Source: Candidatus Roizmanbacteria bacterium | GTDB taxonomy: Bacteria; Patescibacteriota; Microgenomatia; UBA1406; GWC2-37-13 | Reading direction: 5' to 3' | DNA: 64,000 nt | Assembly (NCBI GenBank): GCA_012798265.1 | Contig: JAAZNM010000001.1 | Location: forward strand, 62,001 to 126,000 | Shown here: positions 1-64,000 of the stretch, piece after piece | Position numbering within the stretch: position 1 is the first letter of the stretch | Layout: every line of letters begins with the position of its first letter | The notes under the pieces: generated by a model | The model's database searches: none | The model's input: the letters and a program-made list of their open reading frames with translations, nothing else | Told to the model about the DNA's origin: nothing | Program-made: the position numbers and the translations under genes

Positions 1-394
1 GGAATACCGGCAGATTGTTATTTTTCGCCCCGGCCTTAACCATAAGTTGTGAGATCAATAAAGTAGTATTGGCTCCCAACCGATTTTTGTTTTTTGTTCC
101 GTCGGCCCCGATTAACCAATAATCAATTTCCTTAAGTTTTTCCGGAGCGATGCCGACAAGCTTTGGAGCGATCAAATCGTTAACGAAAGATACGGCTTTG
201 CCAACCCCGTTTCCACCGTAAGCGCCTGGGTCATGATCCCTCAGCTCTACTGCTTCATATTTGCCGACAGTACTGCCTGAAGGTATGGATGTTATAACCT
301 CGGTATCGTTATCAAGCCATAAACGTCCTTCAAGTGTCGGATATCCCCGGGAATCAATAATTTGCCTTGCTTTTATTTTTTTTATTTTTGCCAT
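1..394 (-). CDS. eno: Enolase, N-terminal part (cut by window edge)
   Basis: Enolase converts 2-phosphoglycerate to phosphoenolpyruvate in the cytoplasm. The first 131 codons are visible; the rest lies left of the window. The N-terminus MAKIKKIKARQIIDSRGYPT and the EAVELRD block are typical of the family. The catalytic loop, normally PSGASTG, reads PSGSTVG here (S39 to G44), so the position of the usual Mg2+-binding Ser holds Thr. A second usual block, GANAIL, reads GANTTL. The start ATG lies 9 nt after the ppsA stop codon, so the two genes form a minus-strand unit for making PEP and using it in gluconeogenesis. Family call is firm; full activity is an inference because the active-site Lys/Glu residues are outside the window. 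Confidence 0.9.
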   Translation of the reverse strand, partial: MAKIKKIKARQIIDSRGYPTLEGRLWLDNDTEVITSIPSGSTVGKYEAVELRDHDPGAYGGNGVGKAVSFVNDLIAPKLVGIAPEKLKEIDYWLIGADGTKNKNRLGANTTLLISQLMVKAGAKNNNLPVF

Positions 395-403
395 AATCTG
401 TGT

Positions 404-2791
404 TTATTTCCCTTTTATTTTTCTTATCTCGTCAAATCTCTTAGACTCTATTTCATAGATCAGGTGTCTGGTCCGTAAAGCCACATCGGGAGTCACCGAC
501 ACGCTGGTAATGCCGCTTTCGATAAGAGGCCCGATAATCTCAGGATAATCAGAAGCCGCCTGACCGCAGATGGAACAGGTAACGCCGCTTTTACTGCAGG
601 TGGAAACTATTTTTTTCAGCGTATCGATGACTACCGGATTACGCTCGTCATAGATATTGGCAACCTCTTGATTATCCCTGTCGACCCCGAGAAGCATCAT
701 GGTGAGGTCATTGGTTCCGATAGAAACGCCGTCAATACCGATTTTTATGAACTCATCCAGATTTAAAGCGCAGGCCGGTACTTCAACCATAATCCACAAC
801 TTGAAACCCGGTAGATCAAGCAAACCGTAGTTTTTTACGATCTCTTTTATCTTGATGAGTTCCCAAGGTACCCTGACGAAAGGGATCATCAGATGAAGAT
901 TGCGGAAACCTTTAATCCAGACATTGCGGATAGCTTCAAGTTCCATGCCGAAAACATCCGGAGTCATCGTATAGCGGGAAGCTCCCCTGAAACCAAGCAT
1001 CGGATTTTCTTCGTGCGGTTCGTAAGCCTGACCGCCGGAAAGATGGCGATACTCGTTGGTTTTAAAATCGGTAGCCCGATAAACGACCGGTCGGGGAGAA
1101 AAAGGAGTGACAAACTTCATAAGATCGCGAGTCAATCTATTGACAAAAACAGACTGTTTTTTTTGTTTGATGAACTCCTTCGGATGAACCCCGATCTCGG
1201 CGATCATAAACTCGGCCCTCAGTAATCCGATACCGTCGACATCAAGCAAAGACACTTTTTCCGCCTGTTCGGGTTCGGCTAAATTGACATAAACTTTTGT
1301 AACCGTCCTCAATTTCTTACGGAAAACTTCTTGCTTTGACTTTTTGATATCGGCGTTGCCGATATCGGAACCATTTTTCGATCTTTGATTTGGACCTAGT
1401 ATATTACCTTTAAAAACCTCGCCGGTAGCTCCGTTGACACTAATAAACATCTCGTTCTTGACGATCTTTGTGACGTTATCGGCACCGACAACCGCCGGAA
1501 TTCCCAACTCCCTTGAGACGATGGCCGCGTGCGATGTCCTACCCCCTTTTTCCGTAACGATGGCGGCCGCCTTTTTCATAGCCGGTACATAATCAGGGTT
1601 GGTTTGTGGCGCAACCAACACATCTCCTTTTTTGATCCGATCGATTTCTGCCGGCTTGAATATTATTTTGGCCGGACCGGCCCCGATACCCGGAGATGCG
1701 GGTGACCCTATGGCAATTACGTCTTTGTTTCCTGTCACCGTTTGGCTTTTTACCCCGGCAGTCTTGGCGATCGTCGTTATCGGTCTTGACTGAACTATAA
1801 ATACTCTGTTTCCCTCGATGGCCCACTCGATATCCTGAGGAAAATAATAATGGTCTTCTATTTGTTTTACCAAAAGAGCTACTCTGATTATCTCCTGATC
1901 GTTTAATTTGACAGCCAACCCTTCTTTGCGACCCAGTTTTATCTCTTTGTTTTCGGTATAGCTCTTCACCAGTTTGGCTTGTTGATATTTGTTCTCTTTT
2001 TTCAGGATAATAAAAGATTTTTTGTCAACCTCGTAGTGGTCCGGAGTGACCTTGCCGCCGACTATGTATTCTCCTAATCCGTAAATCGCCTCAATGACCA
2101 TTTTTGATTTATCATTGGTAACCGGATCGATACTGAAGGCGATTCCCGATTTGTCGGATTCGACCATTCTCTGGACCACTGCGGCCAACCCGACTTTGAA
2201 GTGATCGAACTTCTGCTCGTGGCGATAATAAATGGCTCTTTCGGTAAAAAGTGACGCCCAACAGCGCCTGATTTTGTTTAAGAGATTGTTTTCCCCTTTT
2301 ATGTTTAAATATGTTTCCTGCTGGCCGGCAAAAGAGGCCGAAGGCAGATCTTCAGCCGTAGCCGAAGATCTTATGGCAACAAGAGGTGGACGATAGGCAT
2401 GTTTGATCTTTTTAAGGCCAAGCCTAAAAAAAGAAGGTTTTTTGTCGAACTGTTTCTCTTCCTTTTCGGAAAAACGCTCGTAATAATCCACTATAACCTT
2501 TTCCAGATCGTGAGGAATTTCCGACTGTAAAATCAGATTACGTATATGGGTTCCCACCTGTCTCAGTTCGTTCGGACTCTCATAATTTATAATCGAAAGC
2601 AAGTCACGGATTTTTTTCTCGAGATTGGCTTTTTTGATAAAGTAGAAGTAGGCATGTGAGGTAACGATAAAACCGTAAGGAATCGGTAGCCCGGCGTTGA
2701 CCATTTCTCCCAGATTCGCACCTTTTCCCCCGACCAGTCCTACGGAGTTTTTATCGACCTCATCAAACCAAACAACGTATTTTTTATACAT
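404..2791 (-). CDS. ppsA: Phosphoenolpyruvate synthase
   Basis: Makes PEP from pyruvate and ATP (giving AMP and phosphate), or runs in reverse as a catabolic route. 795 residues, the usual family length. The N-terminal ATP-grasp half contains VGGKGANLGEM near residue 22 and the RSSATAEDLPSASFAGQQET block. The swivelling phosphohistidine domain has GGRTSHAAIVSRELGIPAVV with His about residue 421. The C-terminal PEP/pyruvate barrel has GVSIGTNDLTMMLLGVDRD and SICGQAASDYPE, including the catalytic Cys. Transcribed with eno 9 nt downstream. A good promoter sits directly upstream and places the transcript start at the ATG. Pyruvate phosphate dikinase is the main alternative, but length and domain order fit PEP synthase. 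Confidence 0.96.
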   Translation of the reverse strand: MYKKYVVWFDEVDKNSVGLVGGKGANLGEMVNAGLPIPYGFIVTSHAYFYFIKKANLEKKIRDLLSIINYESPNELRQVGTHIRNLILQSEIPHDLEKVIVDYYERFSEKEEKQFDKKPSFFRLGLKKIKHAYRPPLVAIRSSATAEDLPSASFAGQQETYLNIKGENNLLNKIRRCWASLFTERAIYYRHEQKFDHFKVGLAAVVQRMVESDKSGIAFSIDPVTNDKSKMVIEAIYGLGEYIVGGKVTPDHYEVDKKSFIILKKENKYQQAKLVKSYTENKEIKLGRKEGLAVKLNDQEIIRVALLVKQIEDHYYFPQDIEWAIEGNRVFIVQSRPITTIAKTAGVKSQTVTGNKDVIAIGSPASPGIGAGPAKIIFKPAEIDRIKKGDVLVAPQTNPDYVPAMKKAAAIVTEKGGRTSHAAIVSRELGIPAVVGADNVTKIVKNEMFISVNGATGEVFKGNILGPNQRSKNGSDIGNADIKKSKQEVFRKKLRTVTKVYVNLAEPEQAEKVSLLDVDGIGLLRAEFMIAEIGVHPKEFIKQKKQSVFVNRLTRDLMKFVTPFSPRPVVYRATDFKTNEYRHLSGGQAYEPHEENPMLGFRGASRYTMTPDVFGMELEAIRNVWIKGFRNLHLMIPFVRVPWELIKIKEIVKNYGLLDLPGFKLWIMVEVPACALNLDEFIKIGIDGVSIGTNDLTMMLLGVDRDNQEVANIYDERNPVVIDTLKKIVSTCSKSGVTCSICGQAASDYPEIIGPLIESGITSVSVTPDVALRTRHLIYEIESKRFDEIRKIKGK

Positions 2792-2797
2792 AATATC

Positions 2798-2826
2798 AAT
2801 ATAGGGTTTTTTGGCCTAAGGTGCAA
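2798..2826 (-). promoter_or_regulatory. Promoter of ppsA-eno, leaderless type
   Basis: On the minus strand TTGCAC, a 17-nt spacer and TATATT are followed after 6 nt by the ppsA ATG. The expected transcription start is then the A of the ATG. No Shine-Dalgarno is present. Inference from consensus match and spacing. Confidence 0.6.
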
Positions 2827-2851
2827 GCGGTTATCTTAAACCAAATATCAT

Positions 2852-2880
2852 TTGACAAGAAAATGTGATTTTGATATTAT
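2852..2880 (+). promoter_or_regulatory. Strong sigma70-type promoter of tRNA-Ala/23S
   Basis: A consensus TTGACA (2852-2857), a 17-nt spacer and TATTAT (2875-2880, 5 of 6 to TATAAT). It points toward tRNA-Ala and the 23S gene with about 190 nt of leader, the expected arrangement for a stable RNA promoter. Confidence 0.75.
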
Positions 2881-2961
2881 TTCATTTACCAATGAAAGTT
2901 TATCTTTCCCAAGGCATCATTGGAGACGGTGAAACGCTCTCCTAACAGCCCCCATAAGATA

Positions 2962-3062
2962 GTTCATCAAGTTTATCAAGTAGAAATTAATTGAGTAGTT
3001 ATTGTTGCGCAAAAATTTTGTTTAACCTTGATTAATCCTACAACTTGACAAACTTGATCAAC
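2962..3062. repeat. Intergenic inverted repeat, copy A
   Basis: Left arm 2962-2981 and right arm 3042-3062 are nearly perfect inverted copies (core AAGTTTATCAAG against CTTGACAAACTT) around a loop of about 60 nt. The same 12-nt core recurs in inverted pairs at 15221-15314 and 24045-24104. No open reading frame is present. It lies in the leader of the 23S transcript. Function unknown: a dispersed palindromic element or an RNA processing/structural site. Confidence 0.55.
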
Positions 3063-3076
3063 TAATAAAAGTGTCT

Positions 3077-3150
3077 GGGCCTATAGCTCAATTGGCTAGA
3101 GCGTCGGATTTGCATTCCGAAGGTTTGGGGTTCAACTCCCCATAGGTCCA
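3077..3150 (+). tRNA. tRNA-Ala (anticodon UGC)
   Basis: A complete cloverleaf: acceptor GGGCCTA/TAGGTCC, D-stem GCTC/GAGC, anticodon stem TCGGA/TCCGA with loop TTTGCAT (anticodon TGC), T-arm TGGGG-TTCAACT-CCCCA and discriminator A. The bases after it are CCG, so the 3' CCA is not fully encoded and must be added. It sits between the promoter and 23S and is presumably cut from the same transcript. In many bacteria tRNA-Ala lies in the 16S-23S spacer; here the 16S gene is elsewhere. Confidence 0.95.
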
Positions 3151-3151
3151 C

Positions 3152-3164
3152 CGCTCATTGACAA
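3152..3164 (+). promoter_or_regulatory. boxA-like antitermination site before 23S
   Basis: CGCTCATTGACAA resembles the rrn boxA consensus TGCTCTTTAACA and lies between tRNA-Ala and 23S, where such a site is expected. NusB, which binds boxA RNA with S10, is encoded at 31009-31380. A second boxA-like site precedes 16S. Confidence 0.5.
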
Positions 3165-3198
3165 TCTGGAGACATCTTAAAAAAATAACGAGAAATGA

Positions 3199-6078
<2,880 letters not shown>

Positions 6079-6143
6079 ATTTCTGTTATTTTAGTTATCA
6101 AAAGATGTCTTTTTTTTGCCCTCCGGTGTTGTAAAATTTATCT

Positions 6144-6626
6144 GTGGTAATCCTTTCCATCGATTCAGGAGTCGAAAAAACCGGCTATGCTGTTTTTTCT
6201 AAAACGATTGAAAAAAAAACAGAGCTTCTTGTTTCCGGACTCATAAAAACCGATAAAGATTTGCCTTCTCAACGAAGAATAAATATCATATTCGATAAAC
6301 TTGCAGAAGTCGTCAAAAAATATCGTCCGGAGACGATCGTCCTTGAAAAACTTTTCTTTTTTAAAAACCAAAAGACCGTGATTGAGGTTAGTCAAGCCCA
6401 GGGAATAGTCCTTCTTATAGCCGGTATGAAAAACATAAAAATACATTTCCTTACGCCGTTGCAGATAAAGGAATCCATTACCGGATACGGTCGGGCCGAC
6501 AAAAAATCAATAAAGAAGATGATAGATTTGACCATAAAGATAAACAAAAAAATAAAGGAGGATGACGAATATGACGCTATCGCTTGTGGATTTGCTTATT
6601 GTTCGATGAATCAGAATCTACTATAA
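6144..6626 (+). CDS. ruvC: Holliday junction resolvase RuvC
   Basis: Endonuclease that cuts four-way junctions during recombination, working with RuvAB. 160 residues, usual length. The start is a GTG that gives VVILSIDSGVEKTGYAVF, with the catalytic Asp at position 7 as in E. coli RuvC. The other expected acidic ligands are E68 (VLEKLFF) and the D141/D144 pair in DDEYDAIA near the C-terminus. A TAAAAT box ends 6 nt before the GTG, so the mRNA may be leaderless. It directly follows the 23S gene and precedes gpmI by 58 nt. The recombination role is known for the family; ruvA and ruvB are not in this window. Confidence 0.92.
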   Translation: MVILSIDSGVEKTGYAVFSKTIEKKTELLVSGLIKTDKDLPSQRRINIIFDKLAEVVKKYRPETIVLEKLFFFKNQKTVIEVSQAQGIVLLIAGMKNIKIHFLTPLQIKESITGYGRADKKSIKKMIDLTIKINKKIKEDDEYDAIACGFAYCSMNQNLL

Positions 6627-6684
6627 TGGATAAACGTATAGGCGGTAAAACCGAATTTAATTATATGTTTATCGAAAAAAAACT

Positions 6685-8319
6685 GTGAATGCGGTTATTC
6701 TAATCGTGATGGACGGGTTCGGTTTGGCGCCGCCTGGTCCGGGAAATGCTGTTTATCTGGCTAATCCGCCCAACATATTTTCTTACCTCAGATCTTATCC
6801 GAATACCACTCTTAAAGCCTCAGGAGAAGCCGTCGGATTACCCAAATATGAGGTTGGTAACACCGAAGTCGGGCACATCAATCTTGGTGCCGGACGAATA
6901 GTTTATCAGGATCTACCGCGTATCAATATGGCCATAGCCGACGGCGATTTTTATAAAAATGAAGCTTTTCTCCAGGGAATCGAGCATGTCAAAAAAAACA
7001 ATAGCAGTCTCCATATTATCGGATTAACCAGCGAAGGCTCAGTCCACTCGAGTATAGAACACATGTTTGCTCTTTTGTACTTTGCCAAAGAAAATAATGT
7101 CAAAGACTTGTTCATACATGCCGTAACCGACGGCCGGGACTCTTCTCCGAAATCTTCGCCGGGAATAATCAAGGAGATTGAAGAAAAAACCGTCAACCTC
7201 GGTATCGGTAAAATCGCCAGCGTAATGGGAAGGTATTATGCCATGGATCGGGACCGGCGTTGGGATCGAACCGCCAAAGCATACTTCTGCCTGACAAAAG
7301 GTCAGGGACTTAAAGCAAACTCAGCCATCGAGGCCATAGAAAATTCTTACAAAGACGGAAAAACCGATGAGTTTATCGAACCAACAAATATCTTTTCGGA
7401 CAACCAACCCGTTTCTCTTATAAAGGAAAATGATGCCGTAATATTTTTTAACTACAGAATCGATCGTCCCAGACAGCTGACCAAAGCTTTTGTCCTTGAC
7501 AACTTCGAGGCGGATGCGAACAAAAGCCTTTCATTCGACCCTTATTCGACCAAATACCACAAGACCCATTATCCCGACGAGAAGCTGGTTATAGATCCTT
7601 TTGTCCGGGGACAAAAAATAAACAATCTTTTTTTTATCACCATGACCGAGTATGAAAAAAATTTGCCTGTCAAAATCGCTTTTCCGCCGCTGCTTGTCCA
7701 GATTCCTTTAGGTCGAGTTCTTTCCGATAAAGAGGTTTCCCAGTTACGGATGTCGGAATCGGAAAAAGAAAGATTTGTCACTTTTTATTTCAACGGACAA
7801 CGGGAGGTACCATTTCCCAATGAAGACCAGTTGATAGTTCCGTCTCCAAAAGTACCCACCTATGACCTTAAACCGGAGATGTCAGCTTACGAGATTACCG
7901 ACATTCTTCTTCAGAAAATGCGCGAGGATAAATATAAGTTCGTTCTCGTAAACTTTGCCAATCCTGATATGGTAGGGCATACCGGCAATATTGAAGCCTC
8001 CATACAAGCGATAAAAACCGTCGATACCTGCGTCAGTCGAATTGTCGATGAAGCTTTTAACCACAACTATACCGTCCTCATCACCGCCGATCACGGAAAC
8101 GCGGAACAAAAAATCAATCCCCAAACCGGAGAAATATCAACCGAACATACAGCTAATCCCGTTCCTTTTATTGCGATCAATAGTCATCTCCAGGGCCGCT
8201 ATATCAAGTTGCAACCGGGTATTTTGGCTGATGTCGCCCCGACGGTCCTTTCGGTTATCGGTATTCCGATACCCGAAAGCATGTCAGGACGGAATCTTCT
8301 AGAAGGTATAAATTTTTAA
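6685..8319 (+). CDS. gpmI: 2,3-bisphosphoglycerate-independent phosphoglycerate mutase
   Basis: Interconverts 3- and 2-phosphoglycerate, the step before enolase. 544 residues with a GTG start (an upstream ATG is out of frame). Alkaline-phosphatase-fold metal motifs are present: VMDGFG (D10), GRYYAMDRDRRWDR, ITADHGNAE and EHTANPVPF. The nucleophile block usually reads GNSEVGH; here it is GNTEVGH, so the catalytic Ser is Thr60 (codon ACC). Thr nucleophiles occur in other members of the superfamily, so activity is plausible, but this is unusual for the family. The 3' end faces the pfkB gene across 1 nt. Confidence 0.93.
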   Translation: MNAVILIVMDGFGLAPPGPGNAVYLANPPNIFSYLRSYPNTTLKASGEAVGLPKYEVGNTEVGHINLGAGRIVYQDLPRINMAIADGDFYKNEAFLQGIEHVKKNNSSLHIIGLTSEGSVHSSIEHMFALLYFAKENNVKDLFIHAVTDGRDSSPKSSPGIIKEIEEKTVNLGIGKIASVMGRYYAMDRDRRWDRTAKAYFCLTKGQGLKANSAIEAIENSYKDGKTDEFIEPTNIFSDNQPVSLIKENDAVIFFNYRIDRPRQLTKAFVLDNFEADANKSLSFDPYSTKYHKTHYPDEKLVIDPFVRGQKINNLFFITMTEYEKNLPVKIAFPPLLVQIPLGRVLSDKEVSQLRMSESEKERFVTFYFNGQREVPFPNEDQLIVPSPKVPTYDLKPEMSAYEITDILLQKMREDKYKFVLVNFANPDMVGHTGNIEASIQAIKTVDTCVSRIVDEAFNHNYTVLITADHGNAEQKINPQTGEISTEHTANPVPFIAINSHLQGRYIKLQPGILADVAPTVLSVIGIPIPESMSGRNLLEGINF

Positions 8320-8320
8320 G

Positions 8321-9226
8321 TCAGTTTGCCCCTATTTTTGAAAGGATCTTTACGGCATAATTCGAACCCTTAAGCATTGATTTTTTGATGTCACCGGAGG
8401 CGATAAACTCACTGATGAAAGCTGCCGTATAAGCATCCCCGGCGCCGGTTGTATCTGTTACTTTTTCCAATTTTATCGCTTTCTGGAAAAAGGCACGGTT
8501 ATCGGCATAACCGTAGCTGCCTTTTTCCCCATCGGTTATTACGACTATTTTTCCTTCAAAAAAATCTGCGGCAACCGTTTGATATTTTCTAAAATCGATC
8601 TTTTCGTAAGGCTTTTTCACCAGCTCGGCAAATTCATATCCATTAATTATTAAGATATCGATTTTTTTAAGAAATCCGCTTAGTTGTTCAAAGTCCCGTC
8701 GGCAATCTTTTACGCCCAAATTCGCTATCGTGGTTTGTTGGTTTTTCTTCAAAACCGACAATAATTTTTCTTTTTCCGTAAGGGAAACGTCGGGGAGATT
8801 ACCGAGATATACAAACTTTGAGTTGGAAAGTTTTGAGAGCAGTTCGTCGTTGATCATATGTTGGTGTGGAGTATTGTAGTTGATTATCGTCCTTTCACCA
8901 CCGGCAGTCAAAAGGATGGAGGATACGTTAAAATAATTATCTTCTATTTGACAAAGGTCGGAGGACACCCCGTTTGATCTCAACTTTTCGACAATAATAT
9001 TTTTAAAAGGATTGTTACCGATTTTTCCGTAGACAGCGGTTTTTAAACCGTGTTTTGATACTCCGATAGCTACGTTGGCGCCGCCGCCGCCGACCCCTTC
9101 GAAAAAATAGTTGCAAAAATATTTTCCGCCTACGGCCAACTGAAAACGGTTATCTGCGAATGTCAAACTGTCCCCCTTAAAATAAAGATCAATACTGATG
9201 TTGCCGATCGCAATCAAATCAAGCAT
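8321..9226 (-). CDS. PfkB-family sugar kinase
   Basis: ATP-dependent kinase of the ribokinase/PfkB fold, acting on a sugar or nucleoside in the cytoplasm. 301 residues from ATG 9226 (MLDLIAIGNISIDLYFKG). An in-frame ATG further upstream would add 35 residues and place the start inside the divergent gene and upstream of the promoter, so it is rejected. The GGGGANVAIG block near residue 45 binds substrate. The C-terminal signature DTTGAGDAYTAAF carries the catalytic Asp at about 264. Exact substrate (ribose, fructose, adenosine) cannot be told from sequence. An extended -10 promoter ends 6 nt before the ATG. Confidence 0.88.
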   Translation of the reverse strand: MLDLIAIGNISIDLYFKGDSLTFADNRFQLAVGGKYFCNYFFEGVGGGGANVAIGVSKHGLKTAVYGKIGNNPFKNIIVEKLRSNGVSSDLCQIEDNYFNVSSILLTAGGERTIINYNTPHQHMINDELLSKLSNSKFVYLGNLPDVSLTEKEKLLSVLKKNQQTTIANLGVKDCRRDFEQLSGFLKKIDILIINGYEFAELVKKPYEKIDFRKYQTVAADFFEGKIVVITDGEKGSYGYADNRAFFQKAIKLEKVTDTTGAGDAYTAAFISEFIASGDIKKSMLKGSNYAVKILSKIGAN

Positions 9227-9232
9227 AAAATG

Positions 9233-9241
9233 ATTATAGCA
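9233..9241 (-). promoter_or_regulatory. Extended -10 promoter of the PfkB kinase gene
   Basis: On the minus strand TGC-TATAAT (extended -10) ends exactly 6 nt before ATG 9226. The -35 region is weak, as is usual for extended -10 promoters. It predicts transcription from the start codon, without a leader. Confidence 0.6.
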
Positions 9242-9265
9242 AAAATAATTGGTAAAATTAGCTTT

Positions 9266-9961
9266 ATGCTGAACATCATCTGCGGAGAAAACAACGTCGC
9301 CTCGCGGAACTACTACGTTAATCTCCGTCAAGAATTTTCAGACAAGGGGATCCAAATAAAAGATGTTATTTTTTCGGACATCATAGGAGGAGACGATTGG
9401 CTTCCGGAGAACGCCTCGCTTTTCTATACCGACGTTGTTTTTTTTACGGAAAACCTAAATAAAAAAATAAACAGGAAAAACCGATTTCATTTTGAAAGAA
9501 TTAAGGATATAGCTTCAAGAAGAGAGTTGTCGTTTTATGACTGGGAAGACGCCATTCCGTCAAGGGAACTAAAGATAAGGCCCGACAAAAATGTTTCCGT
9601 CAAGGAGTTCAAACCGACGCAGTCAATATTCAAATTGTTGGACAGCTGTTATCCGTCGAATTTAACCGTTTTTTCAAATCATCTCAGGGAATTGATCGAT
9701 CAGGATGTTGAAGCGGCCTTTATCTTTCTTATGTTGTCAAAACACATAAAAAAACTGTTGCTTGTAAAACAAAATCAAAAACCGGACAAACTGGCTGATT
9801 GGCAGATATTTAAATTAAAGAAACAGTCTCAAAGTTGGACACTGAACAATCTTATTAGTTTCTATGAAAGTCTGCATAAAATCGATTTGTCTTTAAAAAC
9901 CAGCAGCAGTCCTTTTTCGGCGGATAAAGCTCTTGGCATATTAGCTTGCTATTTTTTATAA
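9266..9961 (+). CDS. Small DNA polymerase III delta-subunit-like protein (HolA-like)
   Basis: 231 residues from MLNIICGENNVASRNYYV. The N-terminus resembles the 'ligand-for-clamp' beginning of delta subunits (hydrophobic strand, then GE-(N/D) and a helix). The C-terminal half matches the delta collar domain pattern: a short helix pair, then HIKKLLLVKQNQ, WQIFKLKKQSQSW, SFYESLHKIDLSLKTSS. The middle AAA+ portion is much shorter than the usual total of about 330. It would load the beta clamp together with delta' (37572-38249). An upstream ATG at 9230 is possible but overlaps the divergent promoter. Assignment comes from motif order only, so moderate confidence. Confidence 0.55.
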   Translation: MLNIICGENNVASRNYYVNLRQEFSDKGIQIKDVIFSDIIGGDDWLPENASLFYTDVVFFTENLNKKINRKNRFHFERIKDIASRRELSFYDWEDAIPSRELKIRPDKNVSVKEFKPTQSIFKLLDSCYPSNLTVFSNHLRELIDQDVEAAFIFLMLSKHIKKLLLVKQNQKPDKLADWQIFKLKKQSQSWTLNNLISFYESLHKIDLSLKTSSSPFSADKALGILACYFL

Positions 9962-10006
9962 TTTTTGGCATCATAGTTTAGCCTGTTAAAAATTTACGTA
10001 AAAAAT

Positions 10007-11422
10007 ATGAAAACAATCCCGAACAATGTTTTTCGCGGTTACGATTTAAGAGGTTTAGTCGGATCGGAACTTGATGAGGAAAATGTTGAACTGTTGGGAC
10101 GTGCGTATGCCACCTGGCTCCTTAACCGTCGTGTGTACGACTGCGTTTTGGGTTATGACTCCCGCAGGTCCAGTCCTAAATTCCGCGATGCCATGGTTAA
10201 AGGTCTAACCGACTCGGGAGTCACGGTTTACGATATTGGCATTACTTTGTCGCAAATAGCCTATTTTTCCCAGTATTATTTCCGCACCAGGGGAATGGTG
10301 ATGATTACCGCCTCCCACAATCCAAAGGAGTTTAACGGATTTAAGTTTGGCACCGGTTATTCGGAAACAATGATCACTGAAGAAGTTATTCAACTAAGAG
10401 ACCTGCTAAACTCGGGAAAATTTGTCAGCAAAAGCCAAAAAGGACAGCATATAAAAAAAGATGTTTTTCCAGTATACCTGGAAGACCTTTTGAAAAGGGT
10501 CGACAAAATAAAAAAATTCAAAATCGTTGTCGATTCCTGTGCCGCCACCACCGGATTGTTTCTTCCAAAAATCCTCCGCCAAGCCGGATGCGAAGTGATA
10601 GAGCAAAACACCAAACCGGATCCTGAATTTCCCGTCGGGGTTGCCGATCCGACTGAAAAAGAGGTACAAGAAAGACTGGCGCGACGTGTCATCAAAGAAA
10701 AAGCCGATATTGGTTTTTCATACGACACCGATGGCGACCGCGTTGGTATAGTCGATGAAAATGGCGGCCTAATATGGAATGATACCTTGGTCTCTTTATT
10801 TTCAAAAGATATTTTGGACTTTCTTCCTAAGGCTAAAATTATTTATAACTGTCTTTGTTCTAAACAAGTCGATGAGGTTATCGTTAAAAACGGCGGTCAA
10901 CCGGTTATGTGGATTACCGGTCACTCGTTTATTAAAGCTAAGGTACGAGAGGAAAGAGCCGCTTTTGGCGGCGAACTAAGCGGTCACTTTTTCTTCGTCG
11001 ACAATTTTTATGGCCATGACGATGGCGCGATTGCCTCCTTAAGGCTGCTCGCTTACTTAACTAGGATTAACAAGTCATTGTCGGAAGCCATAAAAGAGTT
11101 GCCCCAGTATATTTCCAGCCCGGAAATTAAAGTAGGTTGTCCAGACAATATAAAATTTGACATCGTTAGCCATAAGATCGGTGAGGAAATAAAAAAACTT
11201 TATCCTAAAGCCAAATATCTTGAAATCGATGGAGTCAGAATGGACACCGACGATCAGATGGCGATTGTCAGGGCATCCCAAAACGGACCGTACTTGACGG
11301 TTAAGTTTGAAGCGAAAAGCCGTGAAAAATACGATCTGTTGAAAAAGCAGATAAGCGAAATACTGCATAAATTTGCCGAAATAGATTTTAAATCGGGTGT
11401 CAATACTAACTCTTTAAATTAA
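10007..11422 (+). CDS. Phosphomannomutase/phosphoglucomutase
   Basis: Moves phosphate between C1 and C6 of hexoses, feeding sugar nucleotides for surface glycans. 471 residues, normal for the alpha-D-phosphohexomutase family. The four domains are visible: the phosphoserine loop TASHNPKEFNG (S103), the metal-binding loop DTDGDRVG, the sugar-binding loop GGELSGHFFF, and the C-terminal phosphate-binding domain with RASQNGPYLTVKFEA. It is the first of a plus-strand run with the IMPase-family gene 1 nt downstream. Whether it prefers mannose, glucose or glucosamine phosphate is not decidable here; the GEXSGH loop fits the dual-specificity PMM/PGM group. Confidence 0.9.
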   Translation: MKTIPNNVFRGYDLRGLVGSELDEENVELLGRAYATWLLNRRVYDCVLGYDSRRSSPKFRDAMVKGLTDSGVTVYDIGITLSQIAYFSQYYFRTRGMVMITASHNPKEFNGFKFGTGYSETMITEEVIQLRDLLNSGKFVSKSQKGQHIKKDVFPVYLEDLLKRVDKIKKFKIVVDSCAATTGLFLPKILRQAGCEVIEQNTKPDPEFPVGVADPTEKEVQERLARRVIKEKADIGFSYDTDGDRVGIVDENGGLIWNDTLVSLFSKDILDFLPKAKIIYNCLCSKQVDEVIVKNGGQPVMWITGHSFIKAKVREERAAFGGELSGHFFFVDNFYGHDDGAIASLRLLAYLTRINKSLSEAIKELPQYISSPEIKVGCPDNIKFDIVSHKIGEEIKKLYPKAKYLEIDGVRMDTDDQMAIVRASQNGPYLTVKFEAKSREKYDLLKKQISEILHKFAEIDFKSGVNTNSLN

Positions 11423-11423
11423 T

Positions 11424-12278
11424 ATGCTTCTAAAAGAAGAGATAGAAGAATATAGAAAATTTGGAGAGAGAATAGTTCGTGAAGCCGGGAAAATATTGTT
11501 AGAACATAAGAAAAACTTCAAAATTGAAAAAAGAAAGAAGGATTTTTTTGATATAGCCACAGATGCCGACCGTGAAGTAGAAGAATATCTAATAACCAAG
11601 ATAAAGAAACAATATCCTCATCATAGTACTCTTGCTGAAGAAAGCGGACTAAATTACCAACCATCAGACTTTCAATGGATAATCGATCCTCTTGACGGTA
11701 CAAAAGAATACATCAGAAACAGTCCTTATTATGGGACTATACTTGCCCTTGAATTTCAAAAGAAGCCTATCTTTGGCCTTTTTTACCAACCCGAAATAAA
11801 TAATACGGCCATAACGGCAAAAGGGTTAGGAACTATTTATAACGGATCTAAATACCAAGTTTCAAATGAAAAAACGCTGCTTAAATCTTTTATCAACATC
11901 CGTGTACCTGACACTCGATTAGACAATACTGTTTTAACCAGCTATATGGATGTTCTTAACAAGATTATACGTAAAAGTTACCGTGTTCGTTCAGAAACTT
12001 GGGATATCCAAGCTTTGGTATTTGTTTCTATAGGCGATCTTGAAGGCTTTGCCATACCTATCGTTACTGATAAATTTGGGCCTAGATGGCATGATGTTGT
12101 TGCAGGTTTTCTAATGGTTGAAGAAGCCGGAGGTAAGGTAACCGACATATATGGTCATCCGATAACCAACCAGGATCTGTCCAAAGGGATTGTTGCTTCA
12201 AACAAACGTATACATAACCAGCTGCTTAACCTGGTTGAACCTTTACGCTTAAAAGGATATAATACGGATAGACAATAA
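11424..12278 (+). CDS. Inositol monophosphatase-family phosphatase (CysQ/HisN-like)
   Basis: Mg2+-dependent phosphatase, 284 residues. Metal-site motifs are present in the usual order: ATDADREVEEY, LAEESG, IDPLDGTKEYIRN (DPxDGT) and the late WHDVVAGFLMVEEAGG block. Members dephosphorylate inositol phosphate, 3'-phosphoadenosine 5'-phosphate or histidinol phosphate; the substrate cannot be assigned. The start ATG is 1 nt after the phosphomutase stop, so the genes are co-transcribed. The next gene begins 11 nt downstream. Confidence 0.85.
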   Translation: MLLKEEIEEYRKFGERIVREAGKILLEHKKNFKIEKRKKDFFDIATDADREVEEYLITKIKKQYPHHSTLAEESGLNYQPSDFQWIIDPLDGTKEYIRNSPYYGTILALEFQKKPIFGLFYQPEINNTAITAKGLGTIYNGSKYQVSNEKTLLKSFINIRVPDTRLDNTVLTSYMDVLNKIIRKSYRVRSETWDIQALVFVSIGDLEGFAIPIVTDKFGPRWHDVVAGFLMVEEAGGKVTDIYGHPITNQDLSKGIVASNKRIHNQLLNLVEPLRLKGYNTDRQ

Positions 12279-12289
12279 GGACAACCCAT

Positions 12290-13912
12290 ATGGAAGATCA
12301 AAAACCTAAAAATCCCCAGCCGATAAAACTGTCAAAATATACGACCGCCCTGATAGAAAGTCTTAGATCGGTTAAAGCAAGAACAACCCCTGATGATCTT
12401 TCGAAAATTACCGTTTCCCAGACGGTTTCCTTTTTTGCTTTGGTTTATGAAAAGGTCAGAAACGCCGTCGAATACCGCGAAGAACACCAAATACCGCGGG
12501 CCGCAATGGAAAGGATCATTAAAAGACGCCTGGCTCTTAACCCTGAAGGAAGAGGCGAAGGGGAAAATCTGGTCAGAGAACTTCTTTGGGCCCGTTATTT
12601 TGACAACGGTTCTCTTGGGAACAAAGATGCCGAGACTATTCAACTTATCTTTGACAAATATGTTTTTTTGCGCAAGCTTATTTTGGTTGGACGCGACGTC
12701 AATTCTCGAGATTACCTTAACCAGTTTATAATAGAACTTTTAACAGCCGAGGTTGAAGAAACACTCAATCCCACCGGCACTCAAAAAAACGCCAACTATA
12801 CTTATTTTATCTATCAGGTACTTCGCAACAAGGTTAAGCTTGAGGGAATCACCGATCAGCAGAAAGATGCGTTTTTTTTGGCGGCTTTGGAAAAAACCTA
12901 TCGTCGAAGCGACAAAGCATACCAAAGATATCATCTCTTTAATATTTTTTATAAAAACATCTCTCAATTGACCAATGACGAGATTCATACTCTAGCGCCA
13001 AAACTACCATCTATTTTTGAAAAAATTGATCAAATGATAAAAAATCCTTTTGTAGACCATCTTTCCCGGTTTATAAAAAAACAGCTGCCGCCTTTTTTGA
13101 TTCTTTTCAGTATCTTTCAGGAAAAGTTTGATCAGATTCAGGCAATCGTTTCCGACAAAAACCGCCTATGGGAAGAAGTCGAAATAACCTGTCGCAATAA
13201 ATACCAAGGTCTTCGTTCCCGCCTCGTCTCACTGGCCGTACGGAGTTTCATCTATATTTTTTTGACGAAAATGGTTTTCGCCTTGATACTCGAATACCCA
13301 CTCTCCAACTACATTTACGGCGAAATCAACTATGAATCGATAATCATAAACACTTTGTTTCCTCCTTTTTTTATGCTCCTAATAATCTCTTTTTTCCGGA
13401 TTCCCGGCGATGACAATACTCAAAAAATATATAACCGGATAATCGACATTACCGACGCCGACAAGAGTTTCGAAACGTCAGTAGCCATGGTAAAGAAAAA
13501 ACCTAAGGAAAAAAAGCCTTTTTTGATTTTTGGTTTTACCATCTTTTATACTTTTACATTTTTCGTTACCTTCTCTCTGATCTATAGAATTCTGACTGTC
13601 ATCAACTTTAACCTGATTAGCCAGATAATATTTGTTTTTTTTGTCTCGGTGGTTACCTTTTTTTCCTACAGGATAAAACAGGTGTTGGTCGAATATACAT
13701 TGTCGGAAAAAGAGGGAATTTTGACGCCGATAAGCGATTTCTTTTTTATGCCGATACTGTCATTGGGTAAATTCTTCAGTCAGGAAATCGCCCGACTTAA
13801 TTTTTTTATCTTTATATTTGATTTTTTGATCGAAGCCCCATTCAAATTCATTTTTGAGATTATCGAGGAGTGGATATCGTTCGTCAGAAAGAGAAAAGAA
13901 GAGATATTCTGA
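12290..13912 (+). CDS. Conserved-looking polytopic membrane protein, function unknown
   Basis: 540 residues that I do not recognise as a named family. The first 270 residues are mostly charged alpha-helical and cytosolic in character (for example ENLVRELLWARYFDNGSLG). The second half has about five or six hydrophobic segments, at roughly 310-335, 352-372, 410-435, 440-465 and 485-515, ending in a basic tail (SFVRKRKEEIF). An AAGGAC ribosome binding site lies 8 nt before the ATG, one of the few clear SD sites in the window. It is the last gene of the plus-strand run and is followed after 7 nt by tRNA-Arg on the other strand. No catalytic motif seen. Confidence 0.75.
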   Translation: MEDQKPKNPQPIKLSKYTTALIESLRSVKARTTPDDLSKITVSQTVSFFALVYEKVRNAVEYREEHQIPRAAMERIIKRRLALNPEGRGEGENLVRELLWARYFDNGSLGNKDAETIQLIFDKYVFLRKLILVGRDVNSRDYLNQFIIELLTAEVEETLNPTGTQKNANYTYFIYQVLRNKVKLEGITDQQKDAFFLAALEKTYRRSDKAYQRYHLFNIFYKNISQLTNDEIHTLAPKLPSIFEKIDQMIKNPFVDHLSRFIKKQLPPFLILFSIFQEKFDQIQAIVSDKNRLWEEVEITCRNKYQGLRSRLVSLAVRSFIYIFLTKMVFALILEYPLSNYIYGEINYESIIINTLFPPFFMLLIISFFRIPGDDNTQKIYNRIIDITDADKSFETSVAMVKKKPKEKKPFLIFGFTIFYTFTFFVTFSLIYRILTVINFNLISQIIFVFFVSVVTFFSYRIKQVLVEYTLSEKEGILTPISDFFFMPILSLGKFFSQEIARLNFFIFIFDFLIEAPFKFIFEIIEEWISFVRKRKEEIF

Positions 13913-13919
13913 GTTTTTG

Positions 13920-13991
13920 TGCCCTTGGAGGGAATCGAACCCCCATCAACGGTTCCGAAGACCGCTACTCTATCCATTGAGCTACAAGGGC
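13920..13991 (-). tRNA. tRNA-Arg (anticodon UCG)
   Basis: Minus-strand cloverleaf: acceptor GCCCTTG/CAAGGGC, D-arm GCTC...GAG, anticodon stem GCGGT/ACCGT with loop CTTCGGA (anticodon TCG), T-arm GGGGG-TTCGATT-CCCTC and discriminator A. CCA is not encoded (CAA follows). Confidence 0.93.
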
Positions 13992-14027
13992 GCCAATTAT
14001 ACTGATTTTTATATTATACTACACCCT

Positions 14028-14588
14028 ATGCTTGCTACGATTATCTATATATTGGCTTTAATGACCGAGATTGGATTTCTAATTTTTTTTTCCGTTTTCG
14101 TCGTTTTTTTAATTTACTCCAGCCTTAAAGGATCGCCTTTTGTCCCGACCAACTCCAAGGAAATCGACGACATCCTGAAAGGGGCTTCATTAAAACATAA
14201 CCAAAATTTTTATGAACTCGGCTGCGGCGAAGGTCGAGTAACCATAAGAGCGGTTACCAAGTATCAGGTCAAAGGCTATGGCATCGATGTCAATCCGATT
14301 CTCATCCGATGGGCCAATTTTAAGGTTTTTCTAAAAAAAATGGACAATGTTGAATTCTGCCGTAAAAATATATTTGACGTTTCGCTTGAAAAAGCCGATG
14401 TCATATATCTTTTTTTGATGCCTGCGCTTATCAGTAAACTTGTTCCAAAATTTAAAAAGGAGCTCCGGAAAAAAACTTTGATAATCTCCCACGGGTTTAA
14501 GGTCAAAGGTTTCGGCCCGTATTTGGTCAAGTTCCTGGATCGTCGACCCTTCCCGACTTATTATTATATTTTTAGGCCGAAGATTTGA
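14028..14588 (+). CDS. Membrane-anchored SAM-dependent methyltransferase
   Basis: 186 residues from ATG 14028 (MLATIIYILALMTEIG); a longer frame upstream runs through the tRNA-Arg gene and is rejected. One long hydrophobic segment (residues 3-33) anchors the protein. The class I methyltransferase fold follows: motif I FYELGCGEGRVTIRA near residue 64, then GYGIDVNP (the acidic ribose-binding end of strand 2) and the VIYLFLMP strand 4 region. Substrate unknown. A TATACT box ends 7 nt before the ATG. A terminator hairpin overlaps the stop codon. Confidence 0.8.
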   Translation: MLATIIYILALMTEIGFLIFFSVFVVFLIYSSLKGSPFVPTNSKEIDDILKGASLKHNQNFYELGCGEGRVTIRAVTKYQVKGYGIDVNPILIRWANFKVFLKKMDNVEFCRKNIFDVSLEKADVIYLFLMPALISKLVPKFKKELRKKTLIISHGFKVKGFGPYLVKFLDRRPFPTYYYIFRPKI

Positions 14589-14608
14589 CTTTGGCGGTCT
14601 TTTTTTTT
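14575..14608 (+). terminator. Intrinsic terminator after the methyltransferase gene
   Basis: GCCGAAG (14576-14582) pairs with CTTTGGC (14589-14595) across a 6-nt loop, with one G-U pair, and is followed by a T9 run (14600-14608). It overlaps the end of the coding sequence and lies 10 nt before the next ATG. Confidence 0.7.
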
Positions 14609-14618
14609 ACCATAAATT

Positions 14619-15215
14619 ATGTGGCGAAAAATAGTCATATATTTGGGTCTGTTCTTGAGTTTGATCTCTCTTAATTTTTATATTGCCTACAAAGCTTACG
14701 CAATAAGCAAAAAACAGGCCAACATTAAAACCATCCTTAACGAAATCGCCAAGAATATCGATTCCAAAAGCCAGTTCAATTTTTCATCTGGACCAATGGT
14801 TCTGGGCGCTTACCAAAGCGAGGTCAAACTGAGTGACAGCCGAATAGCCAATCTCAAGGCTTTTTTTCGTAAATACAACTCGGTTCTTTATGACAAGGCC
14901 GATCTAATTGTCAGCGTCTCCGACAGATATCAATTCGACTATCGCCTTCTGCCCGCCATTGCCATGCAGGAATCAAATCTTTGCCGCTATATTCCCGAGG
15001 GATCGCATAACTGTTGGGGATGGGGTATATACGGCGATACCGTCACCAAGTTCGATTCTTACGACGAGGCTATTGAAACTGTCGCCAAAGGCATAAAACA
15101 GGAGTATATAGATAAAGGGCTGATTACCGCCTCCGCGATAATGCAAAAATATACGCCTTCTTCAAACGGCAGTTGGGCACATGGAGTCAATACCTTTCTG
15201 AAAGCTTTAGAATAA
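14619..15215 (+). CDS. Secreted/anchored lysozyme-like glycosidase, copy 1
   Basis: 198 residues. N-terminal signal anchor (residues 4-28, WRKIVIYLGLFLSLISLNF). The C-terminal domain resembles the lysozyme-like/glucosaminidase fold: YRLLPAIAMQESNLCR (candidate catalytic Glu118), a CWGWGIYG block and WAHGVNTFLKALE at the end. It probably cuts peptidoglycan outside the membrane. The protein at 16766-17320 has the same plan (LLP...E, then NPFGWGGGY). A candidate promoter TTGACT-18-TACCAT ends 5 nt before the ATG. The exact glycosidase family is not certain. Confidence 0.75.
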   Translation: MWRKIVIYLGLFLSLISLNFYIAYKAYAISKKQANIKTILNEIAKNIDSKSQFNFSSGPMVLGAYQSEVKLSDSRIANLKAFFRKYNSVLYDKADLIVSVSDRYQFDYRLLPAIAMQESNLCRYIPEGSHNCWGWGIYGDTVTKFDSYDEAIETVAKGIKQEYIDKGLITASAIMQKYTPSSNGSWAHGVNTFLKALE

Positions 15216-15220
15216 GTCCA

Positions 15221-15314
15221 TCAAGTTATAAAGCTTATCAAACGACAAGTTTGTCAAGAAAAATCGTTCATAGCGTTTTTTTGTGCTTGACGAACTTTAT
15301 AGACTTTATAACTT
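15221..15314. repeat. Intergenic inverted repeat, copy B
   Basis: Arms starting AAGTTATAAAG at 15223 and its inverse ending at 15312 flank an inner pair AAGTTTGTCAAG (15247-15258) and CTTGACGAACTT (15286-15297). It belongs with the copies at 2962 and 24045. It fills the gap between the lysozyme-like gene and the convergent gene ending at 15326, and may also act as a bidirectional terminator. Confidence 0.55.
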
Positions 15315-15325
15315 AAAAAACTTAG

Positions 15326-15883
15326 TTATTGGACGCTTCTTGAAGTCTGTAATTCTTGCGAAAGCGAATATTGGGTACCTTTCTTTTTGGATAATGAGGC
15401 AAACAACGAACCGCGTTTTTTCCGGCGTGAAGTCATGGCTCCCAACCATGTCCGTGACTCGTTTACTTTTTGTTTTAGGGTCTTGAGGATATTGAGTACT
15501 ATCTCAAGGAACCTTATGTGGTATATTCCGGGTTTGTCGGGGAGTGACTCAACAGCCAATTTATCAATATCCCTGACGTCTGACAACAAACTAGTACCGG
15601 CTCGCTTAAGAGCGGCAATTTCTTTTTTTACCTGTTCTGTTAGTTCTTTGATTTGTTTTTTGACGATCTCATTCTCATAATATTCCTGGTAATTAAAGAT
15701 TGTAAACTCTTTTCTAGACGACTTTGGTCGGTCTTTTTCTTTAGGAAAAAAGCTTGTTTTGTCCTCGAAATCGGTTAAAAAAGAGTCAAAACCGCCATCA
15801 TAATAGTTGTTTTTTATTGATTCAAGGCTGTTCTGGGGAAATGTCTGAACCTTTTTAGTTTGATTGGGTTTGATCTGGTTCAT
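15326..15883 (-). CDS. Conserved-looking small soluble protein, function unknown
   Basis: 185 residues, highly charged, no signal peptide or membrane segment. A low-complexity N-terminal half (Asn/Lys/Ser-rich, with SFFPKEKDRP) leads into a long predicted coiled coil near residues 70-100 (IVKKQIKELTEQVKKEIAAL), then a helical region with GIYHIRFLEIVLNILKTLKQ and a basic tail rich in Arg/Lys/Ser. It resembles hypothetical proteins described from Microgenomates (possibly the DUF5660 type, not verified). It lies downstream of the trigger-factor gene with a 12-nt gap, so is likely co-transcribed. Confidence 0.7.
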   Translation of the reverse strand: MNQIKPNQTKKVQTFPQNSLESIKNNYYDGGFDSFLTDFEDKTSFFPKEKDRPKSSRKEFTIFNYQEYYENEIVKKQIKELTEQVKKEIAALKRAGTSLLSDVRDIDKLAVESLPDKPGIYHIRFLEIVLNILKTLKQKVNESRTWLGAMTSRRKKRGSLFASLSKKKGTQYSLSQELQTSRSVQ

Positions 15884-15895
15884 GCGGGAATTATA

Positions 15896-16762
15896 CTACA
15901 GGCCTAAAAGAAAATCAAGCGTCTTCTGCTTCCTCAAAATCGAAGCATAAAAATAAGCGTTTTGTTTGGCCAAGGCTTTTTCTTTCTCATCCTTAATATT
16001 ACCGAAAAGCTTGTCAAGGTCACTTTCTTCAACCTTGATCCCTTCTTTGTCGGCTATTTCTTGCAAAACAAACTCGATCTTGTAAGTATCGTTTATCTCC
16101 TGGGCATATCTCTGCTTCAACTGTTCCATAGTCAAACCCTTGGATTTAAGATAGGCGTCAACGGTCAATCCAATCTTCTGGATCTCATCAACCTGTTGGG
16201 CAAGCTTGCGGTTAAGTTCTTCCTCAACGATCAGATCCGACATCTCCAGCTTAGCCTCCTTCAGTAAAGCGGCTAAAACCGTGTTCAGCATTTTCTGTTC
16301 TTTTTCGACCTTGGTTTTTTCCGGTTCCTGACCCTTTCCGGGGAGCCAAATATCGTCTTTTTTGAGGTTGGCTTTGGCTTTCCTGACGATTTCTTTGTAG
16401 TCTCCGACCATAACGGTCGGTTTTTCAGCCACTGTCATTTTTATCTGCCAGTCCTCATCTTCCTTGGCTTTTACCAATTCGATCTTTGGCGAGATGACCG
16501 GTGTCAGGGACTCTTTTTTAACGATATCCTCAAAGATCTTGGGAAGGACGTTTTTGATAAGGGTTTGGTAGACCTCTTCTTTTTTCAGGTGCTTTTCGCC
16601 AATATTCTTCGGCACTTTTCCTTTTCTGAAACCTTCAACGGTCAAATCCTTGAGTAGCAGATTAAAGGCTAGTTTATACTCTTTAATTATGTCTTCTTTG
16701 GGAATGTCGATGATTATTTCGGCAGTTCTTTTGGGGAGTTTTTTTACCTTGTGAGTGGACAT
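15896..16762 (-). CDS. tig: Trigger factor lacking the PPIase domain
   Basis: Ribosome-associated chaperone for nascent chains. 288 residues against about 430 for the usual protein. The N-terminal ribosome-binding domain has the signature GFRKGKVP at 44-51. Strands up to about residue 125 (KPTVMVGDYKEI) are followed by only a short linker, and then directly by the C-terminal helical arms (MLNTVLAALLKEAKLEMSDL onward). The FKBP-like prolyl isomerase domain is therefore missing. The gene is 3 nt downstream of the lysozyme-like gene on the same strand. The chaperone role is retained by inference. Confidence 0.88.
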   Translation of the reverse strand: MSTHKVKKLPKRTAEIIIDIPKEDIIKEYKLAFNLLLKDLTVEGFRKGKVPKNIGEKHLKKEEVYQTLIKNVLPKIFEDIVKKESLTPVISPKIELVKAKEDEDWQIKMTVAEKPTVMVGDYKEIVRKAKANLKKDDIWLPGKGQEPEKTKVEKEQKMLNTVLAALLKEAKLEMSDLIVEEELNRKLAQQVDEIQKIGLTVDAYLKSKGLTMEQLKQRYAQEINDTYKIEFVLQEIADKEGIKVEESDLDKLFGNIKDEKEKALAKQNAYFYASILRKQKTLDFLLGL

Positions 16763-16765
16763 ACT

Positions 16766-17320
16766 TTATAATTGTACCGTATTCTGGCCCAAAAGCAATC
16801 GAACATTTTCTTCTTCTTTCTCAAACTGAGCCATAAAATATTTGACTTTGTCAGCCCAGGCGGGATTGCTGGCATAAATAGGGGCGATTTTTTCTACCGT
16901 GTCCGCACCTTTGTTTATATAGTTTTCGCGCAGTCCTTTACCGACCGTCATAACGCTATCTTCCCATTTGTCAAACACGATATAACCGCCACCCCAACCA
17001 AAAGGATTGGCTGATCCGGGATAAACGTATTTTCCGAAAAATGATTCTAGACCGGTGATCGAAGGCAATAAATAACAGTCTAAATTGTACGTCGTGCAAG
17101 CGTTGATAAAAGCGTCGGTCGCACCAAGCAAAGGCGAAGAATATCTCTCAAGCAGTCTTTTTATTGTCAGTTTCTTTATGGTAGAATTGGTATAAGCATT
17201 ACTTTGGTTTTCATTATAGGATATAAGAGCGGAACCACCGGCTATTTTTTCAGCCTTAACGATCCCGGCAAACAAGAAAAAAACTATAAACATTAATACT
17301 ATTCCAACAGTTTTTCTCAT
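16766..17320 (-). CDS. Secreted lysozyme-like glycosidase, copy 2
   Basis: 184 residues with a clear N-terminal signal sequence (MRKTVGIVLMFIVFFLFAGI, then VKAEK). The mature part matches the protein at 14619-15215: CYLLPSITGLESFFGKYVYP (candidate catalytic Glu92), NPFGWGGGY and a terminal helix with WADKVKYFMAQFEKE. A paired Cys75/Cys82 may form a disulfide. It is first in a minus-strand unit with the trigger-factor gene and the unknown 185-residue protein. A perfect consensus promoter lies upstream, but a terminator-like hairpin with U8 comes between promoter and ATG, so expression is probably conditional. Confidence 0.78.
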   Translation of the reverse strand: MRKTVGIVLMFIVFFLFAGIVKAEKIAGGSALISYNENQSNAYTNSTIKKLTIKRLLERYSSPLLGATDAFINACTTYNLDCYLLPSITGLESFFGKYVYPGSANPFGWGGGYIVFDKWEDSVMTVGKGLRENYINKGADTVEKIAPIYASNPAWADKVKYFMAQFEKEEENVRLLLGQNTVQL

Positions 17321-17367
17321 AAAAAAAATCCTAAAGCTTTTCGAACTAATGTTGAAAAACCTTAGGA
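17321..17367 (-). terminator. Terminator-like attenuator directly before an ATG
   Basis: Read on the minus strand, TCCTAAGGTTTTTC pairs with GAAAAGCTTTAGGA (plus coordinates 17329-17367) and is followed by eight T (17321-17328), then at once by ATG 17320. This is the form of an intrinsic terminator. The only source of minus-strand transcripts here is the promoter at 17377-17405, so the hairpin makes up nearly the whole leader. Confidence 0.65.
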
Positions 17368-17376
17368 CCTGGAAGT

Positions 17377-17405
17377 ATTATAGCATAATATTATAAGATT
17401 GTCAA
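17377..17405 (-). promoter_or_regulatory. Full-consensus extended promoter of the lysozyme-like/tig unit
   Basis: On the minus strand TTGACA (17400-17405), a 17-nt spacer and TATAAT (17377-17382), with TGC in front of the -10. This is the best promoter match seen in the window. The -35 box ends 4 nt before the mtaB start codon on the other strand. A separate plus-strand TTGAAA-18-TATTAT (17352-17381) may serve mtaB. Confidence 0.75.
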
Positions 17406-17409
17406 ATAT

Positions 17410-18687
17410 ATGAATTTTAGCTTTTATAGTCACAGTTTTGGCTGTCGGGTAAACCAGGCTGAAAAGGAAACTCTTGATAGGCAATTATTGGATTTAGGTT
17501 GCTGTATAGATCCAATTTCTCCTGATTTCTACATCATAAATACCTGTGCAGTTACCCAAAAAGCCGAAAGGGAGACTAGGCAACTTTTGTACCAGATAAG
17601 GAGAAAACTGCCCCTAACAAAGATCATTATCACCGGATGCAGCGCCACGCTTTGGCTCAAAAACCGTTCCTACCCGTCGGATATTGACCTTATTATCGAC
17701 AATAAAGATAAGGATAATATGCTTGATATTATCGTAAATCGACTCAAACTCAAAAAAACGTTACCGAAAGGTTTGCGGGCAAAAAATAGCCGTTTTCTGA
17801 AATCGGGACGGTTGCTCGTTAAGATCCAGGACGGTTGTCAGCGTTTTTGCTCCTACTGCCTGACCGCTCGCCTACGAGGAATCCCCAGGTCAAAAACGAT
17901 TAAGGACATCCTCAAAGAGATAAAAAATCAACAGGAAGGAACCAGAGAGGTAATCCTTACCGGAATCAACACGGAGTATTTTGGCAGAGACCACGGCGAA
18001 AGTCTTCCCGGACTTATAGAAACAATTGTCGCAAAGACGGAAATACCGAGAATAAGCTTTGGTTCAATCCATCCGTGGAGTATCGACAAAACTTTTCTTA
18101 ATCTCTACAAAAATATCCTTAACCTAAAACGCCTGGTTGATTTTTTTCATATTCCGCTCCAATCGGGATCAAACAGGATCCTGAGCCTGATGAAGCGGGG
18201 ATATACCAAGGAGGAGTTTTCGGAAAAACTGCAGGTGATTGCCGCCACAAATCCTTATGCTTTTATTTCCACTGATTTGATCGCCGGTTTTGTCGGCGAG
18301 TCAGATAAAGAATTTGAGGAAACTCTTGATTTTTTGGAAAAATCACCCATCAGCGGATTTCATATATTCAGGTTCTCCCAAAGACCAATGACTGCCGCTT
18401 TCTTCATGGCTAAGAAGATTGCAGAACCAAGCCAGTCGAAAAAACAGAGTAGGGCCGAAACCTTAAGGGGTTTAAGCCGCAAAAAATATCTGATGTTTTT
18501 GGAAATGAATCTGGGAAGGACTTCATCTGCCTTGTTTCTGGCCGAAAAAAAGGGCGATTATTGCCAAGCACTTCTTGACAATCAACTTCCGATTTTAGTC
18601 AATTCTGATAAGGCCTTGGCAGGCGAGATAAAAAATGTTAAAATACTTGAGGTCAAAAAAGGTCGTTTAATAGGAAAACTTGTTTGA
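17410..18687 (+). CDS. mtaB: tRNA methylthiotransferase, MtaB type
   Basis: Radical-SAM enzyme that adds a methylthio group to N6-threonylcarbamoyladenosine-37 of tRNAs. 425 residues. The N-terminal methylthiotransferase domain has the three conserved cysteines C12, C46 and C77 for one Fe-S cluster. The radical-SAM cluster motif DGCQRFCSYC gives C143, C147 and C150. IPLQSGSNRILSLMKRGYT is the usual substrate-channel block. A short TRAM-like tail ends the protein. MiaB is the alternative, but the SHSFGCRVNQAE start fits MtaB better. It ends 2 nt before tRNA-Asp. Confidence 0.9.
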   Translation: MNFSFYSHSFGCRVNQAEKETLDRQLLDLGCCIDPISPDFYIINTCAVTQKAERETRQLLYQIRRKLPLTKIIITGCSATLWLKNRSYPSDIDLIIDNKDKDNMLDIIVNRLKLKKTLPKGLRAKNSRFLKSGRLLVKIQDGCQRFCSYCLTARLRGIPRSKTIKDILKEIKNQQEGTREVILTGINTEYFGRDHGESLPGLIETIVAKTEIPRISFGSIHPWSIDKTFLNLYKNILNLKRLVDFFHIPLQSGSNRILSLMKRGYTKEEFSEKLQVIAATNPYAFISTDLIAGFVGESDKEFEETLDFLEKSPISGFHIFRFSQRPMTAAFFMAKKIAEPSQSKKQSRAETLRGLSRKKYLMFLEMNLGRTSSALFLAEKKGDYCQALLDNQLPILVNSDKALAGEIKNVKILEVKKGRLIGKLV

Positions 18688-18689
18688 AT

Positions 18690-18766
18690 GGAATCATAGC
18701 TCAATTGGCCAGAGCGCTTCCCTGTCACGGAAGAGGTTGCGGGTTCGAGTCCCGTTGGTTCCGCCA
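18690..18766 (+). tRNA. tRNA-Asp (anticodon GUC)
   Basis: Acceptor GGAATCA/TGGTTCC, D-arm GCTC/GAGC, anticodon stem CTTCC/GGAAG with loop CTGTCAC (GTC), T-arm GCGGG-TTCGAGT-CCCGT, discriminator G and an encoded CCA. It lies between mtaB and def with gaps of 2 and 4 nt. Confidence 0.96.
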
Positions 18767-18770
18767 AGTT

Positions 18771-19349
18771 ATGCCATCTAAAAAGATCGTTTTTATCGGC
18801 GATCCTGCTTTGAAAGCCAAAAACTCGGCGGTTAAAAACTTCGGATCAAAAAAACTTAAAAATCTTATCCGTGATCTTAAAGACACGATGAAAAAGGAAG
18901 GATTGGTCGGATTGGCCGCTCCCCAAATCGCGGAAAACTACAAAGTTTTTGTTACTCAACCCCGAAAAACAAAGGCAAGGGATTTTGGCAGGGCAGACCG
19001 ATGCAGGGTATATATTAATCCGAACATTGTCTCATATTCAAAAACGGTTAGCTTGATCTACGAAGGCTGCGGTTGTGTACCTGATCTGTTCGGTCCGGTT
19101 ATCAGACCTAGGGAGATAAAAATAGATGCCTTTGATGAAAACGGCAATCGGTTTTCCCTTTTCTGTGATGGATTACTGGCTCGGGTTATCCAACATGAGT
19201 ATGACCATCTATACGGTATTGAGTTTGTCGAAAAAATATCCAACTACAAAAAAATCGTCCATCGCGACTATTACATCAAAAATATAAGGAACTCAAAAGC
19301 ACAGAATGAAGCATCGTTAATTACCAAGATAAAAACCAGCAAATATTAA
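18771..19349 (+). CDS. def: Peptide deformylase
   Basis: Removes the formyl group from nascent protein N-termini. 192 residues from ATG 18771; a longer frame through tRNA-Asp is rejected. Motif 1 is GLVGLAAPQI (residues 44-53). Motif 2, normally EGCLS, reads EGCGC, keeping the metal ligand C100. Motif 3 is QHEYDHLYG with H142, E143 and H146. Metal and catalytic residues are all present, so the enzyme should be active. Placed in one run with mtaB, tRNA-Asp and the Nudix gene. Confidence 0.93.
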   Translation: MPSKKIVFIGDPALKAKNSAVKNFGSKKLKNLIRDLKDTMKKEGLVGLAAPQIAENYKVFVTQPRKTKARDFGRADRCRVYINPNIVSYSKTVSLIYEGCGCVPDLFGPVIRPREIKIDAFDENGNRFSLFCDGLLARVIQHEYDHLYGIEFVEKISNYKKIVHRDYYIKNIRNSKAQNEASLITKIKTSKY

Positions 19350-19360
19350 TACGTTAAACT

Positions 19361-19810
19361 ATGACAAAACCTTTCAGCTACGACGAGTTCAGGGAAATAT
19401 ATTCAAAAGTACCTCGCCTAACAGTCGAAGTCATTATCAAAACCGACAAGGGAATTATCCTTACCTTAAGGAAACTTGACTCCTGGAAAGGTCAGTGGCA
19501 TATCCCCGGAGGAACCGTCCTCTATAAAGAAACGTTGGAACGGGCAGCCGCTCGGATAGCCGAGGAGGAACTTGGTGTAAAAATAGCCATAAATAAACAA
19601 CTTGGCCATATCTATTATCCCAGCGAAGAAAAGGAAAGAGGTTTTGGATGGAGTATCGGAATCGCCTTTTTGTGTACCATCGTATCGGGTACACCTCGCG
19701 GCAGCGATCAAGGAGAGAAAATAGGTGCATTCGAAGTTCTGCCTAAAAACACGATCGCCGAGGCAAAGGAGTTTTTGGAAAAACATTTACTGAACCAATC
19801 TTCGGTTTAA
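19361..19810 (+). CDS. Nudix hydrolase
   Basis: 149 residues. The Nudix box runs from GGTVLYKETLERAAAR into IAEEELGV (residues 49-72), matching GX5EX7REUXEEXGU. The flanking text (LRKLDSWKGQWHIPGGTV before it, GHIYYPSEEKERGFGWSIGI after it) resembles GDP-mannose mannosyl hydrolase-like members that act on nucleoside-diphosphate sugars. Substrate remains open. 11 nt downstream of def. Confidence 0.88.
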   Translation: MTKPFSYDEFREIYSKVPRLTVEVIIKTDKGIILTLRKLDSWKGQWHIPGGTVLYKETLERAAARIAEEELGVKIAINKQLGHIYYPSEEKERGFGWSIGIAFLCTIVSGTPRGSDQGEKIGAFEVLPKNTIAEAKEFLEKHLLNQSSV

Positions 19811-19848
19811 AATAGCAAAAATATTGATAAAATATATTAGCTATGTGC

Positions 19849-19925
19849 GGACTCGTAGCTCAGCGGCTTAGAGCGCTTCATTGACATTGAAGAGGTCACA
19901 GGTTCAAATCCTGTCGGGTCCACCA
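19849..19925 (+). tRNA. tRNA-Val (anticodon GAC)
   Basis: Acceptor GGACTCG/CGGGTCC, D-arm GCTC/GAGC, anticodon stem CTTCA/TGAAG with loop TTGACAT (GAC), T-arm ACAGG-TTCAAAT-CCTGT, discriminator A and an encoded CCA. A TGATAAAAT extended -10 (19825-19833) lies upstream. Confidence 0.96.
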
Positions 19926-20119
19926 CGTAATAAATTTGCTTTGCAAATTTAAAAGTGGTTGAAACGTTTAAATCGAAGATTAATTACGTTTCACCAATAT
20001 TAACTTGAGGTTCGCCATGAAATATATTTTTTTTATCCTTGCCTGCACTACCAACCTCCGTTAACCGGAGGTCTACTAACTTGTCTTTATTTATTATTTT
20101 TTTTATATAATAAAAACAT
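19926..20119 (+). promoter_or_regulatory. Structured intergenic region and promoter before thrS
   Basis: 194 nt without a gene. Three hairpins can be drawn: AAATTTGC/GCAAATTT (19932-19950), an imperfect 19-nt arm pair 19956-19974 with 19978-19996 (core GAAACG/CGTTTC), and ACCTCCG/CGGAGGT (20053-20072). The left arm of the last can also pair with GAGGTT at 20007-20012, so two alternative folds are possible. A likely promoter, TTGTCT (20081-20086) with TATATA/TATAAT (20104-20111), ends 8 nt before the thrS ATG. The hairpins would be outside a transcript started there. No convincing T-box signature. Confidence 0.4.
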
Positions 20120-21880
20120 ATGTCAGACTTATCTTTAGATAAAATGCGTCATTCTTGCGCCCACCTGATGGCATACGCAGTATCCGAACTATATCCCGGA
20201 ACCAAGGTTGCCATCGGACCGACCATAGAAAACGGTTTTTACTATGATTTTGATCTTCCCGGTCCTATCGGTGAAACCGACCTGGCAAAAATTGAAAGGA
20301 AGATGTCGGAGTTGAAAGAAAAAAGTTTCGACTACATCCAAAGCTGGATTGAGGTAGACCGAGCCTTGGAGCTTTTTTCCCATCAACCTTACAAGCAGGA
20401 AATTATAAAGGAGATATCCGAAGGCGGCCGCGATGATTTCGGACAAAAAGGCAAGGTATCGATCTACCAATCGGGTAAATTTACCGATCTATGCAAAGGT
20501 CCTCATCTGTCTTCCTCCAAGGAAATCGGTTATTTTAAGCTTCTTAACATCGCCGGCGCCTATTGGCGGGGAGATGAAAAAAACAAAATGCTTACCCGTA
20601 TCTACGGGACCTGTTTTGAAAAAAAGGAGGAACTTGATCATTTTCTCTGGCAACAGGAAGAGGCAAAAAAAAGGGACCATCGCAAGTTGGGCCGCGAACT
20701 TGATCTGTTCGTCATTAATGACAGTATCGGCAAAGGTTTGCCTCTTTTAACTCCTAAAGGAACTTTACTAAAAAAACAGATATTGGACTATGAATACCGG
20801 CTTGAAGTCGAAGCCGGATTTAAACAAGTTTCCACTCCTCACATTTCCAGATCGGAGCTGTACAAAAAAACCGGGCATTGGCAACATTATCGGGAAACCA
20901 TGTATGCCCCTTTTGGGATAGACGGTGACGAATATGTTCTCAAACCGATGAACTGTCCTCATCACTATATGATCTACAGTTCAAAACCAAGAAGTTACCG
21001 TGAGCTCCCCTTAAGACTATCCGAACCCGGAACTTGCTACCGATACGAAAAAACCGGCGAGCTTGCCGGATTGCTAAGGGTAAGATCGCTTACTATTGAC
21101 GACAGTCACATTCTTATGACCGAAAATCAGATAGAAGATGAGTTCGCCCTATGTATCGATATGGTAAAAAAAATGTTTGACGCTTTTAAACTAAAAAGCT
21201 TCTACGTAAGGCTTTCGCTTTCCGATCCGTCTGATGCCATCAAGTACATAGCTGATGAAGGTACCTGGAAAAGGGCAGGGGATCTGCTTGAAAAAATAGT
21301 CAAAAACAACCGTCTCGATTACAAGGTAGCTAAAGGCGAGGCTTCTTTTTACGGTCCCAAGCTCGATTTTATGGTCAGGGATTCGCTCGGCCGCGAGTGG
21401 CAGATGAGTACGCTGCAACTTGATCTTTTTATGGGTAAACGGCTCGGATTGACTTATACCGACGAAAGCGGACAAGAAAAACATCCGGTAATACTCCATC
21501 GTGGACTGACGGGGTCAATCGAAAGAACGTTGGGAATCATTATCGAACATTTCGCCGGTGCTTTCCCCGTTTGGCTGTCTCCGATACAGGTCGAGATCTT
21601 GCCGATTTCGGAAAAATATGCGCCGTTGGCTAAAAAAATGCTTGCCGAAATGGCTAAAAAGCAAATAAGAGCCGAAATAAACGACGAAAACAAAACCCTT
21701 GGCGCTAAAATCAGGCAATCTACCTTGCAAAAAACTCCCTATATGATTATAATAGGAGAAAAGGAATCGAAAAAAAACGGATTTGTTTCCGTCAGAACAA
21801 GAGAGGGAGGCGACCTCGGATTAGTAAAGATTGACGAGTTTATTAAACGTTTAACCGATCAAATTGAGAAGCTGGAGTAA
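20120..21880 (+). CDS. thrS: Threonyl-tRNA synthetase without TGS domain
   Basis: Charges tRNA-Thr. 586 residues against about 640 in E. coli. The protein begins directly with the N2 editing domain (MRHSCAHLMAYAV, the HxxxH zinc/editing motif at residues 10-14, and FTDLCKGPHLSS). The N-terminal TGS domain is absent. The class II core is intact: motif 2 around TCYRYEKTGELAGLLRVR, zinc-ligand block KPMNCPHHYMIY, and motif 3 LTGSIERTLGIIIEH. The anticodon-binding domain follows (LSPIQVEILPIS onward). First gene of a translation operon; infC overlaps its end by 17 nt. Confidence 0.95.
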   Translation: MSDLSLDKMRHSCAHLMAYAVSELYPGTKVAIGPTIENGFYYDFDLPGPIGETDLAKIERKMSELKEKSFDYIQSWIEVDRALELFSHQPYKQEIIKEISEGGRDDFGQKGKVSIYQSGKFTDLCKGPHLSSSKEIGYFKLLNIAGAYWRGDEKNKMLTRIYGTCFEKKEELDHFLWQQEEAKKRDHRKLGRELDLFVINDSIGKGLPLLTPKGTLLKKQILDYEYRLEVEAGFKQVSTPHISRSELYKKTGHWQHYRETMYAPFGIDGDEYVLKPMNCPHHYMIYSSKPRSYRELPLRLSEPGTCYRYEKTGELAGLLRVRSLTIDDSHILMTENQIEDEFALCIDMVKKMFDAFKLKSFYVRLSLSDPSDAIKYIADEGTWKRAGDLLEKIVKNNRLDYKVAKGEASFYGPKLDFMVRDSLGREWQMSTLQLDLFMGKRLGLTYTDESGQEKHPVILHRGLTGSIERTLGIIIEHFAGAFPVWLSPIQVEILPISEKYAPLAKKMLAEMAKKQIRAEINDENKTLGAKIRQSTLQKTPYMIIIGEKESKKNGFVSVRTREGGDLGLVKIDEFIKRLTDQIEKLE

Positions 21881-22400
21881 CAGACATCATACACCCAAAA
21901 AGTATTATTTCCTGAATTACAGAATCGAGGCACCTAATTTGCGGGTTATTGATGAACAAGCTAAACAGATTGGGATTTTGTCCAAACAAGAAGCTTTGAA
22001 TGTCGCTCAACAAAAAGGATTGGATTTGGTGTTGATAGCTCCAAAAGCCAATCCGCCCGTGGCCAAGATAATTGATTTTAAGAAGTTTTTGTACCAGGAA
22101 AAGAAAAAACAAAAGGAAGCTAAAAAAGGTATAAAAAAAAGTTCTGTCAAAGATCTTAAGTTATCCCTTTTTATAGGAACGGCCGACCTTGAAAGGCTGG
22201 TCAATCGGGGAAAGGAGTTCTTAAATGAAGGAAACCAACTTAGGCTCAACCTGACTTTAAGGGGTCGGGAACTGGGCAAGAAAAACATGGCTTTCGACCT
22301 TGTTAAGAAGTTTATAGGTGAACTTGGCGAAGTTAATGTTTCCAAAGAACCCCGTATGGAAGGTCGGGTTATCAGAACGGTTCTTGCCCGAAAAAAATAA
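21864..22400 (+). CDS. infC: Translation initiation factor IF-3
   Basis: Binds the 30S subunit, blocks 50S joining and checks initiator codons. 178 residues from TTG 21864. There is no ATG or GTG near the expected N-terminus; an in-frame ATC also lies at 21858. Non-standard starts are common for infC and allow self-regulation. The N-domain has NYRIEAPNLRVIDEQAKQIG and VAKIIDFKKFLYQEKKK; the C-domain has LFIGTADLERLVNRGKEFL and VTLRGRE-type text (LTLRGRELGKKN). It is followed by rpmI and rplT in the classic order. Start choice is the uncertain part. Confidence 0.92.
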   Translation: MRSWSNRHHTPKKYYFLNYRIEAPNLRVIDEQAKQIGILSKQEALNVAQQKGLDLVLIAPKANPPVAKIIDFKKFLYQEKKKQKEAKKGIKKSSVKDLKLSLFIGTADLERLVNRGKEFLNEGNQLRLNLTLRGRELGKKNMAFDLVKKFIGELGEVNVSKEPRMEGRVIRTVLARKK

Positions 22401-22420
22401 CAATTTACTTTTAAACTAAA

Positions 22421-22621
22421 ATGGCTAAACAAAAAAATAAAACAAGGAAATCTGCCGCCAAAAGATTTAAGGTGACCAAAAAAGGAAAGATACTTCATCG
22501 ATCACATTTTATAAGACATTTAAGATCGAAAAAGTCAAAAAAACATATCCGAAGGCTAAAACAGATGAAAGCCATCGTAGGAGTTTTTGGAAAAAAAGCC
22601 AAGAAAATGTTAGGGAAATAA
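22421..22621 (+). CDS. rpmI: 50S ribosomal protein L35
   Basis: 66 residues, very basic. Starts MAKQKNKTRKSAAKRFKVTK and contains HRSHFIRHLRSKKSKKHIRR, the L35 pattern (K-x-KT-x-K-x-A-x-KRF then the H-x-R basic stretch). It lies 20 nt after infC and 19 nt before rplT. No Shine-Dalgarno is seen, so translation may be coupled within the operon. Confidence 0.95.
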   Translation: MAKQKNKTRKSAAKRFKVTKKGKILHRSHFIRHLRSKKSKKHIRRLKQMKAIVGVFGKKAKKMLGK

Positions 22622-22640
22622 GTTATAATAACAATCTTTT

Positions 22641-22985
22641 ATGGTAAGAATCAAATCCGGGATTGCTACGAAAAAAAAACACCGAAAAGTTCTCAGGCTG
22701 GCTAAGGGTTATTGGATGACCAGGCACAAACAGTTTAAAAAAGCCAAGGAAGCGGTTCTTCACGCCGGAGAATATGCTTTTGTTGGACGAAAAAACAAAA
22801 AAAGGGACTTCAGAAAAACATGGATTATCAGAATAAACGCCGCCGTAAGGCTCTTCGGATTGACTTACAGTCAGTTCATCAACCGACTAAAAAACAATAA
22901 AATAGAGATTGATCGGAAGATTTTGTCACAAATCGCCGCCGACTATCCAAAAGCATTTGAAAAAATCGTCACTAAGGTGAAATAA
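22641..22985 (+). CDS. rplT: 50S ribosomal protein L20
   Basis: 114 residues, usual length about 117. N-terminal basic extension [20 protein letters not shown] is followed by [20 protein letters not shown] and [16 protein letters not shown], as in L20. L20 helps early 50S assembly and in other bacteria represses its own operon by binding mRNA. pheS starts 7 nt later. Confidence 0.96.
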
Positions 22986-22992
22986 TCTTAAT

Positions 22993-24042
22993 ATGGACGA
23001 AGCTATAAAAAAACTTCATCACGATTTCATCGATCAACTTTCTCATATAAAATCTTTAAGTCAAATAGAGTCGATCAGGATTGATTATTTAGGCCGCCAG
23101 GGGAAAATAAACGGTCTTTTCAAAAAAATTAACGAAGTTCCTGTCAATCAAAGAAAAATTTACGGTCAAAATCTAAACGTCTTAAAAAAAGACGTCTCCC
23201 GTCTGATTGAAGACAAGCTGAAAGAACTGGCAGAGTCCGAAGAAAAAGAGAGATATGTCGACACTACCTTGCCGGGGAAAAAATACCAAAAGGGCAGTCT
23301 CCATCCTTTAACCTTAGCTATCGAGGAAGTGTCGTCGATATTCGAAAAAATCGGGTTTATTAGGGTTTCTTATCCGGAAGTCGAATGGGAACATTTTTCT
23401 TTTGAAGCACTGAATATGCCGAAAGGACATCCGGCCCGCGACGATTTTGAAACTTTTTTTATCGACCAGGCGGAAGATGACAAATACGGAAAAGTGGTTC
23501 TTTCACCACACACTTCTTCAGGGCAGACGCGAGAGATGCATCGTGTCAAAACACCACCGATAAAAATGATAAATATAGCTAAATGTTACCGTCCGAACTG
23601 GGATGTCAGCCACGCCCCGATGTTTTTCCAGTTTGAAGGTCTATGCATCGACAAAGGAATAAACATCACTCATCTGAAAGGAACCATTGATTATTTTGTC
23701 AAAGAGTTTTACGGTCAAGAAAGACAGTCCAGATTGCGACCTTTTCATTTCCAATTTACCGAACCGTCGTTTGAGGTCGACATATCCTGCAGCCTTTGTC
23801 ACGGAAAAGGCGAGATAAAAAAACAAAAATGCCGGATGTGCAAATCGGGATGGCTGGAGCTCGGAGGAGCAGGAATGGTCCATCCGAATGTTTTGAAGGC
23901 TGGGGGCATCGATCACCAGGAATATACCGGTTGGGCATTCGGTTGGGGAGTTGAACGTGTCTTTATGATGAAAGAAAATTTGAATATTGAAGATATGAGA
24001 ATTCTTTATTCCGGCGACATCAGGTTTTTGGAACAGTTTTAA
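22993..24042 (+). CDS. pheS: Phenylalanyl-tRNA synthetase alpha subunit
   Basis: Catalytic subunit of the alpha2-beta2 enzyme. 349 residues. N-terminal coiled-coil arm (residues 1-85, with IRIDYLGRQGKINGLFKKI), then the class II core: HPARDDFETFFI, LSPHTSSGQTREM (motif 2 region), FQFEGLCIDKGI and the C-terminal GWAFGWGVERVFMM (motif 3). An insert with four Cys (SCSLCHGKG and CRMCKSG, about residues 264-284) looks like a zinc ribbon. pheT begins 84 nt downstream, after a palindromic repeat. Confidence 0.95.
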   Translation: MDEAIKKLHHDFIDQLSHIKSLSQIESIRIDYLGRQGKINGLFKKINEVPVNQRKIYGQNLNVLKKDVSRLIEDKLKELAESEEKERYVDTTLPGKKYQKGSLHPLTLAIEEVSSIFEKIGFIRVSYPEVEWEHFSFEALNMPKGHPARDDFETFFIDQAEDDKYGKVVLSPHTSSGQTREMHRVKTPPIKMINIAKCYRPNWDVSHAPMFFQFEGLCIDKGINITHLKGTIDYFVKEFYGQERQSRLRPFHFQFTEPSFEVDISCSLCHGKGEIKKQKCRMCKSGWLELGGAGMVHPNVLKAGGIDHQEYTGWAFGWGVERVFMMKENLNIEDMRILYSGDIRFLEQF

Positions 24043-24044
24043 AT

Positions 24045-24104
24045 AAGTTTATAAAGTAATAAAGTTGGTAAGTTCGTCAAGGAGTATCTTGATGGACTTG
24101 ACAA
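24045..24104. repeat. Intergenic inverted repeat, copy C
   Basis: Between pheS and pheT. AAGTTCGTCAAG near 24070-24081 faces CTTGATGGACTTGACAAGCT (24089-24108 region), preceded by AAGTTTATAAAG-type text. It shares the 12-nt core AAGTTYRTCAAG with the copies at 2962 and 15221. It may be an RNA processing site or hairpin inside the operon. Confidence 0.5.
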
Positions 24105-24126
24105 GCTATATAAATAAAACAATAAC

Positions 24127-26124
24127 ATGAACATTAAAATTACTTACAACTGGCTTTTGGAATATCTCGATACCGACGCGAATCCTTATGACATCCAAAA
24201 ATACCTTTCCCTTTCCGGACCTTCGGTTGAGAAAGTGGAAAAAGTCGATGACGACTATGTTTTTGACATCGAGATAACTTCAAACAGAATCGATACGGCC
24301 TCAATCATCGGAATAGCTCAAGAATGTGTCGCTATATTGCCGCAGTTTGGAAAGAAAGCCGAACTAAAGTTCAATCCTTTGGACGAGTACCGTTTTAGCC
24401 GGATACCTGACGGCGGAACCGATTGCCTTAAAGTCAAGATCACAAGCCCCAAACTCTGTTCCCGGTTCACCATGATCGTTTTGTCTGACCTTGAGATAAG
24501 ATCAGCTCCTCAATTCATTAAGGAAAGACTTGTTCTCTGTGGAATCAAATCCATAAACAATGTCGTCGACATATCCAATTACCTGATGCTCTCGTTGGGC
24601 CAGCCGACTCATATTTTTGACTTCAATAAGATCAAAAACCTGACCATGATCATGAGGGAAAGCTTAAAAGGGGAAAAAATAACCACCCTTGACGAAAAAG
24701 AGATAACCTTACCCGGAGGGGACATAGTCATCGAAGACGGCGAAGGTAAGTTGATAGATCTGTGCGGCATTATGGGCGGTTTAAATTCATCAATAAGCGA
24801 AAAAACAAAAAACGTGATTCTTTTTGTGCAAACATACAACAAGCAGCTTATCAGAAAAACCTCGATGACTACCGGACAAAGAACGGTTGCCGCCACCTAT
24901 TTTGAAAAAGGACTTGATGAAGAAAGAGTCGAGACAACCTTAACCTATGGAGTCGAGCTGCTAAAACAGTATGCCGGGGGAAAAATCGCATCAAAGCTTT
25001 ACGATATTTATCCGCATCCTTATAAACAAAAACGCATCTCGCTAAAAACCGACGACTTAAACAGGTTGATCGGGGTCGATATCAAAAAAGAAATTTTGGA
25101 AAAAATAATCAGTCGACTTAACTTTGAACTGACGAGCTTTAAAGGTAATTCCATGACAGTAACCGTTCCGTCTTACCGTCAGTATGATATAAATATAAAA
25201 GAAGATCTCGTCGAAGAAATTGCGCGAATCTACGGTTATCACAATCTCCCAAACAATCTACCCCCACCCGCTTACGTCAAACAACCAAAGGAAATGGAAA
25301 ATCTTTTTAAGATACAGTCGAAGATAAAATATTTTTTGAAACACGCGGGATTGAACGAATCGACCAACTACTCGATGATTTCTATGGAGATGATCGAATC
25401 GCTTGATCTTAAGGTTACCGATCATCTTAAGCTTAGCAACTCGATTTCAAGCGATATCGAGTATTTGAGGACATCTCTTATCCCGTCTTTGATAAGGAAC
25501 ATCAAGTCCAACGAGGGGAAAAGAGATGCTTTAAGGTTTTTTGAGATAGCCAAAGTATACCTGCCAAAAAAGTTATCGCTTCCGGGAGAAAAGTACAAAC
25601 TCGCCATAGCCATCAATACCGAATTCGGCGATCTTAAAGGTTTGATCGAAATTTTGCTGGCCGAACTGAATATTGACAACTACGAGATTAAAAAAGGAAA
25701 AAATAGTTTGATGAACCCTTCTGTCCAAGGCGAGATCTATGTTAACGGCGAATCGTTGGGGTCATTCGGAGTTCTCAAAAGCAAATACAGAATAAAGAAT
25801 CAGTTGGAAAACGATGTTTATTTGGCTGAGTTTGATCTGGACATTTTGATCAAAAATTACCGTCTGGTGGCTCCTTATAAACCGATCAACCCGTTTGCCG
25901 TCATTAAGCTTGACCTGACATTCGCAACAATCAATAAAATGCCTTTTGCCGTCTTTAGGCAAAAAGCCTTCAAAACATCGAAACTTCTCCAAAAAATTGA
26001 ACTGATCGGTATTTATGAAAACAAAGTCAGCCTTCGCTTTTTCTTTTCTTCAACGGTACGTAACATCAATCAGGAAGAGGCGGAAAAAGAGTTGGAAAAA
26101 TTCAAGGCGTTGGTGTTGGGGTAA
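24127..26124 (+). CDS. pheT: Phenylalanyl-tRNA synthetase beta subunit, lacking the EMAP/OB domain
   Basis: 665 residues against about 795. The N-terminal B1 piece (TYNWLLEYLDTDANPYDIQK) runs straight from VEKVEKVDDDYVFDIEI into the editing-domain text (TSNRIDTASIIGIAQE). The roughly 110-residue tRNA-binding OB insert normally between them is missing. B3/B4 (SINNVVDISNYLMLSLGQPT), B5 (KKEILEKIISRLNFEL), and the terminal FDX-ACB anticodon domain (FAVIKLDLTFATINK...) are present. The last 23 nt overlap the convergent penicillin-binding protein gene. Confidence 0.93.
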   Translation: MNIKITYNWLLEYLDTDANPYDIQKYLSLSGPSVEKVEKVDDDYVFDIEITSNRIDTASIIGIAQECVAILPQFGKKAELKFNPLDEYRFSRIPDGGTDCLKVKITSPKLCSRFTMIVLSDLEIRSAPQFIKERLVLCGIKSINNVVDISNYLMLSLGQPTHIFDFNKIKNLTMIMRESLKGEKITTLDEKEITLPGGDIVIEDGEGKLIDLCGIMGGLNSSISEKTKNVILFVQTYNKQLIRKTSMTTGQRTVAATYFEKGLDEERVETTLTYGVELLKQYAGGKIASKLYDIYPHPYKQKRISLKTDDLNRLIGVDIKKEILEKIISRLNFELTSFKGNSMTVTVPSYRQYDINIKEDLVEEIARIYGYHNLPNNLPPPAYVKQPKEMENLFKIQSKIKYFLKHAGLNESTNYSMISMEMIESLDLKVTDHLKLSNSISSDIEYLRTSLIPSLIRNIKSNEGKRDALRFFEIAKVYLPKKLSLPGEKYKLAIAINTEFGDLKGLIEILLAELNIDNYEIKKGKNSLMNPSVQGEIYVNGESLGSFGVLKSKYRIKNQLENDVYLAEFDLDILIKNYRLVAPYKPINPFAVIKLDLTFATINKMPFAVFRQKAFKTSKLLQKIELIGIYENKVSLRFFFSSTVRNINQEEAEKELEKFKALVLG

Positions 26125-28645
26125 GGGAATCCCAGGCTTTTTTGACTCCGAATTTTACTATCGACTCACCGGTTTTGTCGTTTTCGGTGGCGGCGGTTAT
26201 CTTAAGTTCATAAACCCCTTCTGAAAGATCCATGGATTCGTCGATATCCTTCTTATCTTCATTATAATTTTTCTTTTCTTCACCGTTCAGGTAAATCTTT
26301 ACGTTTTTCAGTTTGCGAACGGTGGCTATCTTTGCCTGAATATTGATCCTGTTATCGTCGATTTTTTGTTTATCGCCCGGAGACTTTATGGAAATGACGA
26401 CGCTGTCGGACGAAGCATCAGACAGATCGGTCGGCGGATGATAACGGTCATCTTTTTGTTCCCTGCTCCAGCTTTCTATCCCCTCCTGCCAACGATTTTT
26501 GCCATCCGTAGATACCGGATCGTTTTCCGTTATGACGATGTATTCTTTTTCTTCGTAGTTGCCTGTTTTTATTTCAACTTCATTAGCCAATTTGCCGGTA
26601 GCCTTGGATATTTTTATTTTTTTGTAAAAAGGGGAAATGTCTTTAGGTTCGGTACCTTCAATAAAGTATTCCGTTCTGGTCGGTTGACCGTCTTTGGGCA
26701 AACCTCCCAAAAAAGAGTCTATTTGAACTGCCTTTACTTTATCAGGCTTGTCCATAATTCCGTCGTTGTATTTTTTTAGTATTTCCCTCATTATCTTATA
26801 CCAAATCGGGGAGGCGCCGGTAGCTCCCGAGGCTATTTTTGGATTCATCTTCGAATTGTCGTTGTTGCCGACCCAGACGCCGACAGTGACCGATTTGGTA
26901 AAACCTACCGTCCAATTATCCCGTTTATCATCAGTGGTACCGGTTTTGACGGAAACGGTTTTGCCGGGAACGTTAAGATAAGAATTTGGACCAAACTCCT
27001 CCAAACGAGCATTGTTATCAGAAAGGATATGCGAAACCAAAAATGAAATTTCTTTTGAAAAAACCGGTACCTCTTTGGGTTTTTTGCCTATATATATAGT
27101 TTTTCCGTTGAAATCCTTTACCTCGGTAACCGATTGATAGTCGACTCTGGTTCCGCCTCTGGCAAAAATACTGTAGGCGGAGGTCAGATCAAGTAGGGTA
27201 ACCTCGCCTCCGCCCAAGGTCAACGACAGGCCAAACCTTTTTAAATTCGCCTCTGTCGGAGAAAGGGAAGTTAACCCCATTTGGTTTGTTTTTTCCAAAA
27301 AGCTTTTTATTCCGACCATCGACAACATTTTGACGGCCGGAATATTCAAAGAGTTACCCAAGGCAAACCGAAACTGGACCGGTCCGCGAAACTTACCGTC
27401 GTAGTTGACCGGAATATAATCATCATCCCCCTGATCCGGAAAAACGGTTTTTACGTCCATTATCACCGTCGCCGGCGTATATCCTTTTTCAAGGGCCAAA
27501 GCATAAGTGACCGGTTTGATCGACGATCCTGGTTGCCGAAGACCTAAAGAGGCATTGAACTTCCCGAATTTTTCGTCAAAAAAATCATAGGAACCGACCA
27601 TAGCCAGAATCTCTCCCGTTTTGGAATCCAGGACAACAACGGCGCCGTTGCTGACTTGGTAGTCTTTAAGCGACTCTATCTCCTTTTTCACTATATCTTC
27701 TATGCTTTTCTGTACTTCAAGAGAAAGAGTGGTTTTTATCTTAAGCCCCTGGTCAAACACCTTGCTGCCAAAATCCTTTTCCATCCAGTCTTTTATGTAA
27801 AAAACAAAATGGGGAGCGTTGATGGCGAATTTAGGCGAAACAAACTTTGTCTTTGCCAGTTCGGACAAAGCTTTTTTTTCCTGATCGGAGGTAATATATC
27901 CGTCTTCGCGCATTCTTCTCAAGACATCGGTCGTCCGACCCCTCCAAGCATCGGATTTACCGATAAAAGGGGAGTAGTACGAAGGATTTTGCGGCAGTCC
28001 GGCCATAATGGCCGACTCGACCAGGGTAAGATCCTTGGGTTGCTTGCCGAAATAGGCGTTGGCGGCCGATCCAACACCATAATAACTGCCTCCGTAAGGA
28101 ACTTCGTTTAGGTACATCTCAAGAATCTGGTCCTTGGTATAACGTTTTTCAACTTCAAGCGCCAGAATCATTTCTTTTATCTTTCTCGGCAGCGTCTGTT
28201 GGGAAGTGAGCAAAACATTTTTGATCAACTGTTGGGTAATCGTCGATCCGCTAGACAACCTTCGGTAAATAATAATATTGAATATGGACCTGATAATGCC
28301 CGTTTGGGAAATTCCTCCATGTTTGTAAAAATTCTTATCTTCAATCGCAACCGTCGCTTTTTTAAGATAGTCGGATATGTCCTTAAAAGGAACAGGGACT
28401 CGATTTTTGTCTTTAAACATCTGATAAAGTATTTTCCCGTCACGGTCATAAAAAACATTCGAATAACCGGTGTTTTGAGACAGCTTTCCGGGAGAGGGAA
28501 GGTCTTTGGCATACCATGCAAAAACCAAAAAGGAAAATATAAAACCTAAAAAAATTAAGCCGCTTGCCAAAACCAGCAACCTAAGCATTAACGCTTGCCT
28601 GTTAAACCCAGTTTGACGTCGCAGTCTTCTTGAGATAAAAGCCAT
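26102..28645 (-). CDS. Class A penicillin-binding protein (PBP1A-like)
   Basis: Bifunctional peptidoglycan glycosyltransferase and transpeptidase, anchored in the membrane. 847 residues. One N-terminal TM (about 22-46). The GT51 domain has the catalytic EDKNFYKHGG, GSTITQQLIKN and RKIKEMILALEVEKRY blocks. The transpeptidase domain has SSIKPV (SxxK nucleophile, RQPGSSIKPVTYAL), GNSLNIPAV (SxN) and SVKTGTTDDKRDNW (KTG). A C-terminal Ig-like extension ends in DSLTPTPTP. TATACT ends 6 nt before the ATG. A divergent small gene starts 24 nt away. Confidence 0.95.
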   Translation of the reverse strand: MAFISRRLRRQTGFNRQALMLRLLVLASGLIFLGFIFSFLVFAWYAKDLPSPGKLSQNTGYSNVFYDRDGKILYQMFKDKNRVPVPFKDISDYLKKATVAIEDKNFYKHGGISQTGIIRSIFNIIIYRRLSSGSTITQQLIKNVLLTSQQTLPRKIKEMILALEVEKRYTKDQILEMYLNEVPYGGSYYGVGSAANAYFGKQPKDLTLVESAIMAGLPQNPSYYSPFIGKSDAWRGRTTDVLRRMREDGYITSDQEKKALSELAKTKFVSPKFAINAPHFVFYIKDWMEKDFGSKVFDQGLKIKTTLSLEVQKSIEDIVKKEIESLKDYQVSNGAVVVLDSKTGEILAMVGSYDFFDEKFGKFNASLGLRQPGSSIKPVTYALALEKGYTPATVIMDVKTVFPDQGDDDYIPVNYDGKFRGPVQFRFALGNSLNIPAVKMLSMVGIKSFLEKTNQMGLTSLSPTEANLKRFGLSLTLGGGEVTLLDLTSAYSIFARGGTRVDYQSVTEVKDFNGKTIYIGKKPKEVPVFSKEISFLVSHILSDNNARLEEFGPNSYLNVPGKTVSVKTGTTDDKRDNWTVGFTKSVTVGVWVGNNDNSKMNPKIASGATGASPIWYKIMREILKKYNDGIMDKPDKVKAVQIDSFLGGLPKDGQPTRTEYFIEGTEPKDISPFYKKIKISKATGKLANEVEIKTGNYEEKEYIVITENDPVSTDGKNRWQEGIESWSREQKDDRYHPPTDLSDASSDSVVISIKSPGDKQKIDDNRINIQAKIATVRKLKNVKIYLNGEEKKNYNEDKKDIDESMDLSEGVYELKITAATENDKTGESIVKFGVKKAWDSLTPTPTP

Positions 28646-28668
28646 GTTTTAAGTATAATACATCTATT

Positions 28669-28779
28669 ATGAAAATAAAAAAATTTTTGAAGAAAGAAAG
28701 GCTTTGGAAAATAATTGTCGTCGTCTCTTCGATACTTTTGATTTTATCATCGTTAGGGCCTTTACTTTTCATCAGGTAA
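28669..28779 (+). CDS. 36-residue single-span membrane peptide
   Basis: A short ORF with ATG start and TAA stop. A basic N-terminus (MKIKKFLKKERLWK) is followed by one hydrophobic helix (IIVVVSSILLILSSLGPLLF) and IR. It ends 3 nt before the recG start codon, so could be co-translated. TATAAT at 28654-28659 gives a promoter 9 nt upstream. The topology is that of a real small membrane protein, but I do not recognise a family. Function unknown. Confidence 0.5.
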   Translation: MKIKKFLKKERLWKIIVVVSSILLILSSLGPLLFIR

Positions 28780-28782
28780 ATC

Positions 28783-30816
28783 ATGTTTTTAGAACAATCT
28801 ATCGAACTTTTACCCAGAACCAGTTTTTTAACGATAAAAAGATTGAGATCGATATCTATCCGTACTTTTGAAGATTTGCTCGACTATATTCCTTTTCGAT
28901 ACGAAGATTATTCGCTTTTTTCTAAAATCAGCCAACTTCAACCCGAAGAAAAAGCGACGGTAAAAGGTTGGATAAAGGATATAAAAAATATCCGTACCCG
29001 AACAGGCCTGACAATCCAAAAAATTTACCTTACCGACGACAGCGGTACTTTGGAATCCGTTTGGTACAACCAACCTTATCTCTTAAGGGTTTTAAAAAAG
29101 AACATGGGTCTGTCCTTGTCCGGCCAGGTAAAAAAAGAGGCCGGAAGATGCGTTTTAATATCACAGGAGTATGAGATATTAAAAAGTCCGGAACAAAGCA
29201 CTATCCATACCGGCAGACTTATACCCGTATATCCTGAAAAAAAGGGCCTATCTTCAAGGACATTGAGAGAAAAGATCTTCCATGTTATCGGACTTATGGA
29301 AGAAGAAAAAGAATGGCTTCCAAAAAAAATAGTCGATTACAACCATTTGACAAGTCAAACCATTGCCTATAGAAATATCCATTTCCCGACGAATATGCAA
29401 GAGGTTTTTGAGGCAAAAAAAAGACTGGCTTTTGAAGAGCTTTTTTTAATACAGCTATCGGCCGCTTTTCTGAAAAAAAGCTGGCTCGGCGAGAAAAACG
29501 ACTTTGTTTTTGAGATTTCCAATCATAGGGAGAGATTACAAAGGTTTGTGAAAAATCTTCCCTTTTTATTGACGGATGCCCAATCAAGGGTAATAGACGA
29601 ACTTATTCAAAAGATATCAGGCGATGTTCCGATGAACCACTTCCTTCAAGGAGATGTCGGGTCGGGCAAAACGGTCGTCGCAACCGTCATGGCCTTACTA
29701 ACCTACCTTAACGGCTACCGAACTTTATTTATGGCCCCGACCCAGATACTTGCCCAACAGCATTATCAGACCGTAAGCCGCCTCCTAATTAAGGAAAAGG
29801 TCTCCGTCGGATTAATAACCGGAGGACATAAAAACGATTTAAAGCAAAACGATATAGTCATAGGAACCCAGGCTTTACTCAATAAGCGGGTTAATTTTGA
29901 CAAGGTCGGCTTAGTAATAATCGACGAACAACACCGTTTTGGTGTGGAACAAAGGGCCGCGCTCCGGTTAAAAGGCCATTATCCCCATCTACTGACGATG
30001 ACGGCGACACCGATACCGCGAACGGTAGCTCTAACTTTGTACGGACATCTGGACATGTCCGTTATCGATCAGATGCCGAGGAACCGACTGCCGGTAAAGA
30101 CATTTTTGATAGATGAACAAAAACGCCAGTCATGCTATCGCTGGATAAAAAAACAGATAAGCGACTTGAAAACCCAAGTTTTTATCATCTGTCCTCTTAT
30201 TGACGAATCGGAAAAAGAGACGATGGTCTCCGTCAAAGCGGCCAAAAAGGAATACGATCATCTGAAAAACAGCATTTTTCCGGAATATAAGGTCGCCCTA
30301 ATCCACGGGAAGATGAAACAGACGGAAAAAGACAGCATTATGAACGATTTTAAAAATAGATGTTTTGATATCCTGGTCGCCACCTCACTGATTGAGGTAG
30401 GAATAGACATACCAAACGCAAGTATCATGGTGATAGAGGGAGCGGAAAGATACGGCCTGTCCCAGCTCCATCAATTAAGGGGCCGGGTCGGCCGGGGACA
30501 GGAACAGTCATACTGCGTCCTTTTTGCTCAAAATTGCGCTCCGGATGTCGTCCAACGTCTTGGTTATTTTACTCGGACAATCTCGGGGTTGGAACTGGCT
30601 GAGTATGACCTGCGCAAACGGGGATCGGGCAACATTTTTGGCACGGAGCAGCACGGTTTCATCAACTTGAAAATAGCCAATCTTGGAGACTTCAAGTTGA
30701 TAGATCAGGTAAAAAAGGCCGTTGATTATTTCGTAAACAACTACCCGCTTGAAGACTATCCGAAAGTAAAATCCAAATTGAAAATCCTTAAAAAAAACCT
30801 TGTCCATAATGACTAA
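28783..30816 (+). CDS. recG: ATP-dependent DNA helicase RecG
   Basis: Reverses stalled replication forks and branch-migrates junctions. 677 residues. The N-terminal wedge/OB domain spans roughly residues 1-150 (TVKGWIKDIKNIRT, TDDSGTLESVWYN). Helicase motifs: GDVGSGKTVVA (Walker A), MAPTQILAQQHYQ (Ia), IIDEQHRFGVEQR (DExH, here DEQH), MTATPIPRTVALT (III), and ATSLIEVGIDIPNA plus QLHQLRGRVGRG (V/VI). First large gene of the recG-rpmF-nusB-rnc-rpsP run. Confidence 0.96.
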   Translation: MFLEQSIELLPRTSFLTIKRLRSISIRTFEDLLDYIPFRYEDYSLFSKISQLQPEEKATVKGWIKDIKNIRTRTGLTIQKIYLTDDSGTLESVWYNQPYLLRVLKKNMGLSLSGQVKKEAGRCVLISQEYEILKSPEQSTIHTGRLIPVYPEKKGLSSRTLREKIFHVIGLMEEEKEWLPKKIVDYNHLTSQTIAYRNIHFPTNMQEVFEAKKRLAFEELFLIQLSAAFLKKSWLGEKNDFVFEISNHRERLQRFVKNLPFLLTDAQSRVIDELIQKISGDVPMNHFLQGDVGSGKTVVATVMALLTYLNGYRTLFMAPTQILAQQHYQTVSRLLIKEKVSVGLITGGHKNDLKQNDIVIGTQALLNKRVNFDKVGLVIIDEQHRFGVEQRAALRLKGHYPHLLTMTATPIPRTVALTLYGHLDMSVIDQMPRNRLPVKTFLIDEQKRQSCYRWIKKQISDLKTQVFIICPLIDESEKETMVSVKAAKKEYDHLKNSIFPEYKVALIHGKMKQTEKDSIMNDFKNRCFDILVATSLIEVGIDIPNASIMVIEGAERYGLSQLHQLRGRVGRGQEQSYCVLFAQNCAPDVVQRLGYFTRTISGLELAEYDLRKRGSGNIFGTEQHGFINLKIANLGDFKLIDQVKKAVDYFVNNYPLEDYPKVKSKLKILKKNLVHND

Positions 30817-30821
30817 AAAGA

Positions 30822-30849
30822 TTGTTTTTGGAAAAATTTTTGATATCAT
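30822..30849 (+). promoter_or_regulatory. Possible internal promoter for rpmF-nusB-rnc-rpsP
   Basis: TTGTTT, a 16-nt spacer and TATCAT ending 6 nt before the rpmF ATG. The spacing fits a leaderless start, but neither hexamer is a full match. Confidence 0.4.
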
Positions 30850-30855
30850 ATAAAT

Positions 30856-31005
30856 ATGGCCCCATTACCAAAAAGAAAACATTCCACTCAAAGGACAGGC
30901 AAAAGGATGAAAAGCCGTATCGTGGCTTTGCCGAAGTTGGTAAAGTGCAAAAAGTGCGGTAAATCGAAACTACCCCATCGAATTTGCCGTTATTGCGGAA
31001 AATAA
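30856..31005 (+). CDS. rpmF: 50S ribosomal protein L32
   Basis: 49 residues. Starts MAPLPKRKHSTQRTGKRMKS, the typical basic L32 head, and ends in a zinc ribbon with two CxxC pairs (C31, C34, C44, C47; CKKCGKSKLPHRICRYCGK). Four Cys means the zinc-bound form. nusB begins 3 nt downstream. The gene is easy to miss because of its size. Confidence 0.93.
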   Translation: MAPLPKRKHSTQRTGKRMKSRIVALPKLVKCKKCGKSKLPHRICRYCGK

Positions 31006-31008
31006 TTT

Positions 31009-31380
31009 ATGGATCCCCGTCATCAAGCAAGGATTAGGATAATCCAAAATCTGTTTGCTTATTCCTATAAAGACTCCGATTCGGTCGACCTGCCCGAAAA
31101 AAACGAACCCGTCACAAAAGCAATAATCAAACTCATCCCAAAAATTGATCCCTTAATCGCCGAACAAGCAACCAAATTTCCGATCAAAAAAATCGCCAGG
31201 ACCGATTTGGCCATTCTTCGATGGGGAACCTATGAACTTTTTTTTAAAAAATCACTGCCGCCCAAAGTGGTTATTAATGAATCAATCGAGTTGGCCAAAG
31301 AAATTTCCGGCGAAAAATCCTATGCTTTTATTAACGCTGTTTTGGGTAAAATATTAGTAAAGTTTAATTTATCTAAATGA
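31009..31380 (+). CDS. nusB: Transcription antitermination factor NusB
   Basis: Binds boxA RNA with S10 during rRNA transcription. 123 residues, slightly short. It starts MDPRHQARIRIIQNLFAYSY (the R-x-x-A-x-x-x-L-F pattern). The C-terminal half is more conserved: RTDLAILRWGTYEL, VVINESIELAKEIS and SYAFINAVLGKIL. Overlaps rnc by 4 nt (ATGA). boxA-like sites are present before both rRNA genes in this window. Confidence 0.93.
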   Translation: MDPRHQARIRIIQNLFAYSYKDSDSVDLPEKNEPVTKAIIKLIPKIDPLIAEQATKFPIKKIARTDLAILRWGTYELFFKKSLPPKVVINESIELAKEISGEKSYAFINAVLGKILVKFNLSK

Positions 31381-32087
31381 TAGAGGATCATAATAATTTC
31401 GGACTATTACAAAAAAAAATAAAATATAACTTCAGGAGTATTGAATTGCTGAAAAACGTATTTATTCACCGTTCTTATTTAAACGAGCATAAAAACCTTC
31501 ATCTTAACTCGAACGAAAAACTGGAGTTCTTGGGCGATAGCGTCCTTTCGCTTATAACCTCGCTTTATCTGTTCAAAAAATACCCCCATCTCCAAGAGGG
31601 AGATTATACCGATATAAAAGCCTCGATTGTCAGAACGGAAAGTCTGGCCGAAGCGGCCGAATCGATCCAGTTGGGGAATCATCTTTTTTTATCGCGCGGC
31701 CAGGATCAGGAAAACGGAAGAAAAAACATTAACATATTGGCCGATTGTTTTGAAGCTCTTATCGCCTCAGTTTTTCTCGACGGCGGTTTTGAACAAGCCG
31801 ATGCTTTCGTTAACGAATTTTTGTTTTCCGACAAACTCGACTATCTCGTAAAAAATAAGCTCTATCTGTCTCCAAAAAGCCGTCTTCAGGAATATACCCA
31901 AAGCAGATATAAGGTTATTCCAGTCTATAAAACCGTCGATGAAAAAGGTCCGGAACACGAAAAAACTTTTAAAATCCAGGTCTTTGTCAAAAATAAGAAA
32001 GGCGCCATCGGAGTAGGCAAGTCAAAAAAAGAGGCCGAAGAGTTGGCCGCCAAAAAAACATTGGAAAAAATAGAAAACATAATATAA
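31377..32087 (+). CDS. rnc: Ribonuclease III
   Basis: Cuts double-stranded RNA, including the stems around rRNA precursors. 236 residues. The RNase III signature NEKLEFLGDSVLSL (residues 46-59) carries the catalytic Glu/Asp; ADCFEALIASVFLDGG holds the second acidic pair. The C-terminal double-stranded RNA-binding domain is visible as PKSRLQEYTQSRYKVIPVY through KSKKEAEELAAKKTLEKI. Long matching stems flank both 16S and 23S here, consistent with its usual role. rpsP follows after 12 nt. Confidence 0.96.
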   Translation: MIEDHNNFGLLQKKIKYNFRSIELLKNVFIHRSYLNEHKNLHLNSNEKLEFLGDSVLSLITSLYLFKKYPHLQEGDYTDIKASIVRTESLAEAAESIQLGNHLFLSRGQDQENGRKNINILADCFEALIASVFLDGGFEQADAFVNEFLFSDKLDYLVKNKLYLSPKSRLQEYTQSRYKVIPVYKTVDEKGPEHEKTFKIQVFVKNKKGAIGVGKSKKEAEELAAKKTLEKIENII

Positions 32088-32099
32088 AATATATAACTT

Positions 32100-32357
32100 A
32101 TGGCAGTAGCAATAAAATTGATGAGGATCGGAAAAAAAGGAGTGGCTTTTTATCGTATAGTCGCCGTTGACAAAAGAAAAAAAAGAAACGGTGATTATAT
32201 TGAAAAAGTAGGATCGTATGACCCAAACCATAACCCGGCCAAACTGGAGATAAATAAAGATCGCCTTAATTATTGGATGCAAAAAGGGGCTTTGCTATCT
32301 GAAGGGATAAGGAAACTACTCGGAAGCAGCCGCAAAATCAAAAAGGATTCTCCTTAA
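32100..32357 (+). CDS. rpsP: 30S ribosomal protein S16
   Basis: 85 residues. MAVAIKLMRIGKKGVAFYRI and VAVDKRKKRNGDYIEKVGSY are the S16 signature, followed by a shortened helical part (RLNYWMQKGALLSEGIRKLL). The last 20 nt overlap the convergent pilO gene. Confidence 0.96.
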   Translation: MAVAIKLMRIGKKGVAFYRIVAVDKRKKRNGDYIEKVGSYDPNHNPAKLEINKDRLNYWMQKGALLSEGIRKLLGSSRKIKKDSP

Positions 32358-33030
32358 GCGAATAGCTCGTGTCGGACTCTATCTCATTGTCAGACTTCAT
32401 GTTCACCTGTACTTTTTCTTGGAGTTTGCGGATATATTCTTTGTCTTTGGTCGCCAGTTCAAGGTTTTTTTGAGCGGCTGACGATCCCTTGCCGCTATAA
32501 AAATTTATACCCAGTTCCATCTTGGCAAAACTTCTTTCGTTGAAATTGATCCGATCGATGGTTATCAACCTTCCGCCTATGTAATTGTATTCTTTAAGGA
32601 AGTTCAAGAACGATTCCTGGTCTCCGGAACCGCTGATGGTCAAAGCCAGTTTATTTTTGGTCGATCCTTGAAGGTTGATAACGTAGTTGGTGATGATGAA
32701 GTTGGTTTTTTTTGATATCTCGTCCAAAGCCACTATCACCGAAAAATAATCTTCGCTGTCGGGAACAAGCGTGCTTACTATGCTATTGATCTGATCAATG
32801 TCAAGGTCATCCTGGATGATTTTTTCCTTGTAATCTATCAGGTTGGCTTTGTTTTTAAGATCATCTATCTCTGTTTCTAGAGTTGAGGTTTCTGATTTAT
32901 AAGCTTCATTCCTGTTAATGAAAAAAACGGTAAACATAACCAATCCGAGAATCGCCATGAAAAGAACGATGAAATAAGTTATGTTGTCCCGAACCAGTTT
33001 AACTATGTAAAAATCAATTTTTATTTTCAT
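32338..33030 (-). CDS. pilO: Type IV pilus inner-membrane assembly protein, PilO-like
   Basis: 230 residues. Short cytoplasmic N-terminus, one TM (about 17-37), a coiled-coil stretch (residues 40-65, SETSTLETEIDDLKNK) and a ferredoxin-like fold with the ISG-type strand (LTISGSGDQESFLNFL), as in PilO. Its start overlaps the end of pilN by 17 nt. With PilM and PilN it forms the alignment platform under the pilus base. Divergent in sequence; assignment rests on order and topology. Confidence 0.8.
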   Translation of the reverse strand: MKIKIDFYIVKLVRDNITYFIVLFMAILGLVMFTVFFINRNEAYKSETSTLETEIDDLKNKANLIDYKEKIIQDDLDIDQINSIVSTLVPDSEDYFSVIVALDEISKKTNFIITNYVINLQGSTKNKLALTISGSGDQESFLNFLKEYNYIGGRLITIDRINFNERSFAKMELGINFYSGKGSSAAQKNLELATKDKEYIRKLQEKVQVNMKSDNEIESDTSYSLKENPF

Positions 33031-33589
33031 TCAATTGGATAAACTTTCCGACAAGATTGGCACTGTACGTTTTTTCGTTGTTTTTTTGATCTATGCCGAA
33101 CTGATGCAGGGAAAGCTCACTGAAGTTGCTTAAAAATCCCGGAGATTCGGCATATTTCAAAAAAGTCAGTAACGAGGTTAAGTTGTTAAAACTTAATGTA
33201 AACGTGGTTGCCCTTGTCCGGTCGATTACAACCGACTCCAACACCGGCTCCGGACTGGCGTTTTTAAGACTCTCTTTGAGCAAAGAATAATAAGGGTAAA
33301 AATTAACGTCGTTTTTCATGATGGTTTGGATCTGGGAGTTTTTTCCGTGGAAATACTTAAATTTGGCCTCGACTTCCTTGTTTTTCAAAACATATTCGAG
33401 CAGCTGTTTTTTTTCGACGATTAAAATATCTATCTTCCTTTTTGAAGAAGACAATAATAAAAGGTAGACTGATATTATGACAAAAAAAATTACGGTGGTG
33501 ACGACGACTCCCAGTTTGATGTATTTAAAGAGCTCCTCGATCTGAAGATATTTCTTCTGTTTAACCAAAAGGTTGATCCTTTTTTTCAT
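33014..33589 (-). CDS. pilN: Type IV pilus assembly protein, PilN-like
   Basis: 191 residues. The N-terminus MKKRINLLVKQKKYLQ holds the INLL motif by which PilN binds the PilM groove. One TM follows (about 28-48, VVVTTVIFFVIISVYLLLL), then a coiled coil and a small periplasmic-type fold. Overlaps pilM by 4 nt and pilO by 17 nt, showing translational coupling. Confidence 0.82.
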   Translation of the reverse strand: MKKRINLLVKQKKYLQIEELFKYIKLGVVVTTVIFFVIISVYLLLLSSSKRKIDILIVEKKQLLEYVLKNKEVEAKFKYFHGKNSQIQTIMKNDVNFYPYYSLLKESLKNASPEPVLESVVIDRTRATTFTLSFNNLTSLLTFLKYAESPGFLSNFSELSLHQFGIDQKNNEKTYSANLVGKFIQLNENKN

Positions 33590-34614
33590 ATTAGACTGCC
33601 GGAAACTACCGTAACAAAAGAAGACAGATCTTTGTTTAGGGCATCTATTATCTGATTTTTTTTGAAATAAGGAGTACCGTCAAAAATACTGGCAGGGATG
33701 TTGATGTTTTCCTGTATTTTTTTCTCGAGTGAATGGATCTTGCTCGTCAAATTAAAAAAAACTATATTTGACACCGCGGTATCCTTATTTTTTTCCTTAA
33801 GGGCAATAATAAATTTCTCAATCTCCCGGGAAAACTCCGAGGTTACCGGTTTCAGAACGTTCTCCAGATTATATGAAGCTTCCTTTTCCAAACCAATACT
33901 GTTTAAAATCTCCCGGGTCTTTTCTTCGTTAAGGTCAAAATTAACTTGGATCTCCCGAAAAAAAAGGTTATAACCCAGTCTGAAATTATGATGATTGGTC
34001 ACCAACCTCAGTTTGGTGTCGAAATAATAAAGGGAGGTCGTGTAAAATCCCAGATTTACGAAAATTACCCCTCCGGGATTTTGGGGAGCGTTATATAAGG
34101 TACTGACAAAACGGCTGAAGGCACTAATCTCGTTTTCTACTGACTGGGGGATAAGCCCGGCTCTCTCAACCGTCCCTATTACCCGGTTAATCAGGTTTTG
34201 TGAAGCGGCAACAATCAACAACAGGATTTTCTTATTGACCTTATCTTCATAAAGAATATTAAGGTCGATCGTCGTCTCGTCAAGAGGCAGGGGTATAAAC
34301 TGATCGGCTTGATATTTAATGGCAGCCAGCAGTTCTTTTTCTTTCAAAGCCGGCATTTCCAATATTTGCGAGTAAGTGTAGGCATCGGGGATAATGATAT
34401 TGACGTTTTTTTTCTTTATGTTTAAAGCGTTAACGGTTTTTTCGATAACCAGTCCCTCGTCCTGCGATATTTTTTCGCTTTCGGTATTAAAGAAGTTAGG
34501 GGTATTCTCCTGGGCGCCAAGAGCATTAACCGCAATCGACTTACCCTCCGGCTGGCTGTCGGCAACCCTAATAAAATTATCACCCAGTTCAAGATTAAAA
34601 ACGTTTCCGGCCAT
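33586..34614 (-). CDS. pilM: Type IV pilus assembly ATPase-fold protein PilM
   Basis: 342 residues, actin-like fold. N-terminal FNLELGDNFIRVAD is the phosphate-1 loop; DAYTYSQILEMPALKEKELLAAIKYQADQFIPLPLDE is the region typical of PilM/FtsA-like SHS2 insertion (only the first part matters for recognition, about residues 75-110). VIFVNLGFYTTSLYYFDTKL is a degenerate second phosphate loop with Asn-Leu-Gly in place of Asp-x-Gly. It follows six prepilin genes and precedes pilN/pilO. Confidence 0.85.
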   Translation of the reverse strand: MAGNVFNLELGDNFIRVADSQPEGKSIAVNALGAQENTPNFFNTESEKISQDEGLVIEKTVNALNIKKKNVNIIIPDAYTYSQILEMPALKEKELLAAIKYQADQFIPLPLDETTIDLNILYEDKVNKKILLLIVAASQNLINRVIGTVERAGLIPQSVENEISAFSRFVSTLYNAPQNPGGVIFVNLGFYTTSLYYFDTKLRLVTNHHNFRLGYNLFFREIQVNFDLNEEKTREILNSIGLEKEASYNLENVLKPVTSEFSREIEKFIIALKEKNKDTAVSNIVFFNLTSKIHSLEKKIQENINIPASIFDGTPYFKKNQIIDALNKDLSSFVTVVSGSLI

Positions 34615-34648
34615 ATAATATTCAATATAAAGAAAAGGGATACAAAAA

Positions 34649-35230
34649 TCAATATTCTTTTAAGACTACCTTTGTTTGGTAATCGAGAGTGGCGGTTTCC
34701 TCGGGCCTCGAAGAGGTACAACTTGATCCGACGGCATAGCATATGTTAAAACTTATCTCTACAATAGATGATGAATAAGCCGAAGGTTTATAGCAACGTA
34801 TTTTAAAGGTGGCAGGTTCGACTCTTATGTCGCTGTTCGTCAGATCGATTGAACTGCCGTCGGCCGATTCGGAAGCTACTTTAGTCGTTCCGGCCGGGAC
34901 GAAAAAACGGAATCTTTGACCGAATTTATCCTTAAAGTAGGCAGCCTCTTCGGCAGCACCGACAGCCGGATTATCGCATATCTCATTGTCGTCGGTAAAA
35001 GGATAAGTACTATGGATGGACACGGCGTTATTCCTAATCAGATTTTCAACCGTATTAATGACAAAATCGCCTTGTTTTTTGACTTCCTGAAGACGGATTA
35101 TTTTGGTCTGTTGCTGGATAATGATAAAAGTAATCGAAAATATAGCCGGCAAAACCAATCCGATAACACCGACCACGACCAAAGACTCTATTAAAGTAAA
35201 ACTTCTTTTAAGATATGGTTTTATTCCCAT
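34649..35230 (-). CDS. Prepilin-like protein 6 of the cluster
   Basis: 193 residues. Short basic leader, cleavage/methylation motif FTLIES (F at residue 11) with Glu at mature +5, then the hydrophobic helix LVVVGVIGLVLPAIFSITFI. The C-terminal part has Cys residues and no known fold. It resembles the larger minor pseudopilins (PilW/GspJ-like). Its start overlaps the previous gene's end by 10 nt. Confidence 0.82.
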   Translation of the reverse strand: MGIKPYLKRSFTLIESLVVVGVIGLVLPAIFSITFIIIQQQTKIIRLQEVKKQGDFVINTVENLIRNNAVSIHSTYPFTDDNEICDNPAVGAAEEAAYFKDKFGQRFRFFVPAGTTKVASESADGSSIDLTNSDIRVEPATFKIRCYKPSAYSSSIVEISFNICYAVGSSCTSSRPEETATLDYQTKVVLKEY

Positions 35231-35706
35231 AGTGTTAAAACGCTATATAACGGTACCTGATAAGTATTGCCCAACTCCTTCCATTCCACCTTGACACTGA
35301 CGTTGACCTGTTCAACCGGAGAACCTTCCTGAGCCAATGTGGCCTCGCGTTTGAATATAAGGGGAGTAGTACCGGTTATACCGGTGTAATCATTAGGGGC
35401 AACACAGCTGCCGGATGCCTTACCTTTGAAAACATCGGTCAAATTTATATTATCGTTAAAACAATATGTTTTGTTGTCAGCCATCGAAACAAAATCGTCC
35501 CAGTTTATCTCCTTTTGGCTTTTTAGCCATTCCATCAGTTCCTCGGCATACTTTGTCGCCAATATCTTGTGTTCGCTCACCTTCATGTTCCTGATAGACG
35601 CTATGACGACCGATGAAGCGTAAATAAAAAAAAGTCCCAGTACCGATACGAATATGACGACCTCCACCAAACTGAACGATTTTTTCAATCTTGAGTTTAT
35701 TGCCAT
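35221..35706 (-). CDS. Prepilin-like protein 5 of the cluster
   Basis: 161 residues from ATG 35706 (MAINSRLKKSFSLVEVV); an ATG 36 nt upstream would lie inside the previous gene. Cleavage motif SFSLVEV with Glu at +5, hydrophobic helix VIFVSVLGLFFIYASSVVIA, then a domain with two Cys. PilV/GspI-like in topology. Confidence 0.8.
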   Translation of the reverse strand: MAINSRLKKSFSLVEVVIFVSVLGLFFIYASSVVIASIRNMKVSEHKILATKYAEELMEWLKSQKEINWDDFVSMADNKTYCFNDNINLTDVFKGKASGSCVAPNDYTGITGTTPLIFKREATLAQEGSPVEQVNVSVKVEWKELGNTYQVPLYSVLTLWE

Positions 35707-35728
35707 TGCGTTTATGTTTTGCCAACTT

Positions 35729-36226
35729 TCAGGGACAAACACTGACTCTGTCTATCAATCCGTTTGGGGCAACGGAAATCTTTTTGCATTTTGATAAGCG
35801 GTTGTTGGTGACGGTTATATTATTGACCGAACTTATATTCACTCCGTTCGACAAAGGTTTAAAAAGAATACTGCCGTTGTCTGAAGTCAACGACAAACTA
35901 GTCGGCAAGCTGAAATAATTTTCGTAAAGATCGCAGTCTGTACCGCCGCAATCCGGTTCACACATAAGTTTAAAACTGTATTGATTGCTTGTAAAGGCAA
36001 CTTGATAACCTAAAAAATTTGTGCAATTTTGGCCGCTTAAGTCTCCGCTAACGGCTTTTTTTTTCACTAACTCCAACACATCGATTATTTTTTCCGTTTC
36101 CGCTTTAAGTTTTTGTTCTTCTGTATAGTTGTTGTAATAGGCCAAAGACATGCCGGAAAAAAGAGTAATGATAAATATGACAAGAACTATCTCGATTAAT
36201 GTAAAGGAGTCGTTATTTCTGACCAT
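35729..36226 (-). CDS. Prepilin-like protein 4 of the cluster
   Basis: 165 residues from ATG 36226 (MVRNNDSFTLIEIVLVIFII), chosen because the leader is then short and basic; a longer frame adds 34 unrelated residues. FTLIE motif with Glu at +5. The C-terminal domain contains several Cys (SGQNCTNF, MCEPDCGGTDCDLYE) that may form disulfides. GspH/FimT-like in plan. The start overlaps the previous gene by 14 nt. Confidence 0.8.
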   Translation of the reverse strand: MVRNNDSFTLIEIVLVIFIITLFSGMSLAYYNNYTEEQKLKAETEKIIDVLELVKKKAVSGDLSGQNCTNFLGYQVAFTSNQYSFKLMCEPDCGGTDCDLYENYFSLPTSLSLTSDNGSILFKPLSNGVNISSVNNITVTNNRLSKCKKISVAPNGLIDRVSVCP

Positions 36227-36695
36227 AGGGACCGACGCAATAATTACAGTTGACTCCACTGCCGCAAGAGTTGGTTGCGCAATCCGTTCCGCCGTTTTCC
36301 AGTTTGGCGCCCAAGGTATAGTTAACACACGGGTCGCTTGCCGAACCGTCGCAGGCGCCGCCGGCGGAGTCGACCGGCGAATAATAATAACTTTGGGTGG
36401 TGCATTTCGGGTCTTTGGGAATTGTCGATAAATAAGTGTTGGTACCCTCAGTAATCCCTCCGCTTGACGAGCAGTTCATAGCGGTAGCCGGATAGCTGTT
36501 GTTTGTGTTGTTGCTGCGATACATTTCAATAGCAGATCTTATCTGCTCAAGGTCGGCCTTCCTCTTTGAGTCGCGCGACTGTTTGGAAAAACCTGAATAC
36601 GAGATAGTCGTACCGGTAGCCAACAATACGATAATCGTCGCTACCACCAGGATCTCGATTAGGGTAAACCCTTCTCGATAAAAATTGTTTTTCAT
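36213..36695 (-). CDS. Prepilin-like protein 3 of the cluster
   Basis: 160 residues. EGFTLIEILVVATIIVLLAT is a classic prepilin N-terminus. It continues with the GspG-like charged helix SKQSRDSKRKADLEQIRSAI and a Cys-rich C-terminus (about eight Cys, ending NYCVGPYGQK). Likely a major or minor pilus subunit. Confidence 0.85.
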   Translation of the reverse strand: MKNNFYREGFTLIEILVVATIIVLLATGTTISYSGFSKQSRDSKRKADLEQIRSAIEMYRSNNTNNSYPATAMNCSSSGGITEGTNTYLSTIPKDPKCTTQSYYYSPVDSAGGACDGSASDPCVNYTLGAKLENGGTDCATNSCGSGVNCNYCVGPYGQK

Positions 36696-36698
36696 AGC

Positions 36699-37106
36699 TT
36701 ATTGTTGATTGGAAACACAGTAACCGGTAGGTGACTCGCTTTCAAGGTTATTTGAACAGACCGAATAGGAGGTTTCGGTACAGGGACTGCACGGATAGGG
36801 CGTCAATGTTTTTGGATCAACCGGTATCGTCGGAAGAATGGCCATTGTCGGACTTGAACAAACAATACCTGAACCTATGCTCGTCGGATATTTATAACCG
36901 CAGACCGAATAATACTGTTCCATTGAGTTCTGGATCACCTTCAGATCGGACTTTCTTTTGGCATCGCGCGATTTTTTCTGTGAGGTAGAATAAGAGACCG
37001 ACCCGATCCCCACCAACACGGCGATAATACCGATAACGACAAGCATCTCCAAAAGAGTAAACCCTGCTTTAATTTTTAATTTAAAATTAAGAATTTTAAA
37101 TTCCAT
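36699..37106 (-). CDS. Prepilin-like protein 2 of the cluster
   Basis: 135 residues. Unusual leader MEFKILNFKLKIKA encoded by a very AT-rich, nearly palindromic stretch (37075-37104), then GFTLLEMLVVIGIIAVLVGI and the charged helix KKSRDAKRKSDLKVIQNSME. Cys-rich C-terminus. GspG/PilA-like plan. Confidence 0.85.
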   Translation of the reverse strand: MEFKILNFKLKIKAGFTLLEMLVVIGIIAVLVGIGSVSYSTSQKKSRDAKRKSDLKVIQNSMEQYYSVCGYKYPTSIGSGIVCSSPTMAILPTIPVDPKTLTPYPCSPCTETSYSVCSNNLESESPTGYCVSNQQ

Positions 37107-37107
37107 A

Positions 37108-37572
37108 TTATGGTTGGGTAACTATATAACATTTTTGGCTGGGGCAGGCGGCCCCGTTATAATTGTTATTTGTACAAACCGTACAACCCGTCACCAGAGA
37201 ATCTTGGTCTGCACGGTTTTCCATGCAGGCACATAAATTATAAAGACCATTTACGATATCCGGATTATATGAATAAGGAGTCGGCCCCAAAGGATCGCTC
37301 GGAACTTTGTTCATATAAATCGAAGTGGTTAATGTCGCGTGAGTCCAAGCTCCTCCGCCCGGAGTCGGCAGCGCAAGAGGAAATTGGTTGTAGTCTTGGC
37401 GATAAAGTTCGATGGCTTTTTGCATCTGTTTGACGTCGGACTTCCGCTGGCTATCCCGGCTTCTTTCTCTTGCCCCCATATAGTTAGGTAAAAGAAGCGC
37501 CGACAGGCTACCGATAATAGCGATTACCACCAAAAGTTCAACCAAAGTAAAACCAACCGATCGATTTCTCAT
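37108..37572 (-). CDS. Prepilin-like protein 1 of the cluster
   Basis: 154 residues. Leader MRNRSV, then GFTLVELLVVIAIIGSLSAL and the helix RERSRDSQRKSDVKQMQKAI. A proline-rich PLALPTPGGG segment and Cys pairs follow. Its start codon shares one base with the holB stop, so translation is coupled. Confidence 0.86.
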   Translation of the reverse strand: MRNRSVGFTLVELLVVIAIIGSLSALLLPNYMGARERSRDSQRKSDVKQMQKAIELYRQDYNQFPLALPTPGGGAWTHATLTTSIYMNKVPSDPLGPTPYSYNPDIVNGLYNLCACMENRADQDSLVTGCTVCTNNNYNGAACPSQKCYIVTQP

Positions 37573-38249
37573 TACTTCTTTATAGTAAAGCTTTTCCAGA
37601 TAAAAATCAATAGACTATCCAAGGTAAGTTGAGGGTTAAGGTTGTTGTGGTCAAGCTTGTCTTTTAGCAACATTCCTTTTTTGATTATTTTGACGGCGAT
37701 CTCTGGATTGACCAGGAGTTTTTGTCTGAAAAAAAATATTATTTGATCGATCAAAACCAAAGTCTTGTCTTTAGATACTTCTTTAAAAATCGGGTCGTTA
37801 AAACAATCTAATTTTTTGGTAGCGATTATCCTATCTAAAGATTGGGTAACTTTATCGTCTATTGCCGTCACTGTTTTTCCACCGGTCAGATCGATTATTT
37901 GGCAACGGGAGACAACCGTCGGAATCACCTTATGGATATTTTTTGTCAAAAAAATAAAATAGGCGTCTTCGTTTTTCTCCTCCAACGCCTTAAGTAAAGC
38001 GTTCTGCGCCTCAAGACTCGATCTGTCAAAATCGTGAAAAACATAGGCCAACCGGTTTTTTTGTTTTATATAAAGATCTTTCTTAAGGTCACGGACCTGA
38101 TCGATGGTAAGCTCCGTTTTCATCGGGTGAATATTGTGGATTTGTTGGTCGGATATACCATGTTCGGAAAAAAAGGATTTGAGATGAGTTTTGAACGCCT
38201 TGTCCGTACCGATAACCAACTGTGGCCAGTTTTTTTTTGAGTGTTGCAT
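37572..38249 (-). CDS. holB: DNA polymerase III delta'-like subunit (HolB-like), short
   Basis: 225 residues. It has the clamp-loader core text VFHDFDRSSLEAQNALLKAL followed by YFIFLTKNIHKVIPTVVSRC (the SRC motif that serves as the arginine-finger element). The N-terminal P-loop part of the AAA+ domain is missing or unrecognisable: the protein starts at VIGTDKAFKTHLKSFF. A clear AAGGAG ribosome site lies 6 nt before the ATG. It heads the minus-strand pilus operon and is divergent from pilB across 30 nt. Confidence 0.8.
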   Translation of the reverse strand: MQHSKKNWPQLVIGTDKAFKTHLKSFFSEHGISDQQIHNIHPMKTELTIDQVRDLKKDLYIKQKNRLAYVFHDFDRSSLEAQNALLKALEEKNEDAYFIFLTKNIHKVIPTVVSRCQIIDLTGGKTVTAIDDKVTQSLDRIIATKKLDCFNDPIFKEVSKDKTLVLIDQIIFFFRQKLLVNPEIAVKIIKKGMLLKDKLDHNNLNPQLTLDSLLIFIWKSFTIKK

Positions 38250-38279
38250 AACGTTCTCCTTTTATATTATATTAAAATT

Positions 38280-39989
38280 ATGAACATTCCGCCTAAACAG
38301 TTGCTTAACTATCTTGTCGCCAACCAGATAATACTCCAAAACCAGGCAGATCAGTATGAGCTTGAGGCAATTAAAAAAAATATACCAATTGACCAATACC
38401 TGTTTAGGGAAACCGATCTGAAAAAAAACGATATTCTCGCCGGATTGGCATCGATAATCAAAACCAATTACGTCGATATAACCTCGACCGCAATCGACCC
38501 GCAGGCGCTCGGTTTCATTCCGGAGTCGATAGCCGTAAAACATAACGTCATTCCGATAAATTATAATCCTAAGGACGAAACTATTTTTCTTGCCACATCC
38601 GATCCGTTTAATATATCGCTATTTGATTTTCTGGCCAAAAAAACCCATAAGATAATCTCTCCGGTCTTGGCTTATGGGGAAGATATTACCAAAGCGATTG
38701 AAGTATCCTACACCCAAAATCTATCTCCCGATGTAAAAGAGGCCTTAAAGGAAGTAGAGAATAAGGATATCAAAAAAAGCTTTGAGAATATCGGTTCGGT
38801 GGTTAAAGAAGCCCCTGTGGCCAAAATTGTCAACACTGTCCTTGAGTTTGCCGTAAAAAGCCGTGCCTCTGATATCCATATCGAACCCCAAGAGATGAAA
38901 ACTCGCGTAAGATACCGGATTGACGGAATACTCCAGGAAAAACTCAGTTTGCCAAAAGGTATTCACGAGGCACTTGCCTCAAGAATCAAAATTCTTTCCG
39001 AGATGAAGATAGATGAACACCGAATTCCTCAAGACGGCCGCTTCAGTTTTAAGGTAGGGCAGGAAGAGGTCGATCTCCGTGTCTCCACCCTTCCGACTGT
39101 CCATGGCGAAAAGGTAGTTATGAGGCTTTTAAAAAAAACCGGCGGCCTGCCGTCTTTGGCCGACCTTGGCTTACGCGGTCCACAGCTAAAAGACCTTGAA
39201 GACGCCATCAGCCGTCCATACGGAATCATTCTGGTGACGGGGCCGACCGGATCTGGAAAAACCACCACTCTGTATTCGGTCCTTACCAAATTGAACAGGC
39301 CGGGAGTAAATATAGTAACCCTTGAAGACCCGGTCGAGTACCAAATCGCCGGGATAAATCAGGTGCAGATCAACCCACAGGCCGGCCTAACCTTTGCCAA
39401 CGGATTAAGGGCCTTTTTGCGTCAAGATCCGAACATAATCCTTGTCGGCGAGATCCGCGATAAAGAAACCACTCAATTGGCTATCCAAGCCGCCTTGACC
39501 GGCCATCTGGTCTTTTCCACCCTTCATACAAACGATGCAGCCACGTCAATTCCCCGTCTGATCGATCTTGGTGGCGAACCTTTTTTGATAGCCTCTGTTT
39601 TAAACGCCTCGGTTGCTCAAAGAATTGTCAGGAAAACCTGCCATTTCTGTCGAACCGAGTTTGAAGCCAATGCCGAAACCGAATCAAGCATAAGAAATAT
39701 TCTGGGTGAGTTCCTGCCCAAAAAGTACAGCAGCGAAAAGATGGTCCTTTCCAAAGGCACCGGTTGCAAAGAGTGTAACAATACGGGTTATCTCGGCCGA
39801 GTGGCTATTTTCGAGGTGTTGAAGGTTTCTCCTTCGATCAATAAAATGATCCTTAAGGAAGCCGACTCAAAGGAAATTGAAAACCAAGCTAGAAAAGACG
39901 GCCTTATCACCATGAAACAGGACGGCTATTTAAAAGTTCTCGAAGGAATAACCACTATAGAGGAGATCCTCAGAGTGGCCGAGGTTTAA
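38280..39989 (+). CDS. pilB: Type IV pilus extension ATPase PilB
   Basis: 569 residues from ATG 38280 (MNIPPKQLLNYLVANQIIL). Hexameric motor that drives pilus growth. N-terminal MshEN-type domain (to about residue 145), then the catalytic core: GPTGSGKTTTLYSVL (Walker A), EDPVEYQIAGINQVQIN (Asp box region), RQDPNIILVGEIRDKET (Walker B) and LTGHLVFSTLHTND (His box). A zinc-binding pair CHFCRTEF and CKECNNTGYLGR is near the C-terminus. TATATT ends 6 nt before the ATG with TTGCAT 18 nt further up. Confidence 0.95.
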   Translation: MNIPPKQLLNYLVANQIILQNQADQYELEAIKKNIPIDQYLFRETDLKKNDILAGLASIIKTNYVDITSTAIDPQALGFIPESIAVKHNVIPINYNPKDETIFLATSDPFNISLFDFLAKKTHKIISPVLAYGEDITKAIEVSYTQNLSPDVKEALKEVENKDIKKSFENIGSVVKEAPVAKIVNTVLEFAVKSRASDIHIEPQEMKTRVRYRIDGILQEKLSLPKGIHEALASRIKILSEMKIDEHRIPQDGRFSFKVGQEEVDLRVSTLPTVHGEKVVMRLLKKTGGLPSLADLGLRGPQLKDLEDAISRPYGIILVTGPTGSGKTTTLYSVLTKLNRPGVNIVTLEDPVEYQIAGINQVQINPQAGLTFANGLRAFLRQDPNIILVGEIRDKETTQLAIQAALTGHLVFSTLHTNDAATSIPRLIDLGGEPFLIASVLNASVAQRIVRKTCHFCRTEFEANAETESSIRNILGEFLPKKYSSEKMVLSKGTGCKECNNTGYLGRVAIFEVLKVSPSINKMILKEADSKEIENQARKDGLITMKQDGYLKVLEGITTIEEILRVAEV

Positions 39990-40009
39990 ATTTATAAATT
40001 GCATAAATA

Positions 40010-41062
40010 ATGGAAATATTCAATTTTTTTGACCAGCTTATTGAAAAAAAAGCTTCTGATTTGCATCTGATCAGCAATTTTTATCCGACAATCAGGATCA
40101 ACCAAGATATATTCCAACTGAAGTCTCTTAACCTGTTGAGTGACAAAGACGTTGAGAAACTGATTTTTTCTCTACTAAGCGAAGAGCAGAAGGAAAATTT
40201 TTTGGTGAATAAAGAGATGGACTTCGGATACGAGTACAACACTTACCGTTTCCGTTGCAATGTCTATTACACCAAAGACAAACCGGCCATATCTGTCCGT
40301 TTGATCGACAATCATATAAAAACCCTTGACGAACTTAACTTACCAATGATTTTTCACGATTTCACCCTTTACAAACAAGGATTGGTGTTGATAACCGGAC
40401 CGACCGGCGAGGGCAAATCAACCACCCTAGCCTCAATCGTCAACGAGATTAACGTCAAATACTCAAAACATATTATTACGATTGAAGATCCGATAGAGTA
40501 TGTCTATCCGCCGGCAAAATCGATCATCTCTCAAAGAGAACTCCACCGGGATACCCATTCATGGAACATTGCCCTGAAATCGGCACTAAGAGAAGATCCC
40601 GACATCGTTTTGGTAGGAGAGATGAGAGATTACGAATCCATCCAACAAGTGCTGACGATAGCCGAAACCGGCCATCTGGTCTTTTCCACCCTTCATACAG
40701 GGATTACGCCGGAGGCGATCGACAGGATTGTTGATGTTTTTCCCGCCCACCAACAAAATCAGGTGAGATCGCAGCTGTCTTCGGTATTGCGGGCCGTTAT
40801 CGCCCAAAGACTTGTACCCAATATAGATAATACCTATAGAATTCCGGCTATTGAAATATTGATGAACACTCCCGCCGTTGCCGCCATAATCAGGGAGGGC
40901 AGAACCCACATGCTTGACAACGCCATCGAAACAGGCGAAGCCGAAAAAATGATGCTTTTTGAAAAACATTTAAGCAATCTGTATCAACAAGGAATGATCA
41001 CCAGAGACACCGCCCTGACTTACTCGTTAAGACCGAATACGATTAAGAAATTGGTCAAATAA
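40010..41062 (+). CDS. pilT: Type IV pilus retraction ATPase PilT
   Basis: 350 residues, usual PilT length. N-terminal PAS-like part has KKASDLHLISNFYPTIRIN. Walker A is GPTGEGKSTTLASIV (Glu where Ser is usual). ITIEDPIEYVYPPAKSIISQ, REDPDIVLVGEMRDYE and AETGHLVFSTLHTG are the Asp, Walker B and His boxes. The Thr-rich AIRE-type retraction motif is replaced by PAVAAIIREGRTHMLDNAIE, with the AxIREG core kept. Works against PilB. Confidence 0.93.
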   Translation: MEIFNFFDQLIEKKASDLHLISNFYPTIRINQDIFQLKSLNLLSDKDVEKLIFSLLSEEQKENFLVNKEMDFGYEYNTYRFRCNVYYTKDKPAISVRLIDNHIKTLDELNLPMIFHDFTLYKQGLVLITGPTGEGKSTTLASIVNEINVKYSKHIITIEDPIEYVYPPAKSIISQRELHRDTHSWNIALKSALREDPDIVLVGEMRDYESIQQVLTIAETGHLVFSTLHTGITPEAIDRIVDVFPAHQQNQVRSQLSSVLRAVIAQRLVPNIDNTYRIPAIEILMNTPAVAAIIREGRTHMLDNAIETGEAEKMMLFEKHLSNLYQQGMITRDTALTYSLRPNTIKKLVK

Positions 41063-41064
41063 TT

Positions 41065-42273
41065 ATGCAACGATTCAAATACCGGGCTTTTAAGGATAAT
41101 AAGATCTTCTCGAAAACCATCGAAGCGGAAAACGAAAGCGGTGTGGTCAATTATCTTAAAATAAACGGTTATTTCCCCTTGGAAGTCAAAAAGGACGAGC
41201 CGATATCCCTGTCTTTGTTCGGTTTTATCACCAATAGGGTCAGTTTTAACGATGTGGTCGATCTGACGAGACAGCTAGCCATCATGCTTAACGCCGGGCT
41301 GACACTTGTCGACTGTTTTGATATTTTGAAAAAGCAGATCAACAAACCGAGCCTGCTTAAGCTGATCGAAGATCTGGATAAAAACGTTAGGGGAGGAAGC
41401 AGTTTTTCAAACGCCCTTAAAAAATATCCCCAATACTTCTCTAATCTTTATATTTCTTTGGTTAAGTCGGGCGAAGCCTCGGGTAAATTAAGTGATATTC
41501 TCCTTAAGCTCTCCGAAAATCTGGAAAAACAAAGGGAGTTTCAGGGAAAGATAAAAGGCGCTTTGATTTACCCTGTAGTCATTATGGTCGGCATGGTTAT
41601 CGTCATGTTTGTTATGGTGACTTTCGTCATACCCAAGCTGCTTAGCCTTTACAAGGATTTCAATATCGAACTACCGGTAACGACTCAGATACTGATTGTT
41701 ATCTCCGATTTTACCAGTAAATTCTGGCCGCTTATTATCGGCGGAACCTTCGGTTTTGTGGTTTTGATACAAAATTATTTAAAGACCAAAAATGGAAAGT
41801 TTCTTTTTGATCAGGCAAGTTTGAAGATCCCATTGGTTAACAACGTGGTAAAGATAAGCGCCCTTGTCAATGCCACCAGAACTTTGGCTATTCTCATCGG
41901 ATCGGGCGTCTCAATCCTTGAAGCGCTTAATATAATAATTGAGACAACCGAAAATATTATCTTTCAGGAAGCTTTTAGGAAAATACACAAACAGGTGGAA
42001 AAAGGAGTATCGCTTGGTTCGGCCATGCAACAGTACGAAAATATCTTTCCACCGATACTCATCCAGATGACGGTCGTTGGAGAACAGACCGGACACCTGG
42101 ATGAGACGTTGCTGCGTATCTCCCGTTATTTTGAGGTTGAATCGGAACTGGCGGTCAAGGCGATGACCACCTTGATCGAACCGGCCATCTTGGTTTTTCT
42201 CGGTTTAGGGGTCGGTACTTTGGTCCTGTCCGTCATCACCCCCATATACAATTTGACCAGTTCTTTCCAGTAA
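41065..42273 (+). CDS. pilC: Type IV pilus platform protein PilC
   Basis: 402 residues, inner-membrane platform that links the motors to pilin insertion. Two GspF domains: the first around residues 64-190 (DVVDLTRQLAIMLNAGLTLV ... SGEASGKLSDIL) and the second around 265-390 (ARTLAIL-type text TRTLAILIGSGVSILEALNI ... VGEQTGHLDETL). Three hydrophobic spans at about 167-190, 217-236 and 372-395. 2 nt after pilT. Confidence 0.94.
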   Translation: MQRFKYRAFKDNKIFSKTIEAENESGVVNYLKINGYFPLEVKKDEPISLSLFGFITNRVSFNDVVDLTRQLAIMLNAGLTLVDCFDILKKQINKPSLLKLIEDLDKNVRGGSSFSNALKKYPQYFSNLYISLVKSGEASGKLSDILLKLSENLEKQREFQGKIKGALIYPVVIMVGMVIVMFVMVTFVIPKLLSLYKDFNIELPVTTQILIVISDFTSKFWPLIIGGTFGFVVLIQNYLKTKNGKFLFDQASLKIPLVNNVVKISALVNATRTLAILIGSGVSILEALNIIIETTENIIFQEAFRKIHKQVEKGVSLGSAMQQYENIFPPILIQMTVVGEQTGHLDETLLRISRYFEVESELAVKAMTTLIEPAILVFLGLGVGTLVLSVITPIYNLTSSFQ

Positions 42274-42284
42274 AAATATACCTC

Positions 42285-42314
42285 TTGACAAGGCTCAAAT
42301 CCATGTTCTATTAT
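42285..42314 (+). promoter_or_regulatory. Promoter of the prepilin gene at 42323
   Basis: Consensus TTGACA, an 18-nt spacer and TATTAT ending 8 nt before the ATG, so the mRNA would have little or no leader. It allows this pilin to be made independently of, and more strongly than, the pilBTC motor genes. Confidence 0.7.
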
Positions 42315-42322
42315 TAATACAT

Positions 42323-42826
42323 ATGAATAAAAAAACCGCAAAGGGCTTCACGTTAATAGAACTTCTTATAGTTATTGCCCTTCTCGGAGCCTTAGCTGTC
42401 GGTTTGTTGGCTGCCGTTGATCCGTTTGAACAACTTAAAAAAGGACGGGATACTTCTTTGAGAAATACCGCAGCCGAGTTTTTTAACGCCACGATCAGAT
42501 ATTATGCCCAAAGATCAGAGTTCCCGTGGGATACGAGTGTCGTCGGCATCGGCGGCACATCCTCGCTTGACACCATGGGCAGTTCCATCACCACGATGGC
42601 CAATGCCGGTGAACTCAAACAGGATTTTTATACCTTGGCCGGTGGCAGTTCCAACCTGAAAAAAGTCAATCTTTATTTCGAAAATACCGAAAAAATAGTC
42701 ATTTGTTTTCAGCCTGAGTCAAAGTCGTTCAGAAATGATAAAAACACGATTTACGACTCTACCGGATCGATCTTAAGCAGTTGTCCTGACGCTACCTCCA
42801 ATGCCTGTCACATCTGCTTTAAATGA
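42323..42826 (+). CDS. Type IV prepilin (likely abundant subunit)
   Basis: 167 residues. Leader MNKKTAK, then GFTLIELLIVIALLGALAVG with Glu at +5. The helix continues with EQLKKGRDTSLRNTAAEFFN. The C-terminal domain ends with paired Cys (SCPDATSNACHICF), reminiscent of a D-loop. Strong own promoter and position directly after pilC suggest a major pilin; this is an inference. Confidence 0.86.
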   Translation: MNKKTAKGFTLIELLIVIALLGALAVGLLAAVDPFEQLKKGRDTSLRNTAAEFFNATIRYYAQRSEFPWDTSVVGIGGTSSLDTMGSSITTMANAGELKQDFYTLAGGSSNLKKVNLYFENTEKIVICFQPESKSFRNDKNTIYDSTGSILSSCPDATSNACHICFK

Positions 42827-42848
42827 TTGACTGGAGTATAATTTACCA

Positions 42849-44867
42849 ATGAAGAAAAAGGTGGCTTTGGTTGCTACTTTAACGGTTGTCTTTGCTACTT
42901 ATTTATCAACGGTATCAAACACTATTTACGGCGGTGATGCCGGCGATCTCGTTGCCAGCATTTTGGATCGAGGATTTGCCCATCCTCCCGGCTACCCACT
43001 ATATTCCTTACTTGGAATAATATTTTCCTTACTGCCCGTTGCATCTCTATCGCCAGCCGGAAAAATAACCCTGGTCTCAACCCTGTCCTCGGTTTTTTCA
43101 CTTTTTTTTGTCTATCTAATAATCAGGCAGATCTCTGAAAAAGAAGTTAACATTCCTCTTGTGATAACCGTCATTCTTTCCGGCGCATTCAACTATCTGA
43201 TTTGGCTATATAGCGTAATCCCTGAAGTTTTTCCCCTAAATGCCCTAATCATTTTGTCGATCTACTATCTTTCAATCAGATACTATAAATCGGCAAAGAC
43301 CGCTTACCTATATCTTTTGTCTTTTATGTTCGGTCTAGGAGTAAGTCACCATCATACGTTCATCCTCATCGCCCCAGCTTTATTTTATTTGATCTGGCAA
43401 AAAAGAAAGGTTATAAAATTTGCGCCGATAAATATCGGAGGCGTATTCTTATTGATGTTGGCAGGTCTTTCTCCTTATCTTTATGTTGTTTACGCTTATT
43501 GTTTCAGTAAGGCGGAAATTATCTGGGGAAAGACAGACTCGCTATCCGGATTGCTGGATTTGATTTTAAGAAAAGGATATGGCACCTTTGTCGCCGGTCC
43601 TTTTGTATCAAACATACCGATACACCGTTTCCTCCAGATAAAAAACCTGTTTCTTTTCGTAATCAACGACTTCAGCTATTTTTATATCCTCATCTTTATT
43701 CTGGCTTTGGCATATTACCTAAGATTGGAAAAAAAATCACCGGAGAAAAAAATATTCAACTCTCTTTGGATTGCTCTGGCCACGTTCGGCCCGGTATTTT
43801 TTTTCTACGCCAACTTTCCCCTGACCTCAAAGTTCCTTTTTGCTACTTTGGAAAGATTTTTCATATCCTTTTATTTTTTCTGCCTTATAATACTTTATTT
43901 CGGTATACTTAAGCTTTTTGATATCTTCAAAAGATTCTTTTCGGAAAAATACATCTATGTTTTATTCTTAGTTGTTGTCGCGTTATATCCGTTGGCAACG
44001 GCTCTGAAAAACTATCCCTTGATTGTCTCTCTAAAAAACGACCAAACAGCGGAAAATCTTGGGAAAGACATCATCGACAGCACCGGAAAAAAGTCCATTC
44101 TCCTTCTTTCGACCGACACGATCCTGTTTAACACCCAGTATTATTTCAAAGCCAAATATACCGCCTCTGACGATAAAATAATCGTCCACGAAAATAAGTT
44201 TTACACCGACTATTACGCTTTGCGTCTTAAAAAACTCTATCCCGACCTAAAGATCGACAACAACCGCAAAACTACCACCCAGATCTTTATAAAAGATAAT
44301 TTGGACAAATACGATATCTACGCGAACGCCAAATATCGCCTGGACGGACTGGACGGGTACAGTTGGAAAAACCAAGGATTGCTTTATCGATTGGTCAAAG
44401 ACGGATCTTCTTTTGACGAAGGAAAAGCCATTACCGACTTTTGGACTATGTCAAAAAACAAAAACCTGGCCGCTTCCGTTAAAAATAATGATCTTAAGTT
44501 CCGAAACTTTTTTACGGCTGATATCCTAAGAGTATATTCTACAGCCCATCAAAACTCAGGCTATTATTTTTTGAACGAAAATAAATACCGGGCCGCTTAT
44601 AAACACATCGAAGAAGCTATTCTCCTTGACGAAGAGGATGCCGACAGTTACTACCTTGCTTCTCTTTATTACAAAAAAATCGGCGACTGTCGTCAGGCCG
44701 AGAACAAAATAAACATCGCCCTGTCTAAATCGGACGACGCCCTATATATAAAACAGCTCGAAGATATCGGAAAAAATTGTTTCTTTGACGAAGTAGACAA
44801 AAAAAGGGTCGATAAGGCCGTCGAAAAATTTAATAAAGATCTGAATATTCCCCTAAAAAATTTTTAG
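42849..44867 (+). CDS. GT-C membrane glycosyltransferase-like protein (DUF2723-like) with TPR tail
   Basis: 672 residues. The N-terminal GGDAGDLVASILDRGFAHPP and GYPLYSLLG block is the DUF2723 signature; the acidic residue in the first extracytoplasmic loop is the probable catalytic Asp of GT-C enzymes that use lipid-linked sugars. About 10-11 TM spans up to residue 390. The soluble C-terminal part (450-672) ends in TPR-like repeats (YRAAYKHIEEAILLDEEDAD). TATAAT ends 6 nt before the ATG. The 3' end overlaps the convergent gene by 15 nt. Confidence 0.8.
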   Translation: MKKKVALVATLTVVFATYLSTVSNTIYGGDAGDLVASILDRGFAHPPGYPLYSLLGIIFSLLPVASLSPAGKITLVSTLSSVFSLFFVYLIIRQISEKEVNIPLVITVILSGAFNYLIWLYSVIPEVFPLNALIILSIYYLSIRYYKSAKTAYLYLLSFMFGLGVSHHHTFILIAPALFYLIWQKRKVIKFAPINIGGVFLLMLAGLSPYLYVVYAYCFSKAEIIWGKTDSLSGLLDLILRKGYGTFVAGPFVSNIPIHRFLQIKNLFLFVINDFSYFYILIFILALAYYLRLEKKSPEKKIFNSLWIALATFGPVFFFYANFPLTSKFLFATLERFFISFYFFCLIILYFGILKLFDIFKRFFSEKYIYVLFLVVVALYPLATALKNYPLIVSLKNDQTAENLGKDIIDSTGKKSILLLSTDTILFNTQYYFKAKYTASDDKIIVHENKFYTDYYALRLKKLYPDLKIDNNRKTTTQIFIKDNLDKYDIYANAKYRLDGLDGYSWKNQGLLYRLVKDGSSFDEGKAITDFWTMSKNKNLAASVKNNDLKFRNFFTADILRVYSTAHQNSGYYFLNENKYRAAYKHIEEAILLDEEDADSYYLASLYYKKIGDCRQAENKINIALSKSDDALYIKQLEDIGKNCFFDEVDKKRVDKAVEKFNKDLNIPLKNF

Positions 44868-47012
44868 CTTAATAAGGATCGCCAAGAAAACCCACCCCAC
44901 GGCCGACAAGAGAAGACCCATCTTAAAATAGCGGTTTTCGTATTGTAAAGATATCGTGTGAGTACCCGGCGGAACAAAAACCCCCATATTGATGAGGTTG
45001 GTTTTGAAAAACGGTTGCTTTTTGCCGTCAATGTATACGGACCATTCGGGATAATAGTTTTTTTTGAACGCCAAAAAGGTTTTTTCGGCAAACCATCCTT
45101 TAATAAGACAGGCGGTTTCTCCACAGGAACTTTTATCTATCCGATATCGACCGCCGTTGACGTAACTTTCCAAACCTGCCTTCTCGACAACACTGTTTAA
45201 CGTAGACACCTCCCCTTTAGTCACTTTGTCGCTGAATTCGTTCAGATACGATATGTTATCTATGTGCTTTGGGATATAATAGTGATTGTCTGAAACTCCG
45301 TCATAGCGGTAAAGAAAAATTTCATCGCCTCTGCCCGTTAGTTTTTTCACTAGCTTAAACCTGGGGCTCTCTATCTTTGATCCCGAAATTATCTGCCCGA
45401 GATTTGTTAGGTTAAACAGGGGGATAACCTCTTTTGCAACCTTAATCTGATTATCAGTTGACCTAATACCCGAGACTATCAAAGCTTCAAGATATGATAA
45501 ACGACGCAGCTTAAAAGCGCCGGTGTTGACGGAAAAACTTTTTTTGTTTGTGATTAAATTGGAGTTCGGATAAAGATAGTTTTTATAAAAAAGATATCTG
45601 TCGATATCGTTTTTTTTAGACCAACCGTTTTTTATAAAAATTTTGTTCCATGTTGCCGGTTGACCAACCGATATATAGAGCCTGTCGTCCATCGCCTCAA
45701 CTATCTCCGGAGCAGATAAAACCAAATCTTTATTTATATACAGATGGTAATCGAAAACAAAAAAAACAAGGCTCGCCAGGTTGAGTATCAAACAAAAAAT
45801 TACTGCCGTTCTTATCCAGCTATTTTTCAATTTGCGAAAAAAATCTTCCAAAGATATGGCAAAAAAAATAACGATGAAAAAAACAGCCATCAACAAATAT
45901 TTTGACGGTGTCCGAAAAAGATTAAAAGGAAAAAATCCGAAAACAAAATAAAGGGGTGAGTTTTTCCCCAAAGCCAACAGCGTAAATAATCCGAAACTAA
46001 CCAAGGAAATCAAGGCATCTTTTTTTGCCCGCCGATTGCTCCGAAAAAAACTGATTATCGCAATAACCGTAATCACGGTTGCCAGGCTTCCTAAAAAAGG
46101 CGTATTCTCCCAAAAAATACCCCAGTTCGATGAAAAAGGGGCATAACCGCCCAATTTAGGATTGCCAAATTGATACGGGGCAAAAAAAGATATGAGTTGG
46201 CTCCAGTTAAAAGGGAACGACGTCACCGTATTATAATCGAGAGTAGCCTGTCTTTCCGACTGAGATATCAAAATTAAGGTCGGTAAAATTTGGCCCAGGG
46301 AAACCCAAAAAGCCATTATAATCGCAAACACGGATCTGATCAGGCTCGGAAAAGGGTTTTTTTTCGCAATAAACGAAAACGTCAACCAAACCGATATTCC
46401 AAAAAAAACTATAAATGCCGTCTGTGAATGGCCGGCCAGTATCATTTGACTGGCGACAAAAATAAAAGCGATTAAGTAGACAGGTCTTTTTTTGGAAAAA
46501 TAATCAATTAAAAGCACAAAAAGTAGGGGAGATAGAGAAAAAGACTGGATTAAATTCAAATGGACCCAACGTAAGGATATTGCACCGTTGAAGCTGAAAA
46601 TTAACGAAAAAAGAAAGGCCAGTATCGGGCGCACCTGTAAACGCTTAAGTAGCAAGTAATAACCTATCGACAAACATAGCAAAGAAAAAACCAAAAGGCA
46701 GTTGTACCCATGATAAAAAGGCAACCAAGACAAAAAAAATATATTTGGAATAAATAAAGAACCTATCTGTCCTTCGGAAAAAATAGGAAAACCGGCTTGA
46801 AAACTGTCGGTCCAAAAAGGAAAAACACCTTTTTTCAGACTATCGGCCAAAAAATATTTTAATGAAAGATTAAAATGGTAGGCATCGCTTTCGCCAAAGT
46901 CAGGAGTAAAAAGCAACTTGTCTTTGATCAGTAAAAATACGATTATGTTTGATAAAATTAAAAAACATATGGCTATCAGATTGTTGATTTTTTCGCTCCT
47001 CTTTTTTTCCAT
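44853..47012 (-). CDS. Large polytopic protein, YfhO/GT-C-like
   Basis: 719 residues from ATG 47012 (MEKKRSEKINNLIAICFLIL). The first extracytoplasmic loop has TPDFGESDAYHFNLSLKYF, with the acidic residues typical of GT-C enzymes. About 11-12 TM spans to residue 430, then a long extracytoplasmic domain and a last TM pair (MGLLLSAVGWVFLAILI). The end domain text FAEKTFLAFKKNYYPEWSVY with GKKQPFFKTNLINMGVFVPP is typical of YfhO-like proteins (lipoteichoic/sugar transfer). Its 5' end overlaps head-to-head with the gene starting at 46945. Confidence 0.75.
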   Translation of the reverse strand: MEKKRSEKINNLIAICFLILSNIIVFLLIKDKLLFTPDFGESDAYHFNLSLKYFLADSLKKGVFPFWTDSFQAGFPIFSEGQIGSLFIPNIFFLSWLPFYHGYNCLLVFSLLCLSIGYYLLLKRLQVRPILAFLFSLIFSFNGAISLRWVHLNLIQSFSLSPLLFVLLIDYFSKKRPVYLIAFIFVASQMILAGHSQTAFIVFFGISVWLTFSFIAKKNPFPSLIRSVFAIIMAFWVSLGQILPTLILISQSERQATLDYNTVTSFPFNWSQLISFFAPYQFGNPKLGGYAPFSSNWGIFWENTPFLGSLATVITVIAIISFFRSNRRAKKDALISLVSFGLFTLLALGKNSPLYFVFGFFPFNLFRTPSKYLLMAVFFIVIFFAISLEDFFRKLKNSWIRTAVIFCLILNLASLVFFVFDYHLYINKDLVLSAPEIVEAMDDRLYISVGQPATWNKIFIKNGWSKKNDIDRYLFYKNYLYPNSNLITNKKSFSVNTGAFKLRRLSYLEALIVSGIRSTDNQIKVAKEVIPLFNLTNLGQIISGSKIESPRFKLVKKLTGRGDEIFLYRYDGVSDNHYYIPKHIDNISYLNEFSDKVTKGEVSTLNSVVEKAGLESYVNGGRYRIDKSSCGETACLIKGWFAEKTFLAFKKNYYPEWSVYIDGKKQPFFKTNLINMGVFVPPGTHTISLQYENRYFKMGLLLSAVGWVFLAILIKLKIF

Positions 47013-48261
47013 AGTACCCAATCTCGGTTTTTTTTCCCTACCTAATTTTATCATTTTGACCATATCTCTTTTGGCTTATGTGGCAGTTTTTTTCAAAAAA
47101 TCGCCAACGCCCTCCGACAACAAGGATGACAAAAAACTGATAAACCTTGTTTTCCTTGTCAATCTGTTTTACGCTGCTTATTACTACGGTGGACTATATC
47201 AGTATTTTACCTCAATAGCCATCGGCCAGATCATGTTTTTTATTTTTCTTTTTTATCTGGGGTTGTGTGTTTTTTTACTGAAAAAACCCTTATCATTACC
47301 GATGATCATTCTTTTTTATGTCGTAATAAGCCTGTGGACTATCCACGGCTCACCGAATCCAAGAGTCGATACGATTGTCGTCCTAAAAGAAGCTCCTCTG
47401 AAATTCATTCAGGGAAAAAATCCTTACAACAGCCAATTCAGCCGCGTCTATGCCAATATCAAGCCGACGTATTACAACTATCTTCCTTTCAGCTTTATTT
47501 ATTTTATGCCCTTTGTCCGCTTTTTGTCCGACCCACGCTATGGTATCGTATCTGCCAATTTAATCTCGGCTATCCTCTTATATCTGATATTTAAAAAAAC
47601 CAAAGACAAGGACACCTTGAAAATGTTCGTCGCCATGTTTTTGTTTCTGCCCCGTTCCTTCTATATGTTGGAACACGTCTATCTCGATTCGGTAATATTT
47701 ACTTTTTTCCTCGGCTTCTATCATCTGTCCCAAAAAAAATTCCGACGACTGGCGTCTTTTTTCCTCGGCTTGATGTTTTCCTTTAAACAAAACATTTTCC
47801 TTATATTCCCTTATTTTTTCAACAAACCGGTCAGACGCCGCCTTAACTATGTTTTTTTGATTCTTCCTTTTTTGCTGGCTGTTTATTTTTTTGCCATTGA
47901 CAAAAACTCTTTTCTGAACAATACCGTTTTCAATCTGTCACCAAAGTCTATAACCAGCCCGATAGATTACAGCTTGACTTTGCCGACATTTATAAAAAGT
48001 TTTGCCTTGCCCAATAAAAACGTCATCTATAACGTCAGTTTTGTTATATTTGCAATCGTTTACGTTGTTATCCTTCTGTTTTCTAAAAGAAAAAGGATCG
48101 AGAACAGTCTGGCGATAACCGTATTGTTATTCAATTACTTTTCCTATCACGCTTTTTTCAATAATTATTATCTTGCCGTGCAGTTTTTGCTTTTTGAGAT
48201 CGCCTGTCTTTATTTCAACTCTTTTTTGACAGCTGAAAAACAACCGCCATTGACCAGTTGA
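46945..48261 (+). CDS. Polytopic mannosyltransferase-like protein (GT87/GT-C type)
   Basis: 438 residues from ATG 46945 (MFDKIKKHMAIRLLIFSLLF); ATG 46969 is an equally good start and has TGATAAAAT in front. About ten TM spans. The first large loop has GSPNPRVDTIVVLKEAPLKF and IQGKNPYNSQFSR, the 'GxNPY' pattern seen in DUF2029/GT87-like enzymes. No soluble domain. The 5' end overlaps the divergent YfhO-like gene, and the 3' end overlaps a methyltransferase gene by 47 nt. Function inferred from topology. Confidence 0.7.
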   Translation: MFDKIKKHMAIRLLIFSLLFFSIVPNLGFFSLPNFIILTISLLAYVAVFFKKSPTPSDNKDDKKLINLVFLVNLFYAAYYYGGLYQYFTSIAIGQIMFFIFLFYLGLCVFLLKKPLSLPMIILFYVVISLWTIHGSPNPRVDTIVVLKEAPLKFIQGKNPYNSQFSRVYANIKPTYYNYLPFSFIYFMPFVRFLSDPRYGIVSANLISAILLYLIFKKTKDKDTLKMFVAMFLFLPRSFYMLEHVYLDSVIFTFFLGFYHLSQKKFRRLASFFLGLMFSFKQNIFLIFPYFFNKPVRRRLNYVFLILPFLLAVYFFAIDKNSFLNNTVFNLSPKSITSPIDYSLTLPTFIKSFALPNKNVIYNVSFVIFAIVYVVILLFSKRKRIENSLAITVLLFNYFSYHAFFNNYYLAVQFLLFEIACLYFNSFLTAEKQPPLTS

Positions 48262-48853
48262 AGGTCGCGGTTCTCACTATCCGTAAGCCGGACTTTTTGA
48301 TTAGGGAGATTATTTTTTTCTTATTAAACAGATGGAGATGCGCGTCAGACCAAACTCTACCGTACAGCTTTATCCATACCGACCAAACCGCCTGAAAAAG
48401 CAAGTTTCCCGTATCCATTTCGATGACGACCGTACCGTTTTTTTTCAATACGCGCTTTATCTCCAACAGAACTTTATCTGGATCGACTACGTGCTCAAGA
48501 ACTTCGGTACATATGATCAGATCAAAACATTCCTTCTTAAAAGGAAGCTTGTGGGCATCAGCGTGCTTTAAAACCAGATCGCCGTATTTTTTGCCTCCGT
48601 AATTTACGGCTTTTTCGTAAAGATCTACCCCATAACACCGGCTCTCTGGATATTTTTCCTTGACTTGCTTTAAAAACCAACCGCTGGCACATCCGACGTC
48701 AAGTATTTTTTTCGGCCGATGGCTTATAAAGCCAAGGACCGCCTTTAGTTTTCCGGTATGCCAGAGCCTTTGAAAATAATTATTTTTTACACCTTGCTGA
48801 TAGTAATCAGGTGGCGGAGAGTTGATTATTTTTATTAAATGTTGTTTCTTCAT
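48215..48853 (-). CDS. Class I SAM-dependent methyltransferase
   Basis: 212 residues, soluble. Motif I KILDVGCASGWFLKQVKEKY, acidic end of strand 2 CYGVDLYEKAV, motif II FDLIICTEVLEHVVDPDKVL and LKKNGTVVIEMDT (motif III region). Similar in layout to UbiG/sugar methyltransferases, so within this gene island it could modify a glycan; the substrate is not decidable. Confidence 0.85.
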   Translation of the reverse strand: MKKQHLIKIINSPPPDYYQQGVKNNYFQRLWHTGKLKAVLGFISHRPKKILDVGCASGWFLKQVKEKYPESRCYGVDLYEKAVNYGGKKYGDLVLKHADAHKLPFKKECFDLIICTEVLEHVVDPDKVLLEIKRVLKKNGTVVIEMDTGNLLFQAVWSVWIKLYGRVWSDAHLHLFNKKKIISLIKKSGLRIVRTATFNWSMAVVFQLSKKS

Positions 48854-48896
48854 GAAAAAAATTTTATAATCTTAAGTAAATTATTTTAACACAGTC

Positions 48897-49400
48897 GTGG
48901 ATACCAATCGCAAAAAAGGTTTTACTCTTCTGGAAATTCTAATCATAATCATTATCATTGGCATAATTACTTCTATGGTATCGGGTAGCTTTTTTTCTTC
49001 CCTGAAAAAAGGCCGCGACAGCAGAAGAAAAGGAGATCTTGAACAGATTCAAAGAGCGGTAGAGATGTATTATGAAGACAAAAAAGCCTATCCGACGGCG
49101 GCTGCCACTCCTGGCTTTCCTTTTGGCAGTAGCCTTTGCCAAACTGGTCCATGCGTAAGCGGCGAAAAAATATATATGCAGAGGGTACCGAACGATCCTT
49201 TGACAAAAAGCAGTTATCTTTATTCGTCAAATGCCGGCGCCGATTACAAAATGTATGCCTGTCTTGAAAACGACCAACAGATATTGAATTATGTGATAAC
49301 TCCGCCGGCCGGATTCAGCTGCGCGACCGTATGTAAGGATAAAAACAACAATAATATCACCTGTATTTGGGGAGTCTCCAGTCCGAATACCAATCCCTAG
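48897..49400 (+). CDS. Type IV prepilin-like protein
   Basis: 167 residues, GTG start (MDTNRKK leader), then GFTLLEILIIIIIIGIITSM with Glu at +5 and the GspG-like helix KKGRDSRRKGDLEQIQRAVE. Four or more Cys lie in the C-terminal part (LCQTGPCVSG, FSCATVCKDKN). It stands 6 kb from the pilus cluster, inside the glycosyltransferase island, and overlaps by 4 nt the end of the O-antigen-ligase-like gene. Confidence 0.84.
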   Translation: MDTNRKKGFTLLEILIIIIIIGIITSMVSGSFFSSLKKGRDSRRKGDLEQIQRAVEMYYEDKKAYPTAAATPGFPFGSSLCQTGPCVSGEKIYMQRVPNDPLTKSSYLYSSNAGADYKMYACLENDQQILNYVITPPAGFSCATVCKDKNNNNITCIWGVSSPNTNP

Positions 49401-51538
49401 TTTTCCTTAAGCTCTTCTAAAACCTCTTCGTCCTTGGGATTGAACTTATCAAGCATTGTCGAAAAAATTTCCCTGGCTTTTTCCTTATTGCCGTACTTTT
49501 TCAGCAGCTGACCTTTGAGGAGATATCCGTCGCGAAAATTAGCCTTTAGGCCGATTGATCTGTCTATATCTTGTAAGGAAAGCTCTTCCTGTTTTCTTTT
49601 TTCGTTTTTCTCTTTAGTCTCATCGGCGAGCAAAGAATGAAAGATGGCTAAAGTATAAGGTACTTTAGGATCGGTTGAGGCAATGACTTCGGCTTTTTTC
49701 AAAGCGGCTATCCCTTCGTTAATCTGCTCCGGATTCAAGGTAATCTGATAATAGAGATACTGGTTTTTTGCCCGGGTTTTCCAGTAAAGGATGTTCTTTG
49801 GAGACGCTTCGAGACTTTTCAGGTTGTATTGATCGGAAACAGTTATCAACTGCTTTGCCAGTTCCGACTGTTTTTGATAATGAGCAACCACGGCCAAATT
49901 GGAAAAGTTATAGGAAAGTTTATCCAGATATACGTGTTCGTATCTGAGTTTAAGGGCTCGACTCAGATAATCGACGGCGTTGCGATAGTCACCAAGTTTC
50001 CCGTAATTATCTCCTCTGGCATAGTTGATATCGGCCAACCAATAAGAGGCGATAAAATATACGCCATATATAAAAACCGCCGACAAAACTCCAACCGCTA
50101 TCTTTTGATTCAAACTGGCAGGAAATTCGTCCCTTTGCTTTGCATAACCATAATCATGGTCAAACAGAACCGCCAAAGCCGGAATAAGATAGAAGTATAG
50201 GTTTATCACCGTTGTCGAAAAACCAAAAAAGTTGGTAATAAGGATGGCAAAATAAGCCATTAATAGGCAGAAAAACAACTTTTTCAGGTCTTTGTCTGCC
50301 AAAACAATCGTTCGACCGAAACGATAGATAACAACCGCAATCATCGCCATATAGAAAAAAAGTCCGGCAAATCCCGTCGTTGCCAGATAGTTCAAAAATT
50401 CATTATGGGCTTTGTTGTAAAGGAAGTCCCATTCGGAAGTCAGATTATGGACTTTGGGACGTGTAAAATAATAGCTGTAAGCGAACGTCTCTACTCCGCT
50501 GCCGAAAAAAGGGTACCTTAGCCCCAGATCAACCGCCCCTTGCCAGACGATCTTCCTGATATCGAAAGATTCGGTAACGTCACTACTCAAATCTGTCTCT
50601 TGATTTTGGCTGCTTAGGTCGGTCGCCGGTCTTGTTTGCTGCTCTTCGTTTACCTGAGGCGGTCGAAACTCTCCGGTAAGGATACGATCAATTTGGCCTA
50701 TCCCCGTTTTAAAAATAATCAACGAAATTATCAAACACGTAAGCAATACGCCGGTAATTTTTAGCTTTGGCTTGTTCTTCCGATATCCATAATAAAAATA
50801 GACGGAAAAAAGAACCAGTCCGACCACAACCGACAGTAAAGCCGATCGGGAACGGGTAAATAAAACGCTGACAAAATTTATGATTATGTAAAAACCGAAA
50901 AGATATTGGTTAAGTTTTTTCGATTCGTCTACCGACGACAGAAAAAAATAAAGGGCTATAAAAAAATTTATAGCCAAATATGCCCCTAACCAGTTAGGTT
51001 GACCCAACGTCGAAAACATCCGGGCGGCCGGATCAAACTGGTTAGTCCAGCATTTATTATTAAACTGTCCCATAAAAACAAGACAGGAGAGATCATGTCC
51101 CAATCTCCCCGGCAGCCCCCACAGAATAACCAAAAAAGACGATGCCAGCGACAACCTCAATAATTTTTTCAAATCGGCCGGATTAATGTTTGATACGAAG
51201 ACACGGTAAAGGATTAAGTAAGCGGCAATCGACAGCAATCCGCCGTTAAATCGGCTATAGTAACCAAAGATTGAGGTGTGGACATCAATTGAAAAAATCG
51301 TTGATATTAACTGGCTTAAAAAAAATAACCTTAAGGGCCAGTCCAAAAAAGTATTTCTGAAATATGTTTTTTTGTGGAGAATCATCTTCAACAACCACAA
51401 AAAAAGGGCGACAACGGTTGAAAGATAGATAAAGATCATTTTGTTGAACTCAAAAAGTTCCGATGTCAATGAATTCATGACTAAGGGAGTAACGGTGAAG
51501 AGACCGGAAAAGACAAGCAAGATCAGTTTATCGATCAT
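49397..51538 (-). CDS. O-antigen ligase-like (WaaL/Wzy family) protein with TPR domain
   Basis: 713 residues. About 12-13 TM spans in the first 470 residues. The Wzy_C-type block is STLGQPNWLGAYLAINFF with TRSRSALLSVVVGL. A long loop (about residues 270-345) ends in the catalytic-type region GVETFAYSYYFTRP and NKAHNEFLNYLATTGF (the conserved H-N-E-F/L motif of ligases). The C-terminus (490-713) carries TPR repeats (NYGKLGDYRNAVDYLSRALK). Such enzymes move lipid-linked glycans onto an acceptor, in some bacteria onto pilin. The next gene upstream is 8 nt away. Confidence 0.85.
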   Translation of the reverse strand: MIDKLILLVFSGLFTVTPLVMNSLTSELFEFNKMIFIYLSTVVALFLWLLKMILHKKTYFRNTFLDWPLRLFFLSQLISTIFSIDVHTSIFGYYSRFNGGLLSIAAYLILYRVFVSNINPADLKKLLRLSLASSFLVILWGLPGRLGHDLSCLVFMGQFNNKCWTNQFDPAARMFSTLGQPNWLGAYLAINFFIALYFFLSSVDESKKLNQYLFGFYIIINFVSVLFTRSRSALLSVVVGLVLFSVYFYYGYRKNKPKLKITGVLLTCLIISLIIFKTGIGQIDRILTGEFRPPQVNEEQQTRPATDLSSQNQETDLSSDVTESFDIRKIVWQGAVDLGLRYPFFGSGVETFAYSYYFTRPKVHNLTSEWDFLYNKAHNEFLNYLATTGFAGLFFYMAMIAVVIYRFGRTIVLADKDLKKLFFCLLMAYFAILITNFFGFSTTVINLYFYLIPALAVLFDHDYGYAKQRDEFPASLNQKIAVGVLSAVFIYGVYFIASYWLADINYARGDNYGKLGDYRNAVDYLSRALKLRYEHVYLDKLSYNFSNLAVVAHYQKQSELAKQLITVSDQYNLKSLEASPKNILYWKTRAKNQYLYYQITLNPEQINEGIAALKKAEVIASTDPKVPYTLAIFHSLLADETKEKNEKRKQEELSLQDIDRSIGLKANFRDGYLLKGQLLKKYGNKEKAREIFSTMLDKFNPKDEEVLEELKEN

Positions 51539-51546
51539 AGTTGATT

Positions 51547-52878
51547 TTACTGTATGAAATATTGATTAATAGTTTTATTATATCCTTTTTCCCGTATCAG
51601 CTTGAAGATTTTGACAGGAGTGATCAGCTGGCCAACCGCCAAATCATAGGCGTTAAAACCCTTATTGGAGGTCAACGTCTTACCGTTCAGGGTAAACTGT
51701 AGCACCAACAACCAGTTCCAAAAAAACAAGGCAAAAAATATTAAGACCGACAAAAACCGCCTGTTTTCAATCTTTGTATTGAAAAAACATAGTCCAAAGG
51801 CAAAGTAGGGAAGAGCCGCGATATAAAAACGGTTTCCGAAACCGGCAGAGACCTCGGTCGTCCAGTACCCAACCAATAAAGCGAAAACCGCAAGTGCAAG
51901 CAGCATTGTCTTTGGTTTCGGGCCGTATTTTTTGTCGAATAAGCCCCAGATCAATCCGATCGTTGAAACAAGCAACGTTGGCGACCAAAAATAAAGACCT
52001 CTTTTTTCTGAAAACAAATTATTGAATATCCCCACTGAAAGCGAAGGTTGAAAAACACCTTTTTCGCCGATCAGGTAGGGGTTGACAAAAAAACTGCCGT
52101 AGAGAATCTTTTGGAAAATAATTTGCGGCAAGATCCCTAAGGCAAATCCACCGATTATACCGGTCAAATAGAGCAGTCTTTGTTTTTTATTGCGCGTTAT
52201 CAACGCATATAATACCGGAATCAGAAAGATAATATCGGCCACTCTGACGATAGCAAGCAAACCGCAGCTTAATCCGACAAGAAAGTGATTTGTCAGGTTC
52301 ATGTCCATATCTTTTGTTTTGTAAAGAAGAACGCAGATAATAAAAAAAGAAATTTGGTGCGACAGGGCCGGCTCAAAAAAAACATAGTAACTGGCTATCG
52401 AAGTCAAGATTATCATTAGCAAGGCAATATTCACCGTCCTTTTTTTGAAAAAAAAATTGAGATACCGTTCCAGGCAATAAAGACCGACAAAAAAATACAC
52501 CATTCCTGAGTAAGCGGCCATCGACTCAAAAAGAAGACTGAAACGATCCTGGCCGAGACAAAAGACATGATTTACAATCTTAAGTAAAAATACCGGCGGC
52601 AGCCAAAATAAACTAGTTCCCACCAACCAAGGATGATTGTTTAGGCCTGTAACTGTCTTTTCGGTCTTCCAAAAAACACGATTGACGTATCTGTCGTTTA
52701 TTTTTTCATGGGAAAAATGGGACAGGGCCGGATAAAAATCCAGTTTTTTTTCGAAAGCGATGGTGTTTGTCAATATGTAATAGCCGACACCGTCACCAAA
52801 CACCGCCATCTTAAGAAAAGAAACTCTGGCGGCGAAAAAAAATGCCGCAAGAATAAAGATAACCGCATATTTTTTCAT
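51547..52878 (-). CDS. GT-C-type polytopic membrane protein
   Basis: 443 residues. First loop MAVFGDGVGYYILTNTIAFE has the GDGxxY acidic pattern of GT-C glycosyltransferases (Asp about residue 28). NNHPWLVGTSLFWLPPVFLL and FEPALSHQISFFIICVLLY contain further polar residues between spans. About ten TM spans. Likely adds a sugar from a polyprenyl-phosphate donor; no closer assignment possible. Co-transcribed with the ligase-like gene downstream. Confidence 0.75.
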   Translation of the reverse strand: MKKYAVIFILAAFFFAARVSFLKMAVFGDGVGYYILTNTIAFEKKLDFYPALSHFSHEKINDRYVNRVFWKTEKTVTGLNNHPWLVGTSLFWLPPVFLLKIVNHVFCLGQDRFSLLFESMAAYSGMVYFFVGLYCLERYLNFFFKKRTVNIALLMIILTSIASYYVFFEPALSHQISFFIICVLLYKTKDMDMNLTNHFLVGLSCGLLAIVRVADIIFLIPVLYALITRNKKQRLLYLTGIIGGFALGILPQIIFQKILYGSFFVNPYLIGEKGVFQPSLSVGIFNNLFSEKRGLYFWSPTLLVSTIGLIWGLFDKKYGPKPKTMLLALAVFALLVGYWTTEVSAGFGNRFYIAALPYFAFGLCFFNTKIENRRFLSVLIFFALFFWNWLLVLQFTLNGKTLTSNKGFNAYDLAVGQLITPVKIFKLIREKGYNKTINQYFIQ

Positions 52879-52941
52879 AGCCTTTTTTCAATCATTATAA
52901 CAATCGTTTGGTTTTCCTGTCTTTTTTATTATAATTTTTCT

Positions 52942-54006
52942 ATGTTTGATCTGTTTGGCAGTTTTAAAAAAATCCCTCTTCCTTTTTTTAACTCCTTCGA
53001 TATTTATTTAGACTTCGGAACCACCAACACCAAAATTGCCGTCAAAGACAAAGGCGTCGTCCTTAACGAACCCAGTTTTTTGGGTTTTAACACCAAAACT
53101 AGGGAATATATTTTTTTTGGTCATGAAGCTAAAAATATCGTCGGTAAGACGCCTGAGTTTATTAAGATCACCCAGCCGATAGTCAACAGCGTCATCTCAG
53201 ACTTCGATGCCGAAGTATCGTTGATAAAAAATTTTTTCGAAAAGGCGATCAATGTTTATCTGAAAAAATATCAGTTGGTGAAAACGAACTTCAGAGCCAT
53301 AAGCACCGTCCCTTATTCGACTACCGAGATAGAGAAAAAGGCTGTTGAGGAAGTTCTTTTCAAAATGGGTTTTTCCGATGTTTTTTTGATCGATAAACCT
53401 ATCGCCAACGCCGCCGGTGCCAACATAAACGTCTTTTCCCACCATCCCAATCTGATTGTCGATCTCGGCGGCGGTCTGGTCGAAGCGGCTATCACAAGCG
53501 GCGGCGGAGTGGTTAACGAAAAAAATATCAAATCGGCCGGAGAAAATATGAATCACCTCATCGCCAATTACGTATACTTAAAACACGGTATAATTTTGGG
53601 AGAGAATACCTGTGAGCTGATAAAAATCAACCTTCTCAACTTTACCAACTCGGAAAAAATAATTACCGTCAGGGGAAAGTCTCTGGAAACGGGACTGCCA
53701 AAGTCTATCCGTCTTAAATCATCGGAAATAAAAGAATCTCTGACCGTAAATTTTTCCCAAATAATAGATATTATTAAAGAACTTATCGAAATATCTCCGC
53801 CTGAAGTGGTCGATGATATATATGATCAGGGAATAATTTTGTGCGGTGGCCTGGCCAATATTCCCGGAATCGAAAAATATTTTGCTTCCGAATTGAAGAT
53901 CGACGTTATCAAAACCAAGTCTCCCGCGGAAACCACCGTCGTCGGCCTTTTAAGTCTCGGAAAAAATTTTGAAAACATCACCAGACTGTCTCTTCCAAAA
54001 ATGTAA
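52942..54006 (+). CDS. mreB: MreB-like actin-family protein
   Basis: 354 residues from ATG 52942; the longer frame upstream lies in the divergent gene and is rejected. Bacterial actin that can guide wall synthesis and cell shape. Phosphate-1 loop YLDFGTTNTKIAVKDKGVVL, then NEPSFLGFNTKTRE and FGHEAKNIVGKTPEFI as in MreB. The phosphate-2 loop is LIVDLGGGLVEAAITSGGGV and the adenosine motif is GIILCGGLANIPGI. Somewhat more diverged than typical MreB, so a cytoskeletal paralog is possible. TATAAT ends 6 nt before the ATG. Confidence 0.85.
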   Translation: MFDLFGSFKKIPLPFFNSFDIYLDFGTTNTKIAVKDKGVVLNEPSFLGFNTKTREYIFFGHEAKNIVGKTPEFIKITQPIVNSVISDFDAEVSLIKNFFEKAINVYLKKYQLVKTNFRAISTVPYSTTEIEKKAVEEVLFKMGFSDVFLIDKPIANAAGANINVFSHHPNLIVDLGGGLVEAAITSGGGVVNEKNIKSAGENMNHLIANYVYLKHGIILGENTCELIKINLLNFTNSEKIITVRGKSLETGLPKSIRLKSSEIKESLTVNFSQIIDIIKELIEISPPEVVDDIYDQGIILCGGLANIPGIEKYFASELKIDVIKTKSPAETTVVGLLSLGKNFENITRLSLPKM

Positions 54007-54012
54007 TCTTCC

Positions 54013-54041
54013 TTGACATCGACGTTATTATTCTTTACTAT
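54013..54041 (+). promoter_or_regulatory. Promoter of the 751-residue surface protein gene
   Basis: Consensus TTGACA (54013-54018), a 17-nt spacer and TACTAT (54036-54041), ending 9 nt before ATG 54051. Predicts a very short leader or none. Confidence 0.65.
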
Positions 54042-54050
54042 GATATTTAT

Positions 54051-56306
54051 ATGGAAAATAATAATCCTGTCAATAACCCTTCTGGTTTTCCTGTTAACAA
54101 CAAATCCCAACTACCGATCAACAAACCGGTAATCTTAGCCTCGGTAGCAATTGTTTTTCTTATCGTCATCTTGGGTATCCTATCGCTTTTCGGTAACAAA
54201 AATTCCGAAAAAAACAGTGCCGGCGGCAGCGCTTCATCAAGTATTTTTGGTTCTCTTTTTGGCGGCGGCAAATCAAAAAACGGAAACCAAACGGGTTCGG
54301 GATCAATCACTACAGACAAGGTATCCATTCCAGATAATCAGTCAAGCAACCCTTCCGATCAAACGACGAGCGGCAACACCAGCGGTAACCAAACCTATCC
54401 GGGGTCGCCCGAAGTCAAGGTGAGCAATTGGATAGTCCAAGCGCAAAAACCGGCCTCTTCCCCGAATCAGGCACAGATATATACCTTTAAGACTTCTTTT
54501 AGCGAAGATGATGCCGTATTTTTAGCCAAAAAGCTTCTTGGAACAAATATCGGTAAGGAAAAAGGTTCGAAGTTAATCGGTTTCTACCCGTTGGAATCGG
54601 CTGATAAGCAAACGTCGATGTTTTTTTACAATACCCAGGTGGGGACTTTTTCCTACGCCTCGACCGCCGGTTTGGGTTTATCCGGCGAAAACAATACTGC
54701 CGAAGAGAAAATCGACAAGTTTGTGAAAAATTTTATCCCTGATTCGACGTTAAAGATGTCGGCTTCCTATAAAAGAAAGGATCAGGCCGGCCTGAAATAT
54801 TTTGAATACCATAGGGATTGGAAAGAAATCGGTCTGCCGATATTGAATCCTTTAGGACTTTTGAATATGCCGGAAAACCAGCTTTTGTCAAATGTGTCTC
54901 TGACTAACAACTCTAATAATCTGGCCAAAGACGACCAGGTCTATAACACGTCCGATTCAACCGAGGGCCTGGCTAGACAGAATGATTTTAATACCGTCAC
55001 CGCCGCGATCAACGAAAGTTCACAGACGGTTGTCGCCTTAAACTCCAATCTTCGTCCGTTGAACCTTTCCCTGGTCAAATCCCAATCGCTGTTATCGTAT
55101 GAAGAAGCCGTCATCCGGCTGAAAGCTAATCAGTACGATATGCTTGTTTCGCAACCGGCCGGTCAAGGCGTGCCGGATTACTCCAAAGTTTATCCGGGCA
55201 ACAAAGCCACAACTAAACAGGCGACTGTAACCGATGCCATTTTGGCTTACCTTGAACAATCTCCTTCGTCAGTCCAAAGTTCCCTTGAGCCTTATTATGT
55301 CTTTAAGGGTTACACCACCCTTGACTCCGGATACCGGGTCAACTTTATTGCGACAGTAAAAGCTGTATCCAACCAGTTGAAGGTCCAATCAAAAAGCTCT
55401 AATCCGGTTGCCGTCCTCGGTGATACCACAACAGCGACACCGCCAGCCCAACAGCAAAGCACCATTACCTTTCCAAGCAACTGTAAAGGACTTTGGGATA
55501 TCGGTAATTATCCGATAAGCAAACTCGTCAACATAAGACAACTGGGTCAGGTAAAGGTCGGCGACGGCACCACTCCTTATGCCGGAAGTACCTATACTTG
55601 GGTATTCTACATACCTGAAGGACAGCTGGAGATAAACGCGGCGATAAATGCCGCCCGGTCCTCAGGCGTTTACGGACGCGACACCCAATATTTCATAAAA
55701 GACTATCTGTCGGCTCTTGAAAATCCCGAATGTGCCGTCAGGATAAGCGGCGGGTCTCCGTCAATATTCGTTTATTTGCCCGATAATCAAAAAGCCGTTA
55801 TCTCTCTTTCCAAAAATCAACTGACTTATGTTGATCCCGAGATAATCGATAACTCGTGGCAAGTCAAAAACATCGCCGGTAAGCTTTACAGCCAGTCAGG
55901 AACAAGGGATTTTCTTTACTACGAATACGATTTGAGGGGGGTTAATTTTAAAAAGCCTGCTCAAGGCTGGTTAATTGACAGACATGACGTGGGCGGATTT
56001 GTGAAAAAAAATATCGGTCCTTTACTCAATCTGAACGGTTTGGAGTCCGAACGGGCAGTATTTGAGATCAAACAAGCCGCCTCAGGAGTAAAAGGTGATA
56101 AACTGTTCGTCGGTTTGGTCAGTCGTGACGAAATCGACCGCAATATTCCGTTGTCCGTTTCAAATACGGTCGCTAAAGTATACCGATATCATTTTTATGT
56201 CGGATCGTCAGGCGACAATATAAAGAATCTATCCCAACCAAAATTAAGTCCGATTGACAGGCACGGATCTTTCTTGTTGGAGATAGGCGGAATAAAAGGA
56301 GACTAA
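54051..56306 (+). CDS. Large membrane-anchored extracellular protein, function unknown
   Basis: 751 residues. Asn/Pro-rich cytoplasmic N-terminus (1-25), one TM (about 27-48, PVILASVAIVFLIVILGILS), then a low-complexity Ser/Gly/Asn/Thr linker (50-125). The rest is one large extracytoplasmic region with mixed alpha/beta character and two Cys (FPSNCKGLWD and NPECAVR). The text repeats a theme near the ends of two halves (NPLGLLNMPEN and GPLLNLNGLESER), which may mark duplicated domains. I recognise no family. Own promoter and strong predicted expression suggest a structural surface protein. Confidence 0.75.
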   Translation: MENNNPVNNPSGFPVNNKSQLPINKPVILASVAIVFLIVILGILSLFGNKNSEKNSAGGSASSSIFGSLFGGGKSKNGNQTGSGSITTDKVSIPDNQSSNPSDQTTSGNTSGNQTYPGSPEVKVSNWIVQAQKPASSPNQAQIYTFKTSFSEDDAVFLAKKLLGTNIGKEKGSKLIGFYPLESADKQTSMFFYNTQVGTFSYASTAGLGLSGENNTAEEKIDKFVKNFIPDSTLKMSASYKRKDQAGLKYFEYHRDWKEIGLPILNPLGLLNMPENQLLSNVSLTNNSNNLAKDDQVYNTSDSTEGLARQNDFNTVTAAINESSQTVVALNSNLRPLNLSLVKSQSLLSYEEAVIRLKANQYDMLVSQPAGQGVPDYSKVYPGNKATTKQATVTDAILAYLEQSPSSVQSSLEPYYVFKGYTTLDSGYRVNFIATVKAVSNQLKVQSKSSNPVAVLGDTTTATPPAQQQSTITFPSNCKGLWDIGNYPISKLVNIRQLGQVKVGDGTTPYAGSTYTWVFYIPEGQLEINAAINAARSSGVYGRDTQYFIKDYLSALENPECAVRISGGSPSIFVYLPDNQKAVISLSKNQLTYVDPEIIDNSWQVKNIAGKLYSQSGTRDFLYYEYDLRGVNFKKPAQGWLIDRHDVGGFVKKNIGPLLNLNGLESERAVFEIKQAASGVKGDKLFVGLVSRDEIDRNIPLSVSNTVAKVYRYHFYVGSSGDNIKNLSQPKLSPIDRHGSFLLEIGGIKGD

Positions 56307-56319
56307 AGTCCATTAACGG

Positions 56320-56347
56320 TTGACTTTTACAAAACTTTCTCTATAAT
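56320..56347 (+). promoter_or_regulatory. Promoter of 16S rRNA
   Basis: TTGACT, a 16-nt spacer and a perfect TATAAT (56342-56347), about 75 nt before the mature 16S. Shows that 16S has its own transcription start, separate from 23S. Confidence 0.75.
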
Positions 56348-56364
56348 TTAATATTGTCTTATTT

Positions 56365-56377
56365 GGCTCTTTGATAA
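56365..56377 (+). promoter_or_regulatory. boxA antitermination site before 16S
   Basis: GGCTCTTTGATAA matches the rrn boxA pattern (TGCTCTTTAACA) and lies between promoter and 16S. It is the counterpart of the site at 3152-3164. Confidence 0.65.
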
Positions 56378-56420
56378 TTAGTTTAGTCTAGTAATCGGGT
56401 TAGGATTTATGCCAAAATCC

Positions 56421-57936
<1,516 letters not shown>

Positions 57937-57998
57937 ATTTTTTTTATAATTTTTTATTAAAAAAATTAACTTTAGGGTATCTATCCCTAACCCGATTT

Positions 57999-58820
57999 TT
58001 AGGCTAAAACTATTTTTGTCCCCGGACGGGGATATTTGAAGGCAGAAGCTCCCGTAGATATGTCCTCTTCGGTAAAATGTCTCCAGATGGTGATTTCCAG
58101 ATAAGGATTGTCCTTTTTCCCTGATGAACCAGGGTAAATAACCAGTTCGCCCGGTTTTCCGCCAAACAGATTGGTAACATATCTGGCTTTTCTTTTTACA
58201 TCGTTTATCTCTATATCCAAAAAATCACCATATTCATACTTTCCTTTCATGTCTTCACTGGTGATCGAAGATTTTATGTTACCATAGTTGTCAATGTGTA
58301 AGATATAAAAACCGTCGAAGCCGATTATCGAATCAGGTTGTAATTCTTCCAGTTCCAACTCATCTTCAAGATTATCCATAAGGTGGGCGGCCACCCGTGC
58401 ATAAAGGTCGCGGGAACGGAATTGACTGCCTTTATCCAAACCGCGATAGACAAAGATCTCATCGATCTTTTCCTTTATCAAGGAATAGCAAAAACCGGCA
58501 TTGGGACCGCAGATATAGATACCCGACTTAAGCCTTATAACGAGAAAGTCTGCTCCTTTTGATTTGTCCACCCCCTCTTTGGTCTGAAGCCGGGGATCGG
58601 TATTTATGAAAAAAACCGTCTCCAAGGGCTTACCAAATCTCTCTTCTATCTCCGTTATCTGGGAAAGAAGAAAACTTGTATGCAGTGTTGAGGGAGTCGA
58701 GGCGACAAAAGTGATCTTGGCTTTGAGACTGTCGGAGGAATAACCTTCGACAACCGTCCGGAATTCCTGACAGGTAAGCATATCTGAGGCCCAATCGGAG
58801 ATGACTATTAGTTTTTTCAT
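57999..58820 (-). CDS. SAM hydrolase / SAM hydroxide adenosyltransferase (DUF62 family)
   Basis: 273 residues. Family text is clear: FFINTDPRLQ, YICGPNAGFCYSLI, FRSRDLYARVAAHL in the N-terminal domain, and ILHIDNYGNIKSSI plus the C-terminal beta-barrel (GELVIYPGSSGKKDNPYLEI). Known members split S-adenosylmethionine to adenosine and methionine. The usual N-terminal LLTDFG is changed to VISDWASD, so substrate contacts may differ. The start overlaps the transporter gene by 4 nt. Why this enzyme sits behind a metal transporter is unknown. The 3' end abuts the 16S processing stem. Confidence 0.85.
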   Translation of the reverse strand: MKKLIVISDWASDMLTCQEFRTVVEGYSSDSLKAKITFVASTPSTLHTSFLLSQITEIEERFGKPLETVFFINTDPRLQTKEGVDKSKGADFLVIRLKSGIYICGPNAGFCYSLIKEKIDEIFVYRGLDKGSQFRSRDLYARVAAHLMDNLEDELELEELQPDSIIGFDGFYILHIDNYGNIKSSITSEDMKGKYEYGDFLDIEINDVKRKARYVTNLFGGKPGELVIYPGSSGKKDNPYLEITIWRHFTEEDISTGASAFKYPRPGTKIVLA

Positions 58821-60058
58821 AGGAATGAACTAATTAAAACGAAAAGCGATGAAATTATTATTATAACAGAACTTATAATGGCAAAATAATTGTATATCTT
58901 GCTGTTTACATGTTGACCCATCAAATCTTTATTATTGGTAATCTTAAGCAAAAAGAAGAATATGAGCGGCAGCAAAAATCCGTTCATGGCCTGGGTGATG
59001 AAAACTATCTTGAACAAGGAAACGAACGGCAATAATACTATTAATGCAGCCGCCACCACCTGGAAAATAAAGATTCCATAGAACAATCTTCCTTTTTGGA
59101 AAGGGGCATCTAAACTGCCTTCATATCCAAAAAACTCGGCAAAAGCATAGGCGGTGGTTAATGAGATAATTATGATGCCCATAAGGGCGGCGTTGATTAT
59201 TCCGAATCCGAAAAGAAAACCGGCCAACTCACCGGCAAAAGGCTTAATGGCCAAAGCCGCCTGCTCACCCGAAGTCAAAGGTATATTATGGACAAACAAA
59301 GTCGACGCCGTCGCCACAATCATGAAAAATGAGAAAAAATCCGTGAACAAAGCGCCAAAATAAGTCTCAAACTGGGTAAACTTGAGTTTGTCGACAGACA
59401 GTTTTTTGTCCAAAACAAAACTGTGGACAAAAAACTGTCCCCATGGAGTAATCGTCGTTCCCAAAACCGCGATCGAGGCAAATATGAACTCTTTTGATAA
59501 CTTTATTCCGGTCGGAACAACCAGGCTTTTGAAAGCCAAACTCCAGTCGGGTTTGGCTTTGAAGGCGGAAATCACGTAAGAAAAATAAAGAACCACCGCC
59601 AATAAGAATATTTTTTGATTGACTTCATAGTTGCCTTTTGAGACGATAATTATGGAAAAAGCCACCGACAGGAAAAGAAAAGGGGCGACCGGCAAACCAA
59701 ACATTTGGAAGGTGGCTTTTAAAGCGGCGAAGTTGGAAACGATCGTCCCCAGATTGGCGATGAACAGAATGAAAAAAACTACCACCGACAGGATTATTCC
59801 GTACCTTTCCCTTATCAGATCTCCCAGTCCTTTTCGTGTCACCAAAGCAATCCTTACTCCCATCTCCTGAGTAATGGCCAACAAAAAAGTTACTACAAAA
59901 AGTATAAACAGAATCGAATAACCGAATTTGGCTCCGGCTAAGGAATAAGTAGCCACTCCGGCCCCGTCGTCATCGGAAACGGCCGTGATTGTCGCCGGAC
60001 CGAAAACCGCCAAAAAAATCATCAGCCGATATCTGGCTTGTTTGATAAACTCTTTCAT
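58817..60058 (-). CDS. NRAMP-related divalent metal transporter, possibly for Mg2+
   Basis: 413 residues, 11 predicted TM spans. TM1 reads AVSDDDGAGVATYSLAG (residues 26-42) where Mn/Fe NRAMPs have the DPGN motif: the Asp (D31) is kept but Asn is Gly. TM6 reads VLGTTITPWGQFF (198-210) where they have ATxMPH: the soft-metal Met ligand is Thr and the His is Trp. Loss of the Met ligand is the mark of the Mg2+-carrying NRAMP-related group, so Mg2+ is a reasonable guess. The 4-nt overlap with an MgtE_N/CBS protein gene supports this. Measured specificity is unknown. Confidence 0.85.
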   Translation of the reverse strand: MKEFIKQARYRLMIFLAVFGPATITAVSDDDGAGVATYSLAGAKFGYSILFILFVVTFLLAITQEMGVRIALVTRKGLGDLIRERYGIILSVVVFFILFIANLGTIVSNFAALKATFQMFGLPVAPFLFLSVAFSIIIVSKGNYEVNQKIFLLAVVLYFSYVISAFKAKPDWSLAFKSLVVPTGIKLSKEFIFASIAVLGTTITPWGQFFVHSFVLDKKLSVDKLKFTQFETYFGALFTDFFSFFMIVATASTLFVHNIPLTSGEQAALAIKPFAGELAGFLFGFGIINAALMGIIIISLTTAYAFAEFFGYEGSLDAPFQKGRLFYGIFIFQVVAAALIVLLPFVSLFKIVFITQAMNGFLLPLIFFFLLKITNNKDLMGQHVNSKIYNYFAIISSVIIIISSLFVLISSFL

Positions 60059-61269
60059 GAGAATTTTTTAAGAATGTATTTTGTCAAATCGTCAACGTTA
60101 ACTATACCGATCATATTCTTTTGTTCGTTAATTACCGGAAGCGCTTGAATTTTGTATTTTAGCATTTTTTTTATGGCGATTTCGCCCGGAGTGGTCAAGT
60201 GAATAATGATGACGTTTTGGGTCATGAACTTATAAACGGGAACGTCCAGGTTTTGGAGAAGAAGCTTATGGAGATTGAAAACACCTACCAACTGGTTGTC
60301 GTTGTTAACCACGTAAACGTAGTTGAGGAAATAAAAATCTTCCGTCTCCTTTTTTATTTTGCCTATTGCCTCGGCAACAGTGCAGTTTGATGAAACGGTA
60401 ATAAACTCCGTAGTCAAAAGTCCGCCGATCGTGGTTTTTGACAAACCGATTAGATGAAGTACCGATTTCCTCTTTGTTTCGGGCAGGAGATTGAGGATAT
60501 CCTCACGCCTTTTTTTCGATAAGGAAAGAATTATGTCGACCGCCTCGTCTATGTCGATTAAATCTATGAGTTGGGCGGCTTTTTCCGGACGAAAATGACG
60601 GAAAATATCAGACTGATAATTGATGTTGAGGTTACTGATGACCTCAGCGGCAAATTTGTCGTCAAGCAACCGTAAAATTCTCCGGGCGCTGACCAGATTG
60701 GTCTGCTCCAGATGATCGGCCAGATCCTCAGGCCTCAATCTCTCCAACTTATCCTCTTCTTTTTTTAATTTTACCTTTCCCCGAGCAAGTTCAAGCGGTT
60801 GAATGTCGGCCCATGAAAGGAATCTTGGCGTCAGGTTGACGTTGGCGACCCTAAACAGTTTGATAAGGGTATTTTCCAGACCAAACCAGCGGGTGATCCC
60901 CAAAAAACCGACGTCAACACCGTAGATATACCAACCTTCACCTTCTTTTTGAAAGGCAACATCGTTAACCCTAACGATTTTATTGCCCCCTATATCTATT
61001 ATCTGTTTATCCAGAAGATTCTTAAGGACTGATAGTTCATTATCCTGCAACTCCGTTACCAGATAGTTTTTCGATATGATTACGCTACCGTTGATTTTGT
61101 TTACGTAATCTATGGAAACAGTGTACTTTTTTTTGTTTTTGTCCAGAAAGATTATCTTCGTAATTTTTGGCTTTTCTATGGCTAAAAAGATGAGATCGTC
61201 CAAAAAACCGATCTCGATTCCATCTTCAGAGTAGACCTTTCTCCCCTTTATCTCCGAAAAATAAAGCAT
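60055..61269 (-). CDS. PRC-barrel + MgtE_N + CBS regulator-like protein
   Basis: 404 residues from ATG 61269 (MLYFSEIKGRKVYSEDGIEI); upstream in-frame ATGs lie before the promoter. Domain order: two PRC-barrel-like pieces in the first 160 residues, an MgtE N-terminal helical domain about 178-275 (RPEDLADHLEQTNLVSARRI ... LLPETKRKSVLHLIG), and a CBS pair to the end (LTTEFITVSSNCTVAEAIGK and FMTQNVIIIHLTTPGEIAIK). No membrane span. In MgtE these two domains sense Mg2+ and gate the pore; here they are separate from any channel but co-expressed with the NRAMP-like carrier. Regulation of that carrier is an inference. Confidence 0.85.
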   Translation of the reverse strand: MLYFSEIKGRKVYSEDGIEIGFLDDLIFLAIEKPKITKIIFLDKNKKKYTVSIDYVNKINGSVIISKNYLVTELQDNELSVLKNLLDKQIIDIGGNKIVRVNDVAFQKEGEGWYIYGVDVGFLGITRWFGLENTLIKLFRVANVNLTPRFLSWADIQPLELARGKVKLKKEEDKLERLRPEDLADHLEQTNLVSARRILRLLDDKFAAEVISNLNINYQSDIFRHFRPEKAAQLIDLIDIDEAVDIILSLSKKRREDILNLLPETKRKSVLHLIGLSKTTIGGLLTTEFITVSSNCTVAEAIGKIKKETEDFYFLNYVYVVNNDNQLVGVFNLHKLLLQNLDVPVYKFMTQNVIIIHLTTPGEIAIKKMLKYKIQALPVINEQKNMIGIVNVDDLTKYILKKFS

Positions 61270-61275
61270 AAAAAA

Positions 61276-61284
61276 ATTATAACA
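61276..61284 (-). promoter_or_regulatory. Extended -10 promoter of the metal-transport operon
   Basis: On the minus strand TGT-TATAAT ends exactly 6 nt before ATG 61269. Same spacing as at pfkB and ppsA, predicting a leaderless transcript. Confidence 0.65.
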
Positions 61285-61369
61285 CGGCCTTATGAAATTA
61301 CAAATTACAAACATCAATCCAATAATAAAATTCCAAATGCAATTTGAAATTAAAAAACTCCTGTGTCTG

Positions 61370-61378
61370 TGTTATAAT
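61370..61378 (+). promoter_or_regulatory. Extended -10 promoter of the tRNA-Ile/tRNA-Val pair
   Basis: TGT-TATAAT, identical in sequence to the divergent promoter at 61276-61284, about 53 nt before tRNA-Ile. The -35 region is not conserved. The 45 nt between are not a complete tRNA. Confidence 0.6.
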
Positions 61379-61430
61379 TTTTACGTTTAGATGCGTAGTT
61401 TAGTGGCCCCGCACAAGTTTTCCGGACATA

Positions 61431-61502
61431 GCGCTCTTAGTTTAACGGCAAAACAGTTCTCTGATAAAGAACAGAGCGATGGTTCGACTCCATCAGAGCG
61501 CA
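61431..61502 (+). tRNA. tRNA-Ile (anticodon GAU)
   Basis: Acceptor GCGCTCT/AGAGCGC, D-arm GTTT/AAAC, anticodon stem GTTCT/AGAAC with loop CTGATAA (GAT), T-arm GATGG-TTCGACT-CCATC and discriminator A. CCA is not encoded (CAA follows). In many bacteria this tRNA sits in the rRNA operon; here it is with tRNA-Val. Confidence 0.95.
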
Positions 61503-61526
61503 CAAAGCACCTGTCGGTTAGCCCTA

Positions 61527-61601
61527 GGTCGCTTAGCTCAACGGCAGAGCGCTTCGTTTACATCGAAGATGTTGGGGGTTCAAATCCCTCAGCGACCACC
61601 A
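61527..61601 (+). tRNA. tRNA-Val (anticodon UAC)
   Basis: Acceptor GGTCGCT/AGCGACC, D-arm GCTC/GAGC, anticodon stem CTTCG/CGAAG with loop TTTACAT (TAC), T-arm GGGGG-TTCAAAT-CCCTC, discriminator A and an encoded CCA. With the GAC species at 19849 it covers all Val codons. Confidence 0.96.
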
Positions 61602-61637
61602 GAAAACATTCATTTATGCTGAAGTTCGGCACAAAGT

Positions 61638-64000
61638 TTAAATTAAATTGGCTTGAAGATGATAGTAGGGGGGACGGTTTTTATATCTCCGAATTGCCAT
61701 TCTGATTATTTCTTCTAAAAAATCACCGTAATCCATACCTACCAGCTGAGCCACCGCCGGAACACAGTCGCCGATATTTATGGATGGGTTTGGATTTAAC
61801 TCCAATATATAAGGATTGTCGTTTTTATCGACCCTAACCTCGACCCGACCATAATCGTGACAATCGAGGATATTATAAGTATCAAGAGCGATTTCGGATA
61901 TTAAAGACTCAAGTTTTTTGCTTATGTTTTTCGGGGGGCGTTGAATCACGATATTTTTATAAGCGTTATCAGACTCCCACTTTGCCTCAAAAGGATAAAT
62001 ATGCCAATATCCTTTGGGCATCTTGTTGAACATCGATCTTGACAAGGGTAGGATACGCAGATCCGTCTCATCACTTCCCAAAATGGTGACATCGTATTCG
62101 TCACCTTCAATATATTCCTCAACCAACGCCGGCCGGCCCAGTTTGGTGATTATTTTGTCCAGTTGGGCCATCAATTCCTTCTTGTTGGTAACCACCGACT
62201 CATTGGTTATCCCGATTGAGTTGTCGGTATTGCCCGGTTTGACGATAAGGGGATACTTGAGTTCCTCACTTATCTCATCATCAATGGTGTAGGCATAATC
62301 CCAACGCGGAGTCGGAATGTCGTGGTAAGCCAACAGTTTTTTTACCCTGATTTTATCTATACAAAGAGCCAGCGTAAAAGGATTGGATCCGGTATAGGGA
62401 AGTTGCAGCGTATCCAGTATTGAGGCAGCATGCGGTTCAAGCAAACTCGAGTTGTTTATCCGTTCGCATACGTTAAAGACCAGGTCGACATCGCTGTGTT
62501 CAAGTTCGCCAAAAGCCTTAGGCAGATTGTTGAAATCGTAAAAAGAAGTTCTGTATCCTCTTTTTGCCAGGGTAGACTCTATGTTTTTGCCGACCGACAT
62601 CAGGTCTTTCTCGACCGTGTTACTGCCGCCGTTATAGACGTTACAGGCAATCCCTATATGCAGTTTGCGCAGATTATGGGAGGAAACATGTCTGATGCTT
62701 TCAATCTTGGCGGCCCTCAATAAAGTATCTTTGCTCAAGGATGCGAAGGTGTGGCGATGTTTCCTTAAGGTTTTTCCAACCGAGGAAGCCGGATCAAATT
62801 TGACGACCTTAAACTCGATGTAGTCCAAAGCATCTTTAAGATTATCCTGGGCATCAATCGGGTTTTCGCCGCTAACGGTCAGCCACCCCAGATAGTCAGA
62901 TCCTTCCGGTTGTACCAATATCGGATCGCCGATCTTCTTGTGGATATGCAGCTCTTCAAGATATTTTTTTTCTTTCAAATCTTCGTCTATATCAAGTTGC
63001 ACCAAAACTCCGGAATTCTCCGGGTAAAGATCCCAACCAATAATATATTTCTTCGGAAGCTCTGGTTTTTTGATTTTCAGATAGTCACCCACGGCTATTT
63101 TGATGTTTTCTTCAATCATATCGACTCCCCAAGCGTCCTTGATATAAGAATAGACATAATCACCACCCAATCTCAGATTCACTTCAAGCGGCATCGGACC
63201 ATATCGGGTCGACTTGGCCTCGAAGTGAATGCAGCCGTGCTGTATCCCGAGTTTTTCCAAAGTTTCCTCGACCATTTCGATTAAAGGCGCTTGCTGTTTT
63301 TCCGGAAGACTTGACGGAATCGCTTGACCGCTGTCGTAAAAAAACAGACCTTTTGATTTATTGAAGTTGTCCGCAACAGAACAAAACTTTACCTTACCGT
63401 TTTGCAGTAACAAGTCGATATCAACCTCATCTCCGTCGATAAACTCTTCCACAAAAATATCAAGACCGTCAGACAAGGAAGATTGGATGTTGACGGAAAT
63501 ATTGTTTTTCACATATTGAAAAACTTCGGACAGATCTTCTTTATTCTCAACCTTAACGACAAAAGAACTTTCGCTACCGTAAGCCGGTTTGACCACCACC
63601 GGAAAACGGAAGTGCTTCAAAATATATCTTAGATCTTCTTGATTTTTCGCCAGTTTATATTTAGGAACCGGCAGATTGTTGTTTTGGCAAAACTCACGAA
63701 ACAGGTACTTGTTTCTCACCTGTTTGGCTACGTGATAGGGGATACCTATGAAGTTGAATTTATCTGAAATTTTTGAGGTCAACAAAACATCGTCTTCCCA
63801 GAAGGTAACCGCTCCGTTTATCTTTGGGTTGGTCGGGACGGACGAGTACTTTTCCAAAGCCGCTAAAGATTCTTTATGATTGGTCGTATCAGCCAAAATC
63901 CAATGATCAACATAAGGTTGGGCCCAGTTTTTTTCTTTATTAAGGACTACGATAGTAAGACCAAGTTTTTTTAACTTTTGGAAGATAAACCTTTTTTTGC
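61638..64000 (-). CDS. Double ATP-grasp ligase, 5' end outside the window
   Basis: At least 786 residues; the frame stays open to the window edge (upstream text includes GLTIVVLNKEKNWAQPYVDH), so the start lies beyond 64000. Two ATP-grasp modules in tandem. The first resembles amino-acid/peptide ligases (FPVVVKPAYGSESSFVVKVE, VEEFIDGDEVDIDLL, MPLEVNLRLGGDYVYSYI). The second resembles D-Ala-D-Ala ligase (LPYTGSNPFTLALCIDK, YPLIVKPGNTDNSIGI, VEEYIEGDEYDVTILG, PYILELNPNPSINIGD). Both keep the Lys, Glu and Asn expected for ATP and Mg2+ binding. It probably joins amino acids or peptides with ATP in two steps; substrate unknown. Confidence 0.8.
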   Translation of the reverse strand, partial: KKRFIFQKLKKLGLTIVVLNKEKNWAQPYVDHWILADTTNHKESLAALEKYSSVPTNPKINGAVTFWEDDVLLTSKISDKFNFIGIPYHVAKQVRNKYLFREFCQNNNLPVPKYKLAKNQEDLRYILKHFRFPVVVKPAYGSESSFVVKVENKEDLSEVFQYVKNNISVNIQSSLSDGLDIFVEEFIDGDEVDIDLLLQNGKVKFCSVADNFNKSKGLFFYDSGQAIPSSLPEKQQAPLIEMVEETLEKLGIQHGCIHFEAKSTRYGPMPLEVNLRLGGDYVYSYIKDAWGVDMIEENIKIAVGDYLKIKKPELPKKYIIGWDLYPENSGVLVQLDIDEDLKEKKYLEELHIHKKIGDPILVQPEGSDYLGWLTVSGENPIDAQDNLKDALDYIEFKVVKFDPASSVGKTLRKHRHTFASLSKDTLLRAAKIESIRHVSSHNLRKLHIGIACNVYNGGSNTVEKDLMSVGKNIESTLAKRGYRTSFYDFNNLPKAFGELEHSDVDLVFNVCERINNSSLLEPHAASILDTLQLPYTGSNPFTLALCIDKIRVKKLLAYHDIPTPRWDYAYTIDDEISEELKYPLIVKPGNTDNSIGITNESVVTNKKELMAQLDKIITKLGRPALVEEYIEGDEYDVTILGSDETDLRILPLSRSMFNKMPKGYWHIYPFEAKWESDNAYKNIVIQRPPKNISKKLESLISEIALDTYNILDCHDYGRVEVRVDKNDNPYILELNPNPSINIGDCVPAVAQLVGMDYGDFLEEIIRMAIRRYKNRPPYYHLQANLI

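Follow-up and report, generated by a model that had tools for sequence, protein, structure and literature searches.

A conserved promoter–hairpin unit in Microgenomatia, a probable small RNA gene

Why should a perfect bacterial promoter lead straight into a terminator-like hairpin that is followed at once by a start codon? The question is raised by a locus in the window analysed here, a stretch of 64 000 nucleotides from a Candidatus Roizmanbacteria genome (0.95 Mb, 8 contigs). The minus strand from 17405 to 17321 carries, in this order, TTGACA, a 17-nt spacer ending in TGC, TATAAT, 6 nt, a hairpin, T8 and an ATG. An earlier note on this DNA had described a perfect extended promoter, a hairpin, T8 and an immediate ATG, and every one of these elements is found in the minus-strand sequence. 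The features of the locus are listed below; members are the related loci described further on.

17400..17405, minus strand: -35 hexamer TTGACA (from sequence; at least 5/6 matching in 135 of 141 members)
17392..17399 (approximate), minus strand: promoter-spacer region with a conserved motif, here CTTATAAT (from position counts)
17377..17385, minus strand: extended -10, TGC-TATAAT, with TATAAT at 17382-17377 (-10 at least 5/6 matching in 135 of 141 members; TG in most)
17321..17370, minus strand: probable small RNA gene; its predicted transcript, about 50 nt long, begins with the A at 17370 and finishes with T8 (from start spacing and model matches)
17354..17370, minus strand: 5' arm of the helix, AGGTCCTAAGGTTTTTC (consensus AGAUCCUAAGGU...; from covariation)
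17359..17362, minus strand: 5' half of the conserved core, AGGT, comprising A9, G10, G11 and U12 (from pair counts across members)
17326..17342, minus strand: 3' arm of the helix, GAAAAGCTTTAGGATTT (from sequence and covariation)
17321..17328, minus strand: T8 run, predicted intrinsic termination signal (from sequence and T-run counts in members)
16766..17320, minus strand: secreted glucosaminidase/lysozyme-like gene, 184 aa, its ATG at 17320 abutting T8; putative read-through target
15896..16762, minus strand: neighbouring gene, trigger factor
14619..15215, plus strand: second lysozyme-like paralog, which in most other families lies directly upstream of the RNA gene

The pattern TTGACA-N14-TG-N-TATAAT has one exact match in the 64 kb, at the hairpin locus; with up to two mismatches, 0.56 matches are expected from shuffling. 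The same promoter is the sole site scoring 12/12 within the 7 kb scanned. The hairpin (17370-17326) has 17 contiguous pairs, wobbles included, which run from the predicted +1 into the T-run and enclose a loop of 10-11 nt; the size of 39 nt first given for it is too short. Its RNA fold (-20.4 kcal/mol, z = -3.55) is equalled by 2 of 200 shuffled sequences. A terminator scan missed it because only loops of 3-8 nt were permitted. The RNA gene is matched by the covariance models R1 (E 2.5e-9) and R3 (E 5.9e-9), E-values that are rough owing to a short calibration.

The ATG directly behind T8 does open the gene that had been called a secreted lysozyme-like one; the likeness is weak (Pfam PF01832, E 0.005, under the cut-off). 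It is followed, as had been stated, by the trigger factor gene and its partner, which codes for a DUF5660 protein. Near relatives of the lysozyme-like gene are in Candidatus Roizmanbacteria genomes. AGGA lies within the 3' arm of the hairpin, 8 nt ahead of the ATG, and is a possible sequestered Shine–Dalgarno sequence; the anti-Shine–Dalgarno CCTCC is found in 16S. The rRNA genes of the window (3077-6081 and 56422-61601) are unlinked, since 23S and 16S share a strand but are separated by about 50 kb; a tRNA-Ala is just upstream of 23S and a tRNA-Ile 3.5 kb past 16S.

The unit is not confined to the window. Orthologues of the lysozyme-like gene (33-58% protein identity) have a near-identical element upstream, AGAUCCUAAGGUU...loop...AAGCUUUAGGAUUUUUUUU, and their promoters are near-perfect and equally far away. 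Promoter, start spacing, hairpin and T-run occur together in 59 Roizmanbacteria loci. A first covariance model gave one strong match per genome in 61 of the 72 family genomes; weaker second matches are mostly the opposite strand of the palindrome, save for a few weak ones and one in G069, where a second copy is present. The hairpin, for which the earlier note had suggested a comparison with relatives, is thus part of a unit that almost all Roizmanbacteria relatives have, once per genome.

Across the class Microgenomatia, the first model gave weaker single matches. Sixty of these were inspected, and they have promoter, start spacing and U-run as in the window; one match (L154, found with R1 in G254) was removed as false since it has no promoter, R3 giving a better site in that genome, and for L139 the true site lies just upstream of the reported match. 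The third model (R3) takes in the -10 and diverged forms. It has matches in 201 of 372 class genomes, spread over at least 37 families; the unit is in single copy except in G069, which has two. The second copy (L120) is diverged, has a perfect promoter and lies 13 kb from the first, beside a convergent gene. About half of the class genomes give no match with R3, a model by which weak members are missed, and diverged forms occur in some families. Covariance-model searches found the unit in none of about 263 genomes from other Patescibacteria classes, and all 15 matches in 287 genomes sampled from the phylum fall within the class. One match outside the class (G616; R2, E 0.007) was rejected as an ordinary terminator lacking the promoter/AGATCC unit. 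The exact pattern was not matched in viral contigs.

The promoter scores at least 11/12 in 126 of 141 members and 12/12 in 70, and the helix sets in 6-8 nt past the -10 in 140 of the 141. The predicted transcription start is the first base of the helix, the A at 17370 in the window. The T-run comprises 6-9 T in all Roizmanbacteria members, where the proposed conservation of the U-run holds fully, and 5-8 in most others; it is missing in f10, f38, G170 and G083. The sequence signal for a stop is a T-run in nearly all members and a separate terminator hairpin in the remaining forms. The promoter spacer has its own motif, with a class consensus of about C-CTATA[A/G]T; in the window, CTTATAAT begins two bases past the -35. 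CCTATA[A/G]T is present in most members (17399-17392 in the window), and several families (L107, L108, L114, L115, L144, L164, L165) repeat it about 20 bp ahead of the -35; it is possibly a regulator site. Several other families (L114, L116, L117, L123, L126, L107) have a second small inverted repeat directly past the U-run, sometimes with a T-run of its own.

Compensatory changes, proposed earlier as a check of the hairpin, are abundant. Among 46 distinct family sequences, 9 of the 17 pairs show changes in both partners; the observed values were not reached in any of 500 shuffles. In 64 class-wide sequences, double changes affect 12 of the 17 pairs and 145 cells, compared with 58±7 after shuffling and at most 49 in slid controls. 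G.U pairs are seen in either orientation (G-U at pairs 2, 8 and 10; U-G at 7 and 12). They bear on whether the element works as DNA, for example as an operator or a recombination site, since an imperfect palindrome does adjoin the promoter. G.U pairs of both senses are tolerated by RNA and not by DNA, however, and T-run, start spacing and strand are all fixed; we regard a DNA-level palindrome as extremely improbable.

The conserved core lies 9-12 bases from the 5' end and consists of a wobble or mismatch at pair 10, a near-invariant G-C pair 11 and U12. In 68 sequences, pair 10 is G.U in 44, A-U in 8, unpaired (mostly G.G) in 16 and never G-C; pair 11 is G-C in 66 and G.U in 2. That a weak pair should persist here, always equally far from the 5' end, suggests a binding site, and the core is most likely bound by a protein. 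The loop sequence varies across the class, so any mode of action in trans is a guess. In family f30, with EF-P as the next gene, the loop GGCUCCUCUAAAA is near-invariant and fits an anti-Shine–Dalgarno sequence (L142, L145, L148, L225, L229-L236). Such a loop was rejected as a general mechanism: C-rich loops are found in f30 (CUCCUC), f18 (UUCC) and f5 (CCCCUC) and are absent in Roizmanbacteria. Complementarity of GAUCC/UAAGG to the 16S 3' end was also discarded, as these bases are paired in the helix and lost in f10 and f19.

The flanking genes were compared at 142 loci by local homology searches, and at a few of them it is uncertain which of the two lysozyme-like paralogs is present. The next annotated gene downstream is lysozyme-like in 116, EF-P in 11 and trigger factor in 4, and there is none in 7. 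The upstream neighbour is as a rule the second lysozyme-like paralog or else a divergent gene resembling mtaB, thrS or uvrB. The claim that no upstream gene could be served by the terminator is therefore right for the window, where a divergent mtaB-like gene starts at 17410, 5 bp past the -35, and does not carry over to most other families: outside Roizmanbacteria, a lysozyme-like paralog generally ends 30-130 nt upstream on the same strand. This position would suit an ordinary intrinsic terminator of the paralog with the promoter of the next gene nearby. Yet the promoter sits between paralog and terminator and fires into the latter, and loci with a divergent upstream gene (mtaB, thrS, uvrB) still have the unit. 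A class-wide core and separate terminators would also be unexpected, which makes a plain terminator very unlikely.

In some families the hairpin and the stop signal are distinct. In f10, f38, G170 (f18) and G083 (f15), a hairpin without U-run is followed by a separate terminator; f19 and f14 have a short U-run or none and then a second, stronger terminator. When folded, these separate-terminator forms have a 5'-end helix of 7-8 pairs, a G.G mismatch, a short run of pairs, an internal loop in most, and an apical stem. The one-hairpin forms have G.U, G.G or A-U at the position of the G.G mismatch. Because of the separate terminators and the variable downstream gene, we consider the hairpin to be more than a terminator and not the leader of one gene.

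The main competing explanation is that the hairpin is a cis attenuator of the lysozyme-like operon, which terminates transcription or masks the AGGA until a protein or a condition opens it. The lysozyme-like gene comes next in most members, its ATG stands right behind the U-run in about 40 of 142, the AGGA is at Shine–Dalgarno distance inside the 3' arm, and the window has no space for another promoter. Elsewhere, however, the downstream gene is variable or absent. A tRNA-Leu(UAG) lies directly downstream in six families (f14, f19, f23, f26, f38 and f43; L239, L241, L243, L246, L251, L133), and in further families it is near the RNA gene. Several genomes, from a few genera, have an inserted repeat of about 200 bp that sits exactly at the junction of U-run and ATG and parts the two, with the unit itself retained, and several families have separate terminators. 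The inserted repeats, ahead of the lysozyme-like ATG at L008, L012, L016, L017, L037, L040, L042, L051, L056 and L057, are related palindromes (AGAGTCCGTTTCC...) resembling a mobile repeat that favours a particular site. ATGG or GTGG is found past the U-run in many members; a leader peptide there was rejected, as the frames have 2-50 codons and no common length.

Sequence and fold of the window reveal no pairing upstream that competes with the hairpin, whose helix begins at +1. The first bases of the transcript are thus in the helix, none being left for an antiterminator, and not every member is coupled to the lysozyme-like gene, so attenuation is unsupported as a general function. Protein-dependent opening of the hairpin may occur, and we consider a cis attenuator unlikely on the whole. 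The earlier note offered two outcomes, attenuation or an abundant RNA of about 50 nt. The comparison speaks for the second, because the unit is conserved class-wide, occurs once per genome, has varied next genes and in places ends at separate terminators.

The locus has the features expected of a small RNA gene: its own promoter at a fixed distance, a stop signal, a structure backed by covariation and varied flanking genes. It is, in our judgement, quite likely the gene of an abundant, self-terminating RNA that is probably protein-bound and trans-acting, with read-through also feeding the lysozyme-like/trigger-factor operon in Roizmanbacteria. RNA polymerase would initiate at the first base of the hairpin from the near-perfect extended -10 promoter, strongly and probably constitutively, and would halt about 50 nt further on at the hairpin's own U-run. 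The product would be a single hairpin whose 5' end is paired and whose 3' end is a U tail, and is expected to be stable. A putative protein would read the core (wobble or G.G at pair 10, G-C at pair 11, U12), and the RNA would act in trans. In Roizmanbacteria with the ATG abutting the U-run, polymerase reading through would yield the mRNA of the lysozyme-like, trigger factor and DUF5660 genes, supplied by the same promoter, and the hairpin would also hold this operon at a low level. Such a fixed read-through input is likely, because there is no other promoter between the divergent gene and the ATG. The more specific proposal of a housekeeping RNA peculiar to Microgenomatia, a self-terminating hairpin of about 50 nt with a wobble/G.G core bound by a dedicated protein and a conserved trans-acting role in cells that lack Hfq and, mostly, a recognisable 6S RNA, has in our view about an even chance of being correct.

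Rfam 15, searched at gathering and relaxed thresholds with the window and twelve relatives, returned only tRNAs and weak sub-gathering matches. In the open-access literature, to which the search was confined, nothing was found on the hairpin RNA. Hfq was found in none of 59 class genomes, with positive controls. 6S RNA (RF00013) has no match in the window and none above the cut-off in 40 class genomes. The sole sub-threshold 6S matches in these 40 genomes are G087:C1:683184-683343 and G091:C5:145159-145319; both genomes also have the hairpin RNA. To our knowledge, hardly any work has been done on regulatory RNA in the Candidate Phyla Radiation. A class-wide RNA family with a precise predicted start, a structure and a core can be searched for in existing metatranscriptomes, and its partner could be fished out in vitro. 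The hairpin RNA would also serve as a lineage marker, and as a case of one hairpin being both product and terminator.

Like the intrinsically terminated small RNAs of bacteria, the unit has its own sigma-70 promoter, a short structured transcript and a terminator hairpin with a U tail. In contrast to them, a single hairpin from +1 makes up the whole predicted RNA in most members, the class has no Hfq, and the conserved part is the helix, not a loop seed. With transcription attenuators and terminating 5' leaders it shares, in the window and many relatives, a terminator-like hairpin between promoter and ATG, but it has neither antiterminator nor leader peptide and is not bound to one downstream gene. 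In standing it resembles 6S RNA (RF00013), as a class-wide, single-copy and probably abundant small RNA, although it is much shorter and lacks an open central bubble. Judged from its sequence, it is a new family among the known small structured RNAs. What sets it apart is that in most members the conserved hairpin is itself the terminator.
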